NCBI RefSeq assembly: GCF_002900095.1
Contig: NZ_LLKN01000002.1
Location: 1,550,001 to 1,614,000 of the forward strand
DNA from: Salegentibacter mishustinae
Lineage (GTDB): Bacteria > Bacteroidota > Bacteroidia > Flavobacteriales > Flavobacteriaceae
Reading direction: 5' to 3'
Length of the DNA: 64,000 bases
The stretch's first letter is position 1. Every line of letters begins with the position of its first letter. This document shows, in pieces, positions 1 through 64,000 of the stretch. Position numbers and translations under genes: made by a program. The notes beneath the pieces were generated by a model. The model worked only from the letters and a program-made list of their open reading frames with translations. It made no database searches and had not been told where the DNA came from.

Positions 1-519
1 CGCATATTGCTCCCATTCGGGGGAATTTAGCGAGGGAATATTCTCGGTGTTTCCTTCTTTTAATAAATTGGAATCGGTTTCGTCCCAAATCTCAAACCGA
101 ACATTTATAGGAATTCCTCCATTTTCACAAACCATACTGGACCTATCGTAAACATTCATTAAAAAAGCTGAAAACTCATAAGTGGTATTTTCGCAAAGTC
201 CGGAAATCTCTGTTCGGTAAAAACGGCCGGAATTGAATGAAGCATTTACAATTAAAGCATTACGGTTAGAAATCGTATTAAGTGGTAAACTCGAATGCCA
301 GGAAGTAATAAAATTCCCGATCTGGTTGGATACCGTATACTCCCCATCTTGAGGATCCTGGTTTACATAGCTATAATTGGTAGTGCCTAACGGAAGTTCT
401 GTAGCGGCTTCAAAATCTTCGTGAAAAATGGGATCGCCCTTACTGCCTTCACAAAAACCTAGCTGGGCATAACTGTAATTGCAAAGAAGAAGTAAAAAGA
501 AAAGAAGTGAAAATCTCAT
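1..519 (-). CDS. Secreted protein, 5' part only (probable T9SS-type surface protein)
   Basis: An open frame of 173 codons starts at ATG 519 and runs off the left edge without a stop, so only the N-terminus is seen. It begins with a clear signal peptide (MRFSLLFFLLLLC then NYSYAQ). The mature part opens with GFCEGSKGDPIFHEDFE. In my recollection this opening is typical of large flavobacterial exported proteins that end in a gliding-motility or type IX secretion sorting domain. The later part (RFYRTEISGLCENTTYEFSA, then NVRFEIWDET) looks like a beta-sandwich or carbohydrate-binding module. The sorting domain lies outside the window, so the T9SS assignment is inference. A TACTTTTG promoter box lies only 5 nt upstream of the start. 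Confidence 0.75.
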   Translation of the reverse strand, partial: MRFSLLFFLLLLCNYSYAQLGFCEGSKGDPIFHEDFEAATELPLGTTNYSYVNQDPQDGEYTVSNQIGNFITSWHSSLPLNTISNRNALIVNASFNSGRFYRTEISGLCENTTYEFSAFLMNVYDRSSMVCENGGIPINVRFEIWDETDSNLLKEGNTENIPSLNSPEWEQYA

Positions 520-524
520 TTTCT

Positions 525-532
525 CAAAAGTA
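525..532 (-). promoter_or_regulatory. Candidate -7 box TACTTTTG for the left-edge secreted protein
   Basis: TACTTTTG on the minus strand fits the Bacteroidota -7 consensus TAnnTTTG. Only 5 nt separate it from the ATG, so the transcript would be leaderless or nearly so. I see no TTG -33 box at the usual spacing. Confidence 0.4.
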
Positions 533-537
533 CGTAA

Positions 538-1059
538 TTACGGTGCATCCTGAAATTGCATTTCAATTTTTTCAAACCTGTAAGCATTAGGCCAGTTCTG
601 GCTTTCGGCTTCGGCAGCAATTTTTAGAATTCTAAGTTTGAATTCTGCTAAAATTCCTTCCTTCAGAATAAACTTCACGGCTTCTTCAAAAGATTTGAAT
701 ATACTTTTACAGAAAGCCTCTTTTAAATTGCTTTTTTCCTCAGCAAAGGTTTGGGCAATTTCAATATTGAAAAGCATTAGATCTGCGGTTAAATGCGGTT
801 CTACACCAAGTTGCTTAAAATGTTTGATTTCTTTTTGCGCAACAGATCTTCGGGCTTTTGGTTTACGCCTGGTTTCCGGAAAATATTCTTTAGAAATCTT
901 TAGTTTAGACTTTCGCATTAATTCTTCTTCCCTTGGATTAAACACAAAATCGTAAAAAACTTTTACAGGCTTAAAACGCTCATAGAGATCTACGATTTGC
1001 TCCTCCAATTGTTCTTTGTCTAAATCCTGGAGGTATTTTTTTAACTGGCGTTTACTCAT
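538..1059 (-). CDS. Conserved hypothetical protein, DUF6155-like
   Basis: A 173-aa soluble, charged, mainly helical protein with no signal peptide or membrane segment. The N-terminus (MSKRQLKKYLQDLDKEQLEEQ) resembles the DUF6155 family as I remember it; this is recollection, not a search. A basic stretch (ETRRKPKARR) sits near residues 62-71. The start codon directly abuts the stop of the upstream FUSC-type membrane protein (TAA followed at once by ATG), so the two are co-transcribed and probably translationally coupled. The function is unknown. Confidence 0.7.
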   Translation of the reverse strand: MSKRQLKKYLQDLDKEQLEEQIVDLYERFKPVKVFYDFVFNPREEELMRKSKLKISKEYFPETRRKPKARRSVAQKEIKHFKQLGVEPHLTADLMLFNIEIAQTFAEEKSNLKEAFCKSIFKSFEEAVKFILKEGILAEFKLRILKIAAEAESQNWPNAYRFEKIEMQFQDAP

Positions 1060-3303
1060 TTAGCTGAATTTTGTTTTCGCTATGGTTTTTTGAAGATTTT
1101 CTGAAATTTCTAATAACCATTGTACCTGGCTGCTCACCAGTTGCGCTTCCTGCAATCTCAGTTGTACATCTCTTTGATCATTTTCGGGCTCTTCTTTTAA
1201 TTGATTTTCCCTTTCTGCAAGTAGCTTTTTATAGGTTTTAAGTAAAGCTGAAGCCGCCTTTTCGGTTCGGGCAGGATCAAGGTCTTTTAACTCCTGAGTG
1301 TCTTCGAGACCTTTTTTAGCATTTTCCAGGTTTGTACAAATATGAGAAACAAAAATCTCGAAATTTTTGGAAGCAGCTGTAGTTTTATGGTTTTGAATAA
1401 AGGTTCCCAAAGAAGCCAAAGCCGAAAGGAAAGTTTGATTTAAGCCCACAATTTTATAAAGTTGGCCCAATTCTTTTTGTTTGAATTTTGGCTCCTGTGT
1501 CATTCTTTGAAAAGACGCGCTTAAATTCCCCATTTCCAGAAATGCTTTTTTCCTTGAAAGTTTATAAGACGTTGGTAAAGTTCCTTTCTCGTGGTAAAAA
1601 TTATCAATTTCTTCCAGGTATTTTTTATTTGCGCTAATACTTTCTTTAATCACACTCTTAATGTGTTGTGACTCCCAGGCCGGCCACAGCAGAAGATTTC
1701 CCAGGGCAGCCAGGCCGGCTCCCAAAATAGTATCTATAACCCGAAACTGAATTACATTGAAAACATCTGATTTTAAAAGCGAGTAAATAAAAATAATACT
1801 TAGCGTAATAAACACCGCCGCGGTACGATAATTTCGTTGTAATAATGAAAAAGCCAGCGTAAGGGAAAACAACCCAAGAATACCATAAACAACCTGGTTT
1901 TTAATTACAAAAACAATTCCCAGGGCAATTACAGCGCCTATTAGTGTTCCTACAATTCGCTGTTTAGATCTATCTTTGGTAAGTCCGTAATTAGGACGCA
2001 TAATCACTACGATGGTAAGGATTATCCAGTAAGCGTTTTCAAATGAAAAATATAATCCGATGCTAAACCCTATTAAAACTACAATGGCAAGCCTTAGAGA
2101 ATGTTTAAAAATTGGAGAACCAAAATTAAAGTTCTCTACAAGTAGTTTGGGGTCATAATCCTGCGGAGTGATAAACTGTGAAACTTCTTTATTTTTTAAT
2201 AAACCCGGTTCCCGAGTATCTAAATTATGTAAAACCCTTACTATGGTATTGATCTTTTGTCCCTGTTTTTCTAAATAATCGAATAGATTTTGAAGTAGAA
2301 ATGCCTTTTCGGTATTTTCTGAAGAAATAAGCATGCGCACTTCTTTAAAGTTTTCTTCTATTCCTCTTAAATACTCCCGAATTTCTTTGGTGGAAGATTC
2401 TTTCTTCTTCTCAATAATTACCGAAATTTCATCCAGCTGAAAAGCGATCTTTTTAATTAGTTTTTTAAAGCGTTCCAGTAATTCCCGGTCTTCCCCCAGG
2501 ACTTCATCCATCTTTTTATAATCTACCGGATTGGCCATCGCCAACTCTAAAATATCTACCAATTCTATAAAAATTAGCAGTCTTTTACGCGCATAATTGG
2601 AATTCCCGGAAGCACGCCTGGCGGTAATGAGTAAATTCCGAAGACTTTCGTGTTTCTCATTAAGATCACTTTGAAGTAGAAATAATTCTTTCTGAAGTTT
2701 TTCTCTTTCGGCGGTTTCGGTAAGTAAATGCGCCCTTGTTTTCAGGTATTTGGCAGTTAGCTCCAGACATTCGGCTAAAAGTTGCTCCGTATGGTGTTTC
2801 GGGTTTATGGAAGTCCAAAGATTACTCAAGAGTAAATACCACAAACCGCCACCTGTAATAAGAAGGCCTCTTTCCCACGGAAGAATTTCAGTAGAGATAT
2901 TCGCAAAACTCAATACAATGGCGAATAAACCAGCAAAAGCCACCAGGGAAGCTCTAAAACCATAAACAGCCAAATAGGCAATGCCGAACATTAAAAGGCC
3001 TAAAAGTGGCAAAACCAGCCACAGGTATGCCGAAGCATAAGCCATAATTACAGAAACAATTCCGGCAAGTGAGGCTGCTATAATTACTCCAATATTTCTG
3101 TGTCTAAAACTTCCGGGGATATCACTGGGTGAACTTAATAAAGCGCCCATTGCCAGGACGGTGCCTATCTCAAAATTTCCCAACCAAATAAAAATTCCAA
3201 CGGGTGAACCTATAGCCACTGTAAGCACCATAGCTTTAGAAAAGTCAGTGCTTCTTAGGTATTTGAGGAATTCCTGCCAGTAATTAGGGATAATATTGGG
3301 CAA
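1060..3303 (-). CDS. FUSC/YccS-family inner membrane protein
   Basis: A 747-aa protein with the YccS/YhfK layout: an N-terminal block of membrane helices (about residues 20-165), a long cytoplasmic helical and coiled-coil region (about 175-390), a second block of membrane helices (about 400-540) and a helical C-terminal tail. The repeated pattern (GNFEIGTVLAMGALLSSPSD early, NAYWIILTIVVIMRPNYGLT later) is the FUSC signature shared with aromatic acid exporter and fusaric acid resistance proteins. The substrate cannot be told from the sequence; efflux or envelope transport is family-level inference. It leads a two-gene unit with the small protein downstream. Confidence 0.85.
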   Translation of the reverse strand: MPNIIPNYWQEFLKYLRSTDFSKAMVLTVAIGSPVGIFIWLGNFEIGTVLAMGALLSSPSDIPGSFRHRNIGVIIAASLAGIVSVIMAYASAYLWLVLPLLGLLMFGIAYLAVYGFRASLVAFAGLFAIVLSFANISTEILPWERGLLITGGGLWYLLLSNLWTSINPKHHTEQLLAECLELTAKYLKTRAHLLTETAEREKLQKELFLLQSDLNEKHESLRNLLITARRASGNSNYARKRLLIFIELVDILELAMANPVDYKKMDEVLGEDRELLERFKKLIKKIAFQLDEISVIIEKKKESSTKEIREYLRGIEENFKEVRMLISSENTEKAFLLQNLFDYLEKQGQKINTIVRVLHNLDTREPGLLKNKEVSQFITPQDYDPKLLVENFNFGSPIFKHSLRLAIVVLIGFSIGLYFSFENAYWIILTIVVIMRPNYGLTKDRSKQRIVGTLIGAVIALGIVFVIKNQVVYGILGLFSLTLAFSLLQRNYRTAAVFITLSIIFIYSLLKSDVFNVIQFRVIDTILGAGLAALGNLLLWPAWESQHIKSVIKESISANKKYLEEIDNFYHEKGTLPTSYKLSRKKAFLEMGNLSASFQRMTQEPKFKQKELGQLYKIVGLNQTFLSALASLGTFIQNHKTTAASKNFEIFVSHICTNLENAKKGLEDTQELKDLDPARTEKAASALLKTYKKLLAERENQLKEEPENDQRDVQLRLQEAQLVSSQVQWLLEISENLQKTIAKTKFS

Positions 3304-3622
3304 ATCTTATGCTTTTATTTCGGTAAAGTTACGGTGTATTATAGATTATCAACCAATACTTTAAGAAATGATAACATTTGCTCGATAATCGAGACTTAAA
3401 TACGGCAGGACCTATCTAAATATCATTTCCATCATTCCGGCATTTGATGCTTGTTCAGAACTAATTTTTAAAAAATTCATTATAGTTCTTATTAGAGGTA
3501 ATGATTTTAAGTTTAAATTAATAAATGTGAGTTGCAGGGTTCTGATCTTCGCAGTAATTTAAACAGTAAATGAAATCTCGAAATATAAAATAGGAGATCA
3601 ATAAATTAAAATAAGATTTAAG
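3304..3622. other. Divergent intergenic region
   Basis: This 319-bp gap lies between two divergent genes and should hold both promoters, but I find no exact TAnnTTTG box. A near-match TAACTTTA lies on the minus strand just upstream of the FUSC gene. The only clear structure is the 13-bp palindrome at 3381-3393. No coding frame of note is visible. Confidence 0.6.
3381..3393. repeat. Palindrome CTCGATAATCGAG, motif of dispersed repeat family 2
   Basis: A perfect palindrome with one central base, CTCGAT-A-ATCGAG. Read on the minus strand it is CTCGATTATCGAG, identical to the 3' end of the repeat at 29700-29772 and nearly so to copies near 9896 and 39229. Only the terminal motif is recognisable here. 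Confidence 0.5.
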
Positions 3623-4618
3623 ATGAATAAGAGCATACTATTAAAAAACCGACCAAAAGGAAAGCCAGCGCTTTCAGATTTTGAAATTATCGAAATTGAA
3701 AAGCCTTCACCTAAAGATGGAGAAATTTTATTGCAGACGAAATATATTTCGGTAGATCCTTACTTACGCGGAAGAATGCGTGATGAAGAATCTTATATTC
3801 CTCCTTTTGAATTAAACAAGCCCATAGAATCTATGTTGGTTGCTGAAGTTATTGAAAGCAAAAACAAGGATTTTAAGACTGGAGATGTTGTGAGCGGAAT
3901 GTTGAAATGGGAACTTTTTCAAAAACACACGGGTGAAAATTTGAATAAAATTGACACTAATTTGGCCAAACCAAGTGCCTACCTGGGCATTTTAGGTTTA
4001 ACCGGTCTAACCGCTCATTTAGCATTGAAACATATTGGAAAACCTGAAAAAGGAGAAACTCTTGTTGTTTCAGGAGCCGCCGGTGCCGTAGGAAGTGTGG
4101 CCGGACAAATTGGAAAAATTAAAGGCTGCAGAGTTGTTGGAATTGCAGGAAGTGATGAAAAGATTGATCATATAAAAGAGAAATTCGGCTACGATGCAGG
4201 GATCAATTATAAAACCACAGACAATATGCAAAAAGCCATTGAGAAAAATTGTCCCAATGGCGTAGATGTTTATTTCGATAATGTAGGTGGTGAAACCCTG
4301 GACGCAGTAATGATGAATATTAATCGTTTTGCCCGAATTATAAATTGTGGTGCGATTTCTATTTATAACGAAAAAGGTATGCCAACCGGACCGAGACTTG
4401 AAGGTATTATGATCAAAAAAAGTGCTTTAATGCAAGGCTTTTTAGTGCGTAATCATTTTGAAGAATTTGAAAGTTCTATTAAAGAATTAGCAGGATGGTT
4501 AAATGAAGGAAAGCTTAAATACGATGAAACTATTGTAAAAGGTTTCGATAAAACTCCGCAGGCATTTCTAGATCTTTTTGAAGGAAAAAACACCGGAAAA
4601 ATGGTGGTTGAAATCTAG
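3623..4618 (+). CDS. NADP-dependent MDR-family oxidoreductase (curcumin/alkenal reductase type)
   Basis: A 331-aa member of the medium-chain dehydrogenase/reductase superfamily. It has the zinc-free layout of the leukotriene B4 12-hydroxydehydrogenase / CurA group: a GroES-like N-terminal domain with YISVDPYLRGRM around residues 46-57, and a Rossmann domain with the nucleotide-binding motif GAAGAVGSVAGQIGK near 152-166. VDVYFDNVGGETLD in the second half is typical of this group. It probably reduces the C=C bond of alpha,beta-unsaturated carbonyls with NADPH; the real substrate is unknown. It stands alone and ends at a strong bidirectional terminator shared with the convergent SDR gene. Confidence 0.88.
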   Translation: MNKSILLKNRPKGKPALSDFEIIEIEKPSPKDGEILLQTKYISVDPYLRGRMRDEESYIPPFELNKPIESMLVAEVIESKNKDFKTGDVVSGMLKWELFQKHTGENLNKIDTNLAKPSAYLGILGLTGLTAHLALKHIGKPEKGETLVVSGAAGAVGSVAGQIGKIKGCRVVGIAGSDEKIDHIKEKFGYDAGINYKTTDNMQKAIEKNCPNGVDVYFDNVGGETLDAVMMNINRFARIINCGAISIYNEKGMPTGPRLEGIMIKKSALMQGFLVRNHFEEFESSIKELAGWLNEGKLKYDETIVKGFDKTPQAFLDLFEGKNTGKMVVEI

Positions 4619-4641
4619 AACATTTAAAAAAGCAGACCTAA

Positions 4642-4681
4642 AAAAAAGCGTGTTTGGCAATTCTTCCAAACACGCTTTTTT
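4642..4681. terminator. Bidirectional rho-independent terminator
   Basis: Perfect 16-nt arms AAAAAAGCGTGTTTGG and CCAAACACGCTTTTTT flank an 8-nt loop. A and T tracts on both sides let it serve the two convergent genes. Confidence 0.9.
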
Positions 4682-4700
4682 AATTGATAAGGAGCTTAAT

Positions 4701-5447
4701 TTATTGCTCCTGTTCTGTTGGCATGATATATACATCATTAATGTTAGCTCTTTTAGGCTGACTTAAAGAATAATAGATTGCTTCAGCAATATCTTCTGCC
4801 TGTAGTGGAGTTAACTCTTTAAACATTGGCTCCATATCTTTCTTGATCTCATCATCGGTAATGGTATCTGTTAATTCTGTAGACACAAATCCTGGATCTA
4901 TTGAAGTTACGTTTATTCCGTAATGAGGAGCTAATTCTGCTCTAAGTCCTTCAGTAAACATTTTTACCGCTGCTTTGGTAGCGCAATAAACAGCTCCACC
5001 AGGGTAATATTTATGTGCTGCACTAGAAGAAATATTAATAATATTTCCGCTTTTTTGCTCCATCATAGTTGGTAGCACTGCAGAAACACCATTGGTTACT
5101 CCTTTAATATTTACATCTATCATCTTATCCCACTCATCGGTATGCAGATTCTTAACGTAAGAAAGTGGCATTAAACCGGCGTTGTTTATAATTCCGTCAA
5201 TGCTTCCAAATTCTTCTAAAGTTGAGGAAACAACTTTTTTAAAATCTTCTTTGTTAGTAACATCTGCCGGAACAACTAAAGCCATTCCACCATTTTTAAC
5301 GATCTCATCTTTTAAAGAATTTAATCTATCTTCACGGCGTGCACTTAATATAACATTAGCGCCTTCCTGAGATAATTTTTTAGCGGTAGCTTCTCCAATT
5401 CCACTAGAAGCACCGGTTATAATAATTGTTTTTCCTTTAATACTCAT
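4701..5447 (-). CDS. Short-chain dehydrogenase/reductase, classical SDR
   Basis: A 248-aa classical SDR. Visible landmarks are the cofactor motif TGASSGIGEA (residues 11-20), the structural NNAG near 88-91, the catalytic serine in SSSAAHK (about 139-142) and YCATK with Tyr154 and Lys158. Arginines after the second beta strand (SARRED) suggest NADP(H). Members close to this sequence are often annotated as YdfG-like serine or alcohol dehydrogenases, but the substrate is not evident. The gene is monocistronic, with a candidate promoter 24 nt upstream and a shared terminator downstream. Confidence 0.88.
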   Translation of the reverse strand: MSIKGKTIIITGASSGIGEATAKKLSQEGANVILSARREDRLNSLKDEIVKNGGMALVVPADVTNKEDFKKVVSSTLEEFGSIDGIINNAGLMPLSYVKNLHTDEWDKMIDVNIKGVTNGVSAVLPTMMEQKSGNIINISSSAAHKYYPGGAVYCATKAAVKMFTEGLRAELAPHYGINVTSIDPGFVSTELTDTITDDEIKKDMEPMFKELTPLQAEDIAEAIYYSLSQPKRANINDVYIMPTEQEQ

Positions 5448-5471
5448 AATCTAATTTTTTTTGGTTTTACT

Positions 5472-5479
5472 CAAAATTA
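5472..5479 (-). promoter_or_regulatory. Candidate -7 box TAATTTTG for the SDR gene
   Basis: TAATTTTG on the minus strand matches TAnnTTTG and lies 24 nt from the ATG. A TTG lies 24 nt further upstream, slightly beyond the usual -33 spacing. Confidence 0.45.
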
Positions 5480-5590
5480 ATGCAGAGTATAGTAACCACC
5501 CAGCAATTTTAGATTTTTAGTATGGGTTTAACTGCATAGGCTAACATGCATCAATATTTGACTCTAAAAGCTCTTAAAAAATTGGGAAAA

Positions 5591-6646
5591 TTAGTCTTGT
5601 AAATACTCGGTGATTTCTTTTACGGTAGCCCGGGCACTACGTCCCACGCCAATTAAAGTAGCAGAAGCGTAGCCGGTCCACCCACCATAACCCACTAACC
5701 AAAGTCCGGTAATATTATTAGCTCTGGTTCCATCTGTTTTAATTTTACCCTTAGCATCTGGTTCCACCAATTTGTTTAAATGATCTGTAACATAATGAAA
5801 ACCGGTACACCAAATTATAAGGTCAAAATCCTCTTTTGTTCCATCTTCCCAAATTACGCCATTCTCGGTAAACTCGGTGAAACTCCCTTTGGTTTTAAGC
5901 ACGCCCCTTTCCCGGGCTTCCTTAACTGTGGGCACCATAAGGATATTACCAAGGTTATAAGCTGCGGGATCAAATTTCTTTCCTTCTTTTTCGGCTTTAT
6001 ATTTTGCAGTGGCCACATTAAAAAGTACTCTGCCATCTACATCGTCTGGCAAATATTCGGGATCTTTTAAAGTTGCCCAACTGGTATTCGTTACTTTAGA
6101 AACTTCGGCTAAAATTTGTGCTCCGGAATTTCCTTCCCCAACAATAAGCACCTTCTTATTCTCAAGCTTATCGGTATTTTTATATTGAGCTGAATGAATT
6201 TGTTTTCCGCGGAAAATATCTATTCCTTTTACTTTCGGAATAAATGGCGCTTTCCAGGTTCCGGTTGCTGAAATTACTGTTTTTGCTGAAAAATCTCCTG
6301 CTGAAGTTTTAAGCTTAAAAACACCTGATTCTTTTTCTACATTTTCAACTTTTACCGGACGCTTCACCGGAAAATCATAACGTTCTTCGTACTTGCACAA
6401 ATAATTAATTACGTGATCCTTGGGCGGAAATCCATCCTCGTTCTTAGGCATTAACCAACCGGGAAGCGAAGACTGATCTGCCGGAGAAAAAAGCCGCAAA
6501 GAATCCCAGGTTTTTTGCCAGGCACCACCACAGTTTTCCTGCTCATCAAGTATTAAATAATTCAGTTTTGTTCGTCTTAAATAATAAGCACAGGCGAGTC
6601 CGCTTTGGCCGCCTCCAATTATTATAACGTCGTAAACTTCAGCCAT
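5591..6646 (-). CDS. arsO: ArsO-type NAD(P)/FAD flavoprotein monooxygenase
   Basis: A 351-aa flavoprotein with two dinucleotide-binding motifs: GGGQSGLACAYYL near the N-terminus for FAD and VGEGNSGAQILAE near the middle for NAD(P)H, plus the linking ATGTWKAPFIP and the later GFHYVTDHL. This is the layout of single-domain flavin-containing monooxygenases. Its start overlaps the stop of the ACR3 arsenite pump by one base (TAATG), placing it in the arsenic operon. In such operons this family is called ArsO. A role in oxidising or detoxifying arsenicals is inferred from context; the reaction of ArsO is not well settled. Confidence 0.8.
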   Translation of the reverse strand: MAEVYDVIIIGGGQSGLACAYYLRRTKLNYLILDEQENCGGAWQKTWDSLRLFSPADQSSLPGWLMPKNEDGFPPKDHVINYLCKYEERYDFPVKRPVKVENVEKESGVFKLKTSAGDFSAKTVISATGTWKAPFIPKVKGIDIFRGKQIHSAQYKNTDKLENKKVLIVGEGNSGAQILAEVSKVTNTSWATLKDPEYLPDDVDGRVLFNVATAKYKAEKEGKKFDPAAYNLGNILMVPTVKEARERGVLKTKGSFTEFTENGVIWEDGTKEDFDLIIWCTGFHYVTDHLNKLVEPDAKGKIKTDGTRANNITGLWLVGYGGWTGYASATLIGVGRSARATVKEITEYLQD

Positions 6647-7695
6647 TATGCTAATTTTTCTTTAGGATAATATTTCTGTTTCAACCAAAACGCTACACTT
6701 ACTAAACCAATTAAAACCGGAACTTCAACCAAAGGCCCAATGACTCCTGCAAAAGCCTGGCCGCTATCAATTCCGAAGACAGCAATTGCTACGGCTATGG
6801 CAAGTTCAAAATTATTCCCGGTTGCGGTAAATGAAATAGAGGCATTCTGCTTATAACCTGCACCGAAATATTTAGAGACAAAAAAGCTTATAAAAAACAT
6901 CAGAATAAAATAAACTACCAGCGGAATAGCAATTAAAACAATATCTACCGGGATCTCCACGATGGTTTCACCTTTTAGGCTAAACATCACTAAAATTGTG
7001 AACAAAAGCGCAATAAGCGTTAGCGGTGAGATTGCCGGAAGAAATTTTTCTTTATACCAGGCTTCGCTTTTGGCTCTAACTAAAATAACCCGACTTAAAT
7101 AGCCCGCCAGGAATGGAATACCGAGATAAATAGCAACGCTTTTAGCAATTGTACCAATAGAAATGTCTACAATAGCGCCTTCAAACCCAAAATATGGCGG
7201 TAAAACGGTGATAAAAATCCAGGCATAAAAACTATAGAAAAACACCTGAAAAATGCTGTTTAAAGCAACCAAACCAGCACCATATTCGCTGCTTCCTTCC
7301 GCGAGATCGTTCCATACTAAAACCATAGCGATACAACGGGCAAGGCCGATTAGAATAAGTCCAACCATATATTCGGGATGATCCTGGAGAAAAATTATGG
7401 CGAGAAAGAACATTAAAATGGGGCCTATAATCCAGTTTAGTAATAAGGAGACACTAAGAATTTTTACATTTTTAAAAATCTTAGGTAAATATTTATAATT
7501 CACCTTGGCTAAAGGCGTATACATCATTAAAATTAAACCTATGGCAATAGGGATATTTGTTGATCCAACGCTATAGGAATCTATAATCCCGGCACTTTGT
7601 GGCATATAATAGCCAATGGCTACCCCTATAAACATTGACAGGAAAATCCATACTGTAAGATATTTATCGAGGAAATTCATCTTTTTTCGAGCCAT
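6646..7695 (-). CDS. arsB: ACR3-family arsenite efflux transporter
   Basis: A 349-aa inner membrane protein with about ten transmembrane helices, of normal length for the ACR3 (arsenical resistance-3) family. The conserved cysteine is seen as Cys121 in [14 protein letters not shown], and a conserved Glu lies in [13 protein letters not shown] in the C-terminal half; both are hallmark positions of ACR3 pumps. It would export arsenite using the proton gradient. It follows arsR after 66 bp and overlaps the flavoprotein gene by one base, so the three form one ArsR-controlled unit. Confidence 0.93.
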
Positions 7696-7761
7696 AACAA
7701 AAAGAATTTTTTATTCTATAAGTAAGATTTGAGTTGAAATTTTGGATACCCAGTTATTGCT

Positions 7762-8094
7762 TTAGCAACACTCATCGTTAGGAGAAATATTAGAATCAAG
7801 AAAAGTGGCAAAAAGTTCTTTGACATGGTTCCATTTTTCAGGGTTTATACAGTAACAAACCCGGGTTCCTTCTATATCTCCTTTTATAAGTCCTATGTTT
7901 TTCAGCTCCTTTAAATGCTGTGAAATTGTAGGCTGCGCCAATCCCACTTCCTGAACCAGGTCGCCGCAAATACAGGATTTTGATTTTATAATTTCCTGTA
8001 GAATGGCAATTCTGGCAGGATGTCCCAGAACCTTAGCGATTCCCGCCAGTTCGTTTTGCAAGGGGCTAAATATTTCCGATTTTGTAAGACCCAT
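7762..8094 (-). CDS. arsR: ArsR-family arsenic-responsive repressor
   Basis: A 110-aa winged-helix repressor of the ArsR/SmtB family. The recognition region is QPTISQHLKELKNIGLIKG (about residues 54-72). Candidate metalloid ligands are Cys41 and Cys43 (CICGDL), equivalent to the vicinal cysteines of ArsR, with further pairs Cys80/Cys82 and the C-terminal Cys109/Cys110. It heads the operon with the pump and ArsO-type flavoprotein and should repress it until As(III) binds. The upstream TAATATTG is one base from the -7 consensus and may be the promoter. A repeat element lies just upstream. Confidence 0.92.
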   Translation of the reverse strand: MGLTKSEIFSPLQNELAGIAKVLGHPARIAILQEIIKSKSCICGDLVQEVGLAQPTISQHLKELKNIGLIKGDIEGTRVCYCINPEKWNHVKELFATFLDSNISPNDECC

Positions 8095-8140
8095 TTTAAT
8101 TGTTTATTGCAATATTACGATAAAAGAAATGATAAAAAAA

Positions 8141-8270
8141 GAGGCTGTCTGGAAAGTTCATAAAATTGTCCTCCTGAATTTATTTCAGGATATAAAATGT
8201 TTATAGTTAAAACAAATTAGAAGCTGAACCAAGTTCAGCTTGACAAAAATTATACTTTTCAGTCAGCCTC
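8141..8270. repeat. Composite extragenic repeat containing a 77-bp family-1 copy
   Basis: The inner part, 8168-8244, is a 77-bp element with hairpins at both ends (TCCTGAATTTATTTCAGGA and GAAGCTGAACCAAGTTCAGC), the same length as copies at 45477 and 55504. Around it lie 17-nt inverted repeats at 8141-8157 and 8254-8270 that match at 15 of 17 positions (GAGGCTGTCTGGAAAGT and its partner). The whole could fold into one long structure or be a small miniature transposable element. Confidence 0.75.
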
Positions 8271-8290
8271 AATTTATGTTATTTAAAAAA

Positions 8291-9001
8291 TTATTTTTTA
8301 GGTGGTTGCGATGGTCTTACCTCTATCTTACTTGGTAAGGTACGCTTATTCATTTTTAAAAGATCTACCACTAATTCCCCAATATCTTCGGGTTGAATTT
8401 TCCAGGCATCTTCTGCATTTGGAGTGTGATCGTTAAAATGAGTAGCCACAGAACCCGGCATAATGGTACTTACATTAATTCCTTTTTGTCTAAGATCTAA
8501 CATCACCGCCTGGGTAAAACCTGTTAAGCCAAATTTACTGGCATTATAAGCCGCTCCTCCTGCAAAAAAGTTAGTTCCCGCAAGACTGGAAATAGTAATA
8601 AGATATCCTTTAGATTTTTCTAAAGCAGTTAAACTGGACTTTACGCTATAAAAAACTCCTGTTAAATTGGTATCTATTGTTTCCTGCCATTTCTCTGGAG
8701 ATAATTCGTCTATAGATCCAAAATGTCCAATTCCAGCATTGGCCACCATTACATCAAGTTGCCCAAATTTATCTATTGCCGCCTTTACGGCTTTTTCCTG
8801 ACTTTCGTAATTTCTAACATCAGCTTCAAGACCTAAGGCGTCAGTTGCGTTTAGTTCTTTAGCGGCTTTTTCAGCAGCATCTTTAGAACGGCTTGTTATG
8901 GCTACTTTCATTCCCAAATCTAAAAGTGATTGGGCCACGCCGTATCCAATTCCTTTACTTCCACCGGTTATAAATGCAACTTTTCCTTTTAATGAACTCA
9001 T
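8291..9001 (-). CDS. Short-chain dehydrogenase/reductase (3-oxoacyl-ACP reductase-like SDR)
   Basis: A 236-aa classical SDR. Motifs are TGGSKGIGYG (residues 12-21), ANAG (about 87-90), Ser138/139 in ISSLAG, and Tyr152/Lys156 in YNASK. I chose the ATG at 9001 (MSSLKGKVAFITGG) because SDRs normally begin a few residues before this beta strand; an in-frame start 42 nt further upstream would add an unusual 14-residue leader. The substrate is unknown. The gene is not tightly linked to its neighbours, and a composite repeat separates it from arsR. Confidence 0.87.
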   Translation of the reverse strand: MSSLKGKVAFITGGSKGIGYGVAQSLLDLGMKVAITSRSKDAAEKAAKELNATDALGLEADVRNYESQEKAVKAAIDKFGQLDVMVANAGIGHFGSIDELSPEKWQETIDTNLTGVFYSVKSSLTALEKSKGYLITISSLAGTNFFAGGAAYNASKFGLTGFTQAVMLDLRQKGINVSTIMPGSVATHFNDHTPNAEDAWKIQPEDIGELVVDLLKMNKRTLPSKIEVRPSQPPKK

Positions 9002-9224
9002 AGTATTTTTTATTTTTTTGATTGAGTTAAAGCTACTAAACAATGTAATTTTGCTGAAATCTATAGAACTAAGATATTGTTAATTTTAATCGAACTGGAA
9101 CAGGCGGGTTTGTCGCCCATTATTTTTCGGTTTAAATAATCTTTATTACGATGCCCATGCTTATTACCTAATTGATTTGCACTTAATTTCTTTGTTAAAA
9201 TGTTTTATAAAACCACGAAAGCAG

Positions 9225-9232
9225 TACATTTG
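9225..9232 (+). promoter_or_regulatory. Candidate -7 box TACATTTG
   Basis: TACATTTG fits TAnnTTTG and lies 35 nt before the TTG start of the next gene. No TTG is visible at the normal -33 spacing. Confidence 0.4.
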
Positions 9233-9267
9233 CAAAAAATAGTATAACCTGATTAACTTATTTTCTC

Positions 9268-9642
9268 TTGAATAATATTAAAGCCCAAAAATTACTCAAT
9301 AAGATTCAGCGTGATTTAATGCGCAACGGAATTATTACCAACACTTTGGTAAACGACCTGAAAGAATTAAGACCCCTTGTAGTAGAAGAAGGGCAGCCTT
9401 TACTGGCTAAAGTGATTAGGTTAACCTATGAACACGTAGAAGCTTACGATTCTTTTAATATCGCCATCCCCGGGGATGATCCGGTAGAAGAAGGAGAAGA
9501 AGCTCCGGTACAGGAAGAAACAACCGGGCAGGAAAGCCTGGATTATTTACTTTCGTTAATGGCCGACCCTTCCAACCGTGTAAATGAAATTGAATTGCGT
9601 GAATACGTAAACGCATTCAATGAATATGCTGAAGAAAATTAG
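9268..9642 (+). CDS. Conserved hypothetical acidic protein, TTG start
   Basis: A 124-aa soluble protein with a helical N-terminus containing KAQKLLNKIQRDL, an opening I recall from small flavobacterial hypothetical proteins, followed by an acidic linker (about residues 68-86, rich in Glu) and a helical C-terminus. An in-frame stop lies just upstream. The only starts are TTG at 9268 or an ATG about 17 codons later that would cut into the conserved-looking helix, so I prefer TTG. No function can be assigned. Confidence 0.65.
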   Translation: MNNIKAQKLLNKIQRDLMRNGIITNTLVNDLKELRPLVVEEGQPLLAKVIRLTYEHVEAYDSFNIAIPGDDPVEEGEEAPVQEETTGQESLDYLLSLMADPSNRVNEIELREYVNAFNEYAEEN

Positions 9643-9849
9643 ATCGTAACTTTTAAAAGTATTGCGGCCTGATATTTGAAAGATATCGGCATAACATCTT
9701 ATTGAAATATCTAGATAAGAAATAACTTTTTGGGGTAATCCCACAAGACGCTAAGTTGAGATAACTAAAAGATTCGGCATATATGTCGAGACATTTATAT
9801 CTCACTTAGTAAGTAAATTACTTCGGAGCAAGCTCTCGAAGCACTATTA

Positions 9850-9910
9850 TTGAAAAATATAATTTGATTTCGAGGCGAGCCTCGGAGCGTTCAATCTCGA
9901 TTATCGAATA
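9850..9910 (+). repeat. Dispersed repeat family 2, copy A
   Basis: It starts AATATAATTTGATTTCGAG, has a central hairpin CGAGGCGAGCCTCG and ends CTCGATTATCGAA. The first part is almost identical to the reverse complement of the copy at 39229-39305. It lies 20 bp upstream of the VTT-domain gene. Confidence 0.65.
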
Positions 9911-9930
9911 AATTGCTAAAGGAGAATTTG

Positions 9931-10548
9931 ATGAAGAAAGATGCGAAATCTAAAAAGAAGTCGCGCATACGCTTGTTACACCAGTATTATAGTTATACCG
10001 GTTTTTATAGTTTTGTCTGGAAAAGCGTTAAAAAGGCAATTTTACCTATCGTTCTATTTATAGCTGCACTTTGGGCTATAGATAGGTATGTTCTTGATAT
10101 AGAACAAATGCTGATTACGGTTACCGAAACTTATTCTCCATTAGGTATTATTAGTGTCTTCTTTGCTTCAGAATCCTTACTGGGATTAATTCCGCCAGAA
10201 TTATTCATCGCGTGGTCCGGTAAATCTGCAAGTCCTATTCTATACCTTTCTTTATTAGCGCTTGCCTCCTATTTAGGTGGAGTCATATCTTACTTTATGG
10301 GAAGATGGATGACCAAAATTCCTGCAGTACACGAAGCTATTGAAGTAAAAATGGCGCAGCATATTAAAAACACTCGAAAATGGGGTGGATTTCTAATTAT
10401 TGTAGGAGCTTTATTACCTATTCCTTTCGCAATGACGAGTATTGCGGCGGGTATTATCAAATTTCAATTCCCCAGTTATTTAATGTTTGGTTTATTACGC
10501 TTTGTGCGTTTTTACCTTTATGCATTGGTGATTTTTGAAATGGTCTAA
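9931..10548 (+). CDS. VTT-domain (DedA/YqaA-like) membrane protein
   Basis: A 205-aa membrane protein with about five hydrophobic segments. The central region (ESLLGLIPPELFIAWSG and LGGVISYFMGRW) and the later GGFLIIVGALLPIPFAM carry the re-entrant-loop pattern of the VTT/DedA superfamily, here in the short YqaA-like form. Members are linked to lipid scrambling or flipping and membrane homeostasis, which is family knowledge. I chose the ATG at 9931 because AAAGGAG, a rare clear Shine-Dalgarno site in this genome, sits 6 nt upstream; an in-frame TTG six codons earlier is unlikely. Confidence 0.8.
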   Translation: MKKDAKSKKKSRIRLLHQYYSYTGFYSFVWKSVKKAILPIVLFIAALWAIDRYVLDIEQMLITVTETYSPLGIISVFFASESLLGLIPPELFIAWSGKSASPILYLSLLALASYLGGVISYFMGRWMTKIPAVHEAIEVKMAQHIKNTRKWGGFLIIVGALLPIPFAMTSIAAGIIKFQFPSYLMFGLLRFVRFYLYALVIFEMV

Positions 10549-10630
10549 AAGTTTAAACTTTTCCCAAGTTTTCTTCTGTCTAAGATCAAAATCATAATTT
10601 TAAGCAACTAACCTTAAAATTATATTTAAT

Positions 10631-11404
10631 ATGGATTCTAAATTGAAGAAAATGGCTCGCGTTGGCTATGTTGCCAAAGCTACCGTTTACGGGATTACGG
10701 GAATACTTACCTTTATGGCCGCTTTTAATATGGGCGGGCAAAAATCAAGTAAATTACAGATCATTGAATTTTTAGAAAAGCAACCTTTTGGTAATGCTTT
10801 ACTTGTTTTAATTGGCCTCGGCTTACTATGTAATGCAGCCTGGAGATTTATTCAGTCTTTGAGTGACCCTGAGAATATTGGAGATGACAAAAAAGGCAAG
10901 GGTAAACGAGTAGCATACTTTATAAGTGCTGTTATTTATTTAGGTTTATCTGTTTATGCCTTTATGACGCTGATAAACGCCGGTTCTTCTAGCGGAAGTT
11001 CTGGAGGCGGACTCACAGGAACTCTTGGGGTTGTAGTTTTTGCAGTAATTGGCGCCGGACTGGCCATAGCCGGTATCTTTCAGTTTAAAAAAGCGAAAAC
11101 CAAAGAGTTTTTACAAGATTTTGGCTATGATTCTATTAGCGATGAAAAGAAAAGAAAGACCATTAAAAATACCGGTTATCTTGGCTTGATTGCACGTGGA
11201 ATTATCTTTGCCGTGCTGGCTTATATCTTTATAAGAGGAGCCCTGGCATCAAATACTTCAAATATGAAAGGTACTACCGATGCATTTTCATTTTTACAGG
11301 AATCACAATATGGCTCATGGTTAATGGGAGTAGTAGCTGCCGGTTTTGTTTGTTATAGTATTTATGTTTTCATGCTGGTCAGGTATAGAAAATTTAAAGC
11401 ATGA
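10631..11404 (+). CDS. DUF1206 membrane protein
   Basis: A 257-aa integral membrane protein made of three similar two-helix units, as expected for DUF1206. Each unit opens with a Gly/Tyr-rich stretch: RVGYVAKATVYGITG (residue 11 on), KRVAYFISAVIYLGLS (about 88 on) and NTGYLGLIARGIIFAV (about 183 on). A Gly/Ser-rich loop (GSSSGSSGGG) lies between the second unit's helices. The function of the family is unknown. The YqaE-like gene just downstream also encodes a small membrane protein of the kind linked to stress, which hints at an envelope-stress role, but this is inference. Confidence 0.82.
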   Translation: MDSKLKKMARVGYVAKATVYGITGILTFMAAFNMGGQKSSKLQIIEFLEKQPFGNALLVLIGLGLLCNAAWRFIQSLSDPENIGDDKKGKGKRVAYFISAVIYLGLSVYAFMTLINAGSSSGSSGGGLTGTLGVVVFAVIGAGLAIAGIFQFKKAKTKEFLQDFGYDSISDEKKRKTIKNTGYLGLIARGIIFAVLAYIFIRGALASNTSNMKGTTDAFSFLQESQYGSWLMGVVAAGFVCYSIYVFMLVRYRKFKA

Positions 11405-11500
11405 TGTTTTGTTAAACCCCTACCAAGAACTCGTTAAAACTAATTATTGGACTGATATTTCTATGTAATTTCGATTGAAATAACCAATAAAAAAATAATT

Positions 11501-11653
11501 ATGTTAACGATCATTTTGAATATTCTATTACCGCCATTAGCCGTATTTATGAAACACGGTTTAGGCGTAACCTTTTTAATAAGTTTATTACTAACCGCGC
11601 TAGGATGGATTCCAGGTGTAATTCACGCTTTTATTGTGAATGGTACGCGGTAA
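11501..11653 (+). CDS. YqaE/Pmp3-family small membrane protein (50 aa)
   Basis: A 50-codon gene, too short for most gene callers. It encodes two hydrophobic helices: MLTIILNILLPPLAVFMKHG and then LISLLLTALGWIPGVIHAF. This is the UPF0057/Pmp3 family, recognisable from PPLAVF, the intervening G-x-G region and GWIPGVIHA. In yeast, plants and bacteria members respond to salt, cold or membrane potential stress. It is followed 16 bp later by a strong terminator, which supports it as a real transcribed gene. Confidence 0.88.
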   Translation: MLTIILNILLPPLAVFMKHGLGVTFLISLLLTALGWIPGVIHAFIVNGTR

Positions 11654-11669
11654 GTTATAAGGAAGGCAT

Positions 11670-11703
11670 AAAAAAGGTCTGGAGAAATCTCCAGACCTTT
11701 TTT
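11670..11703. terminator. Bidirectional rho-independent terminator
   Basis: 16-nt complementary arms (AAAAAAGGTCTGGAGA and TCTCCAGACCTTTTTT) with a tiny loop. It serves the YqaE-like gene and the convergent galE. Confidence 0.9.
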
Positions 11704-11727
11704 TATGTTTAAAATTTAATGATAAAA

Positions 11728-12768
11728 CTAATTATCTTCTTTTTCTCTTCTCACCACTTCTTTTTGCCAATCCCAGGCGCTTTTTAAAGCTTCGTCTAAA
11801 TGCTTTTCAGTTTTCCAACCCAATTCTTCGTTGGCCTTTTTGGTATCGGCGTAGGCGGCAACAATATCGCCTTCTCTTCTACCTACAATTTTATAAGGTA
11901 GTTTTTCTCCTGTAGATCGCTCAAAAGAATTAATAACTTCTAATACCGAACTTCCTTTTCCTGTTCCAAGGTTAAAAACTTCAAAATTCCTCTTTTCCCT
12001 ATTTTGTTGAAGTCGTTCTAAAGCCACCACGTGGGCTTTTGCCAGGTCTATAACGTGAATATAATCACGTATACAAGTACCATCTTCGGTTGGATAATCA
12101 TCTCCAAATACCGAAAGTTCTTTTCGTTTTCCAATGGCGGTTTGGGTAATAAAAGGAATTAAATTTTGCGGAGTTCCTATGGGTAATTCTCCAATTTCTG
12201 CACTTGGGTGGGCTCCAATAGGATTAAAATATCTAAGGGAGATCGCTTTAAAATTCTTATTTATTTTAGCCGTATCAGTGAGGATCTCCTCCCCTATTTG
12301 CTTAGTATTTCCGTAGGGAGATTCAGCTTTTTTAACCGGTGCATTTTCGGTAATAGGCAAAGTATCGGCCTGGCCATAAACGGTACAGGAAGAACTAAAA
12401 ATAAAATAAGCATTATCTTTTTGCTGTAATTCCTGAAGCAAATAAATTAAACTAGATAGGTTGTTTTCGTAATAAAGCAAAGGATTTTCAACACTTTCAC
12501 CAACCGCCTTAGAAGCAGCAAAATGAATTACCCCTTCAATATCGGGATATTTTTCAAAAAAATCTTTTACTTCGTTTTTATTACGAAGGTCTATATTTTC
12601 AAAAGCCGGGGTCTTTTGTGAGATTTTAGTAATTCCCGCAAGCACATCTATAGAAGAATTAGACAAATTATCTATAATCACTACTTCGTGACCTTTTTCC
12701 TGAAGTGCTACCACCGTATGAGAACCTATAAAACCAAGTCCGCCGGTTACCAATATTCTAGAGCTCAT
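11728..12768 (-). CDS. galE: UDP-glucose 4-epimerase
   Basis: A 346-aa extended SDR of the usual GalE length. The NAD-binding motif GGLGFIGSH lies at residues 9-17, the catalytic serine region FSSSCTVYG at 124-132, and YGNTK with Tyr152 and Lys156. CIRDYIHVIDLAKAHV and FNLGTGKGSSVLEVI are characteristic of GalE. It interconverts UDP-glucose and UDP-galactose, feeding polysaccharide synthesis in the cytoplasm. It is monocistronic, between a strong terminator and a divergent promoter region. Confidence 0.95.
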   Translation of the reverse strand: MSSRILVTGGLGFIGSHTVVALQEKGHEVVIIDNLSNSSIDVLAGITKISQKTPAFENIDLRNKNEVKDFFEKYPDIEGVIHFAASKAVGESVENPLLYYENNLSSLIYLLQELQQKDNAYFIFSSSCTVYGQADTLPITENAPVKKAESPYGNTKQIGEEILTDTAKINKNFKAISLRYFNPIGAHPSAEIGELPIGTPQNLIPFITQTAIGKRKELSVFGDDYPTEDGTCIRDYIHVIDLAKAHVVALERLQQNREKRNFEVFNLGTGKGSSVLEVINSFERSTGEKLPYKIVGRREGDIVAAYADTKKANEELGWKTEKHLDEALKSAWDWQKEVVRREKEDN

Positions 12769-12897
12769 TTTTTATCTTTTAATTTCATTGCAAATTAAAA
12801 AAAAGGAATTTCTTAAACCTGCCAAAAAATATTAATTCCTATCATTAAATATTTTAAGGAAAACAGCATTCTAAAACACTAAATTCTCTATAAAACC

Positions 12898-12905
12898 TAT
12901 CTTTG
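12898..12905 (+). promoter_or_regulatory. Candidate -7 box TATCTTTG
   Basis: TATCTTTG matches TAnnTTTG and lies 18 nt before the ATG of the DUF3817 gene. No TTG box appears at the expected -33 spacing. Confidence 0.45.
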
Positions 12906-12923
12906 CAATCTAAATTTTAAATT

Positions 12924-13208
12924 ATGTCCCTCGAAAAGCAAAAAAAAGTTTTTAAATACGTGAGTATCCTGGAAGGACTTTCTTTCCTTTTATTACTATT
13001 TATCGCAATGCCGCTTAAATATATTTGGAGTATGCCGCAAATGGTACAACAAGTAGGAATGGCTCATGGGGTGCTTTTTATCGCTTATGTAATTGGTGCT
13101 ATTTGGTTATTTAGACCACTAAACTGGAATTTTAAAGAATTATTAGTAGTTCTTGGTTGTTCGCTGGTTCCCTTTGGTCCTTTTTACGTTGAAAAAAAAT
13201 ATCTGTAA
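12924..13208 (+). CDS. DUF3817 small membrane protein
   Basis: A 94-aa protein with three predicted membrane helices. The N-terminal KYVSILEGLSFLLLLF, the charged MPLKYIW turn and the later QQVGMAHGVLFIAYV match the DUF3817 pattern (a small integral membrane family, YdzA-like). The function is unknown. The MscS-type gene begins three bases after its stop, so the two form an operon. Confidence 0.85.
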   Translation: MSLEKQKKVFKYVSILEGLSFLLLLFIAMPLKYIWSMPQMVQQVGMAHGVLFIAYVIGAIWLFRPLNWNFKELLVVLGCSLVPFGPFYVEKKYL

Positions 13209-13211
13209 CCT

Positions 13212-14513
13212 ATGGATTTAGAGGAAGGATTTAAAATTTTAATTTGTCTTTTTGAAAATTTTCTAATAGACCAGGGCGTAAACTCTACAGTAGCACTTTA
13301 TCTAAATTTGTTACTGAATATCCTTATCCTTATTCTTATTATAATTGGGGTAAATTACCTGATCAAAAATTTTGTGATCACAACTTTCAAAAATTTTAGT
13401 GATAAAACCACCACTTCTTTTGACGATTACCTTATAAAAACCAAGTTTCCCAAATATATAGGACAAATACTTCCTATACTTATAATATATCTTACCGTTC
13501 CCTACATTTTACTTGAGTTTCCCCTGGCAATTAAAGCCTTCTATTTTGTAATTGACATATATATTATACTTCTTATTGTTTGGGTTATAAGAAGCATTTT
13601 GCGGGGTACAAAAGGCTACCTAAGAACCTTAGAATCTTTCCATGACAAACCGGTAGAGAGTTATATACAAGTAATAATGATTATTGTTTGGTTATTTGCA
13701 CTACTTTTTATTGTTGCAGAAATCACCGGTAAAGACGTTATTAACTTTATTATTTCTTTAGGTGCAGCATCTGCGATCTTATTGCTCATCTTTAAAGACA
13801 CCATCTTAGGATTTGTGGCCTCTATTCAGGTTAGTGTAAACGATATTGTGAGAATTGGCGACTGGATTACTTTTAGCAAATATGGCGCCGATGGTACGGT
13901 AACCGAGATCACCCTGGCAACCGTTAGGGTTCAGAATTTTGACAATACATTCACCTCTATTCCTACCTATAGTTTAATTTCTGAATCTTTTCAGAATTGG
14001 CGTGGAATGCAGGAATCTCCGGGAAGAAGAATTAAACGCTCGGTTTTTATTAAACAGAATTCTGTAAAATTTATTTCTGCTGAAGATTTTGAAAAGTATA
14101 AAAACATACAAATAATTTCTTCTTACCTGGAAGACCGGCAGAATGAGATCAATGAATATAACAAAACTCACAAAGTTGACACAAAACTTCCTTTAAACGG
14201 AAGAAACCAAACCAATCTGGGAATTTTTAGAAAGTATATTGACACTTATTTAAATAACCATTCTGCTGTTCATAAAGAGATGTACATTATTGTAAGACAT
14301 CTACAACCTACAGAACACGGTATTCCTATTGAGGTGCTTTGCTTTAGCCGGGATAAACGTTGGGAGAATTTCGAATATATAACCGCCGATATTTTTGATC
14401 ATGTAATTGCTGCCGTTTCTTATTTTGACCTTAAATTATATGAGGCTCCTTCGGGTGACGATATTCGGGAATATTTTTCTAAAACTTATGGCCAGGGAAT
14501 TGATTCTAAATAA
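13212..14513 (+). CDS. MscS-family mechanosensitive ion channel
   Basis: A 433-aa protein with four or five N-terminal membrane helices (about residues 20-180) and the MscS core. The pore helix is followed by DTILGFVASIQVSVNDIVRIGDWI, and the beta domain has TVRVQNFDNTFTSIPTY. The extended N-terminus and long cytoplasmic tail resemble the YbdG (MscM) subgroup more than the minimal MscS. It would open under membrane tension to release solutes on osmotic downshock. It is co-transcribed with the DUF3817 gene. Confidence 0.9.
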   Translation: MDLEEGFKILICLFENFLIDQGVNSTVALYLNLLLNILILILIIIGVNYLIKNFVITTFKNFSDKTTTSFDDYLIKTKFPKYIGQILPILIIYLTVPYILLEFPLAIKAFYFVIDIYIILLIVWVIRSILRGTKGYLRTLESFHDKPVESYIQVIMIIVWLFALLFIVAEITGKDVINFIISLGAASAILLLIFKDTILGFVASIQVSVNDIVRIGDWITFSKYGADGTVTEITLATVRVQNFDNTFTSIPTYSLISESFQNWRGMQESPGRRIKRSVFIKQNSVKFISAEDFEKYKNIQIISSYLEDRQNEINEYNKTHKVDTKLPLNGRNQTNLGIFRKYIDTYLNNHSAVHKEMYIIVRHLQPTEHGIPIEVLCFSRDKRWENFEYITADIFDHVIAAVSYFDLKLYEAPSGDDIREYFSKTYGQGIDSK

Positions 14514-14620
14514 AAATCATTTTTTTTCGAACTAAACGCATTAGCAATTTAGTTCACTATTAACAGGTTATTTTAATTAATCGCTTATCTTTCCCCGGCA
14601 TAAAGCCAACCAATAAAATT

Positions 14621-15709
14621 ATGACATTAAAAGGATTTCTTCAGGTTTTCGGGATTATAGCAGTTGTAATGACTCTTATTCCACTCATTGCAGCCGACTT
14701 TTGGTGGATAAGAATTTTTGATTATTTGCATATTCAACTAACCCTGCTTACCCTTACCGCAATTGCGGCCTATTTTATAAGATTTGATATTAAGAGAACC
14801 GAAGATTATATTTTTATGGTCGTGCTTTTAGCCTGTTTTCTATTTCAGATGGTGAAGATTTATCCTTATTTTCCTCACGGAAATTACGAAGTTGGCGATG
14901 TTTCCGAAGAAAATTTTAGCAATAAGTTTAGTCTTTACACGGCCAATGTGTTGCAAAAAAACGAAAATCCAGATTTGGTTATAGCAGATATTAAAAAACA
15001 AAATCCGGATGTTTTACTCTTCACCGAGACTAATACACGCTGGAAGAATGATCTTGCAGAAATCACTGCCTCATATCCTTATAAGGTTGAAGCTCCGCTA
15101 GATAATACTTACGGAATGTTATTCTATTCAAGATTACCGCTTAAAAATCCGCAGGTTCGTTATTTGGTAGATGATAGTATTCCTTCTATTCACAGTATCC
15201 TGGAATTAAGATCTGGTAAAGAAATCATGTTTCACGCTATTCACCCCACACCTCCAATGCCGCAACACAACCCTTCTTCTACAGATAGGGATGCAGAAAT
15301 GATAAAAGTGGCATTAATGGCCAGAGATTCTAAACTGCCCGTTTTAGTAGCAGGAGATTTTAACGATGTGGCATGGTCTGCTACCACTGCCCTATTCCAA
15401 AATGTGGGTGGTTTATTAAATACTAGAATTGGACGTGGTTTCTATAATACTTTTGATGCCGGTAGCTCTATAATGCGCTGGTCCCTGGATCACGTTTTTG
15501 TAACCGAAGAATTCAGGGTTGCCGATTTTAGACTGGGAAGCAAAATAGATTCAGATCATTATCCGCTTTATATAGAACTTAATCTTGAGCCTGAAAGAGC
15601 CGAAGAACAAAAGCCAGAACCTGCTACGGAAGAGGAGTTAAAGAATGCCCGTGAGCAAGTTGAAAAAATGCAGGAGAAGGCTAAAGAAGATGCTCAGGAA
15701 AAGAAATAG
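14621..15709 (+). CDS. Membrane-anchored endonuclease/exonuclease/phosphatase-family protein
   Basis: A 362-aa protein with about three N-terminal membrane helices (within residues 1-85) and an extracytoplasmic EEP domain. Catalytic motifs are visible: LLFTETNTRW (metal-binding Glu), HAIHPTPPMP, VAGDFNDVAWS, SLDHVFVTEE and SDHYPLYIEL. The C-terminal 40 residues are highly charged and coiled (EEQKPEPATEEELKNAREQ). EEP enzymes hydrolyse phosphodiesters in nucleic acids or lipids; the membrane anchor suggests a periplasmic phosphodiesterase or lipid phosphatase, but the substrate is unknown. It precedes the QEGLA operon by 239 bp. Confidence 0.87.
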   Translation: MTLKGFLQVFGIIAVVMTLIPLIAADFWWIRIFDYLHIQLTLLTLTAIAAYFIRFDIKRTEDYIFMVVLLACFLFQMVKIYPYFPHGNYEVGDVSEENFSNKFSLYTANVLQKNENPDLVIADIKKQNPDVLLFTETNTRWKNDLAEITASYPYKVEAPLDNTYGMLFYSRLPLKNPQVRYLVDDSIPSIHSILELRSGKEIMFHAIHPTPPMPQHNPSSTDRDAEMIKVALMARDSKLPVLVAGDFNDVAWSATTALFQNVGGLLNTRIGRGFYNTFDAGSSIMRWSLDHVFVTEEFRVADFRLGSKIDSDHYPLYIELNLEPERAEEQKPEPATEEELKNAREQVEKMQEKAKEDAQEKK

Positions 15710-15948
15710 GCCAATCACACCCTATTCTTTTTAATTTATAACTATTCACTTCTTAAGACTTTTTCAGCATTTAAATATTTTTTATCTAATCTCTTAAATA
15801 AAACCCAAAGTAAGTTTATGAGTTAGTATTCCCTAGTTTTCTTTCTAAATTTAATTATTGTCTAACCATGTGTAGAGCCATTATTCGGCTACAAAACAGC
15901 GGTTTTAGTTCAATAATATTCAATTTAAAATTTTAGAAGAAACCCAGA

Positions 15949-17796
15949 ATGCTGAATATATCTGAATTATCGGAGAAATCAATTAAAAAAATTTTAACAA
16001 TCCTTGAGGAAGAATGCAAAATAAGTGCTTCACTTCCGGGAGGGGGGTTAATTCATATAGAAGATAATTTACCTTATCTTATCGTGTACCGTAAAAGGAA
16101 TAATGATGAAGGTACCGAGCGAATAATTGTTAGCGAAGCCTCTTATCTTTTAATTGGAGATAAATTTTTTGAAGCCTACCAAAGACTTGTTTATGCATTA
16201 GCCGATAAACTTTCTACCGAATTCAAATCCTATATGGTTTTTGAAATCTATACGGGAGAACCTAACAATTGCTTCACAATAAAAGCTCCTGCACAAAAAC
16301 TGCCTACATCGGTAAAAGCGCTACAAAGGGAACTCAATAATATAAATGAAACATTTTCTGGCCTCTACTTAAAGGCCAAGATAAAAGATACACCAAATCG
16401 CCAAAAAGAAGGTGACCAGGAAATTTTAAGCATTGATGAGGCAAAGAAATCCGGGGCGGTAATTGTAGGACTCGAAATTCCTCCGGTTTTTCGAGATGAA
16501 AACAACGAAGTTTACCCTGTTTTCCTTAGACAATTTAAAGACTATCTTATTACCAGTATTCATAAAGCAATTTACGATTATGTAAGGGTACAAACCACCA
16601 GCGGGGTGGGAAGTTATCTTGCTTTAGGTAGAAAACACTTAAAAGAAAAGGTATTTGAAATAGATAGAGCGCTTGCAAAAATAGAACGCTCTTATCAGTT
16701 TCTATGGCTGGTTTCCCCTGCTAATATTCAGGATATAAAAAACACTTTCTTTGAGAGTAATTATGAAAAGGTTTTAGATTATCACTACCGCTTACTCCCA
16801 ATAGACCCAGACTTATTAAAAAGGGAGCTATTTAATCTTAAAATTGAAGAAATTGATGATCCTGCCATGTCCCATATTTTTAGGGAAAAGCGGGAAGAAC
16901 TAGATCAGCAAATCACTATGCTAAGTGAACGCGGAACTGCAAATTTCTTCTACAACAGTATTAGGTTGTATAAAGGATTAAGTCCTAAGCTAAGCGAAGA
17001 AGCAGGAGAAATCTTAAGAGAGGTTGATGAAACTAGTGAAGATGAAAATGCCGAGTTTATTGATGCCAAAGGCTTTAGTAGCCTTGCCCGCCGGGAATTC
17101 GATTATTTCGCTGAACAGGATAAAAATTTTAAGAGTAAAGTTCATATTCGAAAGGATGTGAATATTATGATGGTTAATAACGGCGAGCTTTATGTTCCGG
17201 CCGATTATAAAATGAATAAAACCGAAGCAACTGCGCTTATTCAGCATGAAGTTGGTACGCATGTGCTTACTCATTATAATGGAACCCAACAACCTTTAGA
17301 ATTATTAAGCAGCGGCCTCGCAGATTATGATCCACTTCAGGAAGGTCTCGCTGTGATGTCAGAATATTTAGTAGACGGACTTACCGCTAATAGATTAAGA
17401 ACTTTAGCCGGAAGGGTAATTGCGGGGTCGGCACTAATGGAGGGTGCCGAGTTTCCGCAGCTATTTAGATTATTAAAAATGGATTATGGCTTTACCGCCG
17501 AAAGAGCTTTTAATATCACTTCCAGGATTATGCAGGGAGGCGGATTTCTAAAAGATATTATCTATTTAAAAGGTCTTGTACAACTTCGTGATCATTTACA
17601 GCAAGGTGGTGAATTTGAACCGCTGCTCGCAGGTAAATTTGGCCTGAAACATACCAAAATAATTAACGAGTTAACCGAAAGAAAAGTATTAAAACCTGGC
17701 GCACTGCGCCCAAGCTATTTATTAACCGAAAATATTACCAATAAATTAAACCTAATCAGAGAGGGGCTTCCCCTTTCAAAAATGATAAACCAATGA
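15949..17796 (+). CDS. DUF1704/QEGLA-motif metallopeptidase, MATCAP-like
   Basis: A 615-aa protein of the family named flavohemoglobin expression-modulating QEGLA motif protein (DUF1704). The zinc site is seen as HEVGTH at 433-438, with the namesake QEGLA at 464-468, whose Glu465 is a plausible third ligand. The N-terminal half is a distinct domain without a motif I recognise. The eukaryotic relatives are the MATCAP tubulin detyrosinases, so a C-terminal carboxypeptidase activity is a reasonable inference. Its stop overlaps the start of the ATP-grasp gene by four bases (ATGA), showing tight coupling. The cellular target is unknown. Confidence 0.88.
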   Translation: MLNISELSEKSIKKILTILEEECKISASLPGGGLIHIEDNLPYLIVYRKRNNDEGTERIIVSEASYLLIGDKFFEAYQRLVYALADKLSTEFKSYMVFEIYTGEPNNCFTIKAPAQKLPTSVKALQRELNNINETFSGLYLKAKIKDTPNRQKEGDQEILSIDEAKKSGAVIVGLEIPPVFRDENNEVYPVFLRQFKDYLITSIHKAIYDYVRVQTTSGVGSYLALGRKHLKEKVFEIDRALAKIERSYQFLWLVSPANIQDIKNTFFESNYEKVLDYHYRLLPIDPDLLKRELFNLKIEEIDDPAMSHIFREKREELDQQITMLSERGTANFFYNSIRLYKGLSPKLSEEAGEILREVDETSEDENAEFIDAKGFSSLARREFDYFAEQDKNFKSKVHIRKDVNIMMVNNGELYVPADYKMNKTEATALIQHEVGTHVLTHYNGTQQPLELLSSGLADYDPLQEGLAVMSEYLVDGLTANRLRTLAGRVIAGSALMEGAEFPQLFRLLKMDYGFTAERAFNITSRIMQGGGFLKDIIYLKGLVQLRDHLQQGGEFEPLLAGKFGLKHTKIINELTERKVLKPGALRPSYLLTENITNKLNLIREGLPLSKMINQ

Positions 17797-18842
17797 AAAT
17801 TTGCTTTGTATTAAACGATATTGAAAATGAAAGTTGCGGAACTTCTGTAATGCTCATGACTATGGCTCATTCAAGAGGCCATGAAGTTTATGCTATGGGC
17901 GTGGGTGATTTCAACTTTCATCACGATGCTCCAATAAGCATTAATAGTACACAAATACCAAAAAATACAAAAACCAAATCTCCAAAAAAGTTTTTAGAAG
18001 CTTTGCAAAGTTCTAAAGCCAGAAAAAAGAAAATTACAGCAAAGACTTTAGATGTGCTTTTTATTAGGAATAACCCTACCGAGGAAGATTCTGGCCGGGA
18101 ATGGGCTGAACAAGCCGGTGTTGCTTTTGGACGAATGATGCAGCAACAGGGAGTTTTGGTATTAAATGATGCCTATGCCCTTTCCAACGCTTTTATAGAT
18201 AAACTATATTTCGAAGAACTTCCTGCGGAAATTAAACCCGATTCTCTAATTACCAGGAATAAAGAAGACATTCTAAAATTCTGGGAAAAGAATAATAAAA
18301 AGATCGTTTTAAAACCATTAGAAGGATCTGGAGGACAGAATGTTTTTCTTGTTGATGAAAATGAAAAAAATATCAACCAGATCATTGAAACTATCAGCCA
18401 ACAGGGTTATGTAATTGCCCAGGAATTCTTACCGGCCGTAAAAGATGGTGACGTTAGAATTATTTTAATGAATGGTCGTGTAATGGTAAAAGATGGCAAA
18501 CAGGCTATTATTAGGCGTGTAAGCGGGGAAGGTGAATTCCGTAGTAATTTTGCACTTGGTGCCACGGCCGATAGCAGTGACCTTACTCCTGAAATGCAAC
18601 GTATTGTAGATCTTACCGCTCCAAAACTAATTCGAGACGGACTTTTTTTCGTAGGTCTTGATGTGGTAAAAGATAAATTAATTGAAATTAATGTGTTAAG
18701 TCCCGGGGGGATGGAGCATTTTAAAGATATAGGACTGCCAGAATTTTCTGATACGGTTATTGAAGCGATAGAGCGTAAAGTGGAATATAAAAACCTTTAT
18801 GGGCATCAATTTACCAACAGGGAAATTGCCTGTATGGAATAA
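17793..18842 (+). CDS. ATP-grasp ligase, glutathione synthase/RimK-like
   Basis: A 349-aa ATP-grasp enzyme. The N-terminal substrate domain opens MKICFVLNDIENE. The ATP-grasp core has KPLEGSGGQNVFLV (Lys174 onward, nucleotide binding), VIAQEFLPAVKDGDVRII, and the metal-binding FVGLDVVKDKLIEINVLSPGG near the C-terminus. It resembles bacterial GshB but lacks a GshA partner here. Lying between a MATCAP-like peptidase and an aspartoacylase-like hydrolase, it more likely ligates an amino acid or acyl group to a peptide or small molecule. The ligation product is unknown. Confidence 0.88.
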   Translation: MKICFVLNDIENESCGTSVMLMTMAHSRGHEVYAMGVGDFNFHHDAPISINSTQIPKNTKTKSPKKFLEALQSSKARKKKITAKTLDVLFIRNNPTEEDSGREWAEQAGVAFGRMMQQQGVLVLNDAYALSNAFIDKLYFEELPAEIKPDSLITRNKEDILKFWEKNNKKIVLKPLEGSGGQNVFLVDENEKNINQIIETISQQGYVIAQEFLPAVKDGDVRIILMNGRVMVKDGKQAIIRRVSGEGEFRSNFALGATADSSDLTPEMQRIVDLTAPKLIRDGLFFVGLDVVKDKLIEINVLSPGGMEHFKDIGLPEFSDTVIEAIERKVEYKNLYGHQFTNREIACME

Positions 18843-18865
18843 ATAAAATTTAAAAGGAACTTATT

Positions 18866-19786
18866 ATGAGCAACAAACCAGATAAACATATTCCCAGAAT
18901 AATTGGGAAATATACCAGCAATAAAAAAGGACCTTTACTCTTTGTAACCGCCGGAATTCACGGTAACGAACCTAGCGGTGTAAAGGCCCTGGAAGAAGTT
19001 TTTAGACAACTGGAAAAAACTAAACCCGAAATTGAAGGAACACTTGTTGGTGTCTCCGGAAATCACAAAGCCTTAAATCAAAATAAGCGTTATATAGATG
19101 AAGATCTAAATAGGGTTTGGACCGAAGAGAACATAAAACAAAAAAAGAATGAAACCCACGAGCAAAAAGAAATGTGGGAGATTATTGAGATATTAAATAA
19201 ATTCCCGGAGAAAGATTTCACTAAAAGGTATTTCCTAGACTGCCACACTACCTCATCGGCAAGTTTGCCGTATGTTTCGGTGCAGGAAGTAAATGATAAT
19301 AATAATTGGGCGCATAATTTCCCAACTTTTATTGTACGCGGATTTAGCGATATAATTACCGGCGATATAGATCATTATCTAAGCCGAATAGGAATGACAG
19401 GTTTTGTTTTTGAAGCAGGGCAGCATGAAGATAAAACTTCAGTTGAAAATCATGAAGGTGTGATCTGGCTGGCTCTAAAAGAAGCCTGTAACCTGGATCT
19501 ATATAAAATTAAGACTTATCCAGAGTGTGTAAATCGTTTTGCCGAAAAGAATGCCCCGGAGCAAAAAACTTTTGAGTTGGTACATCGCCACGGACTGGAA
19601 GATTCTGATAAATTTGAAATGGAACCTGGATATGAGAATTTCCAGAAAATTAAGAAAGGTGAACTTCTGGCAAAACAGAACGGAAAAGAGTTGAAAAGCG
19701 AATGGGATGCGAGAATCTTTATGCCACTTTATCAATCCCAGGGTAATGATGGCTTTTTTGTTATTGAAGAAGTTGAAGTCAAATAG
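18866..19786 (+). CDS. Succinylglutamate desuccinylase/aspartoacylase-family zinc hydrolase
   Basis: A 306-aa member of the AstE/AspA branch of the M14 carboxypeptidase fold. Zinc ligands are visible as His32 and Glu35 in GIHGNEPSG and His127 in DCHTTSSASLPY, with a general base Glu183 in VFEAGQHED. The C-terminal beta domain is present (EPGYENFQKIKKGELLAKQ). It should cleave an amide bond between an acyl group or amino acid and its carrier. It begins 23 bp after the ATP-grasp gene, so it is the third gene of the operon and is a candidate eraser of the ligase product. Confidence 0.88.
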   Translation: MSNKPDKHIPRIIGKYTSNKKGPLLFVTAGIHGNEPSGVKALEEVFRQLEKTKPEIEGTLVGVSGNHKALNQNKRYIDEDLNRVWTEENIKQKKNETHEQKEMWEIIEILNKFPEKDFTKRYFLDCHTTSSASLPYVSVQEVNDNNNWAHNFPTFIVRGFSDIITGDIDHYLSRIGMTGFVFEAGQHEDKTSVENHEGVIWLALKEACNLDLYKIKTYPECVNRFAEKNAPEQKTFELVHRHGLEDSDKFEMEPGYENFQKIKKGELLAKQNGKELKSEWDARIFMPLYQSQGNDGFFVIEEVEVK

Positions 19787-19844
19787 TTGAAATCTCTAAA
19801 TCTTTCTGAACTCATTCCAGAATCTAAGGCTGGAAATTAAAAGC

Positions 19845-19882
19845 AGACCTCACAGATTTTTGAAACCTGTGAGGTCTTTTTT
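19845..19882 (+). terminator. Rho-independent terminator of the QEGLA operon
   Basis: 11-bp perfect stem AGACCTCACAG / CTGTGAGGTCT, an 11-nt loop and a T run. It may also serve the convergent lactonase gene through the A-rich left flank. Confidence 0.85.
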
Positions 19883-19904
19883 GTAAGATATTTCTTTAGT
19901 TGAA

Positions 19905-21026
19905 TTAATTTTCGGCAAATTCTACACAAACAGGTGACATTACTTCAATAGGAAGCAAATGCTCTTCCAGTTTACCTGTTTCTAAATTAACCTTGAAGCT
20001 GCTAATTGTGGAAGTGTCCTGATTGGCTGCGTAAAGAAATTTCCCGTCTGGAGAAATTGCAAAATTTCTTGGAGTTTCCCCTTTGGTGGGGTAATGACCA
20101 ATAGCACTTAATTTCCCTGAATTCTCATCTACTTTAAAACCGGCGATACTGTTATGCCCGCGGTTAGAAACATAAACAAATTTTCCTGAAGGATGCAAAT
20201 GAATATCCGCTCCGGAATTTTTACCATTAAAATCTTTAGGCAGGCTGGAAATATTCTGAATAACTTCCAGGTTTCCATCATCTTCAATTTCAAAGACACT
20301 AATTGTAGAATTTAGCTCATTCATGGAAAAAGCGAAGTTTTCCTCTCTAGAAAAACTAAAATGCCTTGGGCCAGAGCCTTCTTCTAATTGCACGAATGGG
20401 TTTTCTTTAGGGCTTAATTTTCCGGTTTCTGCATTAAAATTATAGATCCAGATCTTATCGTTTCCAAGATCGGCGATATAAGCAGTTTTGTTATCTGAAG
20501 AAATCGAAACCGAATGTGCGTGTGAAGCTTCAGGATTTTCTAATTGTACTTTTTGCTGTTTTTCAAGAAGACCATCTTCTCCCCTTTCATAAACCATCAC
20601 CACGCCTCCCATATAATTGGAAACGAAAACATACTTCCCAGATCTATCTAATTCAATATGGCAGGGCGCAAAACTTTCAGTAGAGATTTTACCGAGTTTT
20701 TCCAGGCTATTGTCTTTATTTCTTTTATACGAATAAATAAATCCAGAATCAGCATCTTCGCTTCCCAACTCACTCACAGCGTAAAGATTTTCACCGTCAT
20801 CAGTAGCTTTTACAAAACTGGGATTTGTGATTTCAGCTACTGTTTTTTCTGGTTGTAAACTTCCATTTTCAGGATTCTGCATCGCCAAAAATATTCCTTT
20901 AGCCTTTCCATCTACGTGGCCTTCTTTTTTGGTGTAAGTTCCTATATAAACAGGAACCTCAGTATTTTGAGCGGCACAGCTTCCGGTTAAGATAACTGCA
21001 AGAGTTATTAAAGTAAATCTTATCAT
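19905..21026 (-). CDS. Secreted lactonase-family beta-propeller protein (6-phosphogluconolactonase-like)
   Basis: A 373-aa seven-bladed propeller of the YbhE/lactonase family. Repeated blade motifs are visible, such as KYVFVSNYMGG, KFVYVSNRGHNSI and KFLYAANQDTSTISSF. It starts with a signal peptide ending near TGSCAAQ, which suggests a lipoprotein although the -3 residue is not ideal. I prefer ATG 21026, which gives a normal signal peptide; an upstream ATG at 21047 would add seven residues and overlap corA. The export signal argues against the cytoplasmic pentose phosphate pathway and for a periplasmic or surface sugar lactonase. Confidence 0.82.
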   Translation of the reverse strand: MIRFTLITLAVILTGSCAAQNTEVPVYIGTYTKKEGHVDGKAKGIFLAMQNPENGSLQPEKTVAEITNPSFVKATDDGENLYAVSELGSEDADSGFIYSYKRNKDNSLEKLGKISTESFAPCHIELDRSGKYVFVSNYMGGVVMVYERGEDGLLEKQQKVQLENPEASHAHSVSISSDNKTAYIADLGNDKIWIYNFNAETGKLSPKENPFVQLEEGSGPRHFSFSREENFAFSMNELNSTISVFEIEDDGNLEVIQNISSLPKDFNGKNSGADIHLHPSGKFVYVSNRGHNSIAGFKVDENSGKLSAIGHYPTKGETPRNFAISPDGKFLYAANQDTSTISSFKVNLETGKLEEHLLPIEVMSPVCVEFAEN

Positions 21027-21037
21027 AGTTCTATTGG

Positions 21038-22114
21038 CTAAAGCCATTTTTTACGTTTAAAATATATAATCATTAGGATAAATATGGTGATCATTACTCC
21101 CCAAAGTACAAAGTAACTATATTCCCACTGCAGCTCGGGTATGTATTCAAAATTCATCCCATAAATACCCGCTATAAAAGTTAGCGGAATAAATATAGAG
21201 GCCATAATGGTTAAAACCTTCATCACCTCGTTCATTTTATTGCTAATGGTAGTCATATACATATCCATAAGTCCCCAGGCCATTTCTCTATAAAGATCTA
21301 TATTTTCTGAAACTTGAAGGATATGGTCGTGAAGGTCGTTTATATAATTCCTTGTTCGGTTTTTTATAAGTTCATTCTGCATATTTTGAAACCTGGAAAT
21401 CACCTCTTTAAGTGGAAACACTGCTCGTCTAACCCTCAAAATTGCTCTTTTAAGATCCTGGATTTCATAAGTAATATCATCACTTGGCTGACTTTCAAAT
21501 AATTGTTCTTCCAGGGCTTCAACTTTTTCGCTTAACTCGTCTACTACCAGAAAATAGTGGTCTACAATGGCATCTAAAAGTGCAAAAACAAGGTAATCTG
21601 AACCGTTACTACGTATACGCCCATATGATTTTTCCAAACGGCCTCTAACACCATCGAAAACATCACCCCCGGCTTCCTGAAAAGTTAGTACATAATCTTT
21701 TCCAAGAACAAAACTTATATGCTCATTAACCAGTTTTCCATCCTGGTGATAAAGCATTTTAGCCACGATAAATAAATAATCTTCATACTCATCTATCTTT
21801 GGGCGCTGGGTAGTATTTACTATATCTTCAATAATTAAAGGATGGAGATCGTAATATTTCCCAAGTTTTTCTATTTCAGCGGTATTACTTAATCCGTCTA
21901 TATTAAACCAGGTTATGCGATCTTCAGCTTCAAATTTAAAAGCATCTTCAGTAGTCGAAGAAGTAAGTCTCTCGAAGTTGTTTTTATTGTAATCTATTAC
22001 TTCAAGCTTAGTTTCGCCCGATGGTTTTCTACCTACGTAAGTTACCGTTCCCGGAGGTTGGTTAACAGATTTCATCTTAGGCCTAAGAAAACTTTGGGTT
22101 AGTTTTTTCACCAT
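21038..22114 (-). CDS. corA: CorA-type magnesium/cobalt transporter
   Basis: A 358-aa protein with a large N-terminal cytoplasmic domain, a long helix and two C-terminal membrane helices. The signature YGMNF between the two helices is the Mg2+ selectivity loop of CorA. Other family features are WFNIDGLSN, HPLIIEDIVNTTQRPK and the C-terminal basic tail KRKKW. It would form a homopentameric channel for Mg2+ or Co2+ uptake. It lies directly upstream of the lactonase gene, so the pair may be co-transcribed. Confidence 0.94.
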   Translation of the reverse strand: MVKKLTQSFLRPKMKSVNQPPGTVTYVGRKPSGETKLEVIDYNKNNFERLTSSTTEDAFKFEAEDRITWFNIDGLSNTAEIEKLGKYYDLHPLIIEDIVNTTQRPKIDEYEDYLFIVAKMLYHQDGKLVNEHISFVLGKDYVLTFQEAGGDVFDGVRGRLEKSYGRIRSNGSDYLVFALLDAIVDHYFLVVDELSEKVEALEEQLFESQPSDDITYEIQDLKRAILRVRRAVFPLKEVISRFQNMQNELIKNRTRNYINDLHDHILQVSENIDLYREMAWGLMDMYMTTISNKMNEVMKVLTIMASIFIPLTFIAGIYGMNFEYIPELQWEYSYFVLWGVMITIFILMIIYFKRKKWL

Positions 22115-22341
22115 AATTCCTACTTTGTAGGCCTAAAGGTAATAAAGTTTTGTTGTGCCGAAATATTAAAAATTTACTGAAGGAAATATTTGAAACTAAA
22201 TTTGAGAAAAGAAAGGTTTGTAAGCATAACCTAAAAAATGGATTATCTCTAAAAAACTGAGTTATATCATATCTAGATCTTTAAAATGGTAATAGTTTTA
22301 TTAATACGTTTCCAGTAAGAACTCTTTAGCGCAAGACTATT

Positions 22342-23667
22342 ATGAAAAAGTCTAAACTCGATATATACCTTTTACTCCCAATCAAAAATTTTATCGAGAA
22401 AAAAACCTCCGTAGGTTTATTGCTTATTTTTTCGGCCCTTCTTGCTATGATCGTAGCTAATTCTCCCTTATCTGATGCCTATCATAGTCTTTGGAAGCAA
22501 TATATTTACTTAGGAATAAATGATTTCGTAATTAAGAAAAACCTATTGCATTGGATTAACGATGGACTCATGTCTATTTTCTTTTTTATGATTGGGCTGG
22601 AACTTAAACGCGAAATACTGCAAGGGGAACTTTCAAGTTTTAAGAAATCTATGCTGCCTATAGGAGCTGCCATTGGAGGGATGATTTTTCCAGCGCTTAT
22701 TTTCTTTTATTTAAATACCGGTTTAGATTCTGTTTCTGGATGGGGAATTCCTATGGCTACAGATATCGCATTTGCCCTTGGTATTCTATACCTGCTTGGA
22801 GACCGTGTTCCTTTTCCTCTAAAAGTATTTCTAACCGCCATCGCTATTGTAGATGACCTTGGCGCCGTGCTGGTGATCGCATTTTTTTATACTTCAGATA
22901 TTTCTATACAAAGCCTTGCCATTGCAGGGATCTTCCTACTCATTCTGGCTGCAGCCAATTTAATAGGGATTAGAAACACCTTATTCTATGCCGTAATGGG
23001 AATTGGCGGATTATGGCTGGCAATTTTACTTTCAGGAGTGCACGCCACTATTGCGGCCGTTTTGGCAGCTTTTGCAATCCCCAATACAAAACGTATAAAC
23101 ACCCCGTTATTTCTTCGGAAATCTAAACTCCTGGGGTATGAAATACAGCAAGAGTTTAGAAACAGGAAGAAGAATCCCAAAGAGGCCGAAGAAAACATTA
23201 CGCATACCATTGAAAAATTCGCTTCTTTAACCGAAGATGCCACTCCCCCATTACAACGATTGGAACATGCACTTCATCCATTTGTAAGTTTTGTGGTACT
23301 GCCAATCTTCGCATTCGCAAATGCCGGCGTGAGTCTTGGAGAAACCTCCTTCGATTCGGTTATAAGTCCGGTAATGATCGGAGTTGTTGTAGGATTAATT
23401 TTTGGGAAATTCATCGGGGTGGTTTTATTCTCCCGACTTATGGTTTGGTTTAAGATAGCAGATCTTCCCAAAAAAGTAAAATGGAAACACGTTTACGGAA
23501 TTGGTTTTCTCGCGGCTATTGGTTTTACCATGTCACTCTTTATCACCGATCTCGCCTTTGAGAACGAATATTATATGTCTCAGGCAAAAATAGGGATCTT
23601 AATGGCTTCTTCAATCGCAGGAATTACCGGGTACTTTTACCTAAGAAAAATTGGTAATGGAAGCTAA
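22342..23667 (+). CDS. nhaA: Na+/H+ antiporter NhaA
   Basis: A 441-aa antiporter with about twelve membrane helices. Family markers are SLWKQYIYLGIND (short periplasmic loop), FFFMIGLELKRE, MATDIAFALGIL and the paired aspartates in AIAIVDDLGAVLVIAFFYT, which are the ion-binding residues equivalent to D163/D164 of the E. coli protein. A cytoplasmic loop of about 60 residues in the middle is longer and more charged than in E. coli. It expels Na+ in exchange for H+, in keeping with a saline habitat. Confidence 0.95.
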   Translation: MKKSKLDIYLLLPIKNFIEKKTSVGLLLIFSALLAMIVANSPLSDAYHSLWKQYIYLGINDFVIKKNLLHWINDGLMSIFFFMIGLELKREILQGELSSFKKSMLPIGAAIGGMIFPALIFFYLNTGLDSVSGWGIPMATDIAFALGILYLLGDRVPFPLKVFLTAIAIVDDLGAVLVIAFFYTSDISIQSLAIAGIFLLILAAANLIGIRNTLFYAVMGIGGLWLAILLSGVHATIAAVLAAFAIPNTKRINTPLFLRKSKLLGYEIQQEFRNRKKNPKEAEENITHTIEKFASLTEDATPPLQRLEHALHPFVSFVVLPIFAFANAGVSLGETSFDSVISPVMIGVVVGLIFGKFIGVVLFSRLMVWFKIADLPKKVKWKHVYGIGFLAAIGFTMSLFITDLAFENEYYMSQAKIGILMASSIAGITGYFYLRKIGNGS

Positions 23668-23744
23668 TACACTCAAACCTGATTCCCATCATATTATCTA
23701 CGCTTAATTTCCTGAAAATTTGCAGGTAAAATACATAAAAAAGT

Positions 23745-26150
23745 ATGAGCAGCTGTTTTCACTGTGGTGAAGAATGTAAAGAAGAGCACCATGTTTTTCA
23801 GGAAAAAGATTTCTGTTGTCACGGCTGTAAAACCGTTTTCGAAATCTTAAATGAAAGCGATCTTACCTATTATTACGATCTTCAGGAAAAACCAGGAATT
23901 TCCCCTGCTGCCTCAGAAGGTAAATTCGATTTCCTCGACAATCCTGAAATAGCCGAAAAGCTATTAGAATTTAATGAAAATAACACTCAGATAGTAAATT
24001 TCCTGGTGCCATCTATGCACTGTAGTTCGTGTATTTGGGTTTTAGAGAATCTTGGGAAACTAAACCATGGAGTAAAATCGGCACAGGTAGATTTTCCAAA
24101 GAAAACAGTAAGAATAAGTTTTTCTTCGGAAAAAATAAGCCTTAAAGAACTGGTTTATCTACTCAGCAGAATTGGCTACGAACCCTATATTTCCCTGAAA
24201 GATTATGATGAAAAGGATCATAAAGTAAACCGAAGCTTAATCTATAAGCTTGGTGTTGCCGGATTTGCTTTTGGTAACGTGATGTTTCTTTCTTTTCCCG
24301 AATATTTTGAAGTGAAAGAGTTTTGGCTGGATCAATTTAAATATTTATTCCGCTGGCTCATGTTCGCTTTCTCATTGCCAGTAGTTTTTTATTCGGGATC
24401 AGATTATTTTATTTCAGCATTTAAAGGTTTAAGAGCTAAAATCTTAAATATAGATGTTCCCATTGCTTTAGGAATAGCGGTACTTTTTATAAGAAGTACT
24501 ACAGAAATACTATTAGACCTGGGAACTGGTTTTTTTGATAGTCTTACAGGCCTGGTTTTCTTCTTGCTTTTAGGAAAGTTTTTTCAACAGAAAACCTACT
24601 CCTACCTGTCTTTTGAAAGGGATTACAAATCTTATTTCCCTATGGCGGTTACTCGTTTAACGAAAAACAGTTCCAAAGAAACTATAGAGGAACAGGTACA
24701 GGTTTACAAAATAAAATCTGGGGATCGTATTTTAATACGAAATGGCGAATTAATCCCAATCGATGCGGTTTTAATGAAAGGAGAAGCCAATATAGACTAC
24801 AGTTTTGTAACCGGCGAAGCCGAAGCCGTTAGAAAGGAATCTGGGGAAACACTCTATGCCGGTGGAAGACAACAAGGCGGAATCCTGGAAATTGAAGCGA
24901 TAAAGGCTATAGACCAGAGTTACCTTACCAAACTCTGGAGTAATGAAGTCTTCAAAAAAGATAAAAAAGGACATTTTCAAAGTTTAATCAATCAAATTAG
25001 TAAACGCTTTACCGCCGGGGTTCTAAGCATTGCTTTTCTTTCCACTTTATTTTGGCTGGTTTATGATCCTTCTAAAGCCTTAAATGTTTTTACCGCGGTC
25101 TTAATTATTGCCTGTCCTTGTGCAATTGCCTTGGCAACACCGTTCACGCTTGGGAATTTGCTTCGAATCTTCGGAAGAAATAAATTTTACTTAAAAGAAG
25201 CCAATGTAATTGAACAAATAGCAAAAATTGATTGTCTGGTATTTGATAAAACCGGGACGATTACCTCAAATAAAAAAACCGAGGTTTTTTACGAAGGTTT
25301 AAAACTTAATGCAGAAGAAGAAAGCTTGTTAAGTAGCAGTTTAAGAGCTTCTGGGCATCCATTAAGTAGGCAACTCTACCAGATCCTGGATAAAAACAAT
25401 ATTCAGAGTTTAGATGAATTTAATGAACATACCGGGAAAGGAATTAGCTCTGGAAGCAATGGCAGTAAGATGAAGATTGGATCAGAAACATTTGTAAAAG
25501 AAAATGTTACTGAAACCAAAGAGCTTAACAAAACTACCGTACATATTAGTAGCAATGAACAATATAAAGGCTGCTATGTTTTTAAAAATTCCTACCGTGA
25601 AGGTCTTGCTGATCTATTTAAAGAATTAGGCGAAAATAAACAGCTTTTTATCCTTTCTGGAGATAATGATGGTGAAAAAGAAAGGCTGGAAAATATGCTG
25701 CCTTTAAATACCAAATTTTACTTCAATCAAAAACCAGACGATAAGCTCAATTTTATAAAAAAGCTTCAGCAAGAAGGTAAATCGGTTATGATGATTGGTG
25801 ACGGACTTAACGATGCCGGGGCACTTGCTCAAAGCGATGTTGGGATCGCAATTTCAGAAAATATTAACGTTTTTTCTCCAGCTTGTGATGGTATCCTGGA
25901 AGCTTCTAAGCTCACCAGTCTAAACAAATATTTTCAACTTTCAGAAAAAGGAATAAAAATCATTAAATGGAGCTTCGCGCTAAGCTTATGCTATAATGTA
26001 ATTGGCCTGGCTTTCGCAGTCACAGGGAATTTAATGCCGGTAATCGCGGCCATACTTATGCCTTTAAGTTCTATTAGTATAGTAGCCTTTACCACCGTGG
26101 CCACAAACCTTGCCGGGAAGAAATTAAAACCAGGATTAGCCGAAACCTGA
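23745..26150 (+). CDS. ccoI: Copper-translocating P-type ATPase of cbb3 assembly (CcoI/FixI)
   Basis: An 801-aa P1B-ATPase. The N-terminus has a Cys-rich metal-binding segment (CFHCGEEC, CCHGC), followed by a heavy-metal-associated domain with MHCSSC (Cys93 and Cys96). The membrane metal site is CPC at 457-459, the phosphorylated Asp501 is in DKTGTIT, and the hinge is GDGLNDAGALAQSD. The N-terminal Cys-rich extension separates CcoI/FixI from ordinary CopA. It delivers copper to the CuB site of the cbb3 oxidase encoded just downstream and is the first gene of the operon. Confidence 0.94.
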   Translation: MSSCFHCGEECKEEHHVFQEKDFCCHGCKTVFEILNESDLTYYYDLQEKPGISPAASEGKFDFLDNPEIAEKLLEFNENNTQIVNFLVPSMHCSSCIWVLENLGKLNHGVKSAQVDFPKKTVRISFSSEKISLKELVYLLSRIGYEPYISLKDYDEKDHKVNRSLIYKLGVAGFAFGNVMFLSFPEYFEVKEFWLDQFKYLFRWLMFAFSLPVVFYSGSDYFISAFKGLRAKILNIDVPIALGIAVLFIRSTTEILLDLGTGFFDSLTGLVFFLLLGKFFQQKTYSYLSFERDYKSYFPMAVTRLTKNSSKETIEEQVQVYKIKSGDRILIRNGELIPIDAVLMKGEANIDYSFVTGEAEAVRKESGETLYAGGRQQGGILEIEAIKAIDQSYLTKLWSNEVFKKDKKGHFQSLINQISKRFTAGVLSIAFLSTLFWLVYDPSKALNVFTAVLIIACPCAIALATPFTLGNLLRIFGRNKFYLKEANVIEQIAKIDCLVFDKTGTITSNKKTEVFYEGLKLNAEEESLLSSSLRASGHPLSRQLYQILDKNNIQSLDEFNEHTGKGISSGSNGSKMKIGSETFVKENVTETKELNKTTVHISSNEQYKGCYVFKNSYREGLADLFKELGENKQLFILSGDNDGEKERLENMLPLNTKFYFNQKPDDKLNFIKKLQQEGKSVMMIGDGLNDAGALAQSDVGIAISENINVFSPACDGILEASKLTSLNKYFQLSEKGIKIIKWSFALSLCYNVIGLAFAVTGNLMPVIAAILMPLSSISIVAFTTVATNLAGKKLKPGLAET

Positions 26151-26210
26151 TCTAGATCATATTTTTAATTTTAACACAGTTTTAAGTTTGCTTAAAATAA
26201 TTCAATAGAA

Positions 26211-26405
26211 ATGAACATCATTTACCTCTTACTAGCTTTAAGTGTATTGGTAGCTCTCATCTTCTTTATCGCCTTTATTTTTTCAGTTAAAAAAGGGCAG
26301 TATGACGATGTTTACACACCATCGGTAAGGATGTTATTTGATGATGAATTAGTAAAACAAAAATCTGATAAATCCAGTTCCACCAAAAACAAGAAATCTA
26401 ATTAA
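26211..26405 (+). CDS. ccoS: cbb3 oxidase assembly protein CcoS
   Basis: A 64-aa protein with one N-terminal membrane helix followed by the family motif FSVKKGQYDD, then a Lys/Ser-rich cytoplasmic tail. CcoS is needed to insert haem and copper into CcoN. It lies between ccoI and ccoNO, three bases before the latter, which is the standard position. Confidence 0.93.
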   Translation: MNIIYLLLALSVLVALIFFIAFIFSVKKGQYDDVYTPSVRMLFDDELVKQKSDKSSSTKNKKSN

Positions 26406-26407
26406 CT

Positions 26408-28609
26408 ATGGAAGTAGAACAGTTTCATTACGATAATAAAATCGTAAAAAAGTTTACTATGGCTACCCTGTTCTGGGGTATAGTAGGTATGAGTGTAGGG
26501 CTGTTGCTCGCCTTTATGTTTTTATTCCCTAACATAACCGATGGAATTCCATGGTTAAGTTTTGGTCGGTTAAGACCTTTGCATACCAACGCGGTAATAT
26601 TTGCCTTTGTTGGAAATGCAATTTTCGCCGGGGTATACTACTCTACCCAGCGTTTGCTTAAAGCCAGGATGTTTAGCGATTTCTTAAGTAATTTCAACTT
26701 TTGGGGCTGGCAGGCTATAATTGTGGCAGCGGCGATCACCCTGCCTATGGGTTTTACCAGTTCTAAAGAATATGCCGAACTTGAATGGCCAATAGATATT
26801 GCTATTGCCTTGGTTTGGGTTGCTTTTGGAGCAAACCTTATTGGTACAATGATCAAGAGACGGCAACGTCACCTATATGTAGCTATTTGGTTTTACCTGG
26901 CCACATTTGTAACCGTAGCTGTACTTCATATTGTTAATAATATTGAAATTCCTGTAACAGCCCTTAAAAGTTACTCTTTTTACTCTGGAGTACAGGATGC
27001 TTTAGTACAGTGGTGGTATGGGCACAATGCGGTGGCATTTTTCCTTACTACGCCTTTCTTGGGCTTAATGTATTATTTTGTACCCAAAGCGGCTAACAGA
27101 CCGGTTTACTCTTACCGACTTTCTATTATCCACTTCTGGTCTCTTATCTTTATTTATATCTGGGCTGGTCCACACCATTTATTATATTCAACTTTACCAG
27201 ATTGGGCGCAAAACCTTGGGGTAGCCTTCTCTGTAATGCTTTTATTCCCATCCTGGGGTGGTATGATTAACGGACTATTAACCCTGCGTGGTGCCTGGGA
27301 TAAAGTACGTACAGATCCTGTTCTTAAGTTTTTCGTGGTAGCTATTACCGGTTATGGAATGGCAACTTTTGAAGGCCCTATGCTTTCGCTTAAAAACGTG
27401 AATGCTATTGCACACTTTAGTGACTGGATTATTGCTCACGTGCACGTTGGCGCACTTGCCTGGAATGGATTCCTAACTTTTGGTATGGTTTACTGGTTGG
27501 TACCAAGATTATTTAAAACGAAACTCTATTCCATCAAATTAGCAAACGTTCATTTTTGGATTGGGACACTTGGTATTATTATCTATACCCTACCAATGTA
27601 TGTTGCAGGATTCGTTCAGGCTTCTATGTGGAAACAATTCAATCCTGACGGAACTTTGACCTACGGAAACTTTTTGGAGACTGTAAGTTCAATTATCCCA
27701 ATGTACTGGATGCGTGCAATTGGAGGTAGTTTATACATTGTAGGAGCTTTTATTTTACTCTATAATATTGTAAAAACCGTTAGACAGGGAAGTGCTGTTG
27801 AAGATGAGTTAGCTGAAGCTGCTCCACTTCAAAAGGTAACCCGTAAAAGAACAGCTGGAGAAGCTTACCATTCCTGGTTAGAAAGAAGACCGGTAAAACT
27901 TACCATCTTCGCTACTATCGCGATCTTAATAGGTGGTATCGTTCAAATTGTGCCTTCATTAATGGTAGATGAGTATGTGCCGGTAATTTCCAGTGTAAAA
28001 CCATATACTCCATTAGAACTTGAAGGTCGTGATATTTATATAAGGGAAGGCTGTGTAAGCTGCCACTCACAAATGATAAGACCTTTTAGAAGTGAAGTAG
28101 AACGTTATGGTGAATATTCAAAAGCCGGTGAATATGTTTATGACTATCCTTTCTTATGGGGTAGTAAACGTACCGGTCCCGACCTTATGCGAGTTGGTGG
28201 AAAATATTCCGATAACTGGCACCTAAACCATATGTATGATCCTCAGAGTACTTCTTCAGGTTCCATTATGCCATCTTACAAATGGATAGTTACAGATGAG
28301 CTTGATAAAAGCGATACTGAAGCTAAAATGAAAGCTCTTAGTACCCTTGGCGTACCATATACTTTAGAAGAGATTGAAAATGCTCAACAATCAATGACAG
28401 AGCAGGGAATTCAAATTGAGAAAAACCTGTATGCCGATCCAGATTTTGTAGATACCTATGAAGCCGAGAAAGAATTCGCAGCTCAAAACGGTAATGAATT
28501 CGTAGAAATGCGAAACCGTGAAATTGTAGCGCTTATCGCTTATCTACAACGCCTGGGTACCGATATTAAAGCTAAAGATGTAGAAGTTACAAACACTAAA
28601 ACCAACTAA
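26408..28609 (+). CDS. ccoN: cbb3 cytochrome c oxidase, fused subunits I and II (CcoNO)
   Basis: A 733-aa fusion. The first 480 or so residues are the CcoN haem-copper subunit with about twelve membrane helices and conserved histidines (RPLHTNAVIF for low-spin haem; WWYGHNAVAFFLTTPFLG and GPHHLLYST at the active site; FSDWIIAHVHVGAL). The rest is CcoO: one membrane anchor and a monohaem cytochrome c domain with CVSCH at 549-553 and the following QMIRPF. In many proteobacteria these are two genes; fusion is known in Bacteroidota. It reduces O2 to water at low oxygen and pumps protons. Confidence 0.95.
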   Translation: MEVEQFHYDNKIVKKFTMATLFWGIVGMSVGLLLAFMFLFPNITDGIPWLSFGRLRPLHTNAVIFAFVGNAIFAGVYYSTQRLLKARMFSDFLSNFNFWGWQAIIVAAAITLPMGFTSSKEYAELEWPIDIAIALVWVAFGANLIGTMIKRRQRHLYVAIWFYLATFVTVAVLHIVNNIEIPVTALKSYSFYSGVQDALVQWWYGHNAVAFFLTTPFLGLMYYFVPKAANRPVYSYRLSIIHFWSLIFIYIWAGPHHLLYSTLPDWAQNLGVAFSVMLLFPSWGGMINGLLTLRGAWDKVRTDPVLKFFVVAITGYGMATFEGPMLSLKNVNAIAHFSDWIIAHVHVGALAWNGFLTFGMVYWLVPRLFKTKLYSIKLANVHFWIGTLGIIIYTLPMYVAGFVQASMWKQFNPDGTLTYGNFLETVSSIIPMYWMRAIGGSLYIVGAFILLYNIVKTVRQGSAVEDELAEAAPLQKVTRKRTAGEAYHSWLERRPVKLTIFATIAILIGGIVQIVPSLMVDEYVPVISSVKPYTPLELEGRDIYIREGCVSCHSQMIRPFRSEVERYGEYSKAGEYVYDYPFLWGSKRTGPDLMRVGGKYSDNWHLNHMYDPQSTSSGSIMPSYKWIVTDELDKSDTEAKMKALSTLGVPYTLEEIENAQQSMTEQGIQIEKNLYADPDFVDTYEAEKEFAAQNGNEFVEMRNREIVALIAYLQRLGTDIKAKDVEVTNTKTN

Positions 28610-28611
28610 GC

Positions 28612-28800
28612 ATGTTTAAATTCGTAAAAGGTCATATGGAAAGTATAGACGGGGTAATGATCTACCCGTTGATTTCCTTACTAATATTCTTCATCTTTTT
28701 TGTAGTGCTTTTCCTTTGGGTAATTACCGCAAAAAAGAAAGACATAGAAGAGGTAAGTAACCTACCCTTAGATACTAACCAGGAAAATCAGGAATTATGA
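28612..28800 (+). CDS. ccoQ: cbb3 oxidase subunit CcoQ/FixQ
   Basis: A 62-aa single-span membrane protein (helix about residues 16-39) with a short charged tail after TAKKKDIEE. Size, position between ccoNO and ccoP, and the four-base overlap with ccoP (ATGA) identify it as the small CcoQ subunit that stabilises the oxidase. Sequence conservation in this family is low, so context carries most of the call. Confidence 0.85.
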   Translation: MFKFVKGHMESIDGVMIYPLISLLIFFIFFVVLFLWVITAKKKDIEEVSNLPLDTNQENQEL

Positions 28801-29678
28801 AAACTACATCATACTTACGAATTGCGGGTTTTTTAATTCTTGCCCTGGTTCTAATAGAACTAACAATAGAAACAGAAAGTGGTTGGGCAATTGAACAGTA
28901 TCCGGTTATTTGGGGAATTCTTGCGGTGGTGCTTGTTATAGCAATCGCTATAGAAGTCTCGATCACCGCTTTAGAAAATATGGTTTTCCGAAGTTTAAAA
29001 CCAGATGCGCAAGAGCGTTATACCAAACTTAAAGCTGAAAATTCTGAAAAACAGTTTTCTGGCATAAAGAAATGGTATAAAAAGATGCTGAATCAAAAGC
29101 CTATTGAAAAGGAAGAAGAAATTCTTTTAGATCATAATTACGACGGCATCAAAGAACTGGATAACGATCTTCCTGCCTGGTGGTTGTATGGTTTTTACAT
29201 CAGTATCATATTTGCTTTTGTCTATATGGGTTACTACCACATTTTTGACGGTGAAACCCAAAGAGAAGAATACCTTGCTGAGGTAGCAGAAGCCAAAGAA
29301 GAAATTGAAGCTTACAAGGCAGCAAATCCAGATCTTATAGACGCCTCCTCTGTTGAATTATTAACCGAAGCATCAGATCTTAAAGCTGGTGAAGAAATAT
29401 TTATGACTAGCTGTATGGCTTGTCACCGCGCAGATGGTGGTGGTGCTATTGGCCCTAACCTTACCGATGAACACTGGATTCTTGGTGGTGGAATAAGCAA
29501 CGTTTTCCAAACAGTTTCTGAAGGAGGCCGTGATGGAAAAGGAATGGTGGCCTGGAAATCTGAATTAAGTGCGCAGGAAATTGCCCAGGTGGCTAGTTAT
29601 GTAATAAGTCTTGAGGGAACTAATCCTACAGATCCTAAGGCTCCCGAAGGTGAAATTTGGGAAGCCGAAACAGAATAA
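28797..29678 (+). CDS. ccoP: cbb3 oxidase subunit III (CcoP), one-haem form
   Basis: A 293-aa protein with two N-terminal helices, a third near residues 140-160 after DLPAWWLYGFYISIIFAF (the CcoP signature region), and a C-terminal cytochrome c domain. Only one haem site is present, CMACH at 206-210, with the sixth-ligand Met probably in GKGMVAW. Canonical CcoP has two CxxCH motifs, so this is the short form seen in Bacteroidota. It passes electrons from the donor cytochrome to CcoO. Its stop is followed by a dispersed repeat before ccoG. Confidence 0.93.
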   Translation: MKTTSYLRIAGFLILALVLIELTIETESGWAIEQYPVIWGILAVVLVIAIAIEVSITALENMVFRSLKPDAQERYTKLKAENSEKQFSGIKKWYKKMLNQKPIEKEEEILLDHNYDGIKELDNDLPAWWLYGFYISIIFAFVYMGYYHIFDGETQREEYLAEVAEAKEEIEAYKAANPDLIDASSVELLTEASDLKAGEEIFMTSCMACHRADGGGAIGPNLTDEHWILGGGISNVFQTVSEGGRDGKGMVAWKSELSAQEIAQVASYVISLEGTNPTDPKAPEGEIWEAETE

Positions 29679-29699
29679 GTAGAGTAGATTACCTCACAA

Positions 29700-29772
29700 C
29701 ATTGAAATAAAAAAATAGATTTTAGAATATCCCGACTCTTCGAGACGGAGTACTGAATCTCGATTATCGAGT
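29700..29772 (+). repeat. Dispersed repeat family 2, copy B
   Basis: It runs from AAAAAATAGATTTTAGAATA through CCCGACTCTTCGAGACGGAG to the perfect palindrome CTCGATTATCGAG. It sits inside the cco operon, ending 14 bp before the ccoG start. The central CCCGACTCTTCGA is shared with the reverse complement of the copy at 39229-39305. Confidence 0.65.
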
Positions 29773-29785
29773 AAAAAAGAAGGTT

Positions 29786-31201
29786 TTGGAAAATAAGGAA
29801 AAATTCAGGGATAAAATAGCCACAGCAGGCGAGGCAGGTAAGAGACTATGGGTTTTTCCGAAGAAACCTTCTGGAAGATTTTATGAGTATAGAAAATACG
29901 TTAGTTATGTATTGCTCATTTTACTTTTTACCGCTCCATTTGTAAAAATAAATGGCAACCAGTTTTTAATGTTTAATATTCTGGAAAGGCGTTTCAATAT
30001 TTTTGGATTTCCTTTCTGGCCACAAGACTTTCATATTTTCGTGATCATGATGGTAATCGGGGTGGTTTTTATCATTCTTTTTACTGTAGCCTTTGGTAGG
30101 ATCTTTTGCGGTTGGCTTTGTCCGCAAACCATTTTTATGGAAATGGTTTTCCGCAGAATTGAGTATTGGATTGAAGGCGATCGTGGGAAACAAATTCGTT
30201 TGGACAAACAAAAATGGGATGCCGAAAAAATAAGAAAACGTTCCTTAAAATGGTTCGTATTCTTTGTGATCTCGTTTTTAATTGCCAATGTTTTCCTGGC
30301 CTACTTAATAGGCAGCGATCGGTTGATTCAATATGTAACCGCGGGACCTTTAAATCATTTAAGCACCTTTGTTTCCCTTATTATTTTCACGGCGGTCTTT
30401 TATTTTGTTTTCGCCTGGTTTAGGGAGCAGGTTTGTGTTATTGCCTGCCCTTACGGGAGACTACAGGGCGTACTTTTAGACAACAAATCTATAGTAGTTG
30501 CCTACGATCACAAACGTGGTGAAAAAGAAAAAGGAAGAGCTAAATTTAAAAAGAACGAAGACCGGGAAGCATCAGGAAAAGGCGATTGTATAGACTGCTT
30601 TCAGTGTGTGCAGGTTTGCCCAACAGGTATAGATATTAGAAACGGCACGCAACTGGAATGTATAAACTGCACCGCTTGTATAGATGCCTGTGATAATATG
30701 ATGGAAGCTGTAGATCTTCCTAAAGGATTAATTCGCTACGCCAGCGAAGAAAATATTGAAAAGAAAGCAAAATTCAAATTTACTCCAAGGTTAAAGGGTT
30801 ACAGTGTAGTTTTAGGAATTTTAACCGCTGTTTTGGTGGGGATGTTATTTGTAAGAAGCGAGGTTGAAGCCAGAATTTTAAGATTACCGGGGCAGTTATA
30901 TGAACGAAAGGCCGATAATATTGTTAGCAATGTTTTTACTTATAAACTGGTAAACAAAACTACAGCCGATTTTGAAGATATTGAATTCAGGTTGTTGTCT
31001 CACCAGGGCGAAATAAAACCGGTAAAACAATCAAATATTATGGTGCCGGGACAGGAATTAACCGAAGGTACACTGTTTATAGAGATCCATGCCGCTGCAC
31101 TCGAAGATGAGAAAGAAAAGTTAAAGATTGGTATTTACAGTGGTGATAGATTAATAGAAACTACCAGTACTATGTTTATGGGGCCACGTAGTTTTAACTA
31201 A
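29786..31201 (+). CDS. ccoG: cbb3 oxidase accessory ferredoxin CcoG
   Basis: A 471-aa membrane protein of the CcoG/RdxA/FixG family. It has an N-terminal set of helices with FGRIFCGWLCPQTIFMEMVFR, a ferredoxin-like segment with two Cys clusters (CIDCFQCVQVCP and CINCTACIDAC) for 4Fe-4S centres, another helix and a C-terminal Ig-like domain. It acts as a cupric reductase supplying Cu(I) for oxidase assembly. The start is TTG at 29786, with AGAAGG just upstream; no ATG fits, and MENKEKFRDKI matches how I recall homologues beginning. Confidence 0.93.
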   Translation: MENKEKFRDKIATAGEAGKRLWVFPKKPSGRFYEYRKYVSYVLLILLFTAPFVKINGNQFLMFNILERRFNIFGFPFWPQDFHIFVIMMVIGVVFIILFTVAFGRIFCGWLCPQTIFMEMVFRRIEYWIEGDRGKQIRLDKQKWDAEKIRKRSLKWFVFFVISFLIANVFLAYLIGSDRLIQYVTAGPLNHLSTFVSLIIFTAVFYFVFAWFREQVCVIACPYGRLQGVLLDNKSIVVAYDHKRGEKEKGRAKFKKNEDREASGKGDCIDCFQCVQVCPTGIDIRNGTQLECINCTACIDACDNMMEAVDLPKGLIRYASEENIEKKAKFKFTPRLKGYSVVLGILTAVLVGMLFVRSEVEARILRLPGQLYERKADNIVSNVFTYKLVNKTTADFEDIEFRLLSHQGEIKPVKQSNIMVPGQELTEGTLFIEIHAAALEDEKEKLKIGIYSGDRLIETTSTMFMGPRSFN

Positions 31202-31276
31202 ACTAGCATGATGCTGAATGCTAAGAACTGATTTTAATTTGATAGTATCCCAATTTTGGGTAAAAAAATATACAAA

Positions 31277-31723
31277 ATGAAGATAAACTGGGGAACAGGG
31301 ATCGTAATTGGAATGGCACTTTTTATAAGTTTCATTATGTATCTGGTAATAAATATGCTTACCGATAAAAAATTTGATCACGATTTGGTGACTGAAGAAT
31401 ATTATCAGGAAGAATTACATTATCAGGAGGAGATTAATGCGGAAACCAATGCATTCTCGCTGGAAGAAAATATTACAGATAAACGCGTAAAAGATGGTTG
31501 GCTTATAGAGTTTCCAGAAAACCTGGAACTTTCTAAAATTTCAGGGAATCTTAATTTTTACCGTCCATCTAATGAGAAACTGGATTTCAATATTCCACTG
31601 GAGCTAAGCTCGCACCAGGTATTTATAAAAAACGAGCAGTTGGTAAAAGGTCGTTGGAATATTAAAATTCACTGGGAATACGAGGAAACACCTTATTTGT
31701 ATAAAAACGAAATTGTTTATTAA
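31277..31723 (+). CDS. ccoH: FixH-family cbb3 assembly protein
   Basis: A 148-aa protein with one N-terminal membrane helix (MKINWGTGIVIGMALFISF) and an extracytoplasmic beta-rich domain opening with VTEEYYQEELHYQEEIN, a pattern typical of FixH. I took the ATG at 31277; an in-frame TTG seven codons upstream is less likely. Its stop TAA is followed directly by the ATG of the SafE-like gene. FixH/CcoH is thought to take part in the late assembly of the oxidase, perhaps with CcoI. Confidence 0.86.
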   Translation: MKINWGTGIVIGMALFISFIMYLVINMLTDKKFDHDLVTEEYYQEELHYQEEINAETNAFSLEENITDKRVKDGWLIEFPENLELSKISGNLNFYRPSNEKLDFNIPLELSSHQVFIKNEQLVKGRWNIKIHWEYEETPYLYKNEIVY

Positions 31724-32425
31724 ATGTTGATTTCGGCATTAATATTTGGACTGCTTGGAAGTTTTCACTGTGTGGGAATGTGTGGCCCTATAGCATTTTT
31801 ATTGCCGGTAGATCACAAGAACAATGTTAGAAAGCTTGGGCAGATCTCACTTTATCATTTTGGCAGATTAAGTTCTTACGCGATCATCGGACTTTTGTTC
31901 GGATTGCTCGGTAAAAGTTTTAGTCTTTTTGGACTTCAACAACAACTTTCAATTCTGGTTGGAGCTTTAATGATCTTGGTCATTCTGCTTCCTTATAAAA
32001 AGTTCAGTAAGTATAACGGTTCAAAACCTATTTTTAAAATTGTTTCAAAAATAAAGAGTAATCTTGGGAAGCAATTAAAACGAAAGTCACCCGATACTTT
32101 TTATACCATTGGTTTTCTAAACGGTTTTCTACCCTGCGGACTTGTTTATATGGCAGTATTTGGCGCTATAGCATCGGCTACAGCCCTGGAAGGAAGTTTA
32201 TATATGGCCGTTTTTGGGCTGGGAACAATCCCGTTAATGACAACCGCAATTTATTTAGGCAATTTTATCAATCTAAATATTAGATCTAAAATTAGAAAAG
32301 CGGTTCCCGTTTTTGTGATCCTTATAGGCCTATTATTTATTCTTAGAGGAATGGGGTTGGGAATACCTTACCTCTCCCCTATGGAAATAACTCCAGAAAT
32401 AACAGCAACACAAAGTTGCCACTAA
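31724..32425 (+). CDS. Sulfite exporter TauE/SafE-like (DsbD-type) membrane protein of the cco locus
   Basis: A 233-aa protein with about six helices and two cysteine-containing motifs: GSFHCVGMCGPIAFLLP near the N-terminus and GFLNGFLPCGLVYMAVFG near residues 133-150. These paired CxxxC and PCG sites resemble the DsbD-type transmembrane fold and the CcoS-linked SafE subgroup (COG2836). It follows ccoG-ccoH in many genomes and probably helps copper delivery or thiol-redox steps in oxidase maturation. It abuts the fixH-like gene with no gap. Confidence 0.86.
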   Translation: MLISALIFGLLGSFHCVGMCGPIAFLLPVDHKNNVRKLGQISLYHFGRLSSYAIIGLLFGLLGKSFSLFGLQQQLSILVGALMILVILLPYKKFSKYNGSKPIFKIVSKIKSNLGKQLKRKSPDTFYTIGFLNGFLPCGLVYMAVFGAIASATALEGSLYMAVFGLGTIPLMTTAIYLGNFINLNIRSKIRKAVPVFVILIGLLFILRGMGLGIPYLSPMEITPEITATQSCH

Positions 32426-32441
32426 CCTAAAAACACTTGTT

Positions 32442-32576
32442 ATGAAATTATTAAACACAATTGCACTGGTAAATTGGGAAATGGGAAGTTTTCTTATTGC
32501 TATTTTCGGTGTTGTTTGCGCCGGCTTGATTCTAATCGTTTTTAATATGATAAACAGCGGAAAGGATAAAGAGTGA
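32442..32576 (+). CDS. Small single-span membrane protein at the end of the cco operon (44 aa)
   Basis: A 44-codon frame from ATG 32442 to TGA. It encodes an N-terminal amphipathic piece (MKLLNTIALVNWEMG), one hydrophobic helix of about 20 residues and a short charged tail (NSGKDKE). It starts 16 bp after the SafE-like gene, on the same strand. I do not recognise a family. Position and topology suggest a small oxidase-associated subunit or assembly peptide, but this is inference and the frame could be fortuitous. Confidence 0.6.
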   Translation: MKLLNTIALVNWEMGSFLIAIFGVVCAGLILIVFNMINSGKDKE

Positions 32577-32604
32577 AAACTTCGCAACATGTTTAGGAAT
32601 TATT

Positions 32605-32680
32605 ATTGGAAAAAATAATTAGATTTCGAGACATCTCGACCCTCCCAACCAGCATTAAATATCGACTATTCAGTTAACTA
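32605..32680 (+). repeat. Dispersed repeat family 2, copy C
   Basis: It contains AATAATTAGATTTCGAGACA, then TCTCGACCCTCC, and the degenerate end ATCGACTATTCAG. The first 20 bases resemble the copies near 9860 and 39290. It lies between the end of the cco operon and its terminator. Confidence 0.5.
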
Positions 32681-32708
32681 TTTTACTCTTAGTTTAAAAT
32701 GAAAGAAT

Positions 32709-32746
32709 AAAAAAGTCCGTTTGGAAATTCTCCCAACGGACTTTTT
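32709..32746. terminator. Bidirectional rho-independent terminator between cco operon and hemN
   Basis: Arms AAAAAAGTCCGTTTGG and CCCAACGGACTTTTT pair with one internal mismatch and have A and T tracts on both sides. It serves convergent transcription units. Confidence 0.85.
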
Positions 32747-32767
32747 ACTTCGGTTTTAACACTTAAA

Positions 32768-34123
32768 TTAAACCGTCATTGAAAAGAGTTGCGTGTCAGG
32801 TTTCTTCGCCTGCATTCTTAGATCAAAAGCCATACAAATGTTTCGAACAAAGGGTCTTCCTTTTTCTGGAATAGTTAATGCATTTTCCTTAAAGTTTACA
32901 AGCCCATCTGCCTCCATTTCTCCTACTTTGGTAAGCACCTCTGGTAATTCTTCAAAATAATCTTTTGAAGATTCCCAGCTGGTTTCTAAATGACACATTA
33001 AATTGAGAATATGTTTTCTTATAATTAGATCTTTTTCATTTAAAATATGTCCACGAAAAACAGGAATAATTCCATCGGCAATAAGACTCTGGTAAGCTTC
33101 TACCGATTTTTCATTCTGTGCGAAACCATACCAGCTATCGCTTATGGCAGAAACGCCCAAACCAATCATAGAAGCTCCGGAAGAGGTAGTGTACCCCATA
33201 AAGTTTCTATGTAATTTTTTTTCTTTTAAAGCTTTATATAAAGAATCGGTTTTAAGCGCAAAGTGGTCCATCCCTATTTCTACATAACCGGCAGCTTCCA
33301 GCATTTGCTTTCCTACTTCATACATTTCCCGTTTTTCATCGGCGGCAGGAAGATCTGAGTCTTTAAATCCACGTTGGCCATTTCCTTTAATCCAGGGTAC
33401 GTGCGCATAGCTATAAAAAGCAATACGATCTGGCATTAATAATTTCGTTTTTTCTATGGTTTCAATAATATCGTTTTTGGTTTGAAACGGTAAACCAAAG
33501 ATAATATCGTGTCCCACAGAGGTAAAACCGGCTTCCCGGGATTCTTCTGTAGCTCTTTTTACATTTTCAAAGGGTTGAATTCTATGAATTGCCTTTTGTA
33601 CTTTCTCGCTATAATCCTGCACGCCATAGCTTACACGTTTAAAGCCTAAATCTGAAAACATTTTTAAATGCTCTTTCGTTGTATTATTGGGGTGACCTTC
33701 AAAACTTAATTCTGTTTCACAATCTTTGTTAGCTTTCCGAAATAGCATATTCAGTAAGAATTTAAGGTTCTCGGAAGCAAAGAAAGTGGGTGTCCCCCCT
33801 CCTAGATGCAATTCCCTAATTGTAGGCTTTTCACCAAGAATCTCAAGATAGAGATCCCATTCCCGCAACAGCATTTCTATATATGGAGATTCTACTTCGT
33901 GCTTTTTTGTAATTCGTTTATTACATCCGCAAAAGGTGCACAAACTCTCACAAAAAGGTAAATGAATATAAAGGCTTATTTCTTTATTCTCACTAAAACT
34001 ACGTTTTAAACTTTCTTTCCAGGCAGCCAAAGAAAAACTATCTTCCTGCCAATAAGGAACTGTTGGATAACTTGTATACCGTGGCCCCGGCACATTATAT
34101 TTACTAATTAAATTTGTGGACAT
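32768..34123 (-). CDS. hemN: Oxygen-independent coproporphyrinogen III oxidase
   Basis: A 451-aa radical SAM enzyme of normal HemN length. The 4Fe-4S site is Cys58, Cys62 and Cys65 in FCESLCTFCGC, preceded by SLYIHLPF. GPRYTSYPTVPYW at the start and HLGGGTPTFF further on are specific to true HemN rather than HemW. It decarboxylates coproporphyrinogen III to protoporphyrinogen IX without oxygen. Facing the cbb3 operon, it fits a locus for haem-dependent respiration at low oxygen. I found no clear FNR-type palindrome upstream. Confidence 0.95.
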   Translation of the reverse strand: MSTNLISKYNVPGPRYTSYPTVPYWQEDSFSLAAWKESLKRSFSENKEISLYIHLPFCESLCTFCGCNKRITKKHEVESPYIEMLLREWDLYLEILGEKPTIRELHLGGGTPTFFASENLKFLLNMLFRKANKDCETELSFEGHPNNTTKEHLKMFSDLGFKRVSYGVQDYSEKVQKAIHRIQPFENVKRATEESREAGFTSVGHDIIFGLPFQTKNDIIETIEKTKLLMPDRIAFYSYAHVPWIKGNGQRGFKDSDLPAADEKREMYEVGKQMLEAAGYVEIGMDHFALKTDSLYKALKEKKLHRNFMGYTTSSGASMIGLGVSAISDSWYGFAQNEKSVEAYQSLIADGIIPVFRGHILNEKDLIIRKHILNLMCHLETSWESSKDYFEELPEVLTKVGEMEADGLVNFKENALTIPEKGRPFVRNICMAFDLRMQAKKPDTQLFSMTV

Positions 34124-34141
34124 ATAAAGTGTGATTTTCTA

Positions 34142-34149
34142 CAAAAATA
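34142..34149 (-). promoter_or_regulatory. Candidate -7 box TATTTTTG for hemN
   Basis: TATTTTTG on the minus strand fits TAnnTTTG and lies 18 nt from the hemN ATG. No TTG is seen at the normal -33 spacing. Confidence 0.4.
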
Positions 34150-34412
34150 TTTCACTTTATTTCTAATTAATATGAGAAGAATCAGCTTCCAGGTAAACTT
34201 CTTTTAGAGGATTTTCAAGAATTTTTTAATCTACTTATTACTAAGCTATTACTTCTTTTTACTTGAAGCCACATTTCAGATTGTCAAAAAGAATCTGTAA
34301 TTATTTATTAAAAAGTTTAAACCTTTGCAAAATTTATCCTGATTTACTGTACTTTATTTAATGGTTAGCGAACTTTTTCTATCTTCAATGTTTCAAACCA
34401 ACTAACCAAAAA

Positions 34413-35483
34413 ATGAACAAGGCACACAAAACATTGCTTTTTCCCTTAGTAGCCCTTTTAGTAGGCGCCTACTTTCTTTTCTCGGGATTGGCTGAAGCAA
34501 AAGGCTTCCTGGCTCCCCTGGTAACGGCAATAATCCTGGCGCTTTTATTAATTCCACTAGGTAATTTGATAGAAAAAAAGCTTAATCGTACTTTTTCCTC
34601 TTTACTAAGTACCATTTTATTATTTCTATTTTCAATCGGAGTTTTTGTGCTGCTCTCTTTTCAAATTAAAAGTTTTGTAGACGATTGGGGCAAAATTAAG
34701 GCAACCATGGCCCCAAAAATAGAACAGCTACAAAATTACGCTTACGAGCATACCGCTTTAAGCAGTAAAGACCTGGAGACTTATAAAGAAAAGAATGATA
34801 TACAAAGTATGTTAACCTCCAGCGGAAATTCGGGAGAAAAAGCATTCAATTTTATTAATTCGGTCACCAGTTTTATTAGTAATTATTTACTCACATTTAT
34901 CTATATATTTTTTCTGCTGAATTATAGGAAACGTTTTAAAATCTTTATTCTAAAATTATTTTCCAATCAGCGGAAAAGAGAAGTAAAACAAATTATCAAC
35001 GAAACTGCTCGGGTAGCCCAGTTTTACCTAAGAGGAAAATTAATCTTAATTGTTATTCTCTCCATTCTTTATAGTATAGGCCTGGGAATTTCTGGCGTAA
35101 GTAATTTTATTTTAATCGCCGTTATTGCTTCTTTTCTAACTTTAATTCCATTTATAGGAAATATCATAGGAATGAGCCTTGCTTTAATTTTTGGTTATCT
35201 CACCCAGGGCGAAACCAGCATTTTAATTGGAGTTATTCTCACTTTTACGCTAGTACAATTTATAGAAAGTTATGTTTTAGAGCCATTCATTGTTGGTGAT
35301 AAAGTTGATATTCATCCATTTTTTGTGATCCTTGCCATTATTCTCGGTAATATGATTTGGGGCGTTATGGGAATGATTTTGGCTATTCCGGTTCTAGGAA
35401 TTATAAATGTGATTTTTAATCACGTTCCTTCATTAAAACCCTTCGGCTTTTTACTAAGCACCGATAATTCAAACGAGGATTAA
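34413..35483 (+). CDS. AI-2E transporter-family membrane permease
   Basis: A 356-aa membrane protein with about seven or eight helices, a soluble helical insert between the second and third clusters (about residues 90-145), and the C-terminal signature FIGNIIGMSLALIFG followed by FIESYVLEPFIVGDKVDIHP. This is the AI-2E/PerM/YdiK family. Members have been shown or proposed to export autoinducer-2 or to act as Na+/H+ antiporters, so the substrate here is open. It is followed 11 bp later by a DUF1853 gene, forming a likely operon. Confidence 0.87.
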   Translation: MNKAHKTLLFPLVALLVGAYFLFSGLAEAKGFLAPLVTAIILALLLIPLGNLIEKKLNRTFSSLLSTILLFLFSIGVFVLLSFQIKSFVDDWGKIKATMAPKIEQLQNYAYEHTALSSKDLETYKEKNDIQSMLTSSGNSGEKAFNFINSVTSFISNYLLTFIYIFFLLNYRKRFKIFILKLFSNQRKREVKQIINETARVAQFYLRGKLILIVILSILYSIGLGISGVSNFILIAVIASFLTLIPFIGNIIGMSLALIFGYLTQGETSILIGVILTFTLVQFIESYVLEPFIVGDKVDIHPFFVILAIILGNMIWGVMGMILAIPVLGIINVIFNHVPSLKPFGFLLSTDNSNED

Positions 35484-35494
35484 CTAATTTTAGA

Positions 35495-36325
35495 ATGCAA
35501 AACCGTGTAGCAAAACAATTTGAAGGATTTTTAAATACACCGGCTCTTTGGAAAAACTATTTCCAGGAAATTCAACAGTTTGAATTACCGGAAATAAATG
35601 ATCCGCTACAAAAACCTATAGCTGAAGATCTACCTTCCCTTTCTACTAATTTTGTAATGGGTAAAAGGGTAGAACGATTTTTTGAATGGTTAATTCGGCA
35701 AAATCAAGGCTATAAATTACTGGCAGTAAATATGCAGATTAGTCGGAATAAGATCACTTTGGGAGAACTTGATTTTCTATTAAAAAATCTTATAAACCAA
35801 CAGGTGTACCACGTAGAAATGGTGTATAAATTCTATGTTTACGATCCATCTTTTACCGCGGAAAATCAACGTTGGATTGGCCCAAACCGAAAGGATACTC
35901 TATTACAAAAAACCGAAAAATTAAAGGAAAAACAGTTCCCACTTCTGTTTAAACCTGAAACAAAAGAACTTCTAAGCTCCCTTAATTTAAATGCAGAAGA
36001 AGTACTTCAACAAAGCTGTTTTAAAGCCAATTTATTTGTTCCAGGAGAACTTCAGAATAAACAATTTTCAAAAATCAACAATGATTGTATCGCTGGAATT
36101 TGGCTTCATTATAAAGAGTTTAAAACTTCCAGTTACAAGAGTTTTCAATATTATGCACCTAAAAAGCAAGATTGGCCAATACTGCCGAAATACGGTGAAA
36201 CCTGGTTTAGTCATTCAGAAATAATACAACAAATAGAGATTTTATTCGAAAACAAAAAAGCGCCATTAATCTGGGTAAAAAAACCGGGAAATAATTATGA
36301 GCGATTGTTTGTAGTTTGGTGGTAG
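35495..36325 (+). CDS. DUF1853 protein
   Basis: A 276-aa soluble protein matching DUF1853 by its opening (KQFEGFLNTPALWKN), NFVMGKRVERFFEWLI, and the core TLGELDFLLKN followed by VYHVEMVYKFYVY. The spacing of Asp in GELDF, Glu in HVEM and Lys in VYKF resembles the D-E-x-K active site of the PD-(D/E)XK nuclease fold; this is inference. WIGPNRKDTLLQKTEKL is another conserved stretch. No biological role is known. It starts 11 bp after the permease gene. Confidence 0.82.
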   Translation: MQNRVAKQFEGFLNTPALWKNYFQEIQQFELPEINDPLQKPIAEDLPSLSTNFVMGKRVERFFEWLIRQNQGYKLLAVNMQISRNKITLGELDFLLKNLINQQVYHVEMVYKFYVYDPSFTAENQRWIGPNRKDTLLQKTEKLKEKQFPLLFKPETKELLSSLNLNAEEVLQQSCFKANLFVPGELQNKQFSKINNDCIAGIWLHYKEFKTSSYKSFQYYAPKKQDWPILPKYGETWFSHSEIIQQIEILFENKKAPLIWVKKPGNNYERLFVVWW

Positions 36326-36339
36326 TATCGTGCTGGATT

Positions 36340-36395
36340 TTCCGAATAGTTAAAGGAGATTATCTACCAGCATTTATAACTTGATTATCGACTAG
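36340..36395 (+). repeat. Degenerate family-2 repeat
   Basis: CCGAATAG, a spacer, ACCAGCATTTATAA and then CTTGATTATCGAC resemble the 3' half of family-2 copies, notably CCAGCATTAAATATCGACTA at copy C. Only the end is recognisable. Confidence 0.35.
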
Positions 36396-36411
36396 AATTA
36401 TATTATTCCAT

Positions 36412-36419
36412 TAAATTTG
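36412..36419 (+). promoter_or_regulatory. Candidate -7 box TAAATTTG
   Basis: TAAATTTG fits TAnnTTTG, 22 nt before the ATG of the cation diffusion facilitator gene. The nearest upstream TTG is 28 nt away, which is long for a -33 box. Confidence 0.4.
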
Positions 36420-36441
36420 CAATCCAAATCAAATTCCCAGC

Positions 36442-37320
36442 ATGAACCAGAACACAAGTGAAGCGATAAAAGCCTCCTGGCTTAGCATTTTTGGAAATGC
36501 TTTGTTAGCAATCGCTAAATTTGTAACTGGAATATTTGGAAATTCTTATGCGCTTATCGCCGATGCGATAGAGTCTACCACCGATGTTTTCTCTTCTTTT
36601 CTCGTTTTACTTGGCCTTAAATATTCCAGTAGGCCACCAGATGAAAATCATCCTTATGGTCACGGAAAAGCCGAACCGCTTATGACCTTTGCGGTGGTGG
36701 GATTTTTAGTGGTTTCAGCAACCGTAATTGCTTACGAGAGTATTCAGCATATACAAACCCCGCATAAAGTTCCGGAGCCTTACACCCTTATTGTACTTGG
36801 CGCAATTGTTATCATTAAAGAATATTTTTATAGAAAAGTATCTAAAAAGGGAGATGAAACCAAAAGCACTTCTTTAAAAGCTGATGCCTGGCACCACCGT
36901 AGCGATGCTATTACCTCTTTAATGGCATTTATAGGGATCTCTATAGCACTATTTATGGGTAAAGGTTATGAAACGGCAGACGATTGGGCCGCGCTCTTTG
37001 CTTCGGGATTTATTATTTATAACGCTTATCTTATTCTAAGACCTGCTTTAGGTGAAGTAATGGACGAGCATATGTATGATGATATGATTGGCGAAATCCG
37101 GGAAGTGAGTATTAATGTTCCCGGAGTTTTGGATACCGAAAAATGCAACGTTCGTAAAACCGGAATGATTTATCACGTAGATCTTCATATTATCGTGAAT
37201 GCTGAAATAAGTGTTAAAGAGGGCCACGATATTGCTCACAATGTAAAAAATGAACTCCTCGCTCATTTTCCTGAAATTTTCGACGTACTTATTCACGTAG
37301 AGCCGAATATAGAAATTTAA
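36442..37320 (+). CDS. Cation diffusion facilitator family transporter
   Basis: A 292-aa CDF protein of standard length with six membrane helices and a C-terminal metallochaperone-like domain. Metal-binding residues are in ALIADAIESTTDVFSSF (helix 2) and DAWHHRSDAITSLMAFIG (helix 5); HPYGHGKAEPLMTF joins helices 2 and 3. The Asp in helix 2 with HHRSD in helix 5 suggests Zn2+ or Fe2+/Mn2+ export, not resolvable by eye. It is monocistronic. Confidence 0.92.
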   Translation: MNQNTSEAIKASWLSIFGNALLAIAKFVTGIFGNSYALIADAIESTTDVFSSFLVLLGLKYSSRPPDENHPYGHGKAEPLMTFAVVGFLVVSATVIAYESIQHIQTPHKVPEPYTLIVLGAIVIIKEYFYRKVSKKGDETKSTSLKADAWHHRSDAITSLMAFIGISIALFMGKGYETADDWAALFASGFIIYNAYLILRPALGEVMDEHMYDDMIGEIREVSINVPGVLDTEKCNVRKTGMIYHVDLHIIVNAEISVKEGHDIAHNVKNELLAHFPEIFDVLIHVEPNIEI

Positions 37321-37425
37321 AGCAGCATCTTAAGAAAGTTTTAGCGTTAAAGCCCTGCTAAACCCCATTGGTTTATAGGAAAATCAACTTATCTTCATTA
37401 GTGAATTAACCAAAAAAATGAAATT

Positions 37426-38586
37426 ATGAGTTTGATAAATGATAAGGATTTGGAGAAATTAATGAACGTACAGGATAAAACCTGTGTTTCCATATTTATA
37501 CCTACCCAACGTGCCGGTAAGGAAGTTTTAGAGGAAAAAAATAAAACCCATTTAAAATCTCTTTGGAAAGAAGTTGGAACCCAACTTAAAGAAAAGGGAT
37601 TAAGTGAAGATAAAATTGCAAAAATAGGAAAGCCTATTGAAGCTTTATTGAGTGATAAATCTTTTTGGAGACATCAAAGCGACGGACTTGCGATTTTTGC
37701 GGCAGAAGATTTCTTCGAAAAATATACCCTTCCGGTAAACTTTGAAGCCCATACTTATATTTCCGAAGAATTTTACATTAAACCACTAGTTCCAATGTTT
37801 AATGAAGACAGCCGTTTTTATTTACTGGCGCTTCAATTGGAAGATGTAGAGCTTTATGAAGCCACAACTTATAGTATTGGAAAAGTAGAAATAGATGACC
37901 TGGTACCTTCAAGGTTAGAAGAACGGGTAGGATTTGACTATAAACAAAAACACCTGGACTTTAAAACACAGAATTCTGGCGGAGAAAATACAATTTTCCA
38001 CGGTCATGGTGGTGCTAGTGAAGAAGTACGGAAAGAAGAGATTAATAGGTACTTTAGAGCTATAGATAAAGGATTGGATAGCGTGCTACACGATGAAAGA
38101 GTTCCATTAGTAGTTGCTACACAAGACTATTTATTTCCTATTTATGAAAAAGTAAATACTTATAATCATTTATTTGAGAAGGTAATACCCGGAAACCCAT
38201 CAGATACCGATATGTTGGGCTTACACGAAAAGGCTCTTAAAATACTTGAACCTGAACTGGAAAAGACAAAAAGAGAAAAAACGAAGAAATTTAATGAATT
38301 GAATAATACCGATAATACCGGGGTTTCAGTAACCGATATTCTTCCTGCAGTTCAGCAAGGTAAAGTGGATACATTATTTCTGGAAAACCGAAGTGAAATT
38401 TGGGGAACCTATAATGATGAAAATATGAATGTAACCATTCACGACGATCAGCAAAATGGAAATTATTCATTAATGAACTGGGCTGCGAAAAAAGTCTTAA
38501 AACAAGGTGGTAATGTTTTTCTTATTCCAGAAGCACAAATGCCAGATAAAAATTCAAAAATAAATGCACTTTATCGCTTTAATTAA
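37426..38586 (+). CDS. Bacterial eRF1-like protein (baeRF family)
   Basis: A 386-aa soluble protein. CVSIFIPTQRAGKEV near the N-terminus, FWRHQSDGLAIFA near residue 85, and VPLVVATQDYLFPIYEKVN in the second half match my memory of the bacterial archaeo-eukaryotic release factor families (baeRF, around family 3). These are predicted to share the eRF1/Pelota domains and have been proposed to act on ribosomes under stress or toxin attack. A Gly/His stretch (IFHGHGGASEE) occupies a loop where eRF1 has its GGQ region, but no GGQ is present. The role is inference. Confidence 0.72.
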   Translation: MSLINDKDLEKLMNVQDKTCVSIFIPTQRAGKEVLEEKNKTHLKSLWKEVGTQLKEKGLSEDKIAKIGKPIEALLSDKSFWRHQSDGLAIFAAEDFFEKYTLPVNFEAHTYISEEFYIKPLVPMFNEDSRFYLLALQLEDVELYEATTYSIGKVEIDDLVPSRLEERVGFDYKQKHLDFKTQNSGGENTIFHGHGGASEEVRKEEINRYFRAIDKGLDSVLHDERVPLVVATQDYLFPIYEKVNTYNHLFEKVIPGNPSDTDMLGLHEKALKILEPELEKTKREKTKKFNELNNTDNTGVSVTDILPAVQQGKVDTLFLENRSEIWGTYNDENMNVTIHDDQQNGNYSLMNWAAKKVLKQGGNVFLIPEAQMPDKNSKINALYRFN

Positions 38587-38599
38587 TAAAGTATAACTA

Positions 38600-39165
38600 A
38601 ACCACTCTGCACTAAAAGTGCAGAGGTTCATTAATACTGGGGACTAAAAGTCCCCTTTACTATTCCAATATAAAATTGGAATTATCACTCGAATCACGCC
38701 GGTGATGTTCCAAGTATTCATTGACCATTTTATCGGTAATATTACCAGTACTCCAGACTCCATAACCACTTGACCAAAAATGTTGTCCCCAATAACGCTC
38801 CTTCAATTTTGGAAATTCTTGTTGAAGTTTCCTTGATGTACGACCTTTAAGTTTTTTCAATATGCTACTTACATTCAATTTTGGAGCATATTCGATGTGC
38901 ATATGAACGTGATCCGAACTAACTACTCCTTTAAGTATTTCTATACCTTCAGCTTCACATATTTGGATTAAAAGTTCACGACAACGAGTTTGAACATCTC
39001 CTCGGAGTACCTTGTAACGATATTTTGTAACCCAAACAATATGACACGTTAAATAACTAACCGTATGAGAGCCTTTTCTTTGATAACTCATAATACGAAA
39101 ATATAGATTTTTTCGCACTACTAAAGTGCTGCAATAAAATTGCAGGGTTTAAATCCCATTTTTGA
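38600..39165 (-). mobile_element. IS200/IS605-family element, tnpA only
   Basis: About 565 bp: a single tnpA flanked by subterminal hairpins. On the low-coordinate side are CTCTGCACT-AAA-AGTGCAGAG (38605-38625) and GGGGACT-AAA-AGTCCCC (38639-38655). On the high side is CTGCAAT-AAA-ATTGCAG (39129-39145) followed by GGGTTTAAATCCC. All three perfect hairpins have an AAA loop. Single-strand hairpins rather than inverted repeats, and no tnpB, are typical of the IS200 subgroup. Exact ends cannot be set without an empty site. Confidence 0.8.
38660..39091 (-). CDS. tnpA: IS200/IS605-family transposase TnpA
   Basis: A 143-aa Y1 HUH transposase. The HUH pair is seen in VVSSDHVHMHIEYAP, and the catalytic tyrosine is probably the one in DKMVNEYLEHH near the C-terminus. 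LTCHIVWVTKYRYKVL at the start and FWSSGYGVWSTGNIT are family signatures. I chose ATG at 39091 (MSYQRKGSHTV); an upstream in-frame GTG would add nine residues. It appears intact. It excises and inserts single-stranded DNA by recognising the flanking hairpins. Confidence 0.92.
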   Translation of the reverse strand: MSYQRKGSHTVSYLTCHIVWVTKYRYKVLRGDVQTRCRELLIQICEAEGIEILKGVVSSDHVHMHIEYAPKLNVSSILKKLKGRTSRKLQQEFPKLKERYWGQHFWSSGYGVWSTGNITDKMVNEYLEHHRRDSSDNSNFILE

Positions 39166-39183
39166 GACCAATCAAAAAAAAGG

Positions 39184-39208
39184 AAGACGGCTCTTAGCCG
39201 TCTTTTTT
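39184..39208 (+). terminator. Rho-independent terminator, probably of the baeRF gene
   Basis: Perfect 9-bp stem AAGACGGCT / AGCCGTCTT, loop CTT and a T run. The nearest plus-strand gene upstream is the baeRF-like gene, now about 600 bp away because the IS200-type element lies between. Confidence 0.75.
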
Positions 39209-39228
39209 ATACAAAAAAAGTATCTTTA

Positions 39229-39305
39229 CTCGATTATTGAGATTAAATGCTCTATTTCGAAGAGTCGGGATGTCTCGAAATCAAATTATATTTTATAATA
39301 TTCAG
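39229..39305 (-). repeat. Dispersed repeat family 2, copy D (inverted)
   Basis: Read on the minus strand it has AAATATAATTTGATTTCGAG, then ACATCCCGACTCTTCGAAAT and ends CTCAATAATCGAG. It combines the 5' part of copy A with the central CCCGACTCTTCGA of copy B, so it is the best bridge between copies. Confidence 0.65.
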
Positions 39306-39352
39306 GCTTTAGGAGCTTGCTTCAAAGTAGTTTACTTTAAACAACAGATTCT

Positions 39353-40093
39353 ATGGAAACCAACCTAGCGGTACTAATTGATGGCGATAATATTCCATCA
39401 GCATATATAAAAGAAATGATGGAAGAAATTGCTAAATACGGCAGTCCTACTATCAAAAGAATTTACGGCGACTGGACCAAACCTCATTTAGTAAAATGGA
39501 AAAATGTATTGCTGGAAAACGCTATTAATCCCATTCAGCAATATGGATACACTCAGGGAAAAAACGCTACAGATTCAGCGATGATCATCGATGCAATGGA
39601 TATTTTATATTCAGATAAAGTAGATGGATTTTGCCTGGTTTCCAGCGATAGCGATTTCACCAGGCTGGCAACACGACTGCGTGAAGCCGGAAAGAATGTT
39701 ATTGGAATTGGTGAGAAGAAAACACCCGAGCCCTTTATTGTAGCCTGCGACAGGTTTATTTATATAGAAATTTTAAAGAATTCTGATAAAGATAGTGACC
39801 AAAGCAGCGAAAAAGGTGGAAAAAGCTCTAAAAAGAAAAATGTAGATAAAATTACTCCTAAGGTTGTTCGTCTTATCTCCCAAACTATTTCAGATGTTGC
39901 AGATGAAGATGGATGGGCGTTTCTTGGCGATGTGGGAAGTTTACTTCAGAAGAAACAACCTAATTTTGATTCTCGTAACTACGGCTTTCAGAAATTAACT
40001 CCAATGATTCATTCAATAGATAAATTTGAAATTGAATCGCGTACCAACCAAAACAGTAAATTCAAACTTATTTACGTTAGAAATAAAGACTAG
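39353..40093 (+). CDS. NYN-domain (PIN-like) RNase with C-terminal OST-HTH/LOTUS domain
   Basis: A 246-aa protein. Residues 1-140 form a NYN domain with acidic residues in VLIDGDNIPS, KNATDSAMIIDAMDIL and GFCLVSSDSDFTRLA, the expected metal site of PIN-like nucleases. A Ser/Lys-rich linker (about 145-165) leads to an OST-HTH/LOTUS-like domain (VVRLISQTISDVADEDGWAF, then LGDVGSLLQKKQPNFDSRNY). This is the LabA/MARF1-type layout. It probably cleaves or binds structured RNA. It is monocistronic with its own terminator; the target is unknown. Confidence 0.87.
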   Translation: METNLAVLIDGDNIPSAYIKEMMEEIAKYGSPTIKRIYGDWTKPHLVKWKNVLLENAINPIQQYGYTQGKNATDSAMIIDAMDILYSDKVDGFCLVSSDSDFTRLATRLREAGKNVIGIGEKKTPEPFIVACDRFIYIEILKNSDKDSDQSSEKGGKSSKKKNVDKITPKVVRLISQTISDVADEDGWAFLGDVGSLLQKKQPNFDSRNYGFQKLTPMIHSIDKFEIESRTNQNSKFKLIYVRNKD

Positions 40094-40103
40094 TTAAAAA
40101 AAT

Positions 40104-40137
40104 AAAATCCCCTTTTATATCAAAAAGGGGATTTTTT
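40104..40137. terminator. Bidirectional rho-independent terminator
   Basis: 13-nt arms AAAATCCCCTTTT and AAAAGGGGATTTT with a 6-nt loop. It lies between the NYN gene and the convergent end of the his operon. Confidence 0.88.
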
Positions 40138-40159
40138 ATTGTGTGTTAAGTGCTATAAT

Positions 40160-40777
40160 CTAATGTCTTTTTTCTAAAACTTCGGCGATATCTTTTAAAG
40201 AGTATCCTTTTGCTTTTAGCAAAATTAAATAGTGAAAAAGTAAATCGGCACTTTCGTTCAAGAACAACTCTTCATTATCATCTTTAGCTTCAATTACTGT
40301 CTCAACAGCCTCCTCACCCACTTTTTGGGCAATCTTATTCATTCCAGCATCAAAAAGCGAAACCACATAAGAGTTTTTATCTTCTCGTAACTCAGGCTCC
40401 ACCTCACTCATTCTTTTGCGTTTGGCGATAATTCCTTCCAATTGAGAAAGAAAACCAAAATTAGGCTCGTTATCCTCTGCCCAGCAAGTATCTGTTCCTT
40501 TGTGGCAGGTTGGCCCTTCAGGATTAACCGAAATTAGCAAGGTATCATTATCACAATCATTTTTTATACTGACCAAATGAAGGTAATTGCCACTTTCTTC
40601 ACCTTTGGTCCATAAACGTTTCTTGGTCCTACTAAAAAAAGTGACTTTCTTGGTTTCATTGGTTTTTAAAAATGCTTCCTCGTTCATATACCCCAACATC
40701 AACACATTTTTAGTTGATGCATCCTGGATTATCGCAGGTACAAGTCCGTCGTTATTTTTATTAAAATCTATATTCAT
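40160..40777 (-). CDS. hisIE: Bifunctional phosphoribosyl-AMP cyclohydrolase / phosphoribosyl-ATP pyrophosphatase
   Basis: A 205-aa fusion. The HisI part (about 1-105) shows VLMLGYMNEEAFLKT, FFSRTKKRLWTKGEESGN and the metal-binding CDNDTLL and GPTCHKGTDTCW. The HisE part (about 115-205) has VGEEAVETVIEAKDDN and ADLLFHYLILLKAKG. It catalyses steps 2 and 3 of histidine synthesis. It is the last gene of the operon and ends at a strong terminator. Confidence 0.96.
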   Translation of the reverse strand: MNIDFNKNNDGLVPAIIQDASTKNVLMLGYMNEEAFLKTNETKKVTFFSRTKKRLWTKGEESGNYLHLVSIKNDCDNDTLLISVNPEGPTCHKGTDTCWAEDNEPNFGFLSQLEGIIAKRKRMSEVEPELREDKNSYVVSLFDAGMNKIAQKVGEEAVETVIEAKDDNEELFLNESADLLFHYLILLKAKGYSLKDIAEVLEKRH

Positions 40778-40794
40778 GTTTATTTTTTTAAAAC

Positions 40795-40839
40795 GTCATC
40801 CTGAATTATTTTCAGTGCCTGCCCCGATTTTTATCGGGG
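40795..40839. repeat. Truncated family-1 repeat with an extra hairpin, hisF-hisIE gap
   Basis: GTCATCCTGAATTATTTTCAG matches the left end of the 77-bp family, but the right half is missing. It is followed by CCCCGATTTTTATCGGGG (40822-40839), a perfect 7-bp stem. Confidence 0.6.
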
Positions 40840-40916
40840 ATCTAATATACCAGAGCAGAGAACAAAGATTTTTCTACTCTATTCTCTTTTTTCTCTTTTT
40901 TCTCTTTTCTTGAATC

Positions 40917-41672
40917 TTAAAGTCTAACTTCCACTCCATTTCTACGAAGTTCTTCTTTTAAATCTTTAATCTCGATTTCTTTGAAATGAAAAACACTGGC
41001 TGCAAGTGCCGCATCAGCTTTTCCTTCAATAAAAGTATCGCAAAAATGCTGCATATTTCCGGCACCACCAGAAGCGATTATTGGAATATTTAATTCTGAA
41101 GATAAAACTGCCAGGGCTTCGTTTGCAAAGCCTTCTTTGGTTCCATCGTTATTCATAGAGGTAAATAATATCTCCCCGGCACCACGTTCTTCAACTTCTT
41201 TAGCCCATTGAATTAAATTGATATCAGTTGGTACTTTTCCGCCAACCAAATGCACCAACCATTCACCGTTTACCTGCTTGGCATCTATCGCTACTGTAAT
41301 ACATTGACTCCCGAATTTAGCCGCAAGCTCATTAATTAGATCGGGGTTTTTTACTGCCGAAGAATTTATAGAAACCTTATCTGCACCATTTTTTAGCAAT
41401 ATATCCACATCTTCCACCGATGAAATTCCACCACCAACCGTAAACGGGATATTTACTTTTTCAGCAACCCGTCTCACTAAATTGGCAAGGGTTTTTCGTT
41501 TCTCTTCAGTAGCCGAGATATCAAGAAAAACCAATTCATCTGCACCAGATTTTGCATAGATCTCAGCCAGTTCCACGGGATCACCGGCATCGCGTAAATC
41601 TATAAAATTTACGCCCTTAACGGTTCTTCCATCTTTAATATCCAGGCAGGGTATAATTCGTTTTGTAAGCAT
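40917..41672 (-). CDS. hisF: Imidazole glycerol phosphate synthase, cyclase subunit
   Basis: A 251-aa (beta/alpha)8 barrel of normal HisF length. The start [20 protein letters not shown] is characteristic, with the catalytic Asp in PCLDI and its partner in [30 protein letters not shown] and [12 protein letters not shown] are the phosphate-binding loops. I chose ATG 41672; an upstream in-frame start would add 14 residues not seen in HisF. Together with HisH it makes IGP and AICAR from PRFAR and glutamine. Confidence 0.96.
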
Positions 41673-41708
41673 TTTAAAAGTTTTGTATTGAATAAATACT
41701 TTTTGATT

Positions 41709-41720
41709 CCCCATATGGGG
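41709..41720. repeat. Palindrome CCCCATATGGGG in the hisA-hisF gap
   Basis: A perfect 12-bp palindrome followed by GGCTAGGGGGC. It lies just downstream of hisA's last codons in a 49-bp gap. Confidence 0.7.
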
Positions 41721-41721
41721 G

Positions 41722-42459
41722 CTAGGGGGCTATTATAAATTTCTCTAATTCTTTCATTTGGATACGGCCTTCGTAAATGGCCTTTCCTATTATAGTGCCT
41801 TCGCAGCCAAGTTCAGCCAGTTCTGGCAACTCGCTAAAGGTAGAGATTCCTCCGGAAGCTATAAGTTTTAGTTTTTTATCTTCTGATGAAGTTTCTTCCA
41901 GAATCCTCCGGTAAAGTTCAAAGGAAGGGCCTTCCAGCATTCCATCTTTAGAGATATCGGTACAAATTACATAGTTTATACCTTCTTCCTGGTATTCCTG
42001 AATAAAAGGGATCAATTCTTTATTAGATTCTTCCTGCCAGCCGCTAACCGCAATTTTTTCGTTATTCGCATCAGCTCCCAGGATTATTTTTTCCGAACCA
42101 AATTTCTGAATCCAGGATTTAAAAATATCTGGATCTTTAACCGCGATACTTCCACCGGTAATTTGGTGTGCACCACATTCGAAAGCGATTTGTAAATCCT
42201 TATCGGTTTTTAATCCGCCGCCAAAATCAACTTTTAGGTTGGTTTTTGAAGCGATCTCTTCCAGGATTTTATGGTTTACGATATTTTTTGATTTGGCACC
42301 ATCTAAATCTACCAAATGTAAATACTGAATTCCGTGTGCCTCAAAATTCTTAGCTACTTCTAGCGGGTTTTCATTATAAATTTTCTTGGTATTATAATCA
42401 CCTTTAGAAAGCCGAACACATTTACCTTCAATTATATCTATAGCTGGAATTATTCTCAT
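41722..42459 (-). CDS. hisA: ProFAR isomerase
   Basis: A 245-aa (beta/alpha)8 barrel. The N-terminal [20 protein letters not shown] carries the catalytic Asp, and the second is in [17 protein letters not shown]. The phosphate loops are [20 protein letters not shown] and [15 protein letters not shown]. It isomerises the aminoaldose ProFAR to PRFAR, step 4 of the pathway. It lies in operon order between hisH and hisF. Confidence 0.96.
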
Positions 42460-42530
42460 TTAAAGTACGAAGTTAGAAGTTTTTTTATCTGTTTTTTGCA
42501 ACGAATGCACGAATATAATTTTTCGCAACG

Positions 42531-42557
42531 CCTCCTCCCCCTTCGGGGGTTGGTGGG
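42531..42557. repeat. Hairpin CCCCCTTCGGGGG in the hisH-hisA gap
   Basis: CCTCCTCCCCC-TTC-GGGGGTTGGTGGG, a very stable GC stem in an AT-rich genome, with no T run that would make it a terminator. Confidence 0.7.
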
Positions 42558-42558
42558 C

Positions 42559-43140
42559 TTATATTTTTAGAAAATTTCCCAGAATTTTCTCACCCGCATC
42601 GCTACTTTTCTCGGGGTGAAATTGTACACCATAAAAATTATCTTTCTGAATAGCCGAAGTATATTCTACTCCATACTCGGTTGAAGCTATAGTTTCTGCG
42701 CATTCCTTAACATAAAAACTATGTACTAAATACACGAATTCTCCTTCTGAAATTCCAGTAAACAACTCTGACCTTAAATCATAAATTTTATTCCACCCAA
42801 TTTGCGGAACTTTTAATTGGTTCTCAAATTTCACCACATCAGCATGAAAAATTCCAAGTCCGTTTGTATCTCCTTCCTCGCAATAAGTACACATTAACTG
42901 CATTCCGAGGCAAATTCCCAAAACCGGCTGTTTTAGTGTAGGAATCACTTTATCTAATCCCGTAGACTTTAGCATTTTCATTGCGCTGCTTGCCTCGCCC
43001 ACGCCGGGGAAAATTACCTTGTCTGCTGATTTTATTTCTTCGGCATCACTGCTTAAAATAGCCTCATATCCAAGTCGCTGTATGGCAAATTTGATACTTT
43101 GAATATTACCCGCTCCGTAATCTATTATTACAATCCTCAT
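42559..43140 (-). CDS. hisH: Imidazole glycerol phosphate synthase, glutaminase subunit
   Basis: A 193-aa class I glutamine amidotransferase. The catalytic triad is visible: Cys77 in PVLGICLGMQ, and His and Glu in GVQFHPEKSSD near residue 176. The N-terminus MRIVIIDYGAGNIQSI is typical. It supplies ammonia to HisF. It is separated from hisB by an 80-bp gap with a long hairpin. Confidence 0.96.
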   Translation of the reverse strand: MRIVIIDYGAGNIQSIKFAIQRLGYEAILSSDAEEIKSADKVIFPGVGEASSAMKMLKSTGLDKVIPTLKQPVLGICLGMQLMCTYCEEGDTNGLGIFHADVVKFENQLKVPQIGWNKIYDLRSELFTGISEGEFVYLVHSFYVKECAETIASTEYGVEYTSAIQKDNFYGVQFHPEKSSDAGEKILGNFLKI

Positions 43141-43157
43141 ATTCTATTGTTGAGTAT

Positions 43158-43207
43158 TAAGTATTGAGTTTTGATTTTCCTTAAAATATCAAATTACTCA
43201 ATACTTA
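43158..43207. repeat. Long imperfect hairpin in the hisB-hisH gap
   Basis: Perfect 12-bp outer arms TAAGTATTGAGT (43158-43169) and ACTCAATACTTA (43196-43207), with inner arms TTTGAT and ATCAAA. It lacks a T run, so a terminator role is unlikely. Confidence 0.7.
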
Positions 43208-43220
43208 TATCTAAAATCTT

Positions 43221-44363
43221 TTAAAGCATTCCTTTAGTTGATGGAAGTATCATTTTTTCAGCATCGCGCTTTACCGCTACTTTAATCGCTTTGGCAAAAG
43301 CTTTAAAAATCGCTTCAATTTTATGATGCTCATTTTGCCCTTCAGCTTTTACATTAAGATTGGCCTTCGCGCCATCGGTAAAGGATTTAAAGAAATGATA
43401 GAACATTTCAGTAGGCATTTTTCCAACCATTTCTCGTTTAAATTCGGTTTCCCAAACTATCCAGTTTCTACCGCCAAAATCTATGGTCACCTGCGCCAGG
43501 CAATCGTCCATAGGCAGACAAAAACCGTATCGTTCTATTCCAAGTTTATTGCCCAAAGCTTTGCTAAAAACCTCTCCAAGCGCAATTGCCGTATCTTCTA
43601 TGGTGTGGTGCTCATCAACCTCCAAATCTCCCTTAACGTTCACGGTAAGGTCCATTTGACCGTGACGTGCGATCTGATCTAACATATGGTCGAAAAATGC
43701 AATTCCAGTAGTGATATCAGACTTCCCTGTCCCATCTAAATTTAGTTGAATAAAGATATCGGTTTCACTGGTTTTCCTTGAAATTTCAGCCGTTCTATCG
43801 TTTAACTTCAGAAATTCATAGATCTCTTTCCAACTACTGGTTTTTAAAGCAATAGTTTCTTTAACCTTTTCCTGATCGTTTTTAACTTCGTCGTTTGCTA
43901 AATCTTCGTGAGTATCTATAAAAATGCCTTTTCCGCCAAAATTATAAGCAAATTCAATATCTGTAAGTCGGTCGCCGACCATAAAGGAATTCTTTAGATC
44001 GTAGTTTTCTTCGTTATTTAGATATTTCTCCTCTAAAAGTCCGGTATTAGGCTTCCGGGTGGGAGAATTATCTTTTGCAAACGTGCGGTCCATTAGTACT
44101 TCCTTAAACTCCACTCCTTCATTTTTAAAGGTTTGCAGAATAAAATTTTGAATAGGCCAAAAGTCTTCTTCAGGATAGCCTTCTGTTCCCAGACCATCCT
44201 GATTAGTGACCATTACCAATTCGAAATCCAGTTCTGCGGCAATTTTCTTTAAATAATACAGAGCTTCCGGATAAAATTCCAGCTTTTCAATGCGATCAAC
44301 CTGGTAATCTTCGGGCTCGTGAATTAATGTCCCATCGCGATCTATAAATAATACTTTTTTCAT
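43221..44363 (-). CDS. hisB: Bifunctional histidinol-phosphatase / imidazoleglycerol-phosphate dehydratase
   Basis: A 380-aa fusion of two enzymes. The N-terminal HAD phosphatase (about 1-170) has nucleophile Asp8 and Asp10 in [12 protein letters not shown] and [10 protein letters not shown]. The C-terminal IGP dehydratase (about 190-380) has [27 protein letters not shown] and a second metal-binding [11 protein letters not shown]. It carries out steps 6 and 8. The bifunctional form is like the E. coli enzyme and common in Flavobacteriaceae. Confidence 0.96.
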
Positions 44364-44373
44364 AATCTATTTT

Positions 44374-44397
44374 GTCATTTCCGCGGAAGCGGAAATC
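44374..44397. repeat. Hairpin ATTTCCGC-GGAA-GCGGAAAT in the hisC-hisB gap
   Basis: Perfect 8-bp arms with a GGAA loop, preceded by GTC. The GTCA start recalls the end of the family-1 repeats, but the rest differs. Confidence 0.7.
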
Positions 44398-44398
44398 C

Positions 44399-45445
44399 TT
44401 ATTCTATATTTTTTAAAGCTTCTATTAACTTTTTGTTTTCCTCTCCAGTCCCAATTGTAAACCTTAATGTATTTTCACAAAGCGGTTGGGTAGTTCGATT
44501 TCTAATTACGATACCTTTTTCTAATAATTGGTCATAACGTTTAGTAGCGTCATCTACTTTTACTAATATGAAATTAGCATCTGAAGGATATATATTTTCG
44601 ATGAAATTCACTTCAACTAAAGCTTCACTTAAAATAACTCTTTGTTTGAGTAAATCAGCTATTTCAGAATCCACTTCTTCCTTATTCAGCACACGATCTA
44701 AAGCTCTCAACTGAGTTAATTCGTTTACATTATAAGGTGGTTTTATTTTATTTAAAATCTGAATAATTTCTACGGAAGCATAGCAAATCCCCAATCTAAT
44801 TCCTGCCATTCCAAATGCTTTTGAAAGCGTTTGAGTGATCACCAAATTTGGATATTCCTTCAATTTATTGAGCCAGCTTTCTTTGTTTGAAAAATCAATA
44901 TAAGCTTCATCGATAACTACCAGACCATTAAAATTTTCGAGAATATATATGATCTTTTCTTCTGAAAATGAGTTTCCGGTAGGATTATTAGGCGAACATA
45001 AAAAGATCATTTTTGTATTTTGGTCTACCGAATCAAGGATCTCTTCAACATTGGGTTCAAAATCTGAATTCAGTAAAACTTCCCTATTCTCAATATTATT
45101 AATATTAGCCAGGACCTTATACATACCGTAAGTTGGTGGCAATGTGATAACATTATCCTTACCCGGTTCGCAAAATGCTCTAAATAATAGGTCTAAAACT
45201 TCATCGCTGCCATTGCCTAATAAAATATGTTCTGTAAAAACATTTTTAATTTTCGCTAATTCAGTTTTTAGGCTGCGTTGTTGCGGATCTGGATATCGGT
45301 TTACATCAGTTTGAAAAGGATTTTCATTGGCGTCCAGAAAAACCATTTCTGAGCCTGTAGACTGATATTCATCCCTGGCGGAAGAATAAGGTTTTAAACC
45401 GGCCACATTTGACCTTACCAGGTTATTTATATTGAATTCTTTCAT
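44399..45445 (-). CDS. hisC: Histidinol-phosphate aminotransferase
   Basis: A 348-aa PLP aminotransferase of fold type I. LKPYSSARDEYQ and DANENPFQ mark the N-terminus, CSPNNPTGNSFS binds the cofactor and TQTLSKAFGMAGIRLG carries the PLP lysine. It converts imidazole acetol phosphate to histidinol phosphate. I chose ATG 45445 (MKEFNINNLVRSNV); a start five codons earlier would also be in frame but lacks homology as I recall it. A 77-bp repeat separates it from hisD. Confidence 0.95.
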   Translation of the reverse strand: MKEFNINNLVRSNVAGLKPYSSARDEYQSTGSEMVFLDANENPFQTDVNRYPDPQQRSLKTELAKIKNVFTEHILLGNGSDEVLDLLFRAFCEPGKDNVITLPPTYGMYKVLANINNIENREVLLNSDFEPNVEEILDSVDQNTKMIFLCSPNNPTGNSFSEEKIIYILENFNGLVVIDEAYIDFSNKESWLNKLKEYPNLVITQTLSKAFGMAGIRLGICYASVEIIQILNKIKPPYNVNELTQLRALDRVLNKEEVDSEIADLLKQRVILSEALVEVNFIENIYPSDANFILVKVDDATKRYDQLLEKGIVIRNRTTQPLCENTLRFTIGTGEENKKLIEALKNIE

Positions 45446-45476
45446 TTTTCTCTGAGGCATTCAGATTATCATTTGC

Positions 45477-45553
45477 GTCACCCTGAACTTGTTTCAGGGT
45501 CTAAGATATGGACTGTTAGAACATATTAGATTCTGAAATAAATTCAGAATGAC
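45477..45553. repeat. 77-bp family-1 repeat in the hisD-hisC gap
   Basis: Ends GTCA and TGAC, a left hairpin CCCTGAACTTGTTTCAGGG and a right hairpin ATTCTGAAATAAATTCAGAAT. It is exactly as long as the copies at 8168 and 55504, with compensating changes in both stems. Confidence 0.85.
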
Positions 45554-45566
45554 AATATTTTTAGTA

Positions 45567-46850
45567 TTACTTTAATTCTTTTAATCGTAATGTCACCGCA
45601 TTCTTATGCGCTTCCAAACCTTCGGCTTGTGCCATCAATTCTATGGCAGGACCAATTTCCTTAATGCCTTCTTCTGTTATTTTTTGAAAGGTCATACTCT
45701 TCATAAAACTATCAAGATTTACACCGCTGTATTGCTTGGCATAGCCATTAGTTGGTAAAGTATGGTTTGTTCCTGAAGCATAATCTCCCGCACTTTCAGG
45801 GGTATAGTTTCCTATAAAAACCGAACCTGCATTCTGAATTCCTTCAGTAAAAAAGGCCTCATCATCAGCACAAATAATAAAGTGTTCCGGCCCATATTCG
45901 TCTATTAATTCCAGTGCATCTTCTTTCTTTTCTACAAAAATTAGCCTGGAGTGAGCTATAGCCTTTTCAGCAATACTTTTTCTAGGTAAAACCTCCAACT
46001 GACTTTCTACCTCTTTCTCTACCTCCTCAATTAGATCTTTAGAAGTTGAAACCAAAATTACCTGGCTATCTGCACCATGCTCTGCCTGGCTTAAAAGATC
46101 TGAAGCAACAAAAGCAGCATTGGAAGAATCATCAGCAACAACAAGAAGTTCAGAAGGGCCCGCAGGCATATCTATCGCTACATTATGGCGAGTTGCTAAT
46201 TGCTTCGCAACGGTAACAAATTGATTCCCAGGTCCAAAGATCTTGTAAACTTTAGGAATACTTTCTGTCCCGAAAGTCATAGCCGCAATTGCCTGGATTC
46301 CCCCTACTTTGTATATTTTGGTAACACCACACAGCTCGGCGGTATATAAAATGGCGGGGTGAACATTTCCGTTCTTATCTGGCGGAGTACAAAGCACAAT
46401 TTCCTTGCAACCAGCAATATTTGCGGGTGCAGCTAACATTAAAATGGTAGAAAATAAAGGAGCGCTACCGCCGGGAATATATAACCCAACTTTTTGAATC
46501 GCCCTTTTTTCCTGCCAACACTTTACGCCATTGGTAGTTTCAATTTCAATCCTATCGGTTTTCTGGGCGGTGTGAAAATTTTCAATATTACTTTTTGCCA
46601 GTTTTATGGCTTCTTTCAATTCCTCGGAAACCTCATTTGCAGCAGCACTTATTTCTTTTTCGGTAACCTGAGTATTTGAGAGGTTTATACCGTCAAAAAG
46701 TTCGGTATATTTTGAAACCGCGACGTCCCCTTTGGATTTTACTTCAGCAAAAACCTGGTTTACAGTTTCTTCAATATCTTCTACCGTTTGGGTGGGCCTT
46801 TTTAAAATATCAGGCCATTCGGCTTTAGTAGGATTAAAAAACTTTTTCAT
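45567..46850 (-). CDS. hisD: Histidinol dehydrogenase
   Basis: A 427-aa enzyme of normal HisD length. Family stretches are VGLYIPGGSAPLFSTILMLA, KIFGPGNQFVTVAKQL, DMPAGPSELLVVADD, SQAEHGADSQVILV and AGSVFIGNYTPESAGDYASG, which includes the active-site region. It oxidises histidinol to histidine with two NAD+, the last step. I chose ATG 46850, one base after the hisG stop (TAAGATG); an upstream in-frame ATG would overlap hisG by 20 bases. Confidence 0.96.
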   Translation of the reverse strand: MKKFFNPTKAEWPDILKRPTQTVEDIEETVNQVFAEVKSKGDVAVSKYTELFDGINLSNTQVTEKEISAAANEVSEELKEAIKLAKSNIENFHTAQKTDRIEIETTNGVKCWQEKRAIQKVGLYIPGGSAPLFSTILMLAAPANIAGCKEIVLCTPPDKNGNVHPAILYTAELCGVTKIYKVGGIQAIAAMTFGTESIPKVYKIFGPGNQFVTVAKQLATRHNVAIDMPAGPSELLVVADDSSNAAFVASDLLSQAEHGADSQVILVSTSKDLIEEVEKEVESQLEVLPRKSIAEKAIAHSRLIFVEKKEDALELIDEYGPEHFIICADDEAFFTEGIQNAGSVFIGNYTPESAGDYASGTNHTLPTNGYAKQYSGVNLDSFMKSMTFQKITEEGIKEIGPAIELMAQAEGLEAHKNAVTLRLKELK

Positions 46851-46851
46851 C

Positions 46852-47715
46852 TTAAAGTACCATTTTTTCAATTGGCGCTACTAAAATACCTTCGGCACCA
46901 TTTTGTTTTAATTCATCTATAACTTCCCAGAAGCGCTCTTCGTTAATTACGGTATGTATAGAACTCCAACCTTCTTCAGCAAGCGGCAAAACAGTTGGGC
47001 TACGCATTCCAGGTAATAATTTGATAATATTCTCTAAATTCTCATTGGGCGCATTTAAAAGTATATATTTAGAAGTACGCGCATTTAAAACAGATTTTAG
47101 CCTAAATTGCAATTTCTCTAAGATCTCCTGACGGCCTTCTGAAATTTTAGGGGAGATAGCGAGAACAGCTTCGCTCTTCAGCATTACTTCTACCTCTTTT
47201 AGTCCATTTTTAAAAAGTGTGCTTCCGCTGGAAACAATATCACAAATACCATCAGCGAGTCCAATATTTGGAGCTATTTCTACTGAGCCATTAATAATAT
47301 GCAATTCGGCGGTAATTCCTTTCTTTTCTAGGAATTCATTTACGGTATTAGGATAAGATGTAGCGATCTTTTTACCGTCAAGATCATTAATGCCATTATA
47401 TTTCATTGATTTTGGTACAGCGAGAGAAACACGACATTTTGAAAATCCAAGCTTTTCGCCCTGTATAATATCTTTACCTTTTTCAATTAAAACATTCTCC
47501 CCAATAATGGCTACATCTACCACACCATCTCTTAAATATTGTGGAATATCGCCATTTCTAAGATACATTACTTCTAAAGGAAAGTTACGGGAAGAAGCTT
47601 TGAGTTGTTCTTTTCCATTATCTATAGAAATGCCCGCGTCTTTTAATATTTTAAGCGAATCTTCATTTAATCTACCTGATTTTTGAATAGCAATTCTTAA
47701 TTTTTCCTGACTCAT
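46852..47715 (-). CDS. hisG: ATP phosphoribosyltransferase, long form
   Basis: A 287-aa long-form HisG with a C-terminal ACT-like regulatory domain (about 210-287, including PTVLPLAEEGWSSIHTVI and GAEGILVAPIEKM), so it needs no HisZ. The catalytic part begins KLRIAIQKSGRLNEDSLKIL and has DGICDIVSSGSTLFKNGL. It performs the first committed step, ATP plus PRPP, and is expected to be inhibited by histidine. As first structural gene it lies 41 nt past the attenuator stem, so it is under leader control. Confidence 0.96.
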   Translation of the reverse strand: MSQEKLRIAIQKSGRLNEDSLKILKDAGISIDNGKEQLKASSRNFPLEVMYLRNGDIPQYLRDGVVDVAIIGENVLIEKGKDIIQGEKLGFSKCRVSLAVPKSMKYNGINDLDGKKIATSYPNTVNEFLEKKGITAELHIINGSVEIAPNIGLADGICDIVSSGSTLFKNGLKEVEVMLKSEAVLAISPKISEGRQEILEKLQFRLKSVLNARTSKYILLNAPNENLENIIKLLPGMRSPTVLPLAEEGWSSIHTVINEERFWEVIDELKQNGAEGILVAPIEKMVL

Positions 47716-47756
47716 TTTTAATTTTTCTTTTTAAACTTTAGTTGTTGGTTATAAAA

Positions 47757-47790
47757 CAAAAAACCCGTTTGAATAGCTCAAACGGGTTTT
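47757..47790 (-). terminator. Attenuator terminator of the his operon
   Basis: On the minus strand, perfect 13-nt arms AAAACCCGTTTGA and TCAAACGGGTTTT with a 5-nt loop, continuing into a run of T. It stands between the His-rich leader and hisG, so it would stop transcription when the leader is translated freely. The competing antiterminator fold cannot be fixed by eye. Confidence 0.85.
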
Positions 47791-47819
47791 AAATATGCTG
47801 AAATCACAACACACCAAAT

Positions 47820-47876
47820 TTACCTCGCCTGAGCGCAGTAGTAAATATGATGGTGATGTAATTGAAAATTCTTCAT
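47820..47876 (-). CDS. hisL: His operon leader peptide (18 aa, four consecutive His)
   Basis: The frame from ATG 47876 reads MKNFQLHHHHIYYCAQAR and ends at TAA 47820, 29 nt before the terminator stem. Four successive His codons (CAT CAC CAT CAT) form the classic ribosome-stalling sensor of charged tRNA-His. The sequence differs from the proteobacterial hisL peptide but has the same design. A good promoter lies just upstream, with only about 8 nt between the -7 box and the ATG. Its role in attenuation is inferred from this arrangement. Confidence 0.9.
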   Translation of the reverse strand: MKNFQLHHHHIYYCAQAR

Positions 47877-47884
47877 TGTGTTTA

Positions 47885-47914
47885 CAAATCTAAATATAAA
47901 TTTTAAACTGCAAA
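47885..47914 (-). promoter_or_regulatory. His operon promoter, TTTG-N18-TAGATTTG
   Basis: On the minus strand TTTG (47914-47911) and TAGATTTG (47892-47885) are 18 nt apart, a full match to the Bacteroidota -33/-7 promoter. The -7 box ends 8 nt before the leader peptide start. This is the best promoter in the window. Confidence 0.75.
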
Positions 47915-48010
47915 ACAGCTTTCTTATTTTTTATGAATTGTTTTACTCAATAATCTTCTGAAAATCTGGAAAAATTTAACCTACCAGCATAATTTAGTTG
48001 CTGCGCTATA

Positions 48011-49309
48011 CTAATCATCTATGGCGCTAAAAAGCATTTGTCGGAATTTCCAGGCGGTTTCATCACCGGTATTTCCCTGCGTTTGCTTCAACAAAATACC
48101 AATTATTTGCTCTTCAGGATCGGCAAAATACTGAGTATTAAAATAACCTCCCCAATCAAAAGTACCGGCACTTCCCTGCCCTCCTGCAATTTCTCCTTTT
48201 TTGCTAACTACGCCAAAGGCAATACCATAGTACTGATTTGGAAAATTAAATTTTTCTCCGGTTTGATTTCCCATTATAATATCTACCGTTTTTCGGCTTA
48301 ATAAACGAGTACCATTGTATTCTCCACCGTTTAGATACATTTGGAGGAATTTGGCATAATCTTTTGCCGTTCCCGAAAGTCCTGCACCACCTGAGAAATA
48401 AGTGCCATTTTCTGTTAGCGGATAATTCGTATTATAAAATGTATTCGGAAAATTTTCCCATTTTCCATCCTTTTTATGCTGTATAGCCACTAAGCGATTC
48501 TTTTTAGATAAAGGTTGATAGAACCTGGTATCATCCATTTGCAAAGGATCAAAAATCCTTTCTTTTAGAAATTCATCAAAATCCTGCCCTGAAACTACTT
48601 CAATAAAATAACCCAGAACGTCCAAACCTAAACCATAAGTGAATTTTTCACCAGGTTCGTGATGTAAAGGTAAAGCGGCCAATTTCTTTACATTTTCTTC
48701 AATATTAACTTCTTCCTCAGTGAACAATTCAGTAATCCCGGCTTTTGCATAAATCTTTTTAACACGCCCGTCACTGTCTATCGCTCCATAACCAAGTCCG
48801 GAAGTATGCGTTAGCAGATGCCGAATAGTTATTTCATTTTCAGCTGGTGTGGAAGTAAAACTACTATCAGCTTCATTAAAATTCTTTAGAATTTTGGAAT
48901 CTTTAAATTCTGGGATATACTTTGAAATAGGATCGTCTAAACGGAACTTTCCTTCTTCCCAGAGCATCATTACCGCTGTAGCTGTGATCGCTTTTGTTTG
49001 AGAAGCTAATCTAAAAATTGCATCTTTTCCAAGTTCTTTTCCCGAAGCATTAGCTTCGCCGTAAGCTTCGTGAAAAATAATTTTCCCATCTCGGGCGATT
49101 AAAGCAACCGCTCCCGGTATCTGGTTTTCTTCAATTGCTGAATGGAGCATTTCTTCAATCTTTTGAATTCTTTCTAAAGACATACCTACTTCAGCAGGAG
49201 TAGCTGATTCCAGTATTCCAGAATTATTAATGGAAGCCGTTTGGGCAGAAATAGCAAGGCTTCCTATAAAAATAGAAAGCCTTGCTATATTTAAGAAAAT
49301 AGATTTCAT
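48011..49309 (-). CDS. Secreted serine hydrolase, beta-lactamase/class C-like
   Basis: A 432-aa protein with a signal peptide (MKSIFLNIARLSIFIGSLAI, cleaved near ISAQTA). The S-x-x-K nucleophile is seen in RLASQTKAITATAVMML, and YGLGLDVLGYFIEVVSGQ provides the tyrosine motif. This is the broad beta-lactamase-related (PF00144) family of esterases, DD-peptidases and amidases, so lactam resistance should not be assumed. I chose ATG 49309, 10 bp after the prohibitin-like gene stop; a start eight codons earlier would overlap that gene. Confidence 0.9.
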   Translation of the reverse strand: MKSIFLNIARLSIFIGSLAISAQTASINNSGILESATPAEVGMSLERIQKIEEMLHSAIEENQIPGAVALIARDGKIIFHEAYGEANASGKELGKDAIFRLASQTKAITATAVMMLWEEGKFRLDDPISKYIPEFKDSKILKNFNEADSSFTSTPAENEITIRHLLTHTSGLGYGAIDSDGRVKKIYAKAGITELFTEEEVNIEENVKKLAALPLHHEPGEKFTYGLGLDVLGYFIEVVSGQDFDEFLKERIFDPLQMDDTRFYQPLSKKNRLVAIQHKKDGKWENFPNTFYNTNYPLTENGTYFSGGAGLSGTAKDYAKFLQMYLNGGEYNGTRLLSRKTVDIIMGNQTGEKFNFPNQYYGIAFGVVSKKGEIAGGQGSAGTFDWGGYFNTQYFADPEEQIIGILLKQTQGNTGDETAWKFRQMLFSAIDD

Positions 49310-49319
49310 TCTATATATT

Positions 49320-50138
49320 TTAATTTCCTCCACCTAAAATTAAAGGCATTCCATCTTCACCAGAACCTATAATCACGGTTTTCGAGTTACCAGATTTAGC
49401 AAGTTCAAGTGTTGCCTGAATTCCTTTTTCTTTTAAGATATTGGGTGTTAAAGAAGCGTTTAAGATTTCGTTCGCACGAGCTTTACCTTCGGCATCAATT
49501 CGTTGACGTTCGGCTTCCTGTTCAGCTTTGGTTAAACGAAACTCATACTCTAAAGATTCCTGTTCCTGGCGCAGTTTACGCTCTATCGCATCTTTAATAT
49601 TTGGCGGAAGTGAAACGTCACGTACCAAAACCTCATTAACCTGTACATACTGGTCTTGAAGTAAAATTTGAGTTTCCTCTAAAATTTCTTTCTGAATAGC
49701 TTCCCGCTTACTGGCATAGAGTTGCTCAGGATTATACCTTCCAACCACCGCTCTAGCCGCCGATCTAACTGCGGGCTGAAGCAAACGTTGAATATACTGT
49801 TCTCCTTTTTCACGGTGTAAACTTCCAAGATTTTCATAAGAAGGTTGGAACCAGGTAGAAGCATCTAGCTTAATTTCAAGTCCGTTAGAACTTAAAACCT
49901 GCATTTTCTCCTCAAGAGATTGCTGTCTAACTTCATAAATATACACTCTGTTCCACGGAGCTACAAGGTGAAAACCTTCGTTTAATGGCGGTTCATCTGT
50001 AACCACACCCCCGCCAAAAGTTTTATATAAAACACCGGCTTCACCAGAACCAATAGTAACCGTAGATTTAGCGACAAATATTATTAAAATTACGATTCCT
50101 ATTAGAATAGGAATTCCGAGCTTGGGTAATCTTTCCAT
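49320..50138 (-). CDS. Prohibitin-like SPFH/Band 7 membrane protein
   Basis: A 272-aa protein with one N-terminal membrane helix (about residues 8-27) followed by an SPFH domain (GSGEAGVLYKTFGGGVV, LVAPWNRVYIYEVRQQ) and a helical region (about 175-225, KLRQEQESLEYEFRLTKAEQ). ARAVVGRYNPEQLYASKREA is typical of bacterial prohibitin homologues. Such proteins form large membrane rings linked to protease control or membrane domains. It follows the VWA gene by 12 bp, so the two are probably one operon. Confidence 0.9.
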   Translation of the reverse strand: MERLPKLGIPILIGIVILIIFVAKSTVTIGSGEAGVLYKTFGGGVVTDEPPLNEGFHLVAPWNRVYIYEVRQQSLEEKMQVLSSNGLEIKLDASTWFQPSYENLGSLHREKGEQYIQRLLQPAVRSAARAVVGRYNPEQLYASKREAIQKEILEETQILLQDQYVQVNEVLVRDVSLPPNIKDAIERKLRQEQESLEYEFRLTKAEQEAERQRIDAEGKARANEILNASLTPNILKEKGIQATLELAKSGNSKTVIIGSGEDGMPLILGGGN

Positions 50139-50150
50139 ATATAATTGTAT

Positions 50151-52181
50151 TTAAATTAATCCTTTGTATTTCCTGAAAAACCATTCTGCGGCAAGTATTG
50201 AGACAAGCAGAAATAGAAGGTAATACCAGTCTACCAAAGGTACGTTTTTTTGCCGGCTTTTTTGGATGGGTTTGTATTTATCATTGCTTAAAAGGCTATC
50301 TATTAGTTCTTGAATTTGATTTGGATAATAAACCTTAGTTTTAGAATTTTCAGCTAAATCTTCCATAGCATTTTTGTTAGCTGAAATAAATTTTTGCTCC
50401 ATATTATATGCTATAACTTCGAAGCTTCCAGAACGGGAAATCCGGCTTCCGGCTTCGGTAATTTTAAAACTATAAGTACCTGGAGCTAAACTTCCTAAAT
50501 CAACTTCGTAGACGTTATTCTTTAAAATAAATTGAGACTCAATATTTTCTATTGAATCTGCAACTGAAATATTCAAATTAGCATTGGGATCAAATTGATA
50601 ATTTTGATCAAAGAAACTAGCGGTAATCTTAACCGATTCATTCTCATAATAAAATGATTTGTAATCTAAGGTTAGCCGTTCGCGTTGCTTTGCCGATGCC
50701 AAATTTTGAATAAGTTTTCCAAAGAAATTGTCGAACTTCTCAAAAGATTTATTTTCCAGAAAACTGGCAGAGCGCCATCTCCAAATATTTTCTCCAAAAA
50801 TAAAAGCGGTTTTATTTTGCCCGCTACCCTGTATGGCTATTAAAGGCTGTGAAGTTTCTAGATTTTCAATTTCCTGAAAATAGATGCTTTCTATATTATT
50901 GCTTTCAATACTAATTTTACCAAATTTATCTTCTAGCGGAGGAAATTCAGGAAAACCTACTTCCTCGAATTGAAATTGATTAAAATTAGGGTTTTTTACC
51001 GCGAAAATTTCCTGCGTTTGATTGGTAAAATTTTTTCTCACAAAATCCTGAATACTATTGAGAAAATTCCAGTTAGTTTTTGTTCCCGATATTATTAGGT
51101 AGTTTTGATTATTTTCATCCAGATCTTGAAAAATCGATGTAAATCCCGAAGTTGGCTGATACAGAATAACCAATTGGTAATCTTTAATATTTAGCAGATC
51201 GTCTTGAATATACTTAATATCAAGTTGCCTTTGTTTATTGGTTTCAACAGCTTTTTTAATAGCTCCCAGATCTGGATGAGGAAGAGCACTTATCAGCAAA
51301 ATCTTACTTCGCTCGTCTATTACTTCTACCGCAAAACTTTTAGCATTATTCGCCGTGTTCTTTTCGGTTTCCAGGGGTACAATTTCAGCTTCATAAGAAA
51401 GAACTCCTAATTTTGAAGCTGGTAATTCTGCCTGGATAATAGTGGAATTATTTTCTGAATCGAGAGAAATATTTTTAGAATAAATGGCGTTCTCCCCTGC
51501 TTTGATTACAAAATTTGTATTTATGCTTTCTTCACCGGAATATGAAATAAAAGCCTCTACCGGAAAGCGGTTATTTAGAAAAGCATAGCTATTCACGTTT
51601 AGGCGCGATAACTCTAAATCTAGATATTGCGTAGTATCCCCTACTAAAACAGGATAAATATTTGTTTTATCATCAGGTTTAAAATATTGATAATTTCGTC
51701 CGGAGGTTTGATTTCCGTCAGAAATTAAGGCAATGGCAGTTTCCTTACCTCTGGATAATTCTTTAATCGATTCTAATGCTGAAAAAATGTTGGTTTCAGA
51801 TTCATTGAACTTATTATTTTCTCCTGCTTTAAGGTCATTTCCGAAGTTATATTGGACAAGTTCAAAACGCTGTTTTATCTTTTCGTTAGATTTCAACTTT
51901 TCAAGAATTGAGTTCAGGGTATCTTCCTGCGACAAATGTTTTATAGATTCAGAATCGTCTACCGCAAGTACCAGGTTAGGTTTTTCTAAAGTATAGCTGG
52001 TGAAAGTGAATTTAGGATTGATGAACAACAAAAGCAGCACAAAAACGGAAAGAAAACGCAATGCAAAAAGAATATAGGCATCTTTACCTCTCTTTTTTGT
52101 TTTATATAGGTATTGAAAAAAAGCAAACCCCAGCGCGAAAATTGCAGCCAGGGTGATAAATAAAATTGTTGATAGATCCAT
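50151..52181 (-). CDS. VWA-like membrane protein
   Basis: A 676-aa protein. It starts with two membrane helices (about 5-25 and 38-55), then a von Willebrand factor A-like domain with the MIDAS motif D75-D-S-E-S79 (VLAVDDSES) and a second site in ALISDGNQTSG, a long beta-rich periplasmic region, and a final helix (WYYLLFLLVSILAAEWFF) near the C-terminus. The layout resembles membrane VWA proteins next to Bat or prohibitin genes. The role is unknown. It leads a unit with the prohibitin-like and serine hydrolase genes. Confidence 0.82.
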   Translation of the reverse strand: MDLSTILFITLAAIFALGFAFFQYLYKTKKRGKDAYILFALRFLSVFVLLLLFINPKFTFTSYTLEKPNLVLAVDDSESIKHLSQEDTLNSILEKLKSNEKIKQRFELVQYNFGNDLKAGENNKFNESETNIFSALESIKELSRGKETAIALISDGNQTSGRNYQYFKPDDKTNIYPVLVGDTTQYLDLELSRLNVNSYAFLNNRFPVEAFISYSGEESINTNFVIKAGENAIYSKNISLDSENNSTIIQAELPASKLGVLSYEAEIVPLETEKNTANNAKSFAVEVIDERSKILLISALPHPDLGAIKKAVETNKQRQLDIKYIQDDLLNIKDYQLVILYQPTSGFTSIFQDLDENNQNYLIISGTKTNWNFLNSIQDFVRKNFTNQTQEIFAVKNPNFNQFQFEEVGFPEFPPLEDKFGKISIESNNIESIYFQEIENLETSQPLIAIQGSGQNKTAFIFGENIWRWRSASFLENKSFEKFDNFFGKLIQNLASAKQRERLTLDYKSFYYENESVKITASFFDQNYQFDPNANLNISVADSIENIESQFILKNNVYEVDLGSLAPGTYSFKITEAGSRISRSGSFEVIAYNMEQKFISANKNAMEDLAENSKTKVYYPNQIQELIDSLLSNDKYKPIQKSRQKNVPLVDWYYLLFLLVSILAAEWFFRKYKGLI

Positions 52182-52258
52182 TAAAGTTAAGATAGTTAAT
52201 CGTTACTGGCTAAAAGTTAAAAGTTCTATTAACAATTAACTCCTAACTACTAACTTAT

Positions 52259-53005
52259 CTAGGTGTGCATTCCGCCGTCTACGTGAAGCACCTGGCCGGT
52301 AATATAGGAACTGAGTTCACTCCCAAGAAAAACACAAGCATTTGCGATATCCTCCGGGCTTCCGCCGCGTTTTAAAGGAATTGCCTGTCTCCAGCCATCC
52401 ACTACTTTCTCGTCTAACTTTTCGGTCATTTCGGTTTCGATAAAACCGGGAGCGATCACGTTTGTTCTAATATTTCTAGAACCTAATTCCTGCGCCATAG
52501 ATTTAGAAAAACCTATAATACCAGATTTAGAAGCCGCATAATTAGCCTGACCCGCGTTTCCGGTTACTCCAACTACAGAACTCATATTAATAATACTTCC
52601 TTTGCGTTGCTTCAACATAGTACGTTGTACCGCTTTGGTCATATTAAAAATAGACTTGAGGTTAACTTCAATTACCTTATCAAAATCTTCTTCGCTCATT
52701 CGCATCAACAAATTATCTTTGGTGATACCGGCGTTATTTATTAAAATATCGATACTTCCAAAATCTTCTGCCACATCTTTAATAAGCTGCTCTGCTTCCT
52801 TAAAACTTGCAGCATTAGATTGGTAGGCTATTGCCTTTACGCCAAGTTTGCTCAATTCATCGGCTAATGCGTTAGCTGATTCGGCGGAAGAATTATAGGT
52901 AAAAGCTACATTGGCACCGTGTTCAGCAAATACTTTCGCTATTCCTTTTCCTATTCCACGGCTACCACCGGTTATTATGGCATTCTTTCCTTCTAATAAT
53001 TTCAT
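52259..53005 (-). CDS. fabG: 3-oxoacyl-[acyl-carrier-protein] reductase
   Basis: A 248-aa SDR that fits FabG closely: ITGGSRGIGKGIA (residues 11-23), NNAGITKDNLLMRM (about 90-103), Ser142 in NMSSVVGVTGN, and Tyr156/Lys160 in NYAASKSG. The C-terminal SSYITGQVLHVDGGMHT is a FabG hallmark. It reduces 3-oxoacyl-ACP with NADPH in fatty acid elongation. It lies between a VWA gene and sucD, not in a fab cluster, and is probably monocistronic. Confidence 0.93.
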   Translation of the reverse strand: MKLLEGKNAIITGGSRGIGKGIAKVFAEHGANVAFTYNSSAESANALADELSKLGVKAIAYQSNAASFKEAEQLIKDVAEDFGSIDILINNAGITKDNLLMRMSEEDFDKVIEVNLKSIFNMTKAVQRTMLKQRKGSIINMSSVVGVTGNAGQANYAASKSGIIGFSKSMAQELGSRNIRTNVIAPGFIETEMTEKLDEKVVDGWRQAIPLKRGGSPEDIANACVFLGSELSSYITGQVLHVDGGMHT

Positions 53006-53069
53006 ATTTGTAAAAAGATTGATGTTAATTAAACAGTTTCAAATATAGCAAAAGCTAATACCAAGAAAT

Positions 53070-53114
53070 AAAAAATCCTCCTGTATTTAATGAAGCACTA
53101 AACACAGGAGGATT
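53070..53114 (-). terminator. Rho-independent terminator of sucD
   Basis: On the minus strand, perfect 11-bp arms AATCCTCCTGT and ACAGGAGGATT with a 19-nt loop, followed by a T run. It starts 23 nt after the sucD stop. Confidence 0.85.
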
Positions 53115-53136
53115 CTAATATTATCTAGAAAATATT

Positions 53137-54012
53137 CTAGCCTTTCATAACTTCGGCTACTTTTTTTCCAATCTCTGCTGGAGAATCTACAACGTGAATT
53201 CCATTTTCTTTAAGAATAGCTTTTTTGGCTTGTGCAGTATCTTCACTTCCACCAACAATTGCTCCTGCGTGACCCATTGTACGGCCTGCTGGTGCAGTTT
53301 CACCAGCTATAAAACCTACAACCGGTTTTTTGTTTCCGTTTTCTTTAATCCAGGTAGCAGCATCAGCCTCTAATTGACCTCCGATTTCACCGATCATAAC
53401 GATACATTCGGTTTCATCATCATTCATCAATAATTCTACAGCCTCTTTGGTAGTAGTTCCAATAATTGGATCTCCACCAATACCAATAGCGGTAGTAATT
53501 CCAAGACCTTGTTTTACAACCTGGTCTGCAGCTTCGTAAGTTAAAGTACCAGACTTAGATACAATTCCTACTTTCCCTTTTTTGAAAACAAAACCTGGCA
53601 TAATACCAACTTTCGCTTCTCCAGGAGTGATTACACCAGGACAATTAGGACCTACCAAACGGCAATCTCTATCCTGAATATAATCGTAAGCTTTTACCAT
53701 ATCTGCAACTGGTATACCTTCAGTAATTGTAATAATTACTTTAATTCCAGCATCTGCAGCTTCCATAATTGCATCTGCAGCAAAAGCTGGCGGTACAAAG
53801 ATTATAGAAACATCTGCTCCTGTTTTTTCCACAGCATCAGATACAGTATTAAAAACCGGTTTGTTAAGGTGTTTTTGACCTCCTTTACCTGGAGTTACAC
53901 CTCCAACAACGTTGGTTCCGTATTCTATCATTTGTTCAGCGTGAAAAGTACCTTCGCTACCGGTAAATCCCTGAACTATTATTTTTGAATTTTTATTGAC
54001 TAAAACGCTCAT
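53137..54012 (-). CDS. sucD: Succinyl-CoA synthetase alpha subunit
   Basis: A 291-aa protein of the normal SucD length. [20 protein letters not shown] and [11 protein letters not shown] bind Co[13 protein letters not shown] and [14 protein letters not shown] are typical, and the phosphorylated His lies in [11 protein letters not shown]. With SucB/SucC partner encoded elsewhere it makes succinate and ATP or GTP in the TCA cycle. No sucC is in this window, which is common in Flavobacteriaceae. It has its own promoter and terminator. Confidence 0.95.
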
Positions 54013-54035
54013 AAATTTTTTGATTTTTGCGATTA

Positions 54036-54043
54036 CAAAAGTA
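54036..54043 (-). promoter_or_regulatory. Candidate -7 box TACTTTTG for sucD
   Basis: TACTTTTG on the minus strand fits TAnnTTTG and lies 23 nt from the sucD ATG. No clear TTG -33 box. Confidence 0.45.
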
Positions 54044-54152
54044 GGTTTTTAAAAATAAAACCTAAAGTTTTTTGAATGTTTATTAGGCTTTTAGTCTTAA
54101 AATAGAACTAAAGTTTTAGCCTAAAACTATATTATTTGAGAAAGCTAAAAAT

Positions 54153-54548
54153 TTAAGACCAGGGACTTTCGTCTATCTCTTCTCCAAGCTGGGAGATTTG
54201 AACACCCTTAAAAAGTTTTTTGTCTTTTAATTCCCAGATAGCCATGAAATGGGCTAGTGGCATTTCTTCATCGGGATTTTCTATGGTTTTCACATGGTAC
54301 GTAAATTGAATAGCAATTTGATGGTCTTCTTCTACAAGCTTTTCAACTTCGGCTTTTAACTCCTCAAAGTTTTTTGCCATATCATCTCTAAGATTCAGAA
54401 TCTCATTAAAATCAAGCTTTTTAAGTCCGGTGGTACCGTACCAGGTAAGATTTACATTGGGATGTAAGTAATTGTCTAATACTCCTTCTTCGCCTTTAAA
54501 TAGCGAAGTATAAAAATTCTCAACAATCTCTTTACTTTTTATGCCCAT
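54153..54548 (-). CDS. NTF2/SnoaL-like small protein
   Basis: A 131-aa protein with the alpha-plus-beta pattern of the SnoaL/NTF2 fold: a helical start (KEIVENFYTSLFKGE), LDNYLHPNVNLTWYG, and a strand-rich second half (QIAIQFTYHVKTI, HFMAIWELKDKKLFKGVQIS). This family includes isomerases, hydrolases and binding proteins, so no activity can be assigned. It starts six bases after the second lpxD gene and should be co-transcribed with the lipid A operon, which may be only positional. Confidence 0.75.
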   Translation of the reverse strand: MGIKSKEIVENFYTSLFKGEEGVLDNYLHPNVNLTWYGTTGLKKLDFNEILNLRDDMAKNFEELKAEVEKLVEEDHQIAIQFTYHVKTIENPDEEMPLAHFMAIWELKDKKLFKGVQISQLGEEIDESPWS

Positions 54549-54554
54549 AGTTTT

Positions 54555-55484
54555 TTATTTTAATTTTTCCAGCAATTTAGGTAATTGCCTTAAAAGTGCC
54601 AACTCTTTTAATTTAGCTCTCGATTCCATTGCAGGATTACCTGTATATATTTTGTTAGCCTTGGTAGATTTAGTGATTCCGGCCTGGCCCATGAGAATAC
54701 CGCCTTTTTCTACCGTGATGCCGCTGCGCATCCCTACCTGGCCCCAAACAGTTACTTCATCTTCAATAATTACAGCACCTGCAATTCCTACCTGGCTGGC
54801 GATAAGGCATTTTCTACCAATAACAGTATCGTGGCCAACCTGGATTAAATTATCCAGTTTAGTACCTTCTTTTATAGTTGTATCTCCAGTTACGCCTTTG
54901 TCTATAGTGCAATTAGCACCAATTTCAACATTGTCTTCTATAACCACACGGCCACCAGATCTTAATTTATCAAAACCTTCGGGCCTCGTTTTATAATAAA
55001 AAGCATCACCACCCAGGACAGTTCCCGAATGAATAATCACATTATTTCCTATAACCGCGTTATCATATATACTTACATTAGAATGAATAAGGCAATTACT
55101 ACCAATTTTCACATTATTTCCTATAAAAGTATTTGGTTGAATATGCGTGCCTTCCCCTATTTGAGCTGAATCTGAAATGGATTTACCAGATTTCTGAAAA
55201 GGTTTAAAATACTGGGTAAGCTTATTAAAGTCTGAAAAAGGATCTTCTGAAATTAGTAAAGCTTTACCCTCAGGACAATCAACTTCTTTATTGATCAAAA
55301 TTACGGTAGCAGCAGAATTTAAAGCTTTATCGTAATATTTTGGATGATCTACAAAAACAATATCGCCCGGTGTTACTACGTGAATTTCATTCATTCCTTT
55401 TACTGGAAAATTAGCGTCCCCAATATATTGAGCATCTATTATAGTAGCTATTTGTTGCAGCGTATGTTCCTGTGGAAATTTCAT
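54555..55484 (-). CDS. Second LpxD-like acyltransferase (UDP-acylglucosamine N-acyltransferase paralogue)
   Basis: A 309-aa left-handed parallel beta-helix protein. The N-terminal LpxD-type domain (QQIATIIDAQYIGD, then DIVFVDHPKYYDKAL) precedes hexapeptide repeats from about residue 105 to 265. The catalytic-type His is in DNLIQVGHDTVIG, matching [13 protein letters not shown] of the true LpxD encoded 3 kb away. GGDAFYYKTRPEGFDKL replaces the GADGFGFSP loop of LpxD, which hints at a different substrate. It lies after efp in the same direction, with a 77-bp repeat between them. Confidence 0.85.
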   Translation of the reverse strand: MKFPQEHTLQQIATIIDAQYIGDANFPVKGMNEIHVVTPGDIVFVDHPKYYDKALNSAATVILINKEVDCPEGKALLISEDPFSDFNKLTQYFKPFQKSGKSISDSAQIGEGTHIQPNTFIGNNVKIGSNCLIHSNVSIYDNAVIGNNVIIHSGTVLGGDAFYYKTRPEGFDKLRSGGRVVIEDNVEIGANCTIDKGVTGDTTIKEGTKLDNLIQVGHDTVIGRKCLIASQVGIAGAVIIEDEVTVWGQVGMRSGITVEKGGILMGQAGITKSTKANKIYTGNPAMESRAKLKELALLRQLPKLLEKLK

Positions 55485-55503
55485 ATACTAATTTAAAAAA
55501 TTA

Positions 55504-55580
55504 GTCATCCTGAATTTATTTCAGGATCTAACGTGTTTACTAACAAAACATATTAGAAGCTGAAACAAGTTCAGCTTGAC
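55504..55580. repeat. 77-bp family-1 repeat between efp and the second lpxD
   Basis: Ends GTCA and TGAC, a left hairpin TCCTGAATTTATTTCAGGA and a right hairpin GAAGCTGAAACAAGTTCAGC. It is very close to the copy at 8168-8244. Confidence 0.85.
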
Positions 55581-55607
55581 GAAAAAAGTTTTTGGAAAAA
55601 ATATGAA

Positions 55608-56174
55608 CTACTCTTTCATTCTTTCCTTATAAGTACCCTTGTCGGTTTCAACTTTTATTTTGTCGCCTTCATTGATAAATAAAGGAACATTTACTTCAGC
55701 ACCGGTTTCAACGGTTGCTGGTTTCGTGGCGTTTGTAGCTGTATTTCCTTTCACTCCCGGTTCGGTATGCGTTACTTCAAGTACAACGCTTGCAGGCATT
55801 TCTACGGAAAGAGGTGCATTATCTTCAGTATTGATTATCACAGTCACCACTTCGCCTTCTTTTAATAGTTTTGGCTGATCTAAAGCTTGTTCTACAAGAC
55901 GAATTTGGGTATAATCTTCAACATTCATAAAATGATAAAATTCACCATCATTATATAAATACTGAAATTTATGAGTCTCCACACGAACATCTTCAATTTT
56001 ATGCCCAGCTGAAAAGGTGTTCTCTACTACTTTTCCAGTAGTTACACTTTTAAGCTTGGTACGTACAAAAGCAGGACCTTTTCCAGGTTTTACGTGTAAA
56101 AATTCAATTATCTTATAAATATCGTGGTTGTAACGAATACACAATCCGTTTCTAATATCACTTGTACTTGCCAT
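55608..56174 (-). CDS. efp: Elongation factor P
   Basis: A 188-aa protein of standard EF-P length with three beta-barrel domains. The tip of the first domain reads VKPGKGPAFVRTKLK, where the Lys in PGKG is the position modified by lysylation in other bacteria. The central NVEDYTQIRL and the C-terminal FINEGDKIKVETDKGTYKER are conserved. It relieves stalling at polyproline. It sits in the lpx operon, 11 bp after lpxA, an arrangement I have seen often in Bacteroidota. Confidence 0.95.
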   Translation of the reverse strand: MASTSDIRNGLCIRYNHDIYKIIEFLHVKPGKGPAFVRTKLKSVTTGKVVENTFSAGHKIEDVRVETHKFQYLYNDGEFYHFMNVEDYTQIRLVEQALDQPKLLKEGEVVTVIINTEDNAPLSVEMPASVVLEVTHTEPGVKGNTATNATKPATVETGAEVNVPLFINEGDKIKVETDKGTYKERMKE

Positions 56175-56185
56175 TTGAATCAGTT

Positions 56186-56971
56186 TTAATTTGAACTAAA
56201 GTATCCTTTCATGATACCTCGTTGCGAGTTTTTAATGAATTCTAATATTTCGTCCCTTTCTGCGGTTGCCTGCATTTCAGCTTCAATAATAGCAACAGCC
56301 TGGGTGTTATTATAGTTTTTCTGATACAGAATTCTATAAATATCCTGTATCTCACGTATTTTTTCGGTAGTAAAACCTCTTCGGCGTAATCCAATAGAAT
56401 TAATACCTACATAAGAAAGCGGTTCTCTTCCTGCTTTTACAAAGGGTGGTACATCTTTTCTCACCAAAGAGCCGCCGGTTACAAAAGCGTGTCTACCAAT
56501 GCTACAAAACTGCTGAATCGCCGCCATTCCTGCAAGAATCACATAGTCTCCCACGTTTATATGCCCGGCAAGCGTGCTGTTGTTAGAAAAGATACAATTA
56601 TCTCCTACAATGCAATCATGCGCTATATGGCAATAAGCCATAATCCAGCAATTTTTCCCGATCACGGTTTTCATTCGGTCTGTAGTTCCCCTATTTATGG
56701 TTACACATTCTCGAATAGTAGTATTATCTCCAATTACTGTAATAGTATCTTCGTCGTCAAATTTTTTATCCTGCGGAATAGCAGAAATAACGGCTCCCGG
56801 AAAAATACTGCAATTCTTTCCAATTCGGGCACCTTCCATTATAGTTACGTTAGATCCTATCCAGGTTCCCTCGCCTATTACCACGTTATTATGAATTGTG
56901 GTGAAAGGTTCTATTACTACATTCTTAGCAATTTTGGCTCCGGGATGGACGTAAGCTAAAGGCTGGTTCAT
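56186..56971 (-). CDS. lpxA: UDP-N-acetylglucosamine O-acyltransferase
   Basis: A 261-aa hexapeptide-repeat acyltransferase, the usual LpxA length. VHPGAKIAKNVVIEPFTTIH opens the beta-helix; the catalytic His is in YCHIAHDCIVGDN; GSLVRKDVPPFVKAGREP and SIGLRRRGFTTEKIREI are LpxA-specific. It adds a 3-hydroxyacyl chain to UDP-GlcNAc, the first step of lipid A. I chose ATG 56971; the frame stays open upstream into the lpxC-fabZ gene but that part is a shadow. It follows that gene by 5 bp. Confidence 0.95.
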   Translation of the reverse strand: MNQPLAYVHPGAKIAKNVVIEPFTTIHNNVVIGEGTWIGSNVTIMEGARIGKNCSIFPGAVISAIPQDKKFDDEDTITVIGDNTTIRECVTINRGTTDRMKTVIGKNCWIMAYCHIAHDCIVGDNCIFSNNSTLAGHINVGDYVILAGMAAIQQFCSIGRHAFVTGGSLVRKDVPPFVKAGREPLSYVGINSIGLRRRGFTTEKIREIQDIYRILYQKNYNNTQAVAIIEAEMQATAERDEILEFIKNSQRGIMKGYFSSN

Positions 56972-56976
56972 ATAAT

Positions 56977-58377
56977 TTATTTTGATTTTACAATTTGCGC
57001 CATAAGTACAGCCTCGGTAGCTAATTTTCCATTTACATAAGCATAGCCTTGCATTTGGCAAATTCCGCGGCGAATAGGGGCAAGTAATTCTAATTTAAAG
57101 ATTAAAGTGTCTCCAGGTACTACCTGTTGTTTAAACCTTACATTATCTATTTTCATAAAATAGGTAAGATAGTTTTCTGGATCCGGAACCGATTTCAGCG
57201 CAAGAATACCTCCTGTTTGAGCCATTGCTTCCACCTGAAGTACGCCGGGCATTACCGGTTTTCCCGGGAAATGTCCCACGAAGAAAGGCTCATTCATAGT
57301 GACATTCTTCATTCCAATCACGCAACTATCGGTGCAACTGTATATCTTATCTACTAACAAAAATGGAGAACGATGCGGTAAAATATCCATAATATCGTTC
57401 ACATCCATCATTGGCTTCTGGTCCAGATCTATTTTTGGAACATTATTCCTTTTTTCGGCTTTAATTATTTTAGCCATTTTTTTCGCAAACTCGGTGTTTA
57501 CATAATGTCCCGGTTTATTTGCAATTACTTTTCCTCGAATTCGGGTTCCTATAAGTGCAAGATCTCCTACAACATCTAGAAGTTTATGTCTTGCCGCTTC
57601 GTTTGGATAATGTAAAGTTAAATTGTCCAGAATTCCGTTTTGCTTAACAGCGATATTGTCTCTTTCAAAAGCTTTACGGAGTTTCTTTAAAGTTTCTTCG
57701 TTTATCTCTTTATCTACGTAAACAATAGCGTTATTTAGATCGCCACCTTTTATTAAGCCATGATCAAGAAGCGCTTCCAGTTCGTGCAAAAAACTAAATG
57801 TTCTTGCATTAGCTATTTCATCCTTAAATTCTGATAAATGGGAAATAGAAGCATTTTGTGTTCCTAAAACCTGTGTACCAAAATCTACCATAGCGGTTAC
57901 CTGGTACTCATCGGCCGGCATTACTATAATTTCACTTCCACTTTTCTCATCGTGGTAAGAAATCACCTGATCTACTACAAATTCTTCTCTTTCTGCTTCC
58001 TGAGCAACTACTCCGGCTTTCTCCAATGCTTCCACAAAGAATTTTGAAGAACCATCCATAATTGGTGGTTCTGAAGCATCCAATTCAATTAAGATATTAT
58101 CAATATCCAACCCAACACAAGCTGCAAGAACGTGTTCTGAAGTTTGTATTTTTACACCATTTTTTTCCAGGTTAGTTCCTCTTTGGGTATTTACCACGTA
58201 ACTTACATCAGCTTCAATCTGTGGTTCGCCTTCAAGATCCATTCTTTTAAAAACATAACCGGTATTTTCCGGAGCAGGTTTAAAAGTCATTTTCACTTTT
58301 TGACCAGTATGCAGCCCAACGCCTTCAAGAGAAATCTCTCTATCTATGGTATGTTGTTTCGCCTGTTTATATGCCAT
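56977..58377 (-). CDS. lpxC: Bifunctional LpxC-FabZ (UDP-acyl-GlcNAc deacetylase / 3-hydroxyacyl-ACP dehydratase)
   Basis: A 466-aa fusion. The LpxC part (about 1-300) has [32 protein letters not shown] (zinc His), [11 protein letters not shown] and [14 protein letters not shown]. The FabZ part (about 315-466) has [36 protein letters not shown] with the catalytic His, and [12 protein letters not shown]-like wording. LpxC removes the acetyl group, the committed step of lipid A synthesis; FabZ dehydrates hydroxyacyl-ACP. The fusion is characteristic of Bacteroidota. It overlaps lpxD by 11 bases. Confidence 0.96.
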
Positions 58378-59395
58378 TCTTAATCTTTTTTTCTAATTGG
58401 TTAAGTGTATCTATGGTTTTAGGTAAGTTTTTAAAATGAACATAAGATTTATTAAAATCTCCATAACCGAATGCGGGAGAACCCTGCAGCATCTCATCAT
58501 CTTTTACATTTCTACCAATACCAGCCTGAGCCTGTATTTTAACCCTATCTCCTATTTGAAGATGGCCAACAATTCCAACCTGTCCTCCAATTAAACAGTT
58601 TTTACCAATTTTGGTAGAGCCTGCAATTCCTGTTTGTGCAGCAATGGCTGTATTAGAGCCAATTTCTACATTATGGGCTATTTGTATTTGGTTATCTAAT
58701 TTTACACCTTCTCTTATAATGGTAGAACCCAGTGTTGCGCGGTCTATAGTAGTACCGGCACCAATATCTACATTATCTTCTATAATCACATTTCCTATTT
58801 GGGGTACTTTAGAATATTTTCCATCTTCTCCCGGGCTAAAGCCAAAACCATCGGCTCCAACTATAGCACCACTATGGATTACACAATTATTACCTATAAT
58901 GGTTTCAGAATAGATCTTCACTCCAGGGAAAACAATAACATTGTCTCCTATTTCTACATTATCCCCAACATAGACATTTGGATAAAGCTTAACATTATCT
59001 CCAATTTTCACATCTTCCCCTATATAAGCAAAGGCACCTATATAAATATTCTCACCAAATTTTGCCGAATCAGATAAAAAACTGGGCTGTTCAATTCCCT
59101 GTTTATTTAATTTTATTTGGTTGTAATACTCAAGAAGTGTTGAAAATGCCTTGTAAGCATCTTTTACCTTAATAAGTGTTGTAGTTATAGGCTCTTCGGC
59201 TTTAAAATCACTATTAACTATAGCGATAGAAGCCTGTGTAGAATATATATAAGAAGTATATTTAGGATTGCTTAGAAAGGTTAGAGACCCTTCCCCTCCT
59301 TCTTCGATTTTAGCTAATTCAGATACTTCGACCTCAGGATTACCTTCAATCTCTCCGTCGAGAATCTCTGCTATTTGTGCTGCTGTAAATTTCAT
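58367..59395 (-). CDS. lpxD: UDP-3-O-acylglucosamine N-acyltransferase
   Basis: A 342-aa protein of typical LpxD length. The N-terminal uridine-binding domain ([17 protein letters not shown]) precedes hexapeptide repeats from about residue 108 to 310. [20 protein letters not shown] and [20 protein letters not shown] with the catalytic His identify true LpxD. It adds the second acyl chain to the glucosamine of lipid A. It is the first lpx gene of the operon, 24 bp after the HD-hydrolase gene. A -7 box lies just 5 nt before the ATG. Confidence 0.96.
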
Positions 59396-59400
59396 TCTGG

Positions 59401-59408
59401 CAAAAGTA
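59401..59408 (-). promoter_or_regulatory. Candidate -7 box TACTTTTG for lpxD
   Basis: TACTTTTG on the minus strand fits TAnnTTTG and ends 5 nt before the lpxD ATG, the same geometry as at 525-532. It would give a leaderless or nearly leaderless transcript for the lpx operon. Confidence 0.35.
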
Positions 59409-59419
59409 AAAAAAAAGCG

Positions 59420-60649
59420 TTAATGTTTGGCCTTCGGATAGCACATATAATACTTAACCACGGTTTTTGAAAGCGCTTTTAAATTCAATTGGTCTGATGC
59501 TTTGGCTACATCACTAATCTTCCCGTTCTTATGCAGGATGTTTATATTATTGTTTTCACTTTTATAAGCAGTGTTTGTTACTTCGCCGCTAAAAACAAAG
59601 TAAGCTGCTTCTTCTGCTGAAATATTTTGTTTTTCCTGAAGTGCTATTTGGCGTTTTTCGAGTTTTTGGGCAGATGGTTTTTTCTTTTTGATCTTTACCT
59701 TTAAAAGATCCCGATTAATGATCATTTTACACAAATTACTCAACACAAAATCTTCGTGATCCTGCCACTCTTTCATTGCCGAGACTATATCATAATCATC
59801 TAAACGGGCAAAAACCGCTAAGGTTTCCGAAGTAAAATTTTCAGGGCCTATTTTATTATAAAGAAAATACGAAAGCGATTTACTCGCATTCAATTTTTCG
59901 CCTTTCTCAATAAGTTCTTTGGCGCGTTTCAGAACCCTGATTAAAAGTTGCTCTGCAACCAAACTAGTTTTGTGCAAATACACCTGCCAGTACATCAATC
60001 TCCTGGCAACCAAAAATTTTTCTACCGAATAAATTCCTTTTTCCTCAATCACCAAATCGTCATTAACCACATTTAGCATCGTGATAAGGCGTTCACTATT
60101 TATGTTTCCTTCAGCGGCACCGGTATAAAAACTATCTCTCTTTAAATAATCTAGCCTATCCATATCCAGTTGGCTTGAAATTAACTGGTTTAAGAATCTC
60201 CTGCTATATGTTCCGCGGAAGATCTGAAGTGCCAGCGTTAAACTTTGGTTAAAGTCACGGTTCATTTCCTCCATAAAAAGCAATGAAATACTTTCGTGAT
60301 CAACACCTTCTACAATACTGTGTTCCATAGCATGGGAGAACGGGCCGTGGCCAATATCGTGTAGTAAAATTGCAATTTGCAGGGCTTCTTCTTCGGCCTC
60401 GGAAATCATAACCCCTTTATGCCGAAGTATCTGCACTGCTTTTTGCATTAAATGTACGCAGCCTATGGCGTGATGAAAACGGGTATGGTGAGCACCGGGA
60501 TAGACCAAATATGACATTCCCATTTGCGAAATTCTGCGCAATCGCTGAAAGTAAGGATGCTCAATAATACTAAAGATTCGCTCACTTGGGATGGTAATAA
60601 ATCCGTAAATTGGATCGTTTAGTATTTTAAGTTTATTAGTTGAAGTCAA
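59420..60649 (-). CDS. HD-domain phosphohydrolase
   Basis: A 409-aa HD-superfamily protein of the dGTPase-like YdhJ/SAMHD1 type. The metal site is seen in GAHHTRFHHAIGCVHLMQKA, LLHDIGHGPFSHAMEHSI (the HD dyad), and a further Asp in SQLDMDRLDYLKRDSFYTGA. Members may hydrolyse dNTPs or other nucleotides; no specific substrate can be told here. In flavobacterial genomes it typically sits between lpxD and porX, as here, with a divergent porX. Confidence 0.88.
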   Translation of the reverse strand: MTSTNKLKILNDPIYGFITIPSERIFSIIEHPYFQRLRRISQMGMSYLVYPGAHHTRFHHAIGCVHLMQKAVQILRHKGVMISEAEEEALQIAILLHDIGHGPFSHAMEHSIVEGVDHESISLLFMEEMNRDFNQSLTLALQIFRGTYSRRFLNQLISSQLDMDRLDYLKRDSFYTGAAEGNINSERLITMLNVVNDDLVIEEKGIYSVEKFLVARRLMYWQVYLHKTSLVAEQLLIRVLKRAKELIEKGEKLNASKSLSYFLYNKIGPENFTSETLAVFARLDDYDIVSAMKEWQDHEDFVLSNLCKMIINRDLLKVKIKKKKPSAQKLEKRQIALQEKQNISAEEAAYFVFSGEVTNTAYKSENNNINILHKNGKISDVAKASDQLNLKALSKTVVKYYMCYPKAKH

Positions 60650-60673
60650 GCTTTGTAACGTATTAATTTATAA

Positions 60674-60681
60674 CAAAGATA
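60674..60681 (-). promoter_or_regulatory. Candidate -7 box TATCTTTG for the HD-hydrolase gene
   Basis: TATCTTTG on the minus strand fits TAnnTTTG and lies 24 nt from the ATG. Confidence 0.45.
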
Positions 60682-60837
60682 CATATATAGACTTTGGAAG
60701 CTAAAAAACGGCAATAAAGTTGTAAAAAACAGGGATTTCCGTATAACTTGATAGGAAATCAATAATTAAAAACGACTATTAGAGTCGAAACAAAAATAGA
60801 AGAAGCAAACCTCATTTAATGAGTAAAAAGATAAGAC

Positions 60838-62388
60838 ATGAATAAGATAAAAATACTTTGGGTAGATGATGAAATAGATTTACTAAAACCACATATTTTG
60901 TTTCTGGAATCTAAAGATTATGAAGTTGTCACCAGTCAAAGTGGAACCGAAGCTTTAGAACAGATTGAAGAAGAAAGTTTTGATATAGTTTTTCTTGATG
61001 AAAATATGCCCGGGCTTACTGGCCTGGAAACTCTTGCCGAGATAAAGGAAAAAAGAGAAAATCTTCCTATTGTAATGATCACCAAAAGTGAGGAAGAATA
61101 TATTATGGAGGAAGCCATTGGTTCTAAAATAGCCGATTACCTTATAAAACCGGTAAACCCGAACCAGATTCTGCTTAGTATTAAGAAGAACCTGGATCAC
61201 TCCCGACTTATTTCTGAAAAAACAACTTCAAATTACCAGCAGGAATTCCGAAAGATCGCAATGGATCTGAGTCAGGTGAATACTTTTGAAGAATGGGCCG
61301 AACTTTATCAGAAATTAATTTACTGGGAACTTCAACTCGAAGGTTTGGAAGACAGTGGAATGTTCGAAATTTTAGAATCTCAGAAAAATGAAGCCAATAC
61401 CCAGTTTTGTAAATTTATAGACAAAAATTATCCTTCCTGGTTTGAAAAAGATGCTGATGCACCAATTATGTCTCACACTATCTTTAAGGAAAAAGTAATT
61501 CCTGAAATCACCAAAGATCAGCCTACTTTGCTTGTAGTGGTAGACAACTTAAGATACGACCAGTGGAAAGCCTTAGAACCGGTAATTTCAAATTATTACA
61601 AAAAAGAAAAGGAAGAACCTTATTACAGTATCTTACCAACAGCAACGCAATACGCTCGTAATGCGATGTTTTCTGGATTAATGCCTTCTGATATGGAAAA
61701 AAGATTTCCGCAATATTGGAAAAACGATACTGATGAAGGTGGAAAAAATAAACACGAGGCAGAATTCTTAAATGAACAACTAAGAAGACTGGGTAAAACC
61801 TTCAAACACGAATATCATAAAATCACCAGTTTAAAAGCCGGTAAGAAACTTGCCGAAAACTTTAAAACGCAAAAAGATAACGACCTTACCGTTGTAGTTT
61901 ATAATTTTGTAGACATGCTCTCCCACTCCAAGACCGAAATGGAGGTTATAAAGGAGCTGGCATCTAATGACAAGTCATATAGATCATTAACCCATAGCTG
62001 GTTTAAAAATTCCCCGTTGCTGGATATTATTCAACAGGCCAGGCAACTTGGGTTCAAATTAATTATTACCACAGATCATGGGACTATAAATGCCAAAAAT
62101 CCATCTAAAGTTATTGGAGATAAAAACACCAGTTTAAATTTAAGGTATAAAACAGGTAAAAGTCTTACTTATGAAGAAAAAGACGTTCTGGCCGCTCCAG
62201 ATCCTAAGAGTATTCATTTACCAAGCATCAACATGAGCAGCTCTTTTATATTCGCCAAAGGTGATCTTTTCTTCGCTTACCCTAATAATTACAATCATTA
62301 TGTAAGTTATTATAGAAATACCTATCAACATGGTGGAGTTTCTTTAGAAGAGATGATTATTCCATTTGTAGTTATGAATCCAAAATAG
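60838..62388 (+). CDS. porX: PorX, response regulator with PglZ domain (T9SS regulator)
   Basis: A 516-aa protein. Residues 1-120 are a CheY-like receiver with phosphoacceptor Asp54 in VFLDENMPG, the Thr in VMITKSEEEY and the Lys in YLIKPVNP. The rest is a PglZ/alkaline-phosphatase-superfamily domain with metal ligands in LLVVVDNLRYDQWKAL, a nucleophile Thr in LPTATQYARNAMFSGL, and LIITTDHGTI. This is PorX, partner of the PorY kinase, controlling type IX secretion genes via SigP; the PglZ domain is reported to be a phosphodiesterase. PorY is not in this window. Confidence 0.95.
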   Translation: MNKIKILWVDDEIDLLKPHILFLESKDYEVVTSQSGTEALEQIEEESFDIVFLDENMPGLTGLETLAEIKEKRENLPIVMITKSEEEYIMEEAIGSKIADYLIKPVNPNQILLSIKKNLDHSRLISEKTTSNYQQEFRKIAMDLSQVNTFEEWAELYQKLIYWELQLEGLEDSGMFEILESQKNEANTQFCKFIDKNYPSWFEKDADAPIMSHTIFKEKVIPEITKDQPTLLVVVDNLRYDQWKALEPVISNYYKKEKEEPYYSILPTATQYARNAMFSGLMPSDMEKRFPQYWKNDTDEGGKNKHEAEFLNEQLRRLGKTFKHEYHKITSLKAGKKLAENFKTQKDNDLTVVVYNFVDMLSHSKTEMEVIKELASNDKSYRSLTHSWFKNSPLLDIIQQARQLGFKLIITTDHGTINAKNPSKVIGDKNTSLNLRYKTGKSLTYEEKDVLAAPDPKSIHLPSINMSSSFIFAKGDLFFAYPNNYNHYVSYYRNTYQHGGVSLEEMIIPFVVMNPK

Positions 62389-62439
62389 GGGATTAATCCC
62401 TGATTTCTAGCAAAATATAGGGCATATTAATTTATTCCC

Positions 62440-62447
62440 TATCTTTG
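62440..62447 (+). promoter_or_regulatory. Candidate -7 box TATCTTTG for tsaE
   Basis: TATCTTTG fits TAnnTTTG and lies 24 nt before the ATG at 62472. An in-frame start at 62445 would overlap this box, which argues for the later start. Confidence 0.45.
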
Positions 62448-62471
62448 TTATGCCAAAAATCTATTTTATTA

Positions 62472-62876
62472 ATGTCTATTACCTACAATTTAGCCCAAAT
62501 TGATGAAGCTGTTGATTATATATTAAAGCATACAAAAAGTAAGGTCTTACTTTTTTATGGTGAAATGGGTGCCGGTAAAACCACCCTTATTAAATCTCTG
62601 GCTAAAGCTTTAAAAAGCGAAGATAAAGTGGCCAGTCCCACTTTTTCGTTAGTAAACGAATATCACACCCCCCACGAAAATATTTATCATTTCGATTTCT
62701 ATAGGCTCGAAGACGAAAATGAAGCATTAGATATAGGTATTGAAGAATATTTAAACTCCAATAATTGGATTTTTATTGAATGGCCACAAAATGTTAGCAG
62801 TTTTCTTGAAAAAGAATTCCAAAAAGTGGATATATCTGTAAAAGATGAAAAAACGAGAGTGTTAAATTTATGTTAA
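62472..62876 (+). CDS. tsaE: tRNA t6A synthesis ATPase TsaE
   Basis: A 134-aa P-loop ATPase of TsaE length. Walker A is GEMGAGKTT at residues 30-38; SPTFSLVNEYHTPHENIYHFD and WIFIEWPQNVSSFL are family signatures. It works with TsaB, TsaC and TsaD to make threonylcarbamoyl-adenosine on ANN-decoding tRNAs. I chose ATG 62472, because an upstream in-frame start would lie in the promoter. The gap downstream has no gene until the small exported peptide. Confidence 0.94.
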   Translation: MSITYNLAQIDEAVDYILKHTKSKVLLFYGEMGAGKTTLIKSLAKALKSEDKVASPTFSLVNEYHTPHENIYHFDFYRLEDENEALDIGIEEYLNSNNWIFIEWPQNVSSFLEKEFQKVDISVKDEKTRVLNLC

Positions 62877-63106
62877 TTAAATATGAATGTTTTCTTAAAG
62901 CGATTAAAATTATGGTGTTAGCAACAAGTTGCGATTACATTATAGTTGAAAATTAAAATTAGGACAAAAACAAAATTATTGACCATTATAGATATTTATT
63001 TTTTATTAGTATAAAATATTTTTTCTTGAAATATCCTGATTTTTTTGCTTAAAAAAGGGCGCAAAAGTACGATTAATGTATTAATTTTTAGTGTTTTATA
63101 ATTTCC

Positions 63107-63114
63107 TAGGTTTG
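63107..63114 (+). promoter_or_regulatory. Candidate -7 box TAGGTTTG for the small exported peptide
   Basis: TAGGTTTG fits TAnnTTTG and lies 43 nt before the ATG at 63158. No TTG lies at the normal -33 spacing. Confidence 0.45.
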
Positions 63115-63157
63115 CTTCAGTAAACAAAACGAAATAACAATATAAAACCTCAATATT

Positions 63158-63304
63158 ATGAAACTTAAAGCAATACTTTTTACAGCAGCAATCTTTGGAG
63201 CAAGTTTTTTTGTAACTTCATCTTCTGATAACGATACCAACAATGACCAAATCAAAGAACAAGCTGTCGACAGATCAAAGATCAAAGTTCCTGCTGCTGG
63301 GTAG
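63158..63304 (+). CDS. Small exported peptide (48 aa)
   Basis: A 48-codon frame starting MKLKAILFTAAIFGASFF, a convincing signal peptide or membrane helix with basic N-region, then a hydrophilic tail (SSSDNDTNNDQ) ending in AVDRSKIKVPAAG. It has a promoter box upstream. I know no characterised family. Its last 62 bases overlap, in another frame, the start of the next gene, so it may be a coupled upstream peptide. A purely fortuitous frame is less likely given the signal peptide. Confidence 0.65.
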   Translation: MKLKAILFTAAIFGASFFVTSSSDNDTNNDQIKEQAVDRSKIKVPAAG

Positions 63305-63836
63305 TATAATTGCAGTTACTATAGCATTTTCACCATATTTATTCTATTTATATGAGATTTTCCCAAATGGACCCATTTGGGAAACTTCTTTTTTTACATA
63401 CGAAAGCAAATATTATGAAGATGTACTAACTGCGGCTTGGACTTATCTAGGAAAAATAGTTCCTCTTCTTTTACTCTTTATTTGGTTTTTCACTTGCAAA
63501 CATTGGTGGTACCACGCTATATTGGTGCCTATATCTATGTATACCTATCAATTAGTAGTTATTTTTTATGAAGATGCATACTTACAGGTAAATCCCATGG
63601 ATACTAACCAGCTGGTTTATCTTGCTCCATTCTTCATTGTAGTACTTTCAATTGTATATTTAATTCGTGTAAAGATCTTCGATAGAATTTACGGCATAGA
63701 TCTTAGTGAGATCGATGAAACTGATGTCTCTGTCTTTTCTCCTATTTCTGAATCCGATCGTCGTGAAGTAAAATCTTTTCAGGAGGAAGAACAATATTGG
63801 GAACCGGCCCAGGAAGATTACTATACGCAACTTTAA
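63243..63836 (+). CDS. Conserved hypothetical membrane protein
   Basis: A 197-aa protein with four membrane helices (about 16-38, 68-88, 92-112 and 125-145) and an acidic, Tyr-rich C-terminal tail (EEEQYWEPAQEDYYTQL). No known domain is recognised, though I recall similar proteins near ald in flavobacteria. The ATG at 63243 is the only usual start; the next ATG is after the second helix. This start lies 62 bases inside the small exported peptide gene, in a different frame, which is unusual for bacteria. Confidence 0.72.
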   Translation: MTKSKNKLSTDQRSKFLLLGSIIAVTIAFSPYLFYLYEIFPNGPIWETSFFTYESKYYEDVLTAAWTYLGKIVPLLLLFIWFFTCKHWWYHAILVPISMYTYQLVVIFYEDAYLQVNPMDTNQLVYLAPFFIVVLSIVYLIRVKIFDRIYGIDLSEIDETDVSVFSPISESDRREVKSFQEEEQYWEPAQEDYYTQL

Positions 63837-63895
63837 TTAATGCTATTTTTAAAAATAGTCGTAATTTCCATATTCTAAAGTTTTAGCAGTTAACT

Positions 63896-64000
63896 ATGGG
63901 CAAACAGGTCTCGCCTTTTACCAAAGAACAATTAATCCCGCAGGAAGAAACCCTCGAAATCTATAAAAACAAGGGACAGTTATTTATTGGAGTTCCCAAA
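63896..64000 (+). CDS. ald: Alanine dehydrogenase, N-terminus only
   Basis: The first 35 codons, cut by the right edge. MGKQVSPFTKEQLIPQEETL, then KGQLFIGVPK, match the N-terminal extension of Bacteroidota alanine dehydrogenase as I know it, followed by the usual start of the catalytic domain. The enzyme converts alanine to pyruvate and ammonia with NAD+. The cofactor and catalytic sites lie beyond the window. Confidence 0.8.
   Translation, partial: MGKQVSPFTKEQLIPQEETLEIYKNKGQLFIGVPK

Follow-up and report, generated by a model that had tools for sequence, protein, structure and literature searches.

Bacterial operons in which a ligase writes and a peptidase erases are already known (RimBK, PMC11957791; Rlo, PMC12239564). 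In the RimB-RimK(-RimA) system of Pseudomonas fluorescens an ATP-grasp ligase works alongside a peptidase that takes its added residues off again, a likeness to the three-gene operon that we analyse here. The parts differ, however, since RimB is a retropepsin-like aspartic peptidase while our operon has a MATCAP zinc peptidase and a ligase of the GshB lineage, and the S6 target is known only for Rim. The rlo operon of Pseudomonas aeruginosa likewise combines a peptidase (RloA) with an ATP-grasp protein (RloC); loss of the ATP-grasp protein suppresses loss of the peptidases, the system is linked to hypo-osmotic stress, and RloA, unlike anything in our trio, is secreted, retropepsin-like and accompanied by the membrane transglutaminase-like RloB (PMC12239564).

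Two further likenesses concern the individual proteins. Human MATCAP/TMCP1 (KIAA0895L) and TMCP2 share with our peptidase the catalytic fold and the motif series HExGTH...EGLA...KDxxYLxG at 19-20% identity, while the bacterial side adds a decayed domain related to N-formylglutamate amidohydrolase (FGase) and ligase and hydrolase neighbours. It was in 2022-2023 that MATCAPs became known as carboxypeptidases acting on tubulin tails. The mammalian NAAG cycle comprises an ATP-grasp NAAG synthase, a peptidase and an aspartoacylase, and thereby handles an acyl-acidic-amino-acid peptide by three steps of the kinds considered here; its peptidase is of another family. Finally, rhizobia carry trios annotated FGase, DUF1704 and 'glutathione synthase' (for example Sinorhizobium meliloti plasmid CP050512) with a related long peptidase and ligase in the same order, but with a standalone FGase upstream and no aspartoacylase-like gene downstream. 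Among the papers listed by our literature search we found none on the present trio and no stated role for bacterial MATCAP relatives, though two of them mention COG3930 or PRK12458 (PMC3091676, PMC3462692); a 2009 amidoligase survey by Iyer et al., which reportedly covered related ligase-peptidase neighbourhoods, may already mention the trio.

The three genes and their families

The operon lies in a window of 64,000 nucleotides of DNA from Salegentibacter mishustinae, the whole stretch that was analysed, and its genes, which we call MAT, GRASP and ASPA, stand back to back on one strand (Table 1). MAT and GRASP overlap by 4 bp and 23 bp separate GRASP from ASPA, so that the gene coordinates and spacing of a preliminary description of this DNA are borne out by the open reading frames. 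Comparison of the three genes with five relatives gave 15 pairs, of which 10 have a finite dS; for these dN/dS is low, at 0.024-0.061. The ratios are rough, given that dS was mostly >1 and synonymous sites were near saturation in most pairs.

Table 1. Features of the operon, with positions in the window.
Feature	Positions	Strand	Basis
MAT: MATCAP/DUF1704 zinc carboxypeptidase-like protein, 615 aa	15949..17796	+	ORF, Pfam
MAT N-terminal domain, residues 1-245: decayed N-formylglutamate-amidohydrolase-like (FGase)	15949..16683	+	hhalign, alignment A1
MATCAP catalytic domain, residues 266-601	16744..17751	+	PF08014
HEVGTH zinc/catalytic motif, residues 433-438	17245..17262	+	alignment A2
QEGLA motif, residues 464-468	17338..17352	+	aligned opposite EEGLA of human MATCAP
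KDxxYLxG motif (here KDIIYLKG), residues 535-542	17551..17574	+	human MATCAP counterpart KDQVYLDG
GRASP: GshB-lineage ATP-grasp carboxylate-amine ligase, 349 aa, subfamily PRK12458	17793..18842	+	NF009110
ASPA: AstE/AspA-family zinc amidohydrolase, 306 aa	18866..19786	+	PF24827, alignment of 15 proteins
HGNE motif of ASPA, residues 32-35	18959..18970	+	sequence, alignment

The assignment of MAT to the DUF1704/QEGLA metallopeptidases holds, as it matches PF08014 (MATCAP) at 261.6 bits against a cut-off of 27, within residues 266-601 only, and carries the complete MATCAP set of HExGTH, EGLA and KDxxYLxG; on the NCBI QEGLA equivalog TIGR02421 it scores 299.9, below the cut-off of 338.65. Structure prediction, which the preliminary description had proposed, gives a good model of the core with the fold of a MATCAP, and on this model the MAT core is structurally a MATCAP. 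What had been missed is a further domain, about 245 aa long, at the N-terminus ahead of the PF08014 region. It has no match of its own over cut-off in the Pfam search; hhalign relates it to FGase at 95.6% (E 1.2e-8) as against at most 1.8% for 14 control families, a result on which we dropped the idea of an unrelated insertion. It also sits where FGase sits in the FGase+MAT fusions (L045, L063, L070, L161, L162, L181). Our FGase assignment is based on these two observations, the predicted model of this domain being poor (block pLDDT 28-54 from residue 31 to residue 230). Neither HxGH nor D(M/I)H, motifs with a metal role in FGase, occurs in any of the 7 long MATs of alignment A1; our tree of long MATs holds 26 sequences, the window's included, with four later additions outside it.

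ASPA is, as had been claimed, an AstE/AspA zinc hydrolase (AstE_AspA_cat PF24827, 72.8 bits, cut-off 25). An alignment of 15 proteins gives its motifs as HGNE, DLNR, DCHTTS and FEAGQH, the superfamily motif being HxxE...H, and we take HGNE to be zinc-binding. Since ASPA scores below both named equivalogs (AstE 63.4, cut-off 305.65; aspartoacylase 60.4, cut-off 180), its acyl group and amino acid are not readable from the family.

GRASP matches the prokaryotic glutathione synthetase ATP-grasp domain (GSH-S_ATP PF02955, 172.1 bits, cut-off 23) and belongs to subfamily PRK12458 by NF009110 (439 bits, cut-off 408). It had been called RimK/GshB-like, of which the GshB lineage stands and RimK falls (rimK_fam, 80.6 bits, below the cut-off of 143.4). 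Could the operon then simply serve ordinary glutathione synthesis and turnover? NCBI names PRK12458 glutathione synthetase, the closest solved relative of GRASP is E. coli GshB (1.2e-36), the sister ligase GRASPA lies above the NCBI glutathione synthase cut-off PRK05246 (281.6 vs 272), and a YbdK-like GCS2 ligase does occur in the window genome. However, GRASP itself is below both GshB equivalogs (PRK05246, 206 vs 272; TIGR01380, 192.2 vs 299.05), the SPTC of E. coli GshB is replaced by SPGG, SPGA or TPGG in the 10 GRASPs aligned, and a profile search of the window genome finds no PF04262 GshA, the sole GCS2 match being the YbdK-like one, which shares a separate operon with FGase and a RimK-like ligase. 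On these grounds we reject GRASP as an ordinary GshB, and we consider glutathione an improbable explanation of the operon as a whole.

Linkage across genomes

MAT and ASPA lie within about 2.5 kb of each other in all 14 genus mates examined (G008, a genome 61% complete, has ASPA split in two), and GRASP adjoins in all six of these that were inspected for the ligase (L074-L079). PF08014 occurs in 28 of 60 relatives, all 14 genus mates among them, and in 18 of 345 genomes drawn from the phylum, which named kin suggest to be Bacteroidota, both searches containing the window's own genome. Strong NF009110 matches (E<1e-100, a threshold chosen after a score gap had been observed) occur in 17 of the 345, all of them among the 18 MAT genomes and all at most 2.2 kb from MAT, with FGase or further genes between in some; 16 exceed the curated cut-off and one, in G061, is under it at 396.5 bits. 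The next matches, in G250 (215 bits) and G134 (194 bits), are full-length, weaker and from genomes without MAT, and any match at E 0.001, mostly partial, is found in 134 of 345 genomes. The one MAT genome without a strong ligase match, G242, has a divergent MAT (HEAYVH). Among 14 control genomes there was no PF08014 match and no NF009110 match over cut-off. The adjacency of the three genes is more than chance, and we reject chance neighbours because ligase and MAT co-occur across the genomes of the phylum.

The survey of MAT neighbourhoods that had been suggested with the preliminary description finds a ligase at 112 of 125 MAT loci (L040-L165 minus L057). These loci are not independent: 80 come from one biased scan with a mixed MAT alignment and are the top-ranking ones among at least 574, all with a short-type MAT match and nearly all titled as Flavobacteriaceae genera, L061/L131 and L062/L142 are each probably one contig counted twice, L102 (with a piece of ligase) and L144 reach contig ends, and loci from other phyla were sampled through plasmid records. 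The commonest order is ligaseA>FGase>MAT (83 loci), with FGase and MAT fused in 4 more; FGase>longMAT>ligaseB accounts for 10 and both ligases with FGase for 2. The order of the window, longMAT>ligaseB>ASPA, is found at 11 loci, ASPA being on the opposite strand in 1 more, and longMAT>ligaseB only at 1. The remainder are FGase>MAT at contig ends (2), FGase+MAT alone (1) and MAT alone (10). Six further plasmid loci comprise 4 FGase>longMAT>ligaseB, 1 ligaseA>FGase+MAT and 1 MAT alone, the last from Pseudoalteromonas. In none of the 125 loci do ASPA and FGase stand together in one examined stretch (the L065 genome has FGase and ASPA at other loci, L066 and L073); FGase and ASPA interchange between operon types.

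HE(I/V/M)GxH is present in 123 of the 125 MAT proteins, the exceptions being L067, without HExxxH and QEG, and L040 (HEAYVH). At 8 of the 10 MAT-alone loci, all from named Flavobacteriaceae, HExGxH and QEG(L/M)A are intact, so that MAT can persist without the ligase. Of the named short-type loci, 68 could be tested for a sodium:dicarboxylate symporter gene, and 49 of these have one at most 600 bp upstream of the ligase; at 9 loci MAT directly follows the symporter with ligase and FGase both absent, MAT having intact motifs at 8 and dead ones at L067. This joint loss suggests that ligase and FGase work together and that MAT can stay without them.

These loci bear on a catabolic reading, namely that MAT and ASPA degrade an imported acyl peptide which GRASP re-ligates, triggered by hypo-osmotic or nutrient change. 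The symporter of the short type and the genomes that keep MAT without a ligase are in its favour, as is low-salt induction in Photobacterium damselae, where a 'GshB' that the authors of the study read as glutathione synthetase rose 38.4-fold at 1% as compared with 3% NaCl and a QEGLA protein at the next locus tag 27.5-fold (PMC10308900). This pair probably corresponds to the ligaseA and FGase+MAT of other Photobacterium (L162, L181), and its response hints at an osmotic role for the module. In the window, the gene of a mechanosensitive channel stops 1.4 kb upstream of MAT. On the other hand, a ligase with MAT in 17 of 18 genomes would be odd for a purely degradative route, and we think salvage unlikely to be the answer.

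A graspetide-like peptide natural-product cluster, in which an ATP-grasp ligase likewise stands alongside peptidases, is very improbable. At 12 ASPA-type loci (L054 excluded) we compared the small ORFs of the flanks, 700 bp on the upstream and 500 bp on the downstream side; none recurs at more than 3 loci, and we reject such a cluster as no conserved adjacent precursor peptide was found in these 12. In the window, moreover, MAT, GRASP and ASPA have no transporter gene between them or immediately to either side.

A possible writer/eraser cycle

Our preferred reading, held with moderate confidence, is that the trio forms a cytosolic module that writes and erases an amino acid, most likely an acidic one on a small acceptor. 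GRASP would couple the amino acid to a carboxylate of the acceptor at the expense of ATP, MAT, as a zinc carboxypeptidase of the MATCAP type whose N-terminal FGase domain is dead, would remove C-terminal residues from the GRASP product, and ASPA would cleave the last N-acyl or amide bond to free the amino acid, as FGase would elsewhere. ASPA would have replaced FGase, the hydrolase of most related operons. What is known of the AstE, AspA and FGase families favours acidic amino acids, and by analogy with these hydrolases, with polyglutamate trimming by human MATCAPs and with the symporter of another subtype, Glu or Asp would be most likely. As for the acceptor, a small conjugate, N-acyl or peptide, seems likelier than a protein, and the sequences, with no obvious leader, suggest a cytosolic location. 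The amino-acid writer/eraser reading of the preliminary description is sustained in part, for its families, motifs and linkage, from which we infer enzyme activity, joint action on one product and the order of the steps.

The characterised AstE, AspA and FGase enzymes act on small acyl amino acids. This counts against a protein-tail variant in which GRASP adds residues to the C-terminus or a side chain of a specific protein, with MAT shortening the chain and ASPA taking off the residue at the branch. Also against it, a dicarboxylate symporter adjoins the short-type loci, and no gene for a protein substrate is linked in the neighbourhoods examined. Its precedents are the modification of ribosomal protein S6 by RimK/RimB and of tubulin by TTLL/CCP/MATCAP; the predicted MAT core is that of a MATCAP, human MATCAPs shorten polyglutamate on tubulin (PMC10499314), and RimK/RimB, a known bacterial writer/eraser (PMC11957791), is present in the window genome as well. 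Its locus there (L183, C2:744000-754000) combines a RimB-type PF05618 protein and RimK with an AspA-like protein, and a second operon (L057, C2:1357000-1375000), the site of the genome's only GCS2 and only FGase match, combines an RLAN/RimK-like ATP-grasp protein, the GCS2 ligase and FGase. With the window trio, one genome has three operons in which an amide ligase goes together with a hydrolase of the AspA or FGase kind, and a peptidase is encoded in two of the three as well. Tagging of protein tails we judge to be rather doubtful.

More generally, ligase and trimmer recur together in distant bacteria. We suggest, tentatively, that bacteria might have a widespread tagging cycle, probably for Glu or Asp, of GshB-like ligase, MATCAP and exchangeable acyl-amino-acid hydrolase, and that its eraser might be the ancestor of the MATCAPs that trim eukaryotic tubulin tails. 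The labels 'glutathione synthase' and 'flavohemoglobin expression-modulating QEGLA motif protein', where they stand side by side, may hide one module with another product, and the ligase partner in 17 of 18 genomes together with the exchangeable hydrolase offers a concrete genetic and biochemical handle on bacterial MATCAPs.

Transporter and channel genes beside the operons

In 49 of the 68 testable loci among L080-L159 (short-type MAT loci of named genomes; L numbers in general mark stretches from related genomes, plasmids or the same genome), the ligase gene has a sodium:dicarboxylate symporter gene (PF00375) a short way upstream, and in nine loci where MAT has neither a ligase nor an FGase neighbour the symporter stands just upstream of MAT instead. 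The gene preceding the symporter appears to encode chorismate synthase. An MscS-type mechanosensitive channel is encoded shortly upstream of the window operon, and at L041 another adjoins MAT.

Features by locus (C2, contig)
Feature	Locus	Position	C2, about
PF00375 symporter, just upstream of ligase	L041	11147-12472	
MscS-type channel	window	13212-14513	
Rhodanese-like gene and ~110 aa protein, between ligaseA and FGase	L049	6270-7438	
RLAN/RimK-like ATP-grasp, GCS2 (YbdK-like) ligase, FGase; one operon	L057	7137-10491	1364136-1367490
RimB-type peptidase, RimK, AspA-like hydrolase; one operon	L183	3872-6150	747871-750149
Short MAT	L067	7907-9058	
Pseudoalteromonas MAT alone, HEGWIH and QEGLA	L184	5959-7239	

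Related ligase and hydrolase genes

Two further operons of the S. mishustinae genome combine ligases and hydrolases. The three-gene L057 operon, separate from that of the window, holds the genome's sole GCS2 match and sole FGase match; for the RimK operon (L183), the main text of a RimK structure paper (PMC10092738) contains neither "aspartoacylase" nor "succinylglutamate".

Across L168-L178 a large protein directly precedes an AspA-like protein in nine loci and is fused with it in two; both large proteins tested carry CBS domains, and one of these two is weakly similar to glutamate-cysteine ligases. Of the genes between ligaseA and FGase at L049, the rhodanese-like family occurs in six loci and the ~110 aa family, for whose L049 member a Pfam search returned no match, in four.

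MAT standing alone

At L184 an AbgT-family (p-aminobenzoyl-glutamate) transporter gene lies ~1.8 kb from MAT. The short MAT of L067, whose neighbours include no ligase or FGase, has lost both the HExxxH and the QEG motif; the same genome has an intact ASPA-type operon (L072). We take the L067 MAT to be a dead copy.
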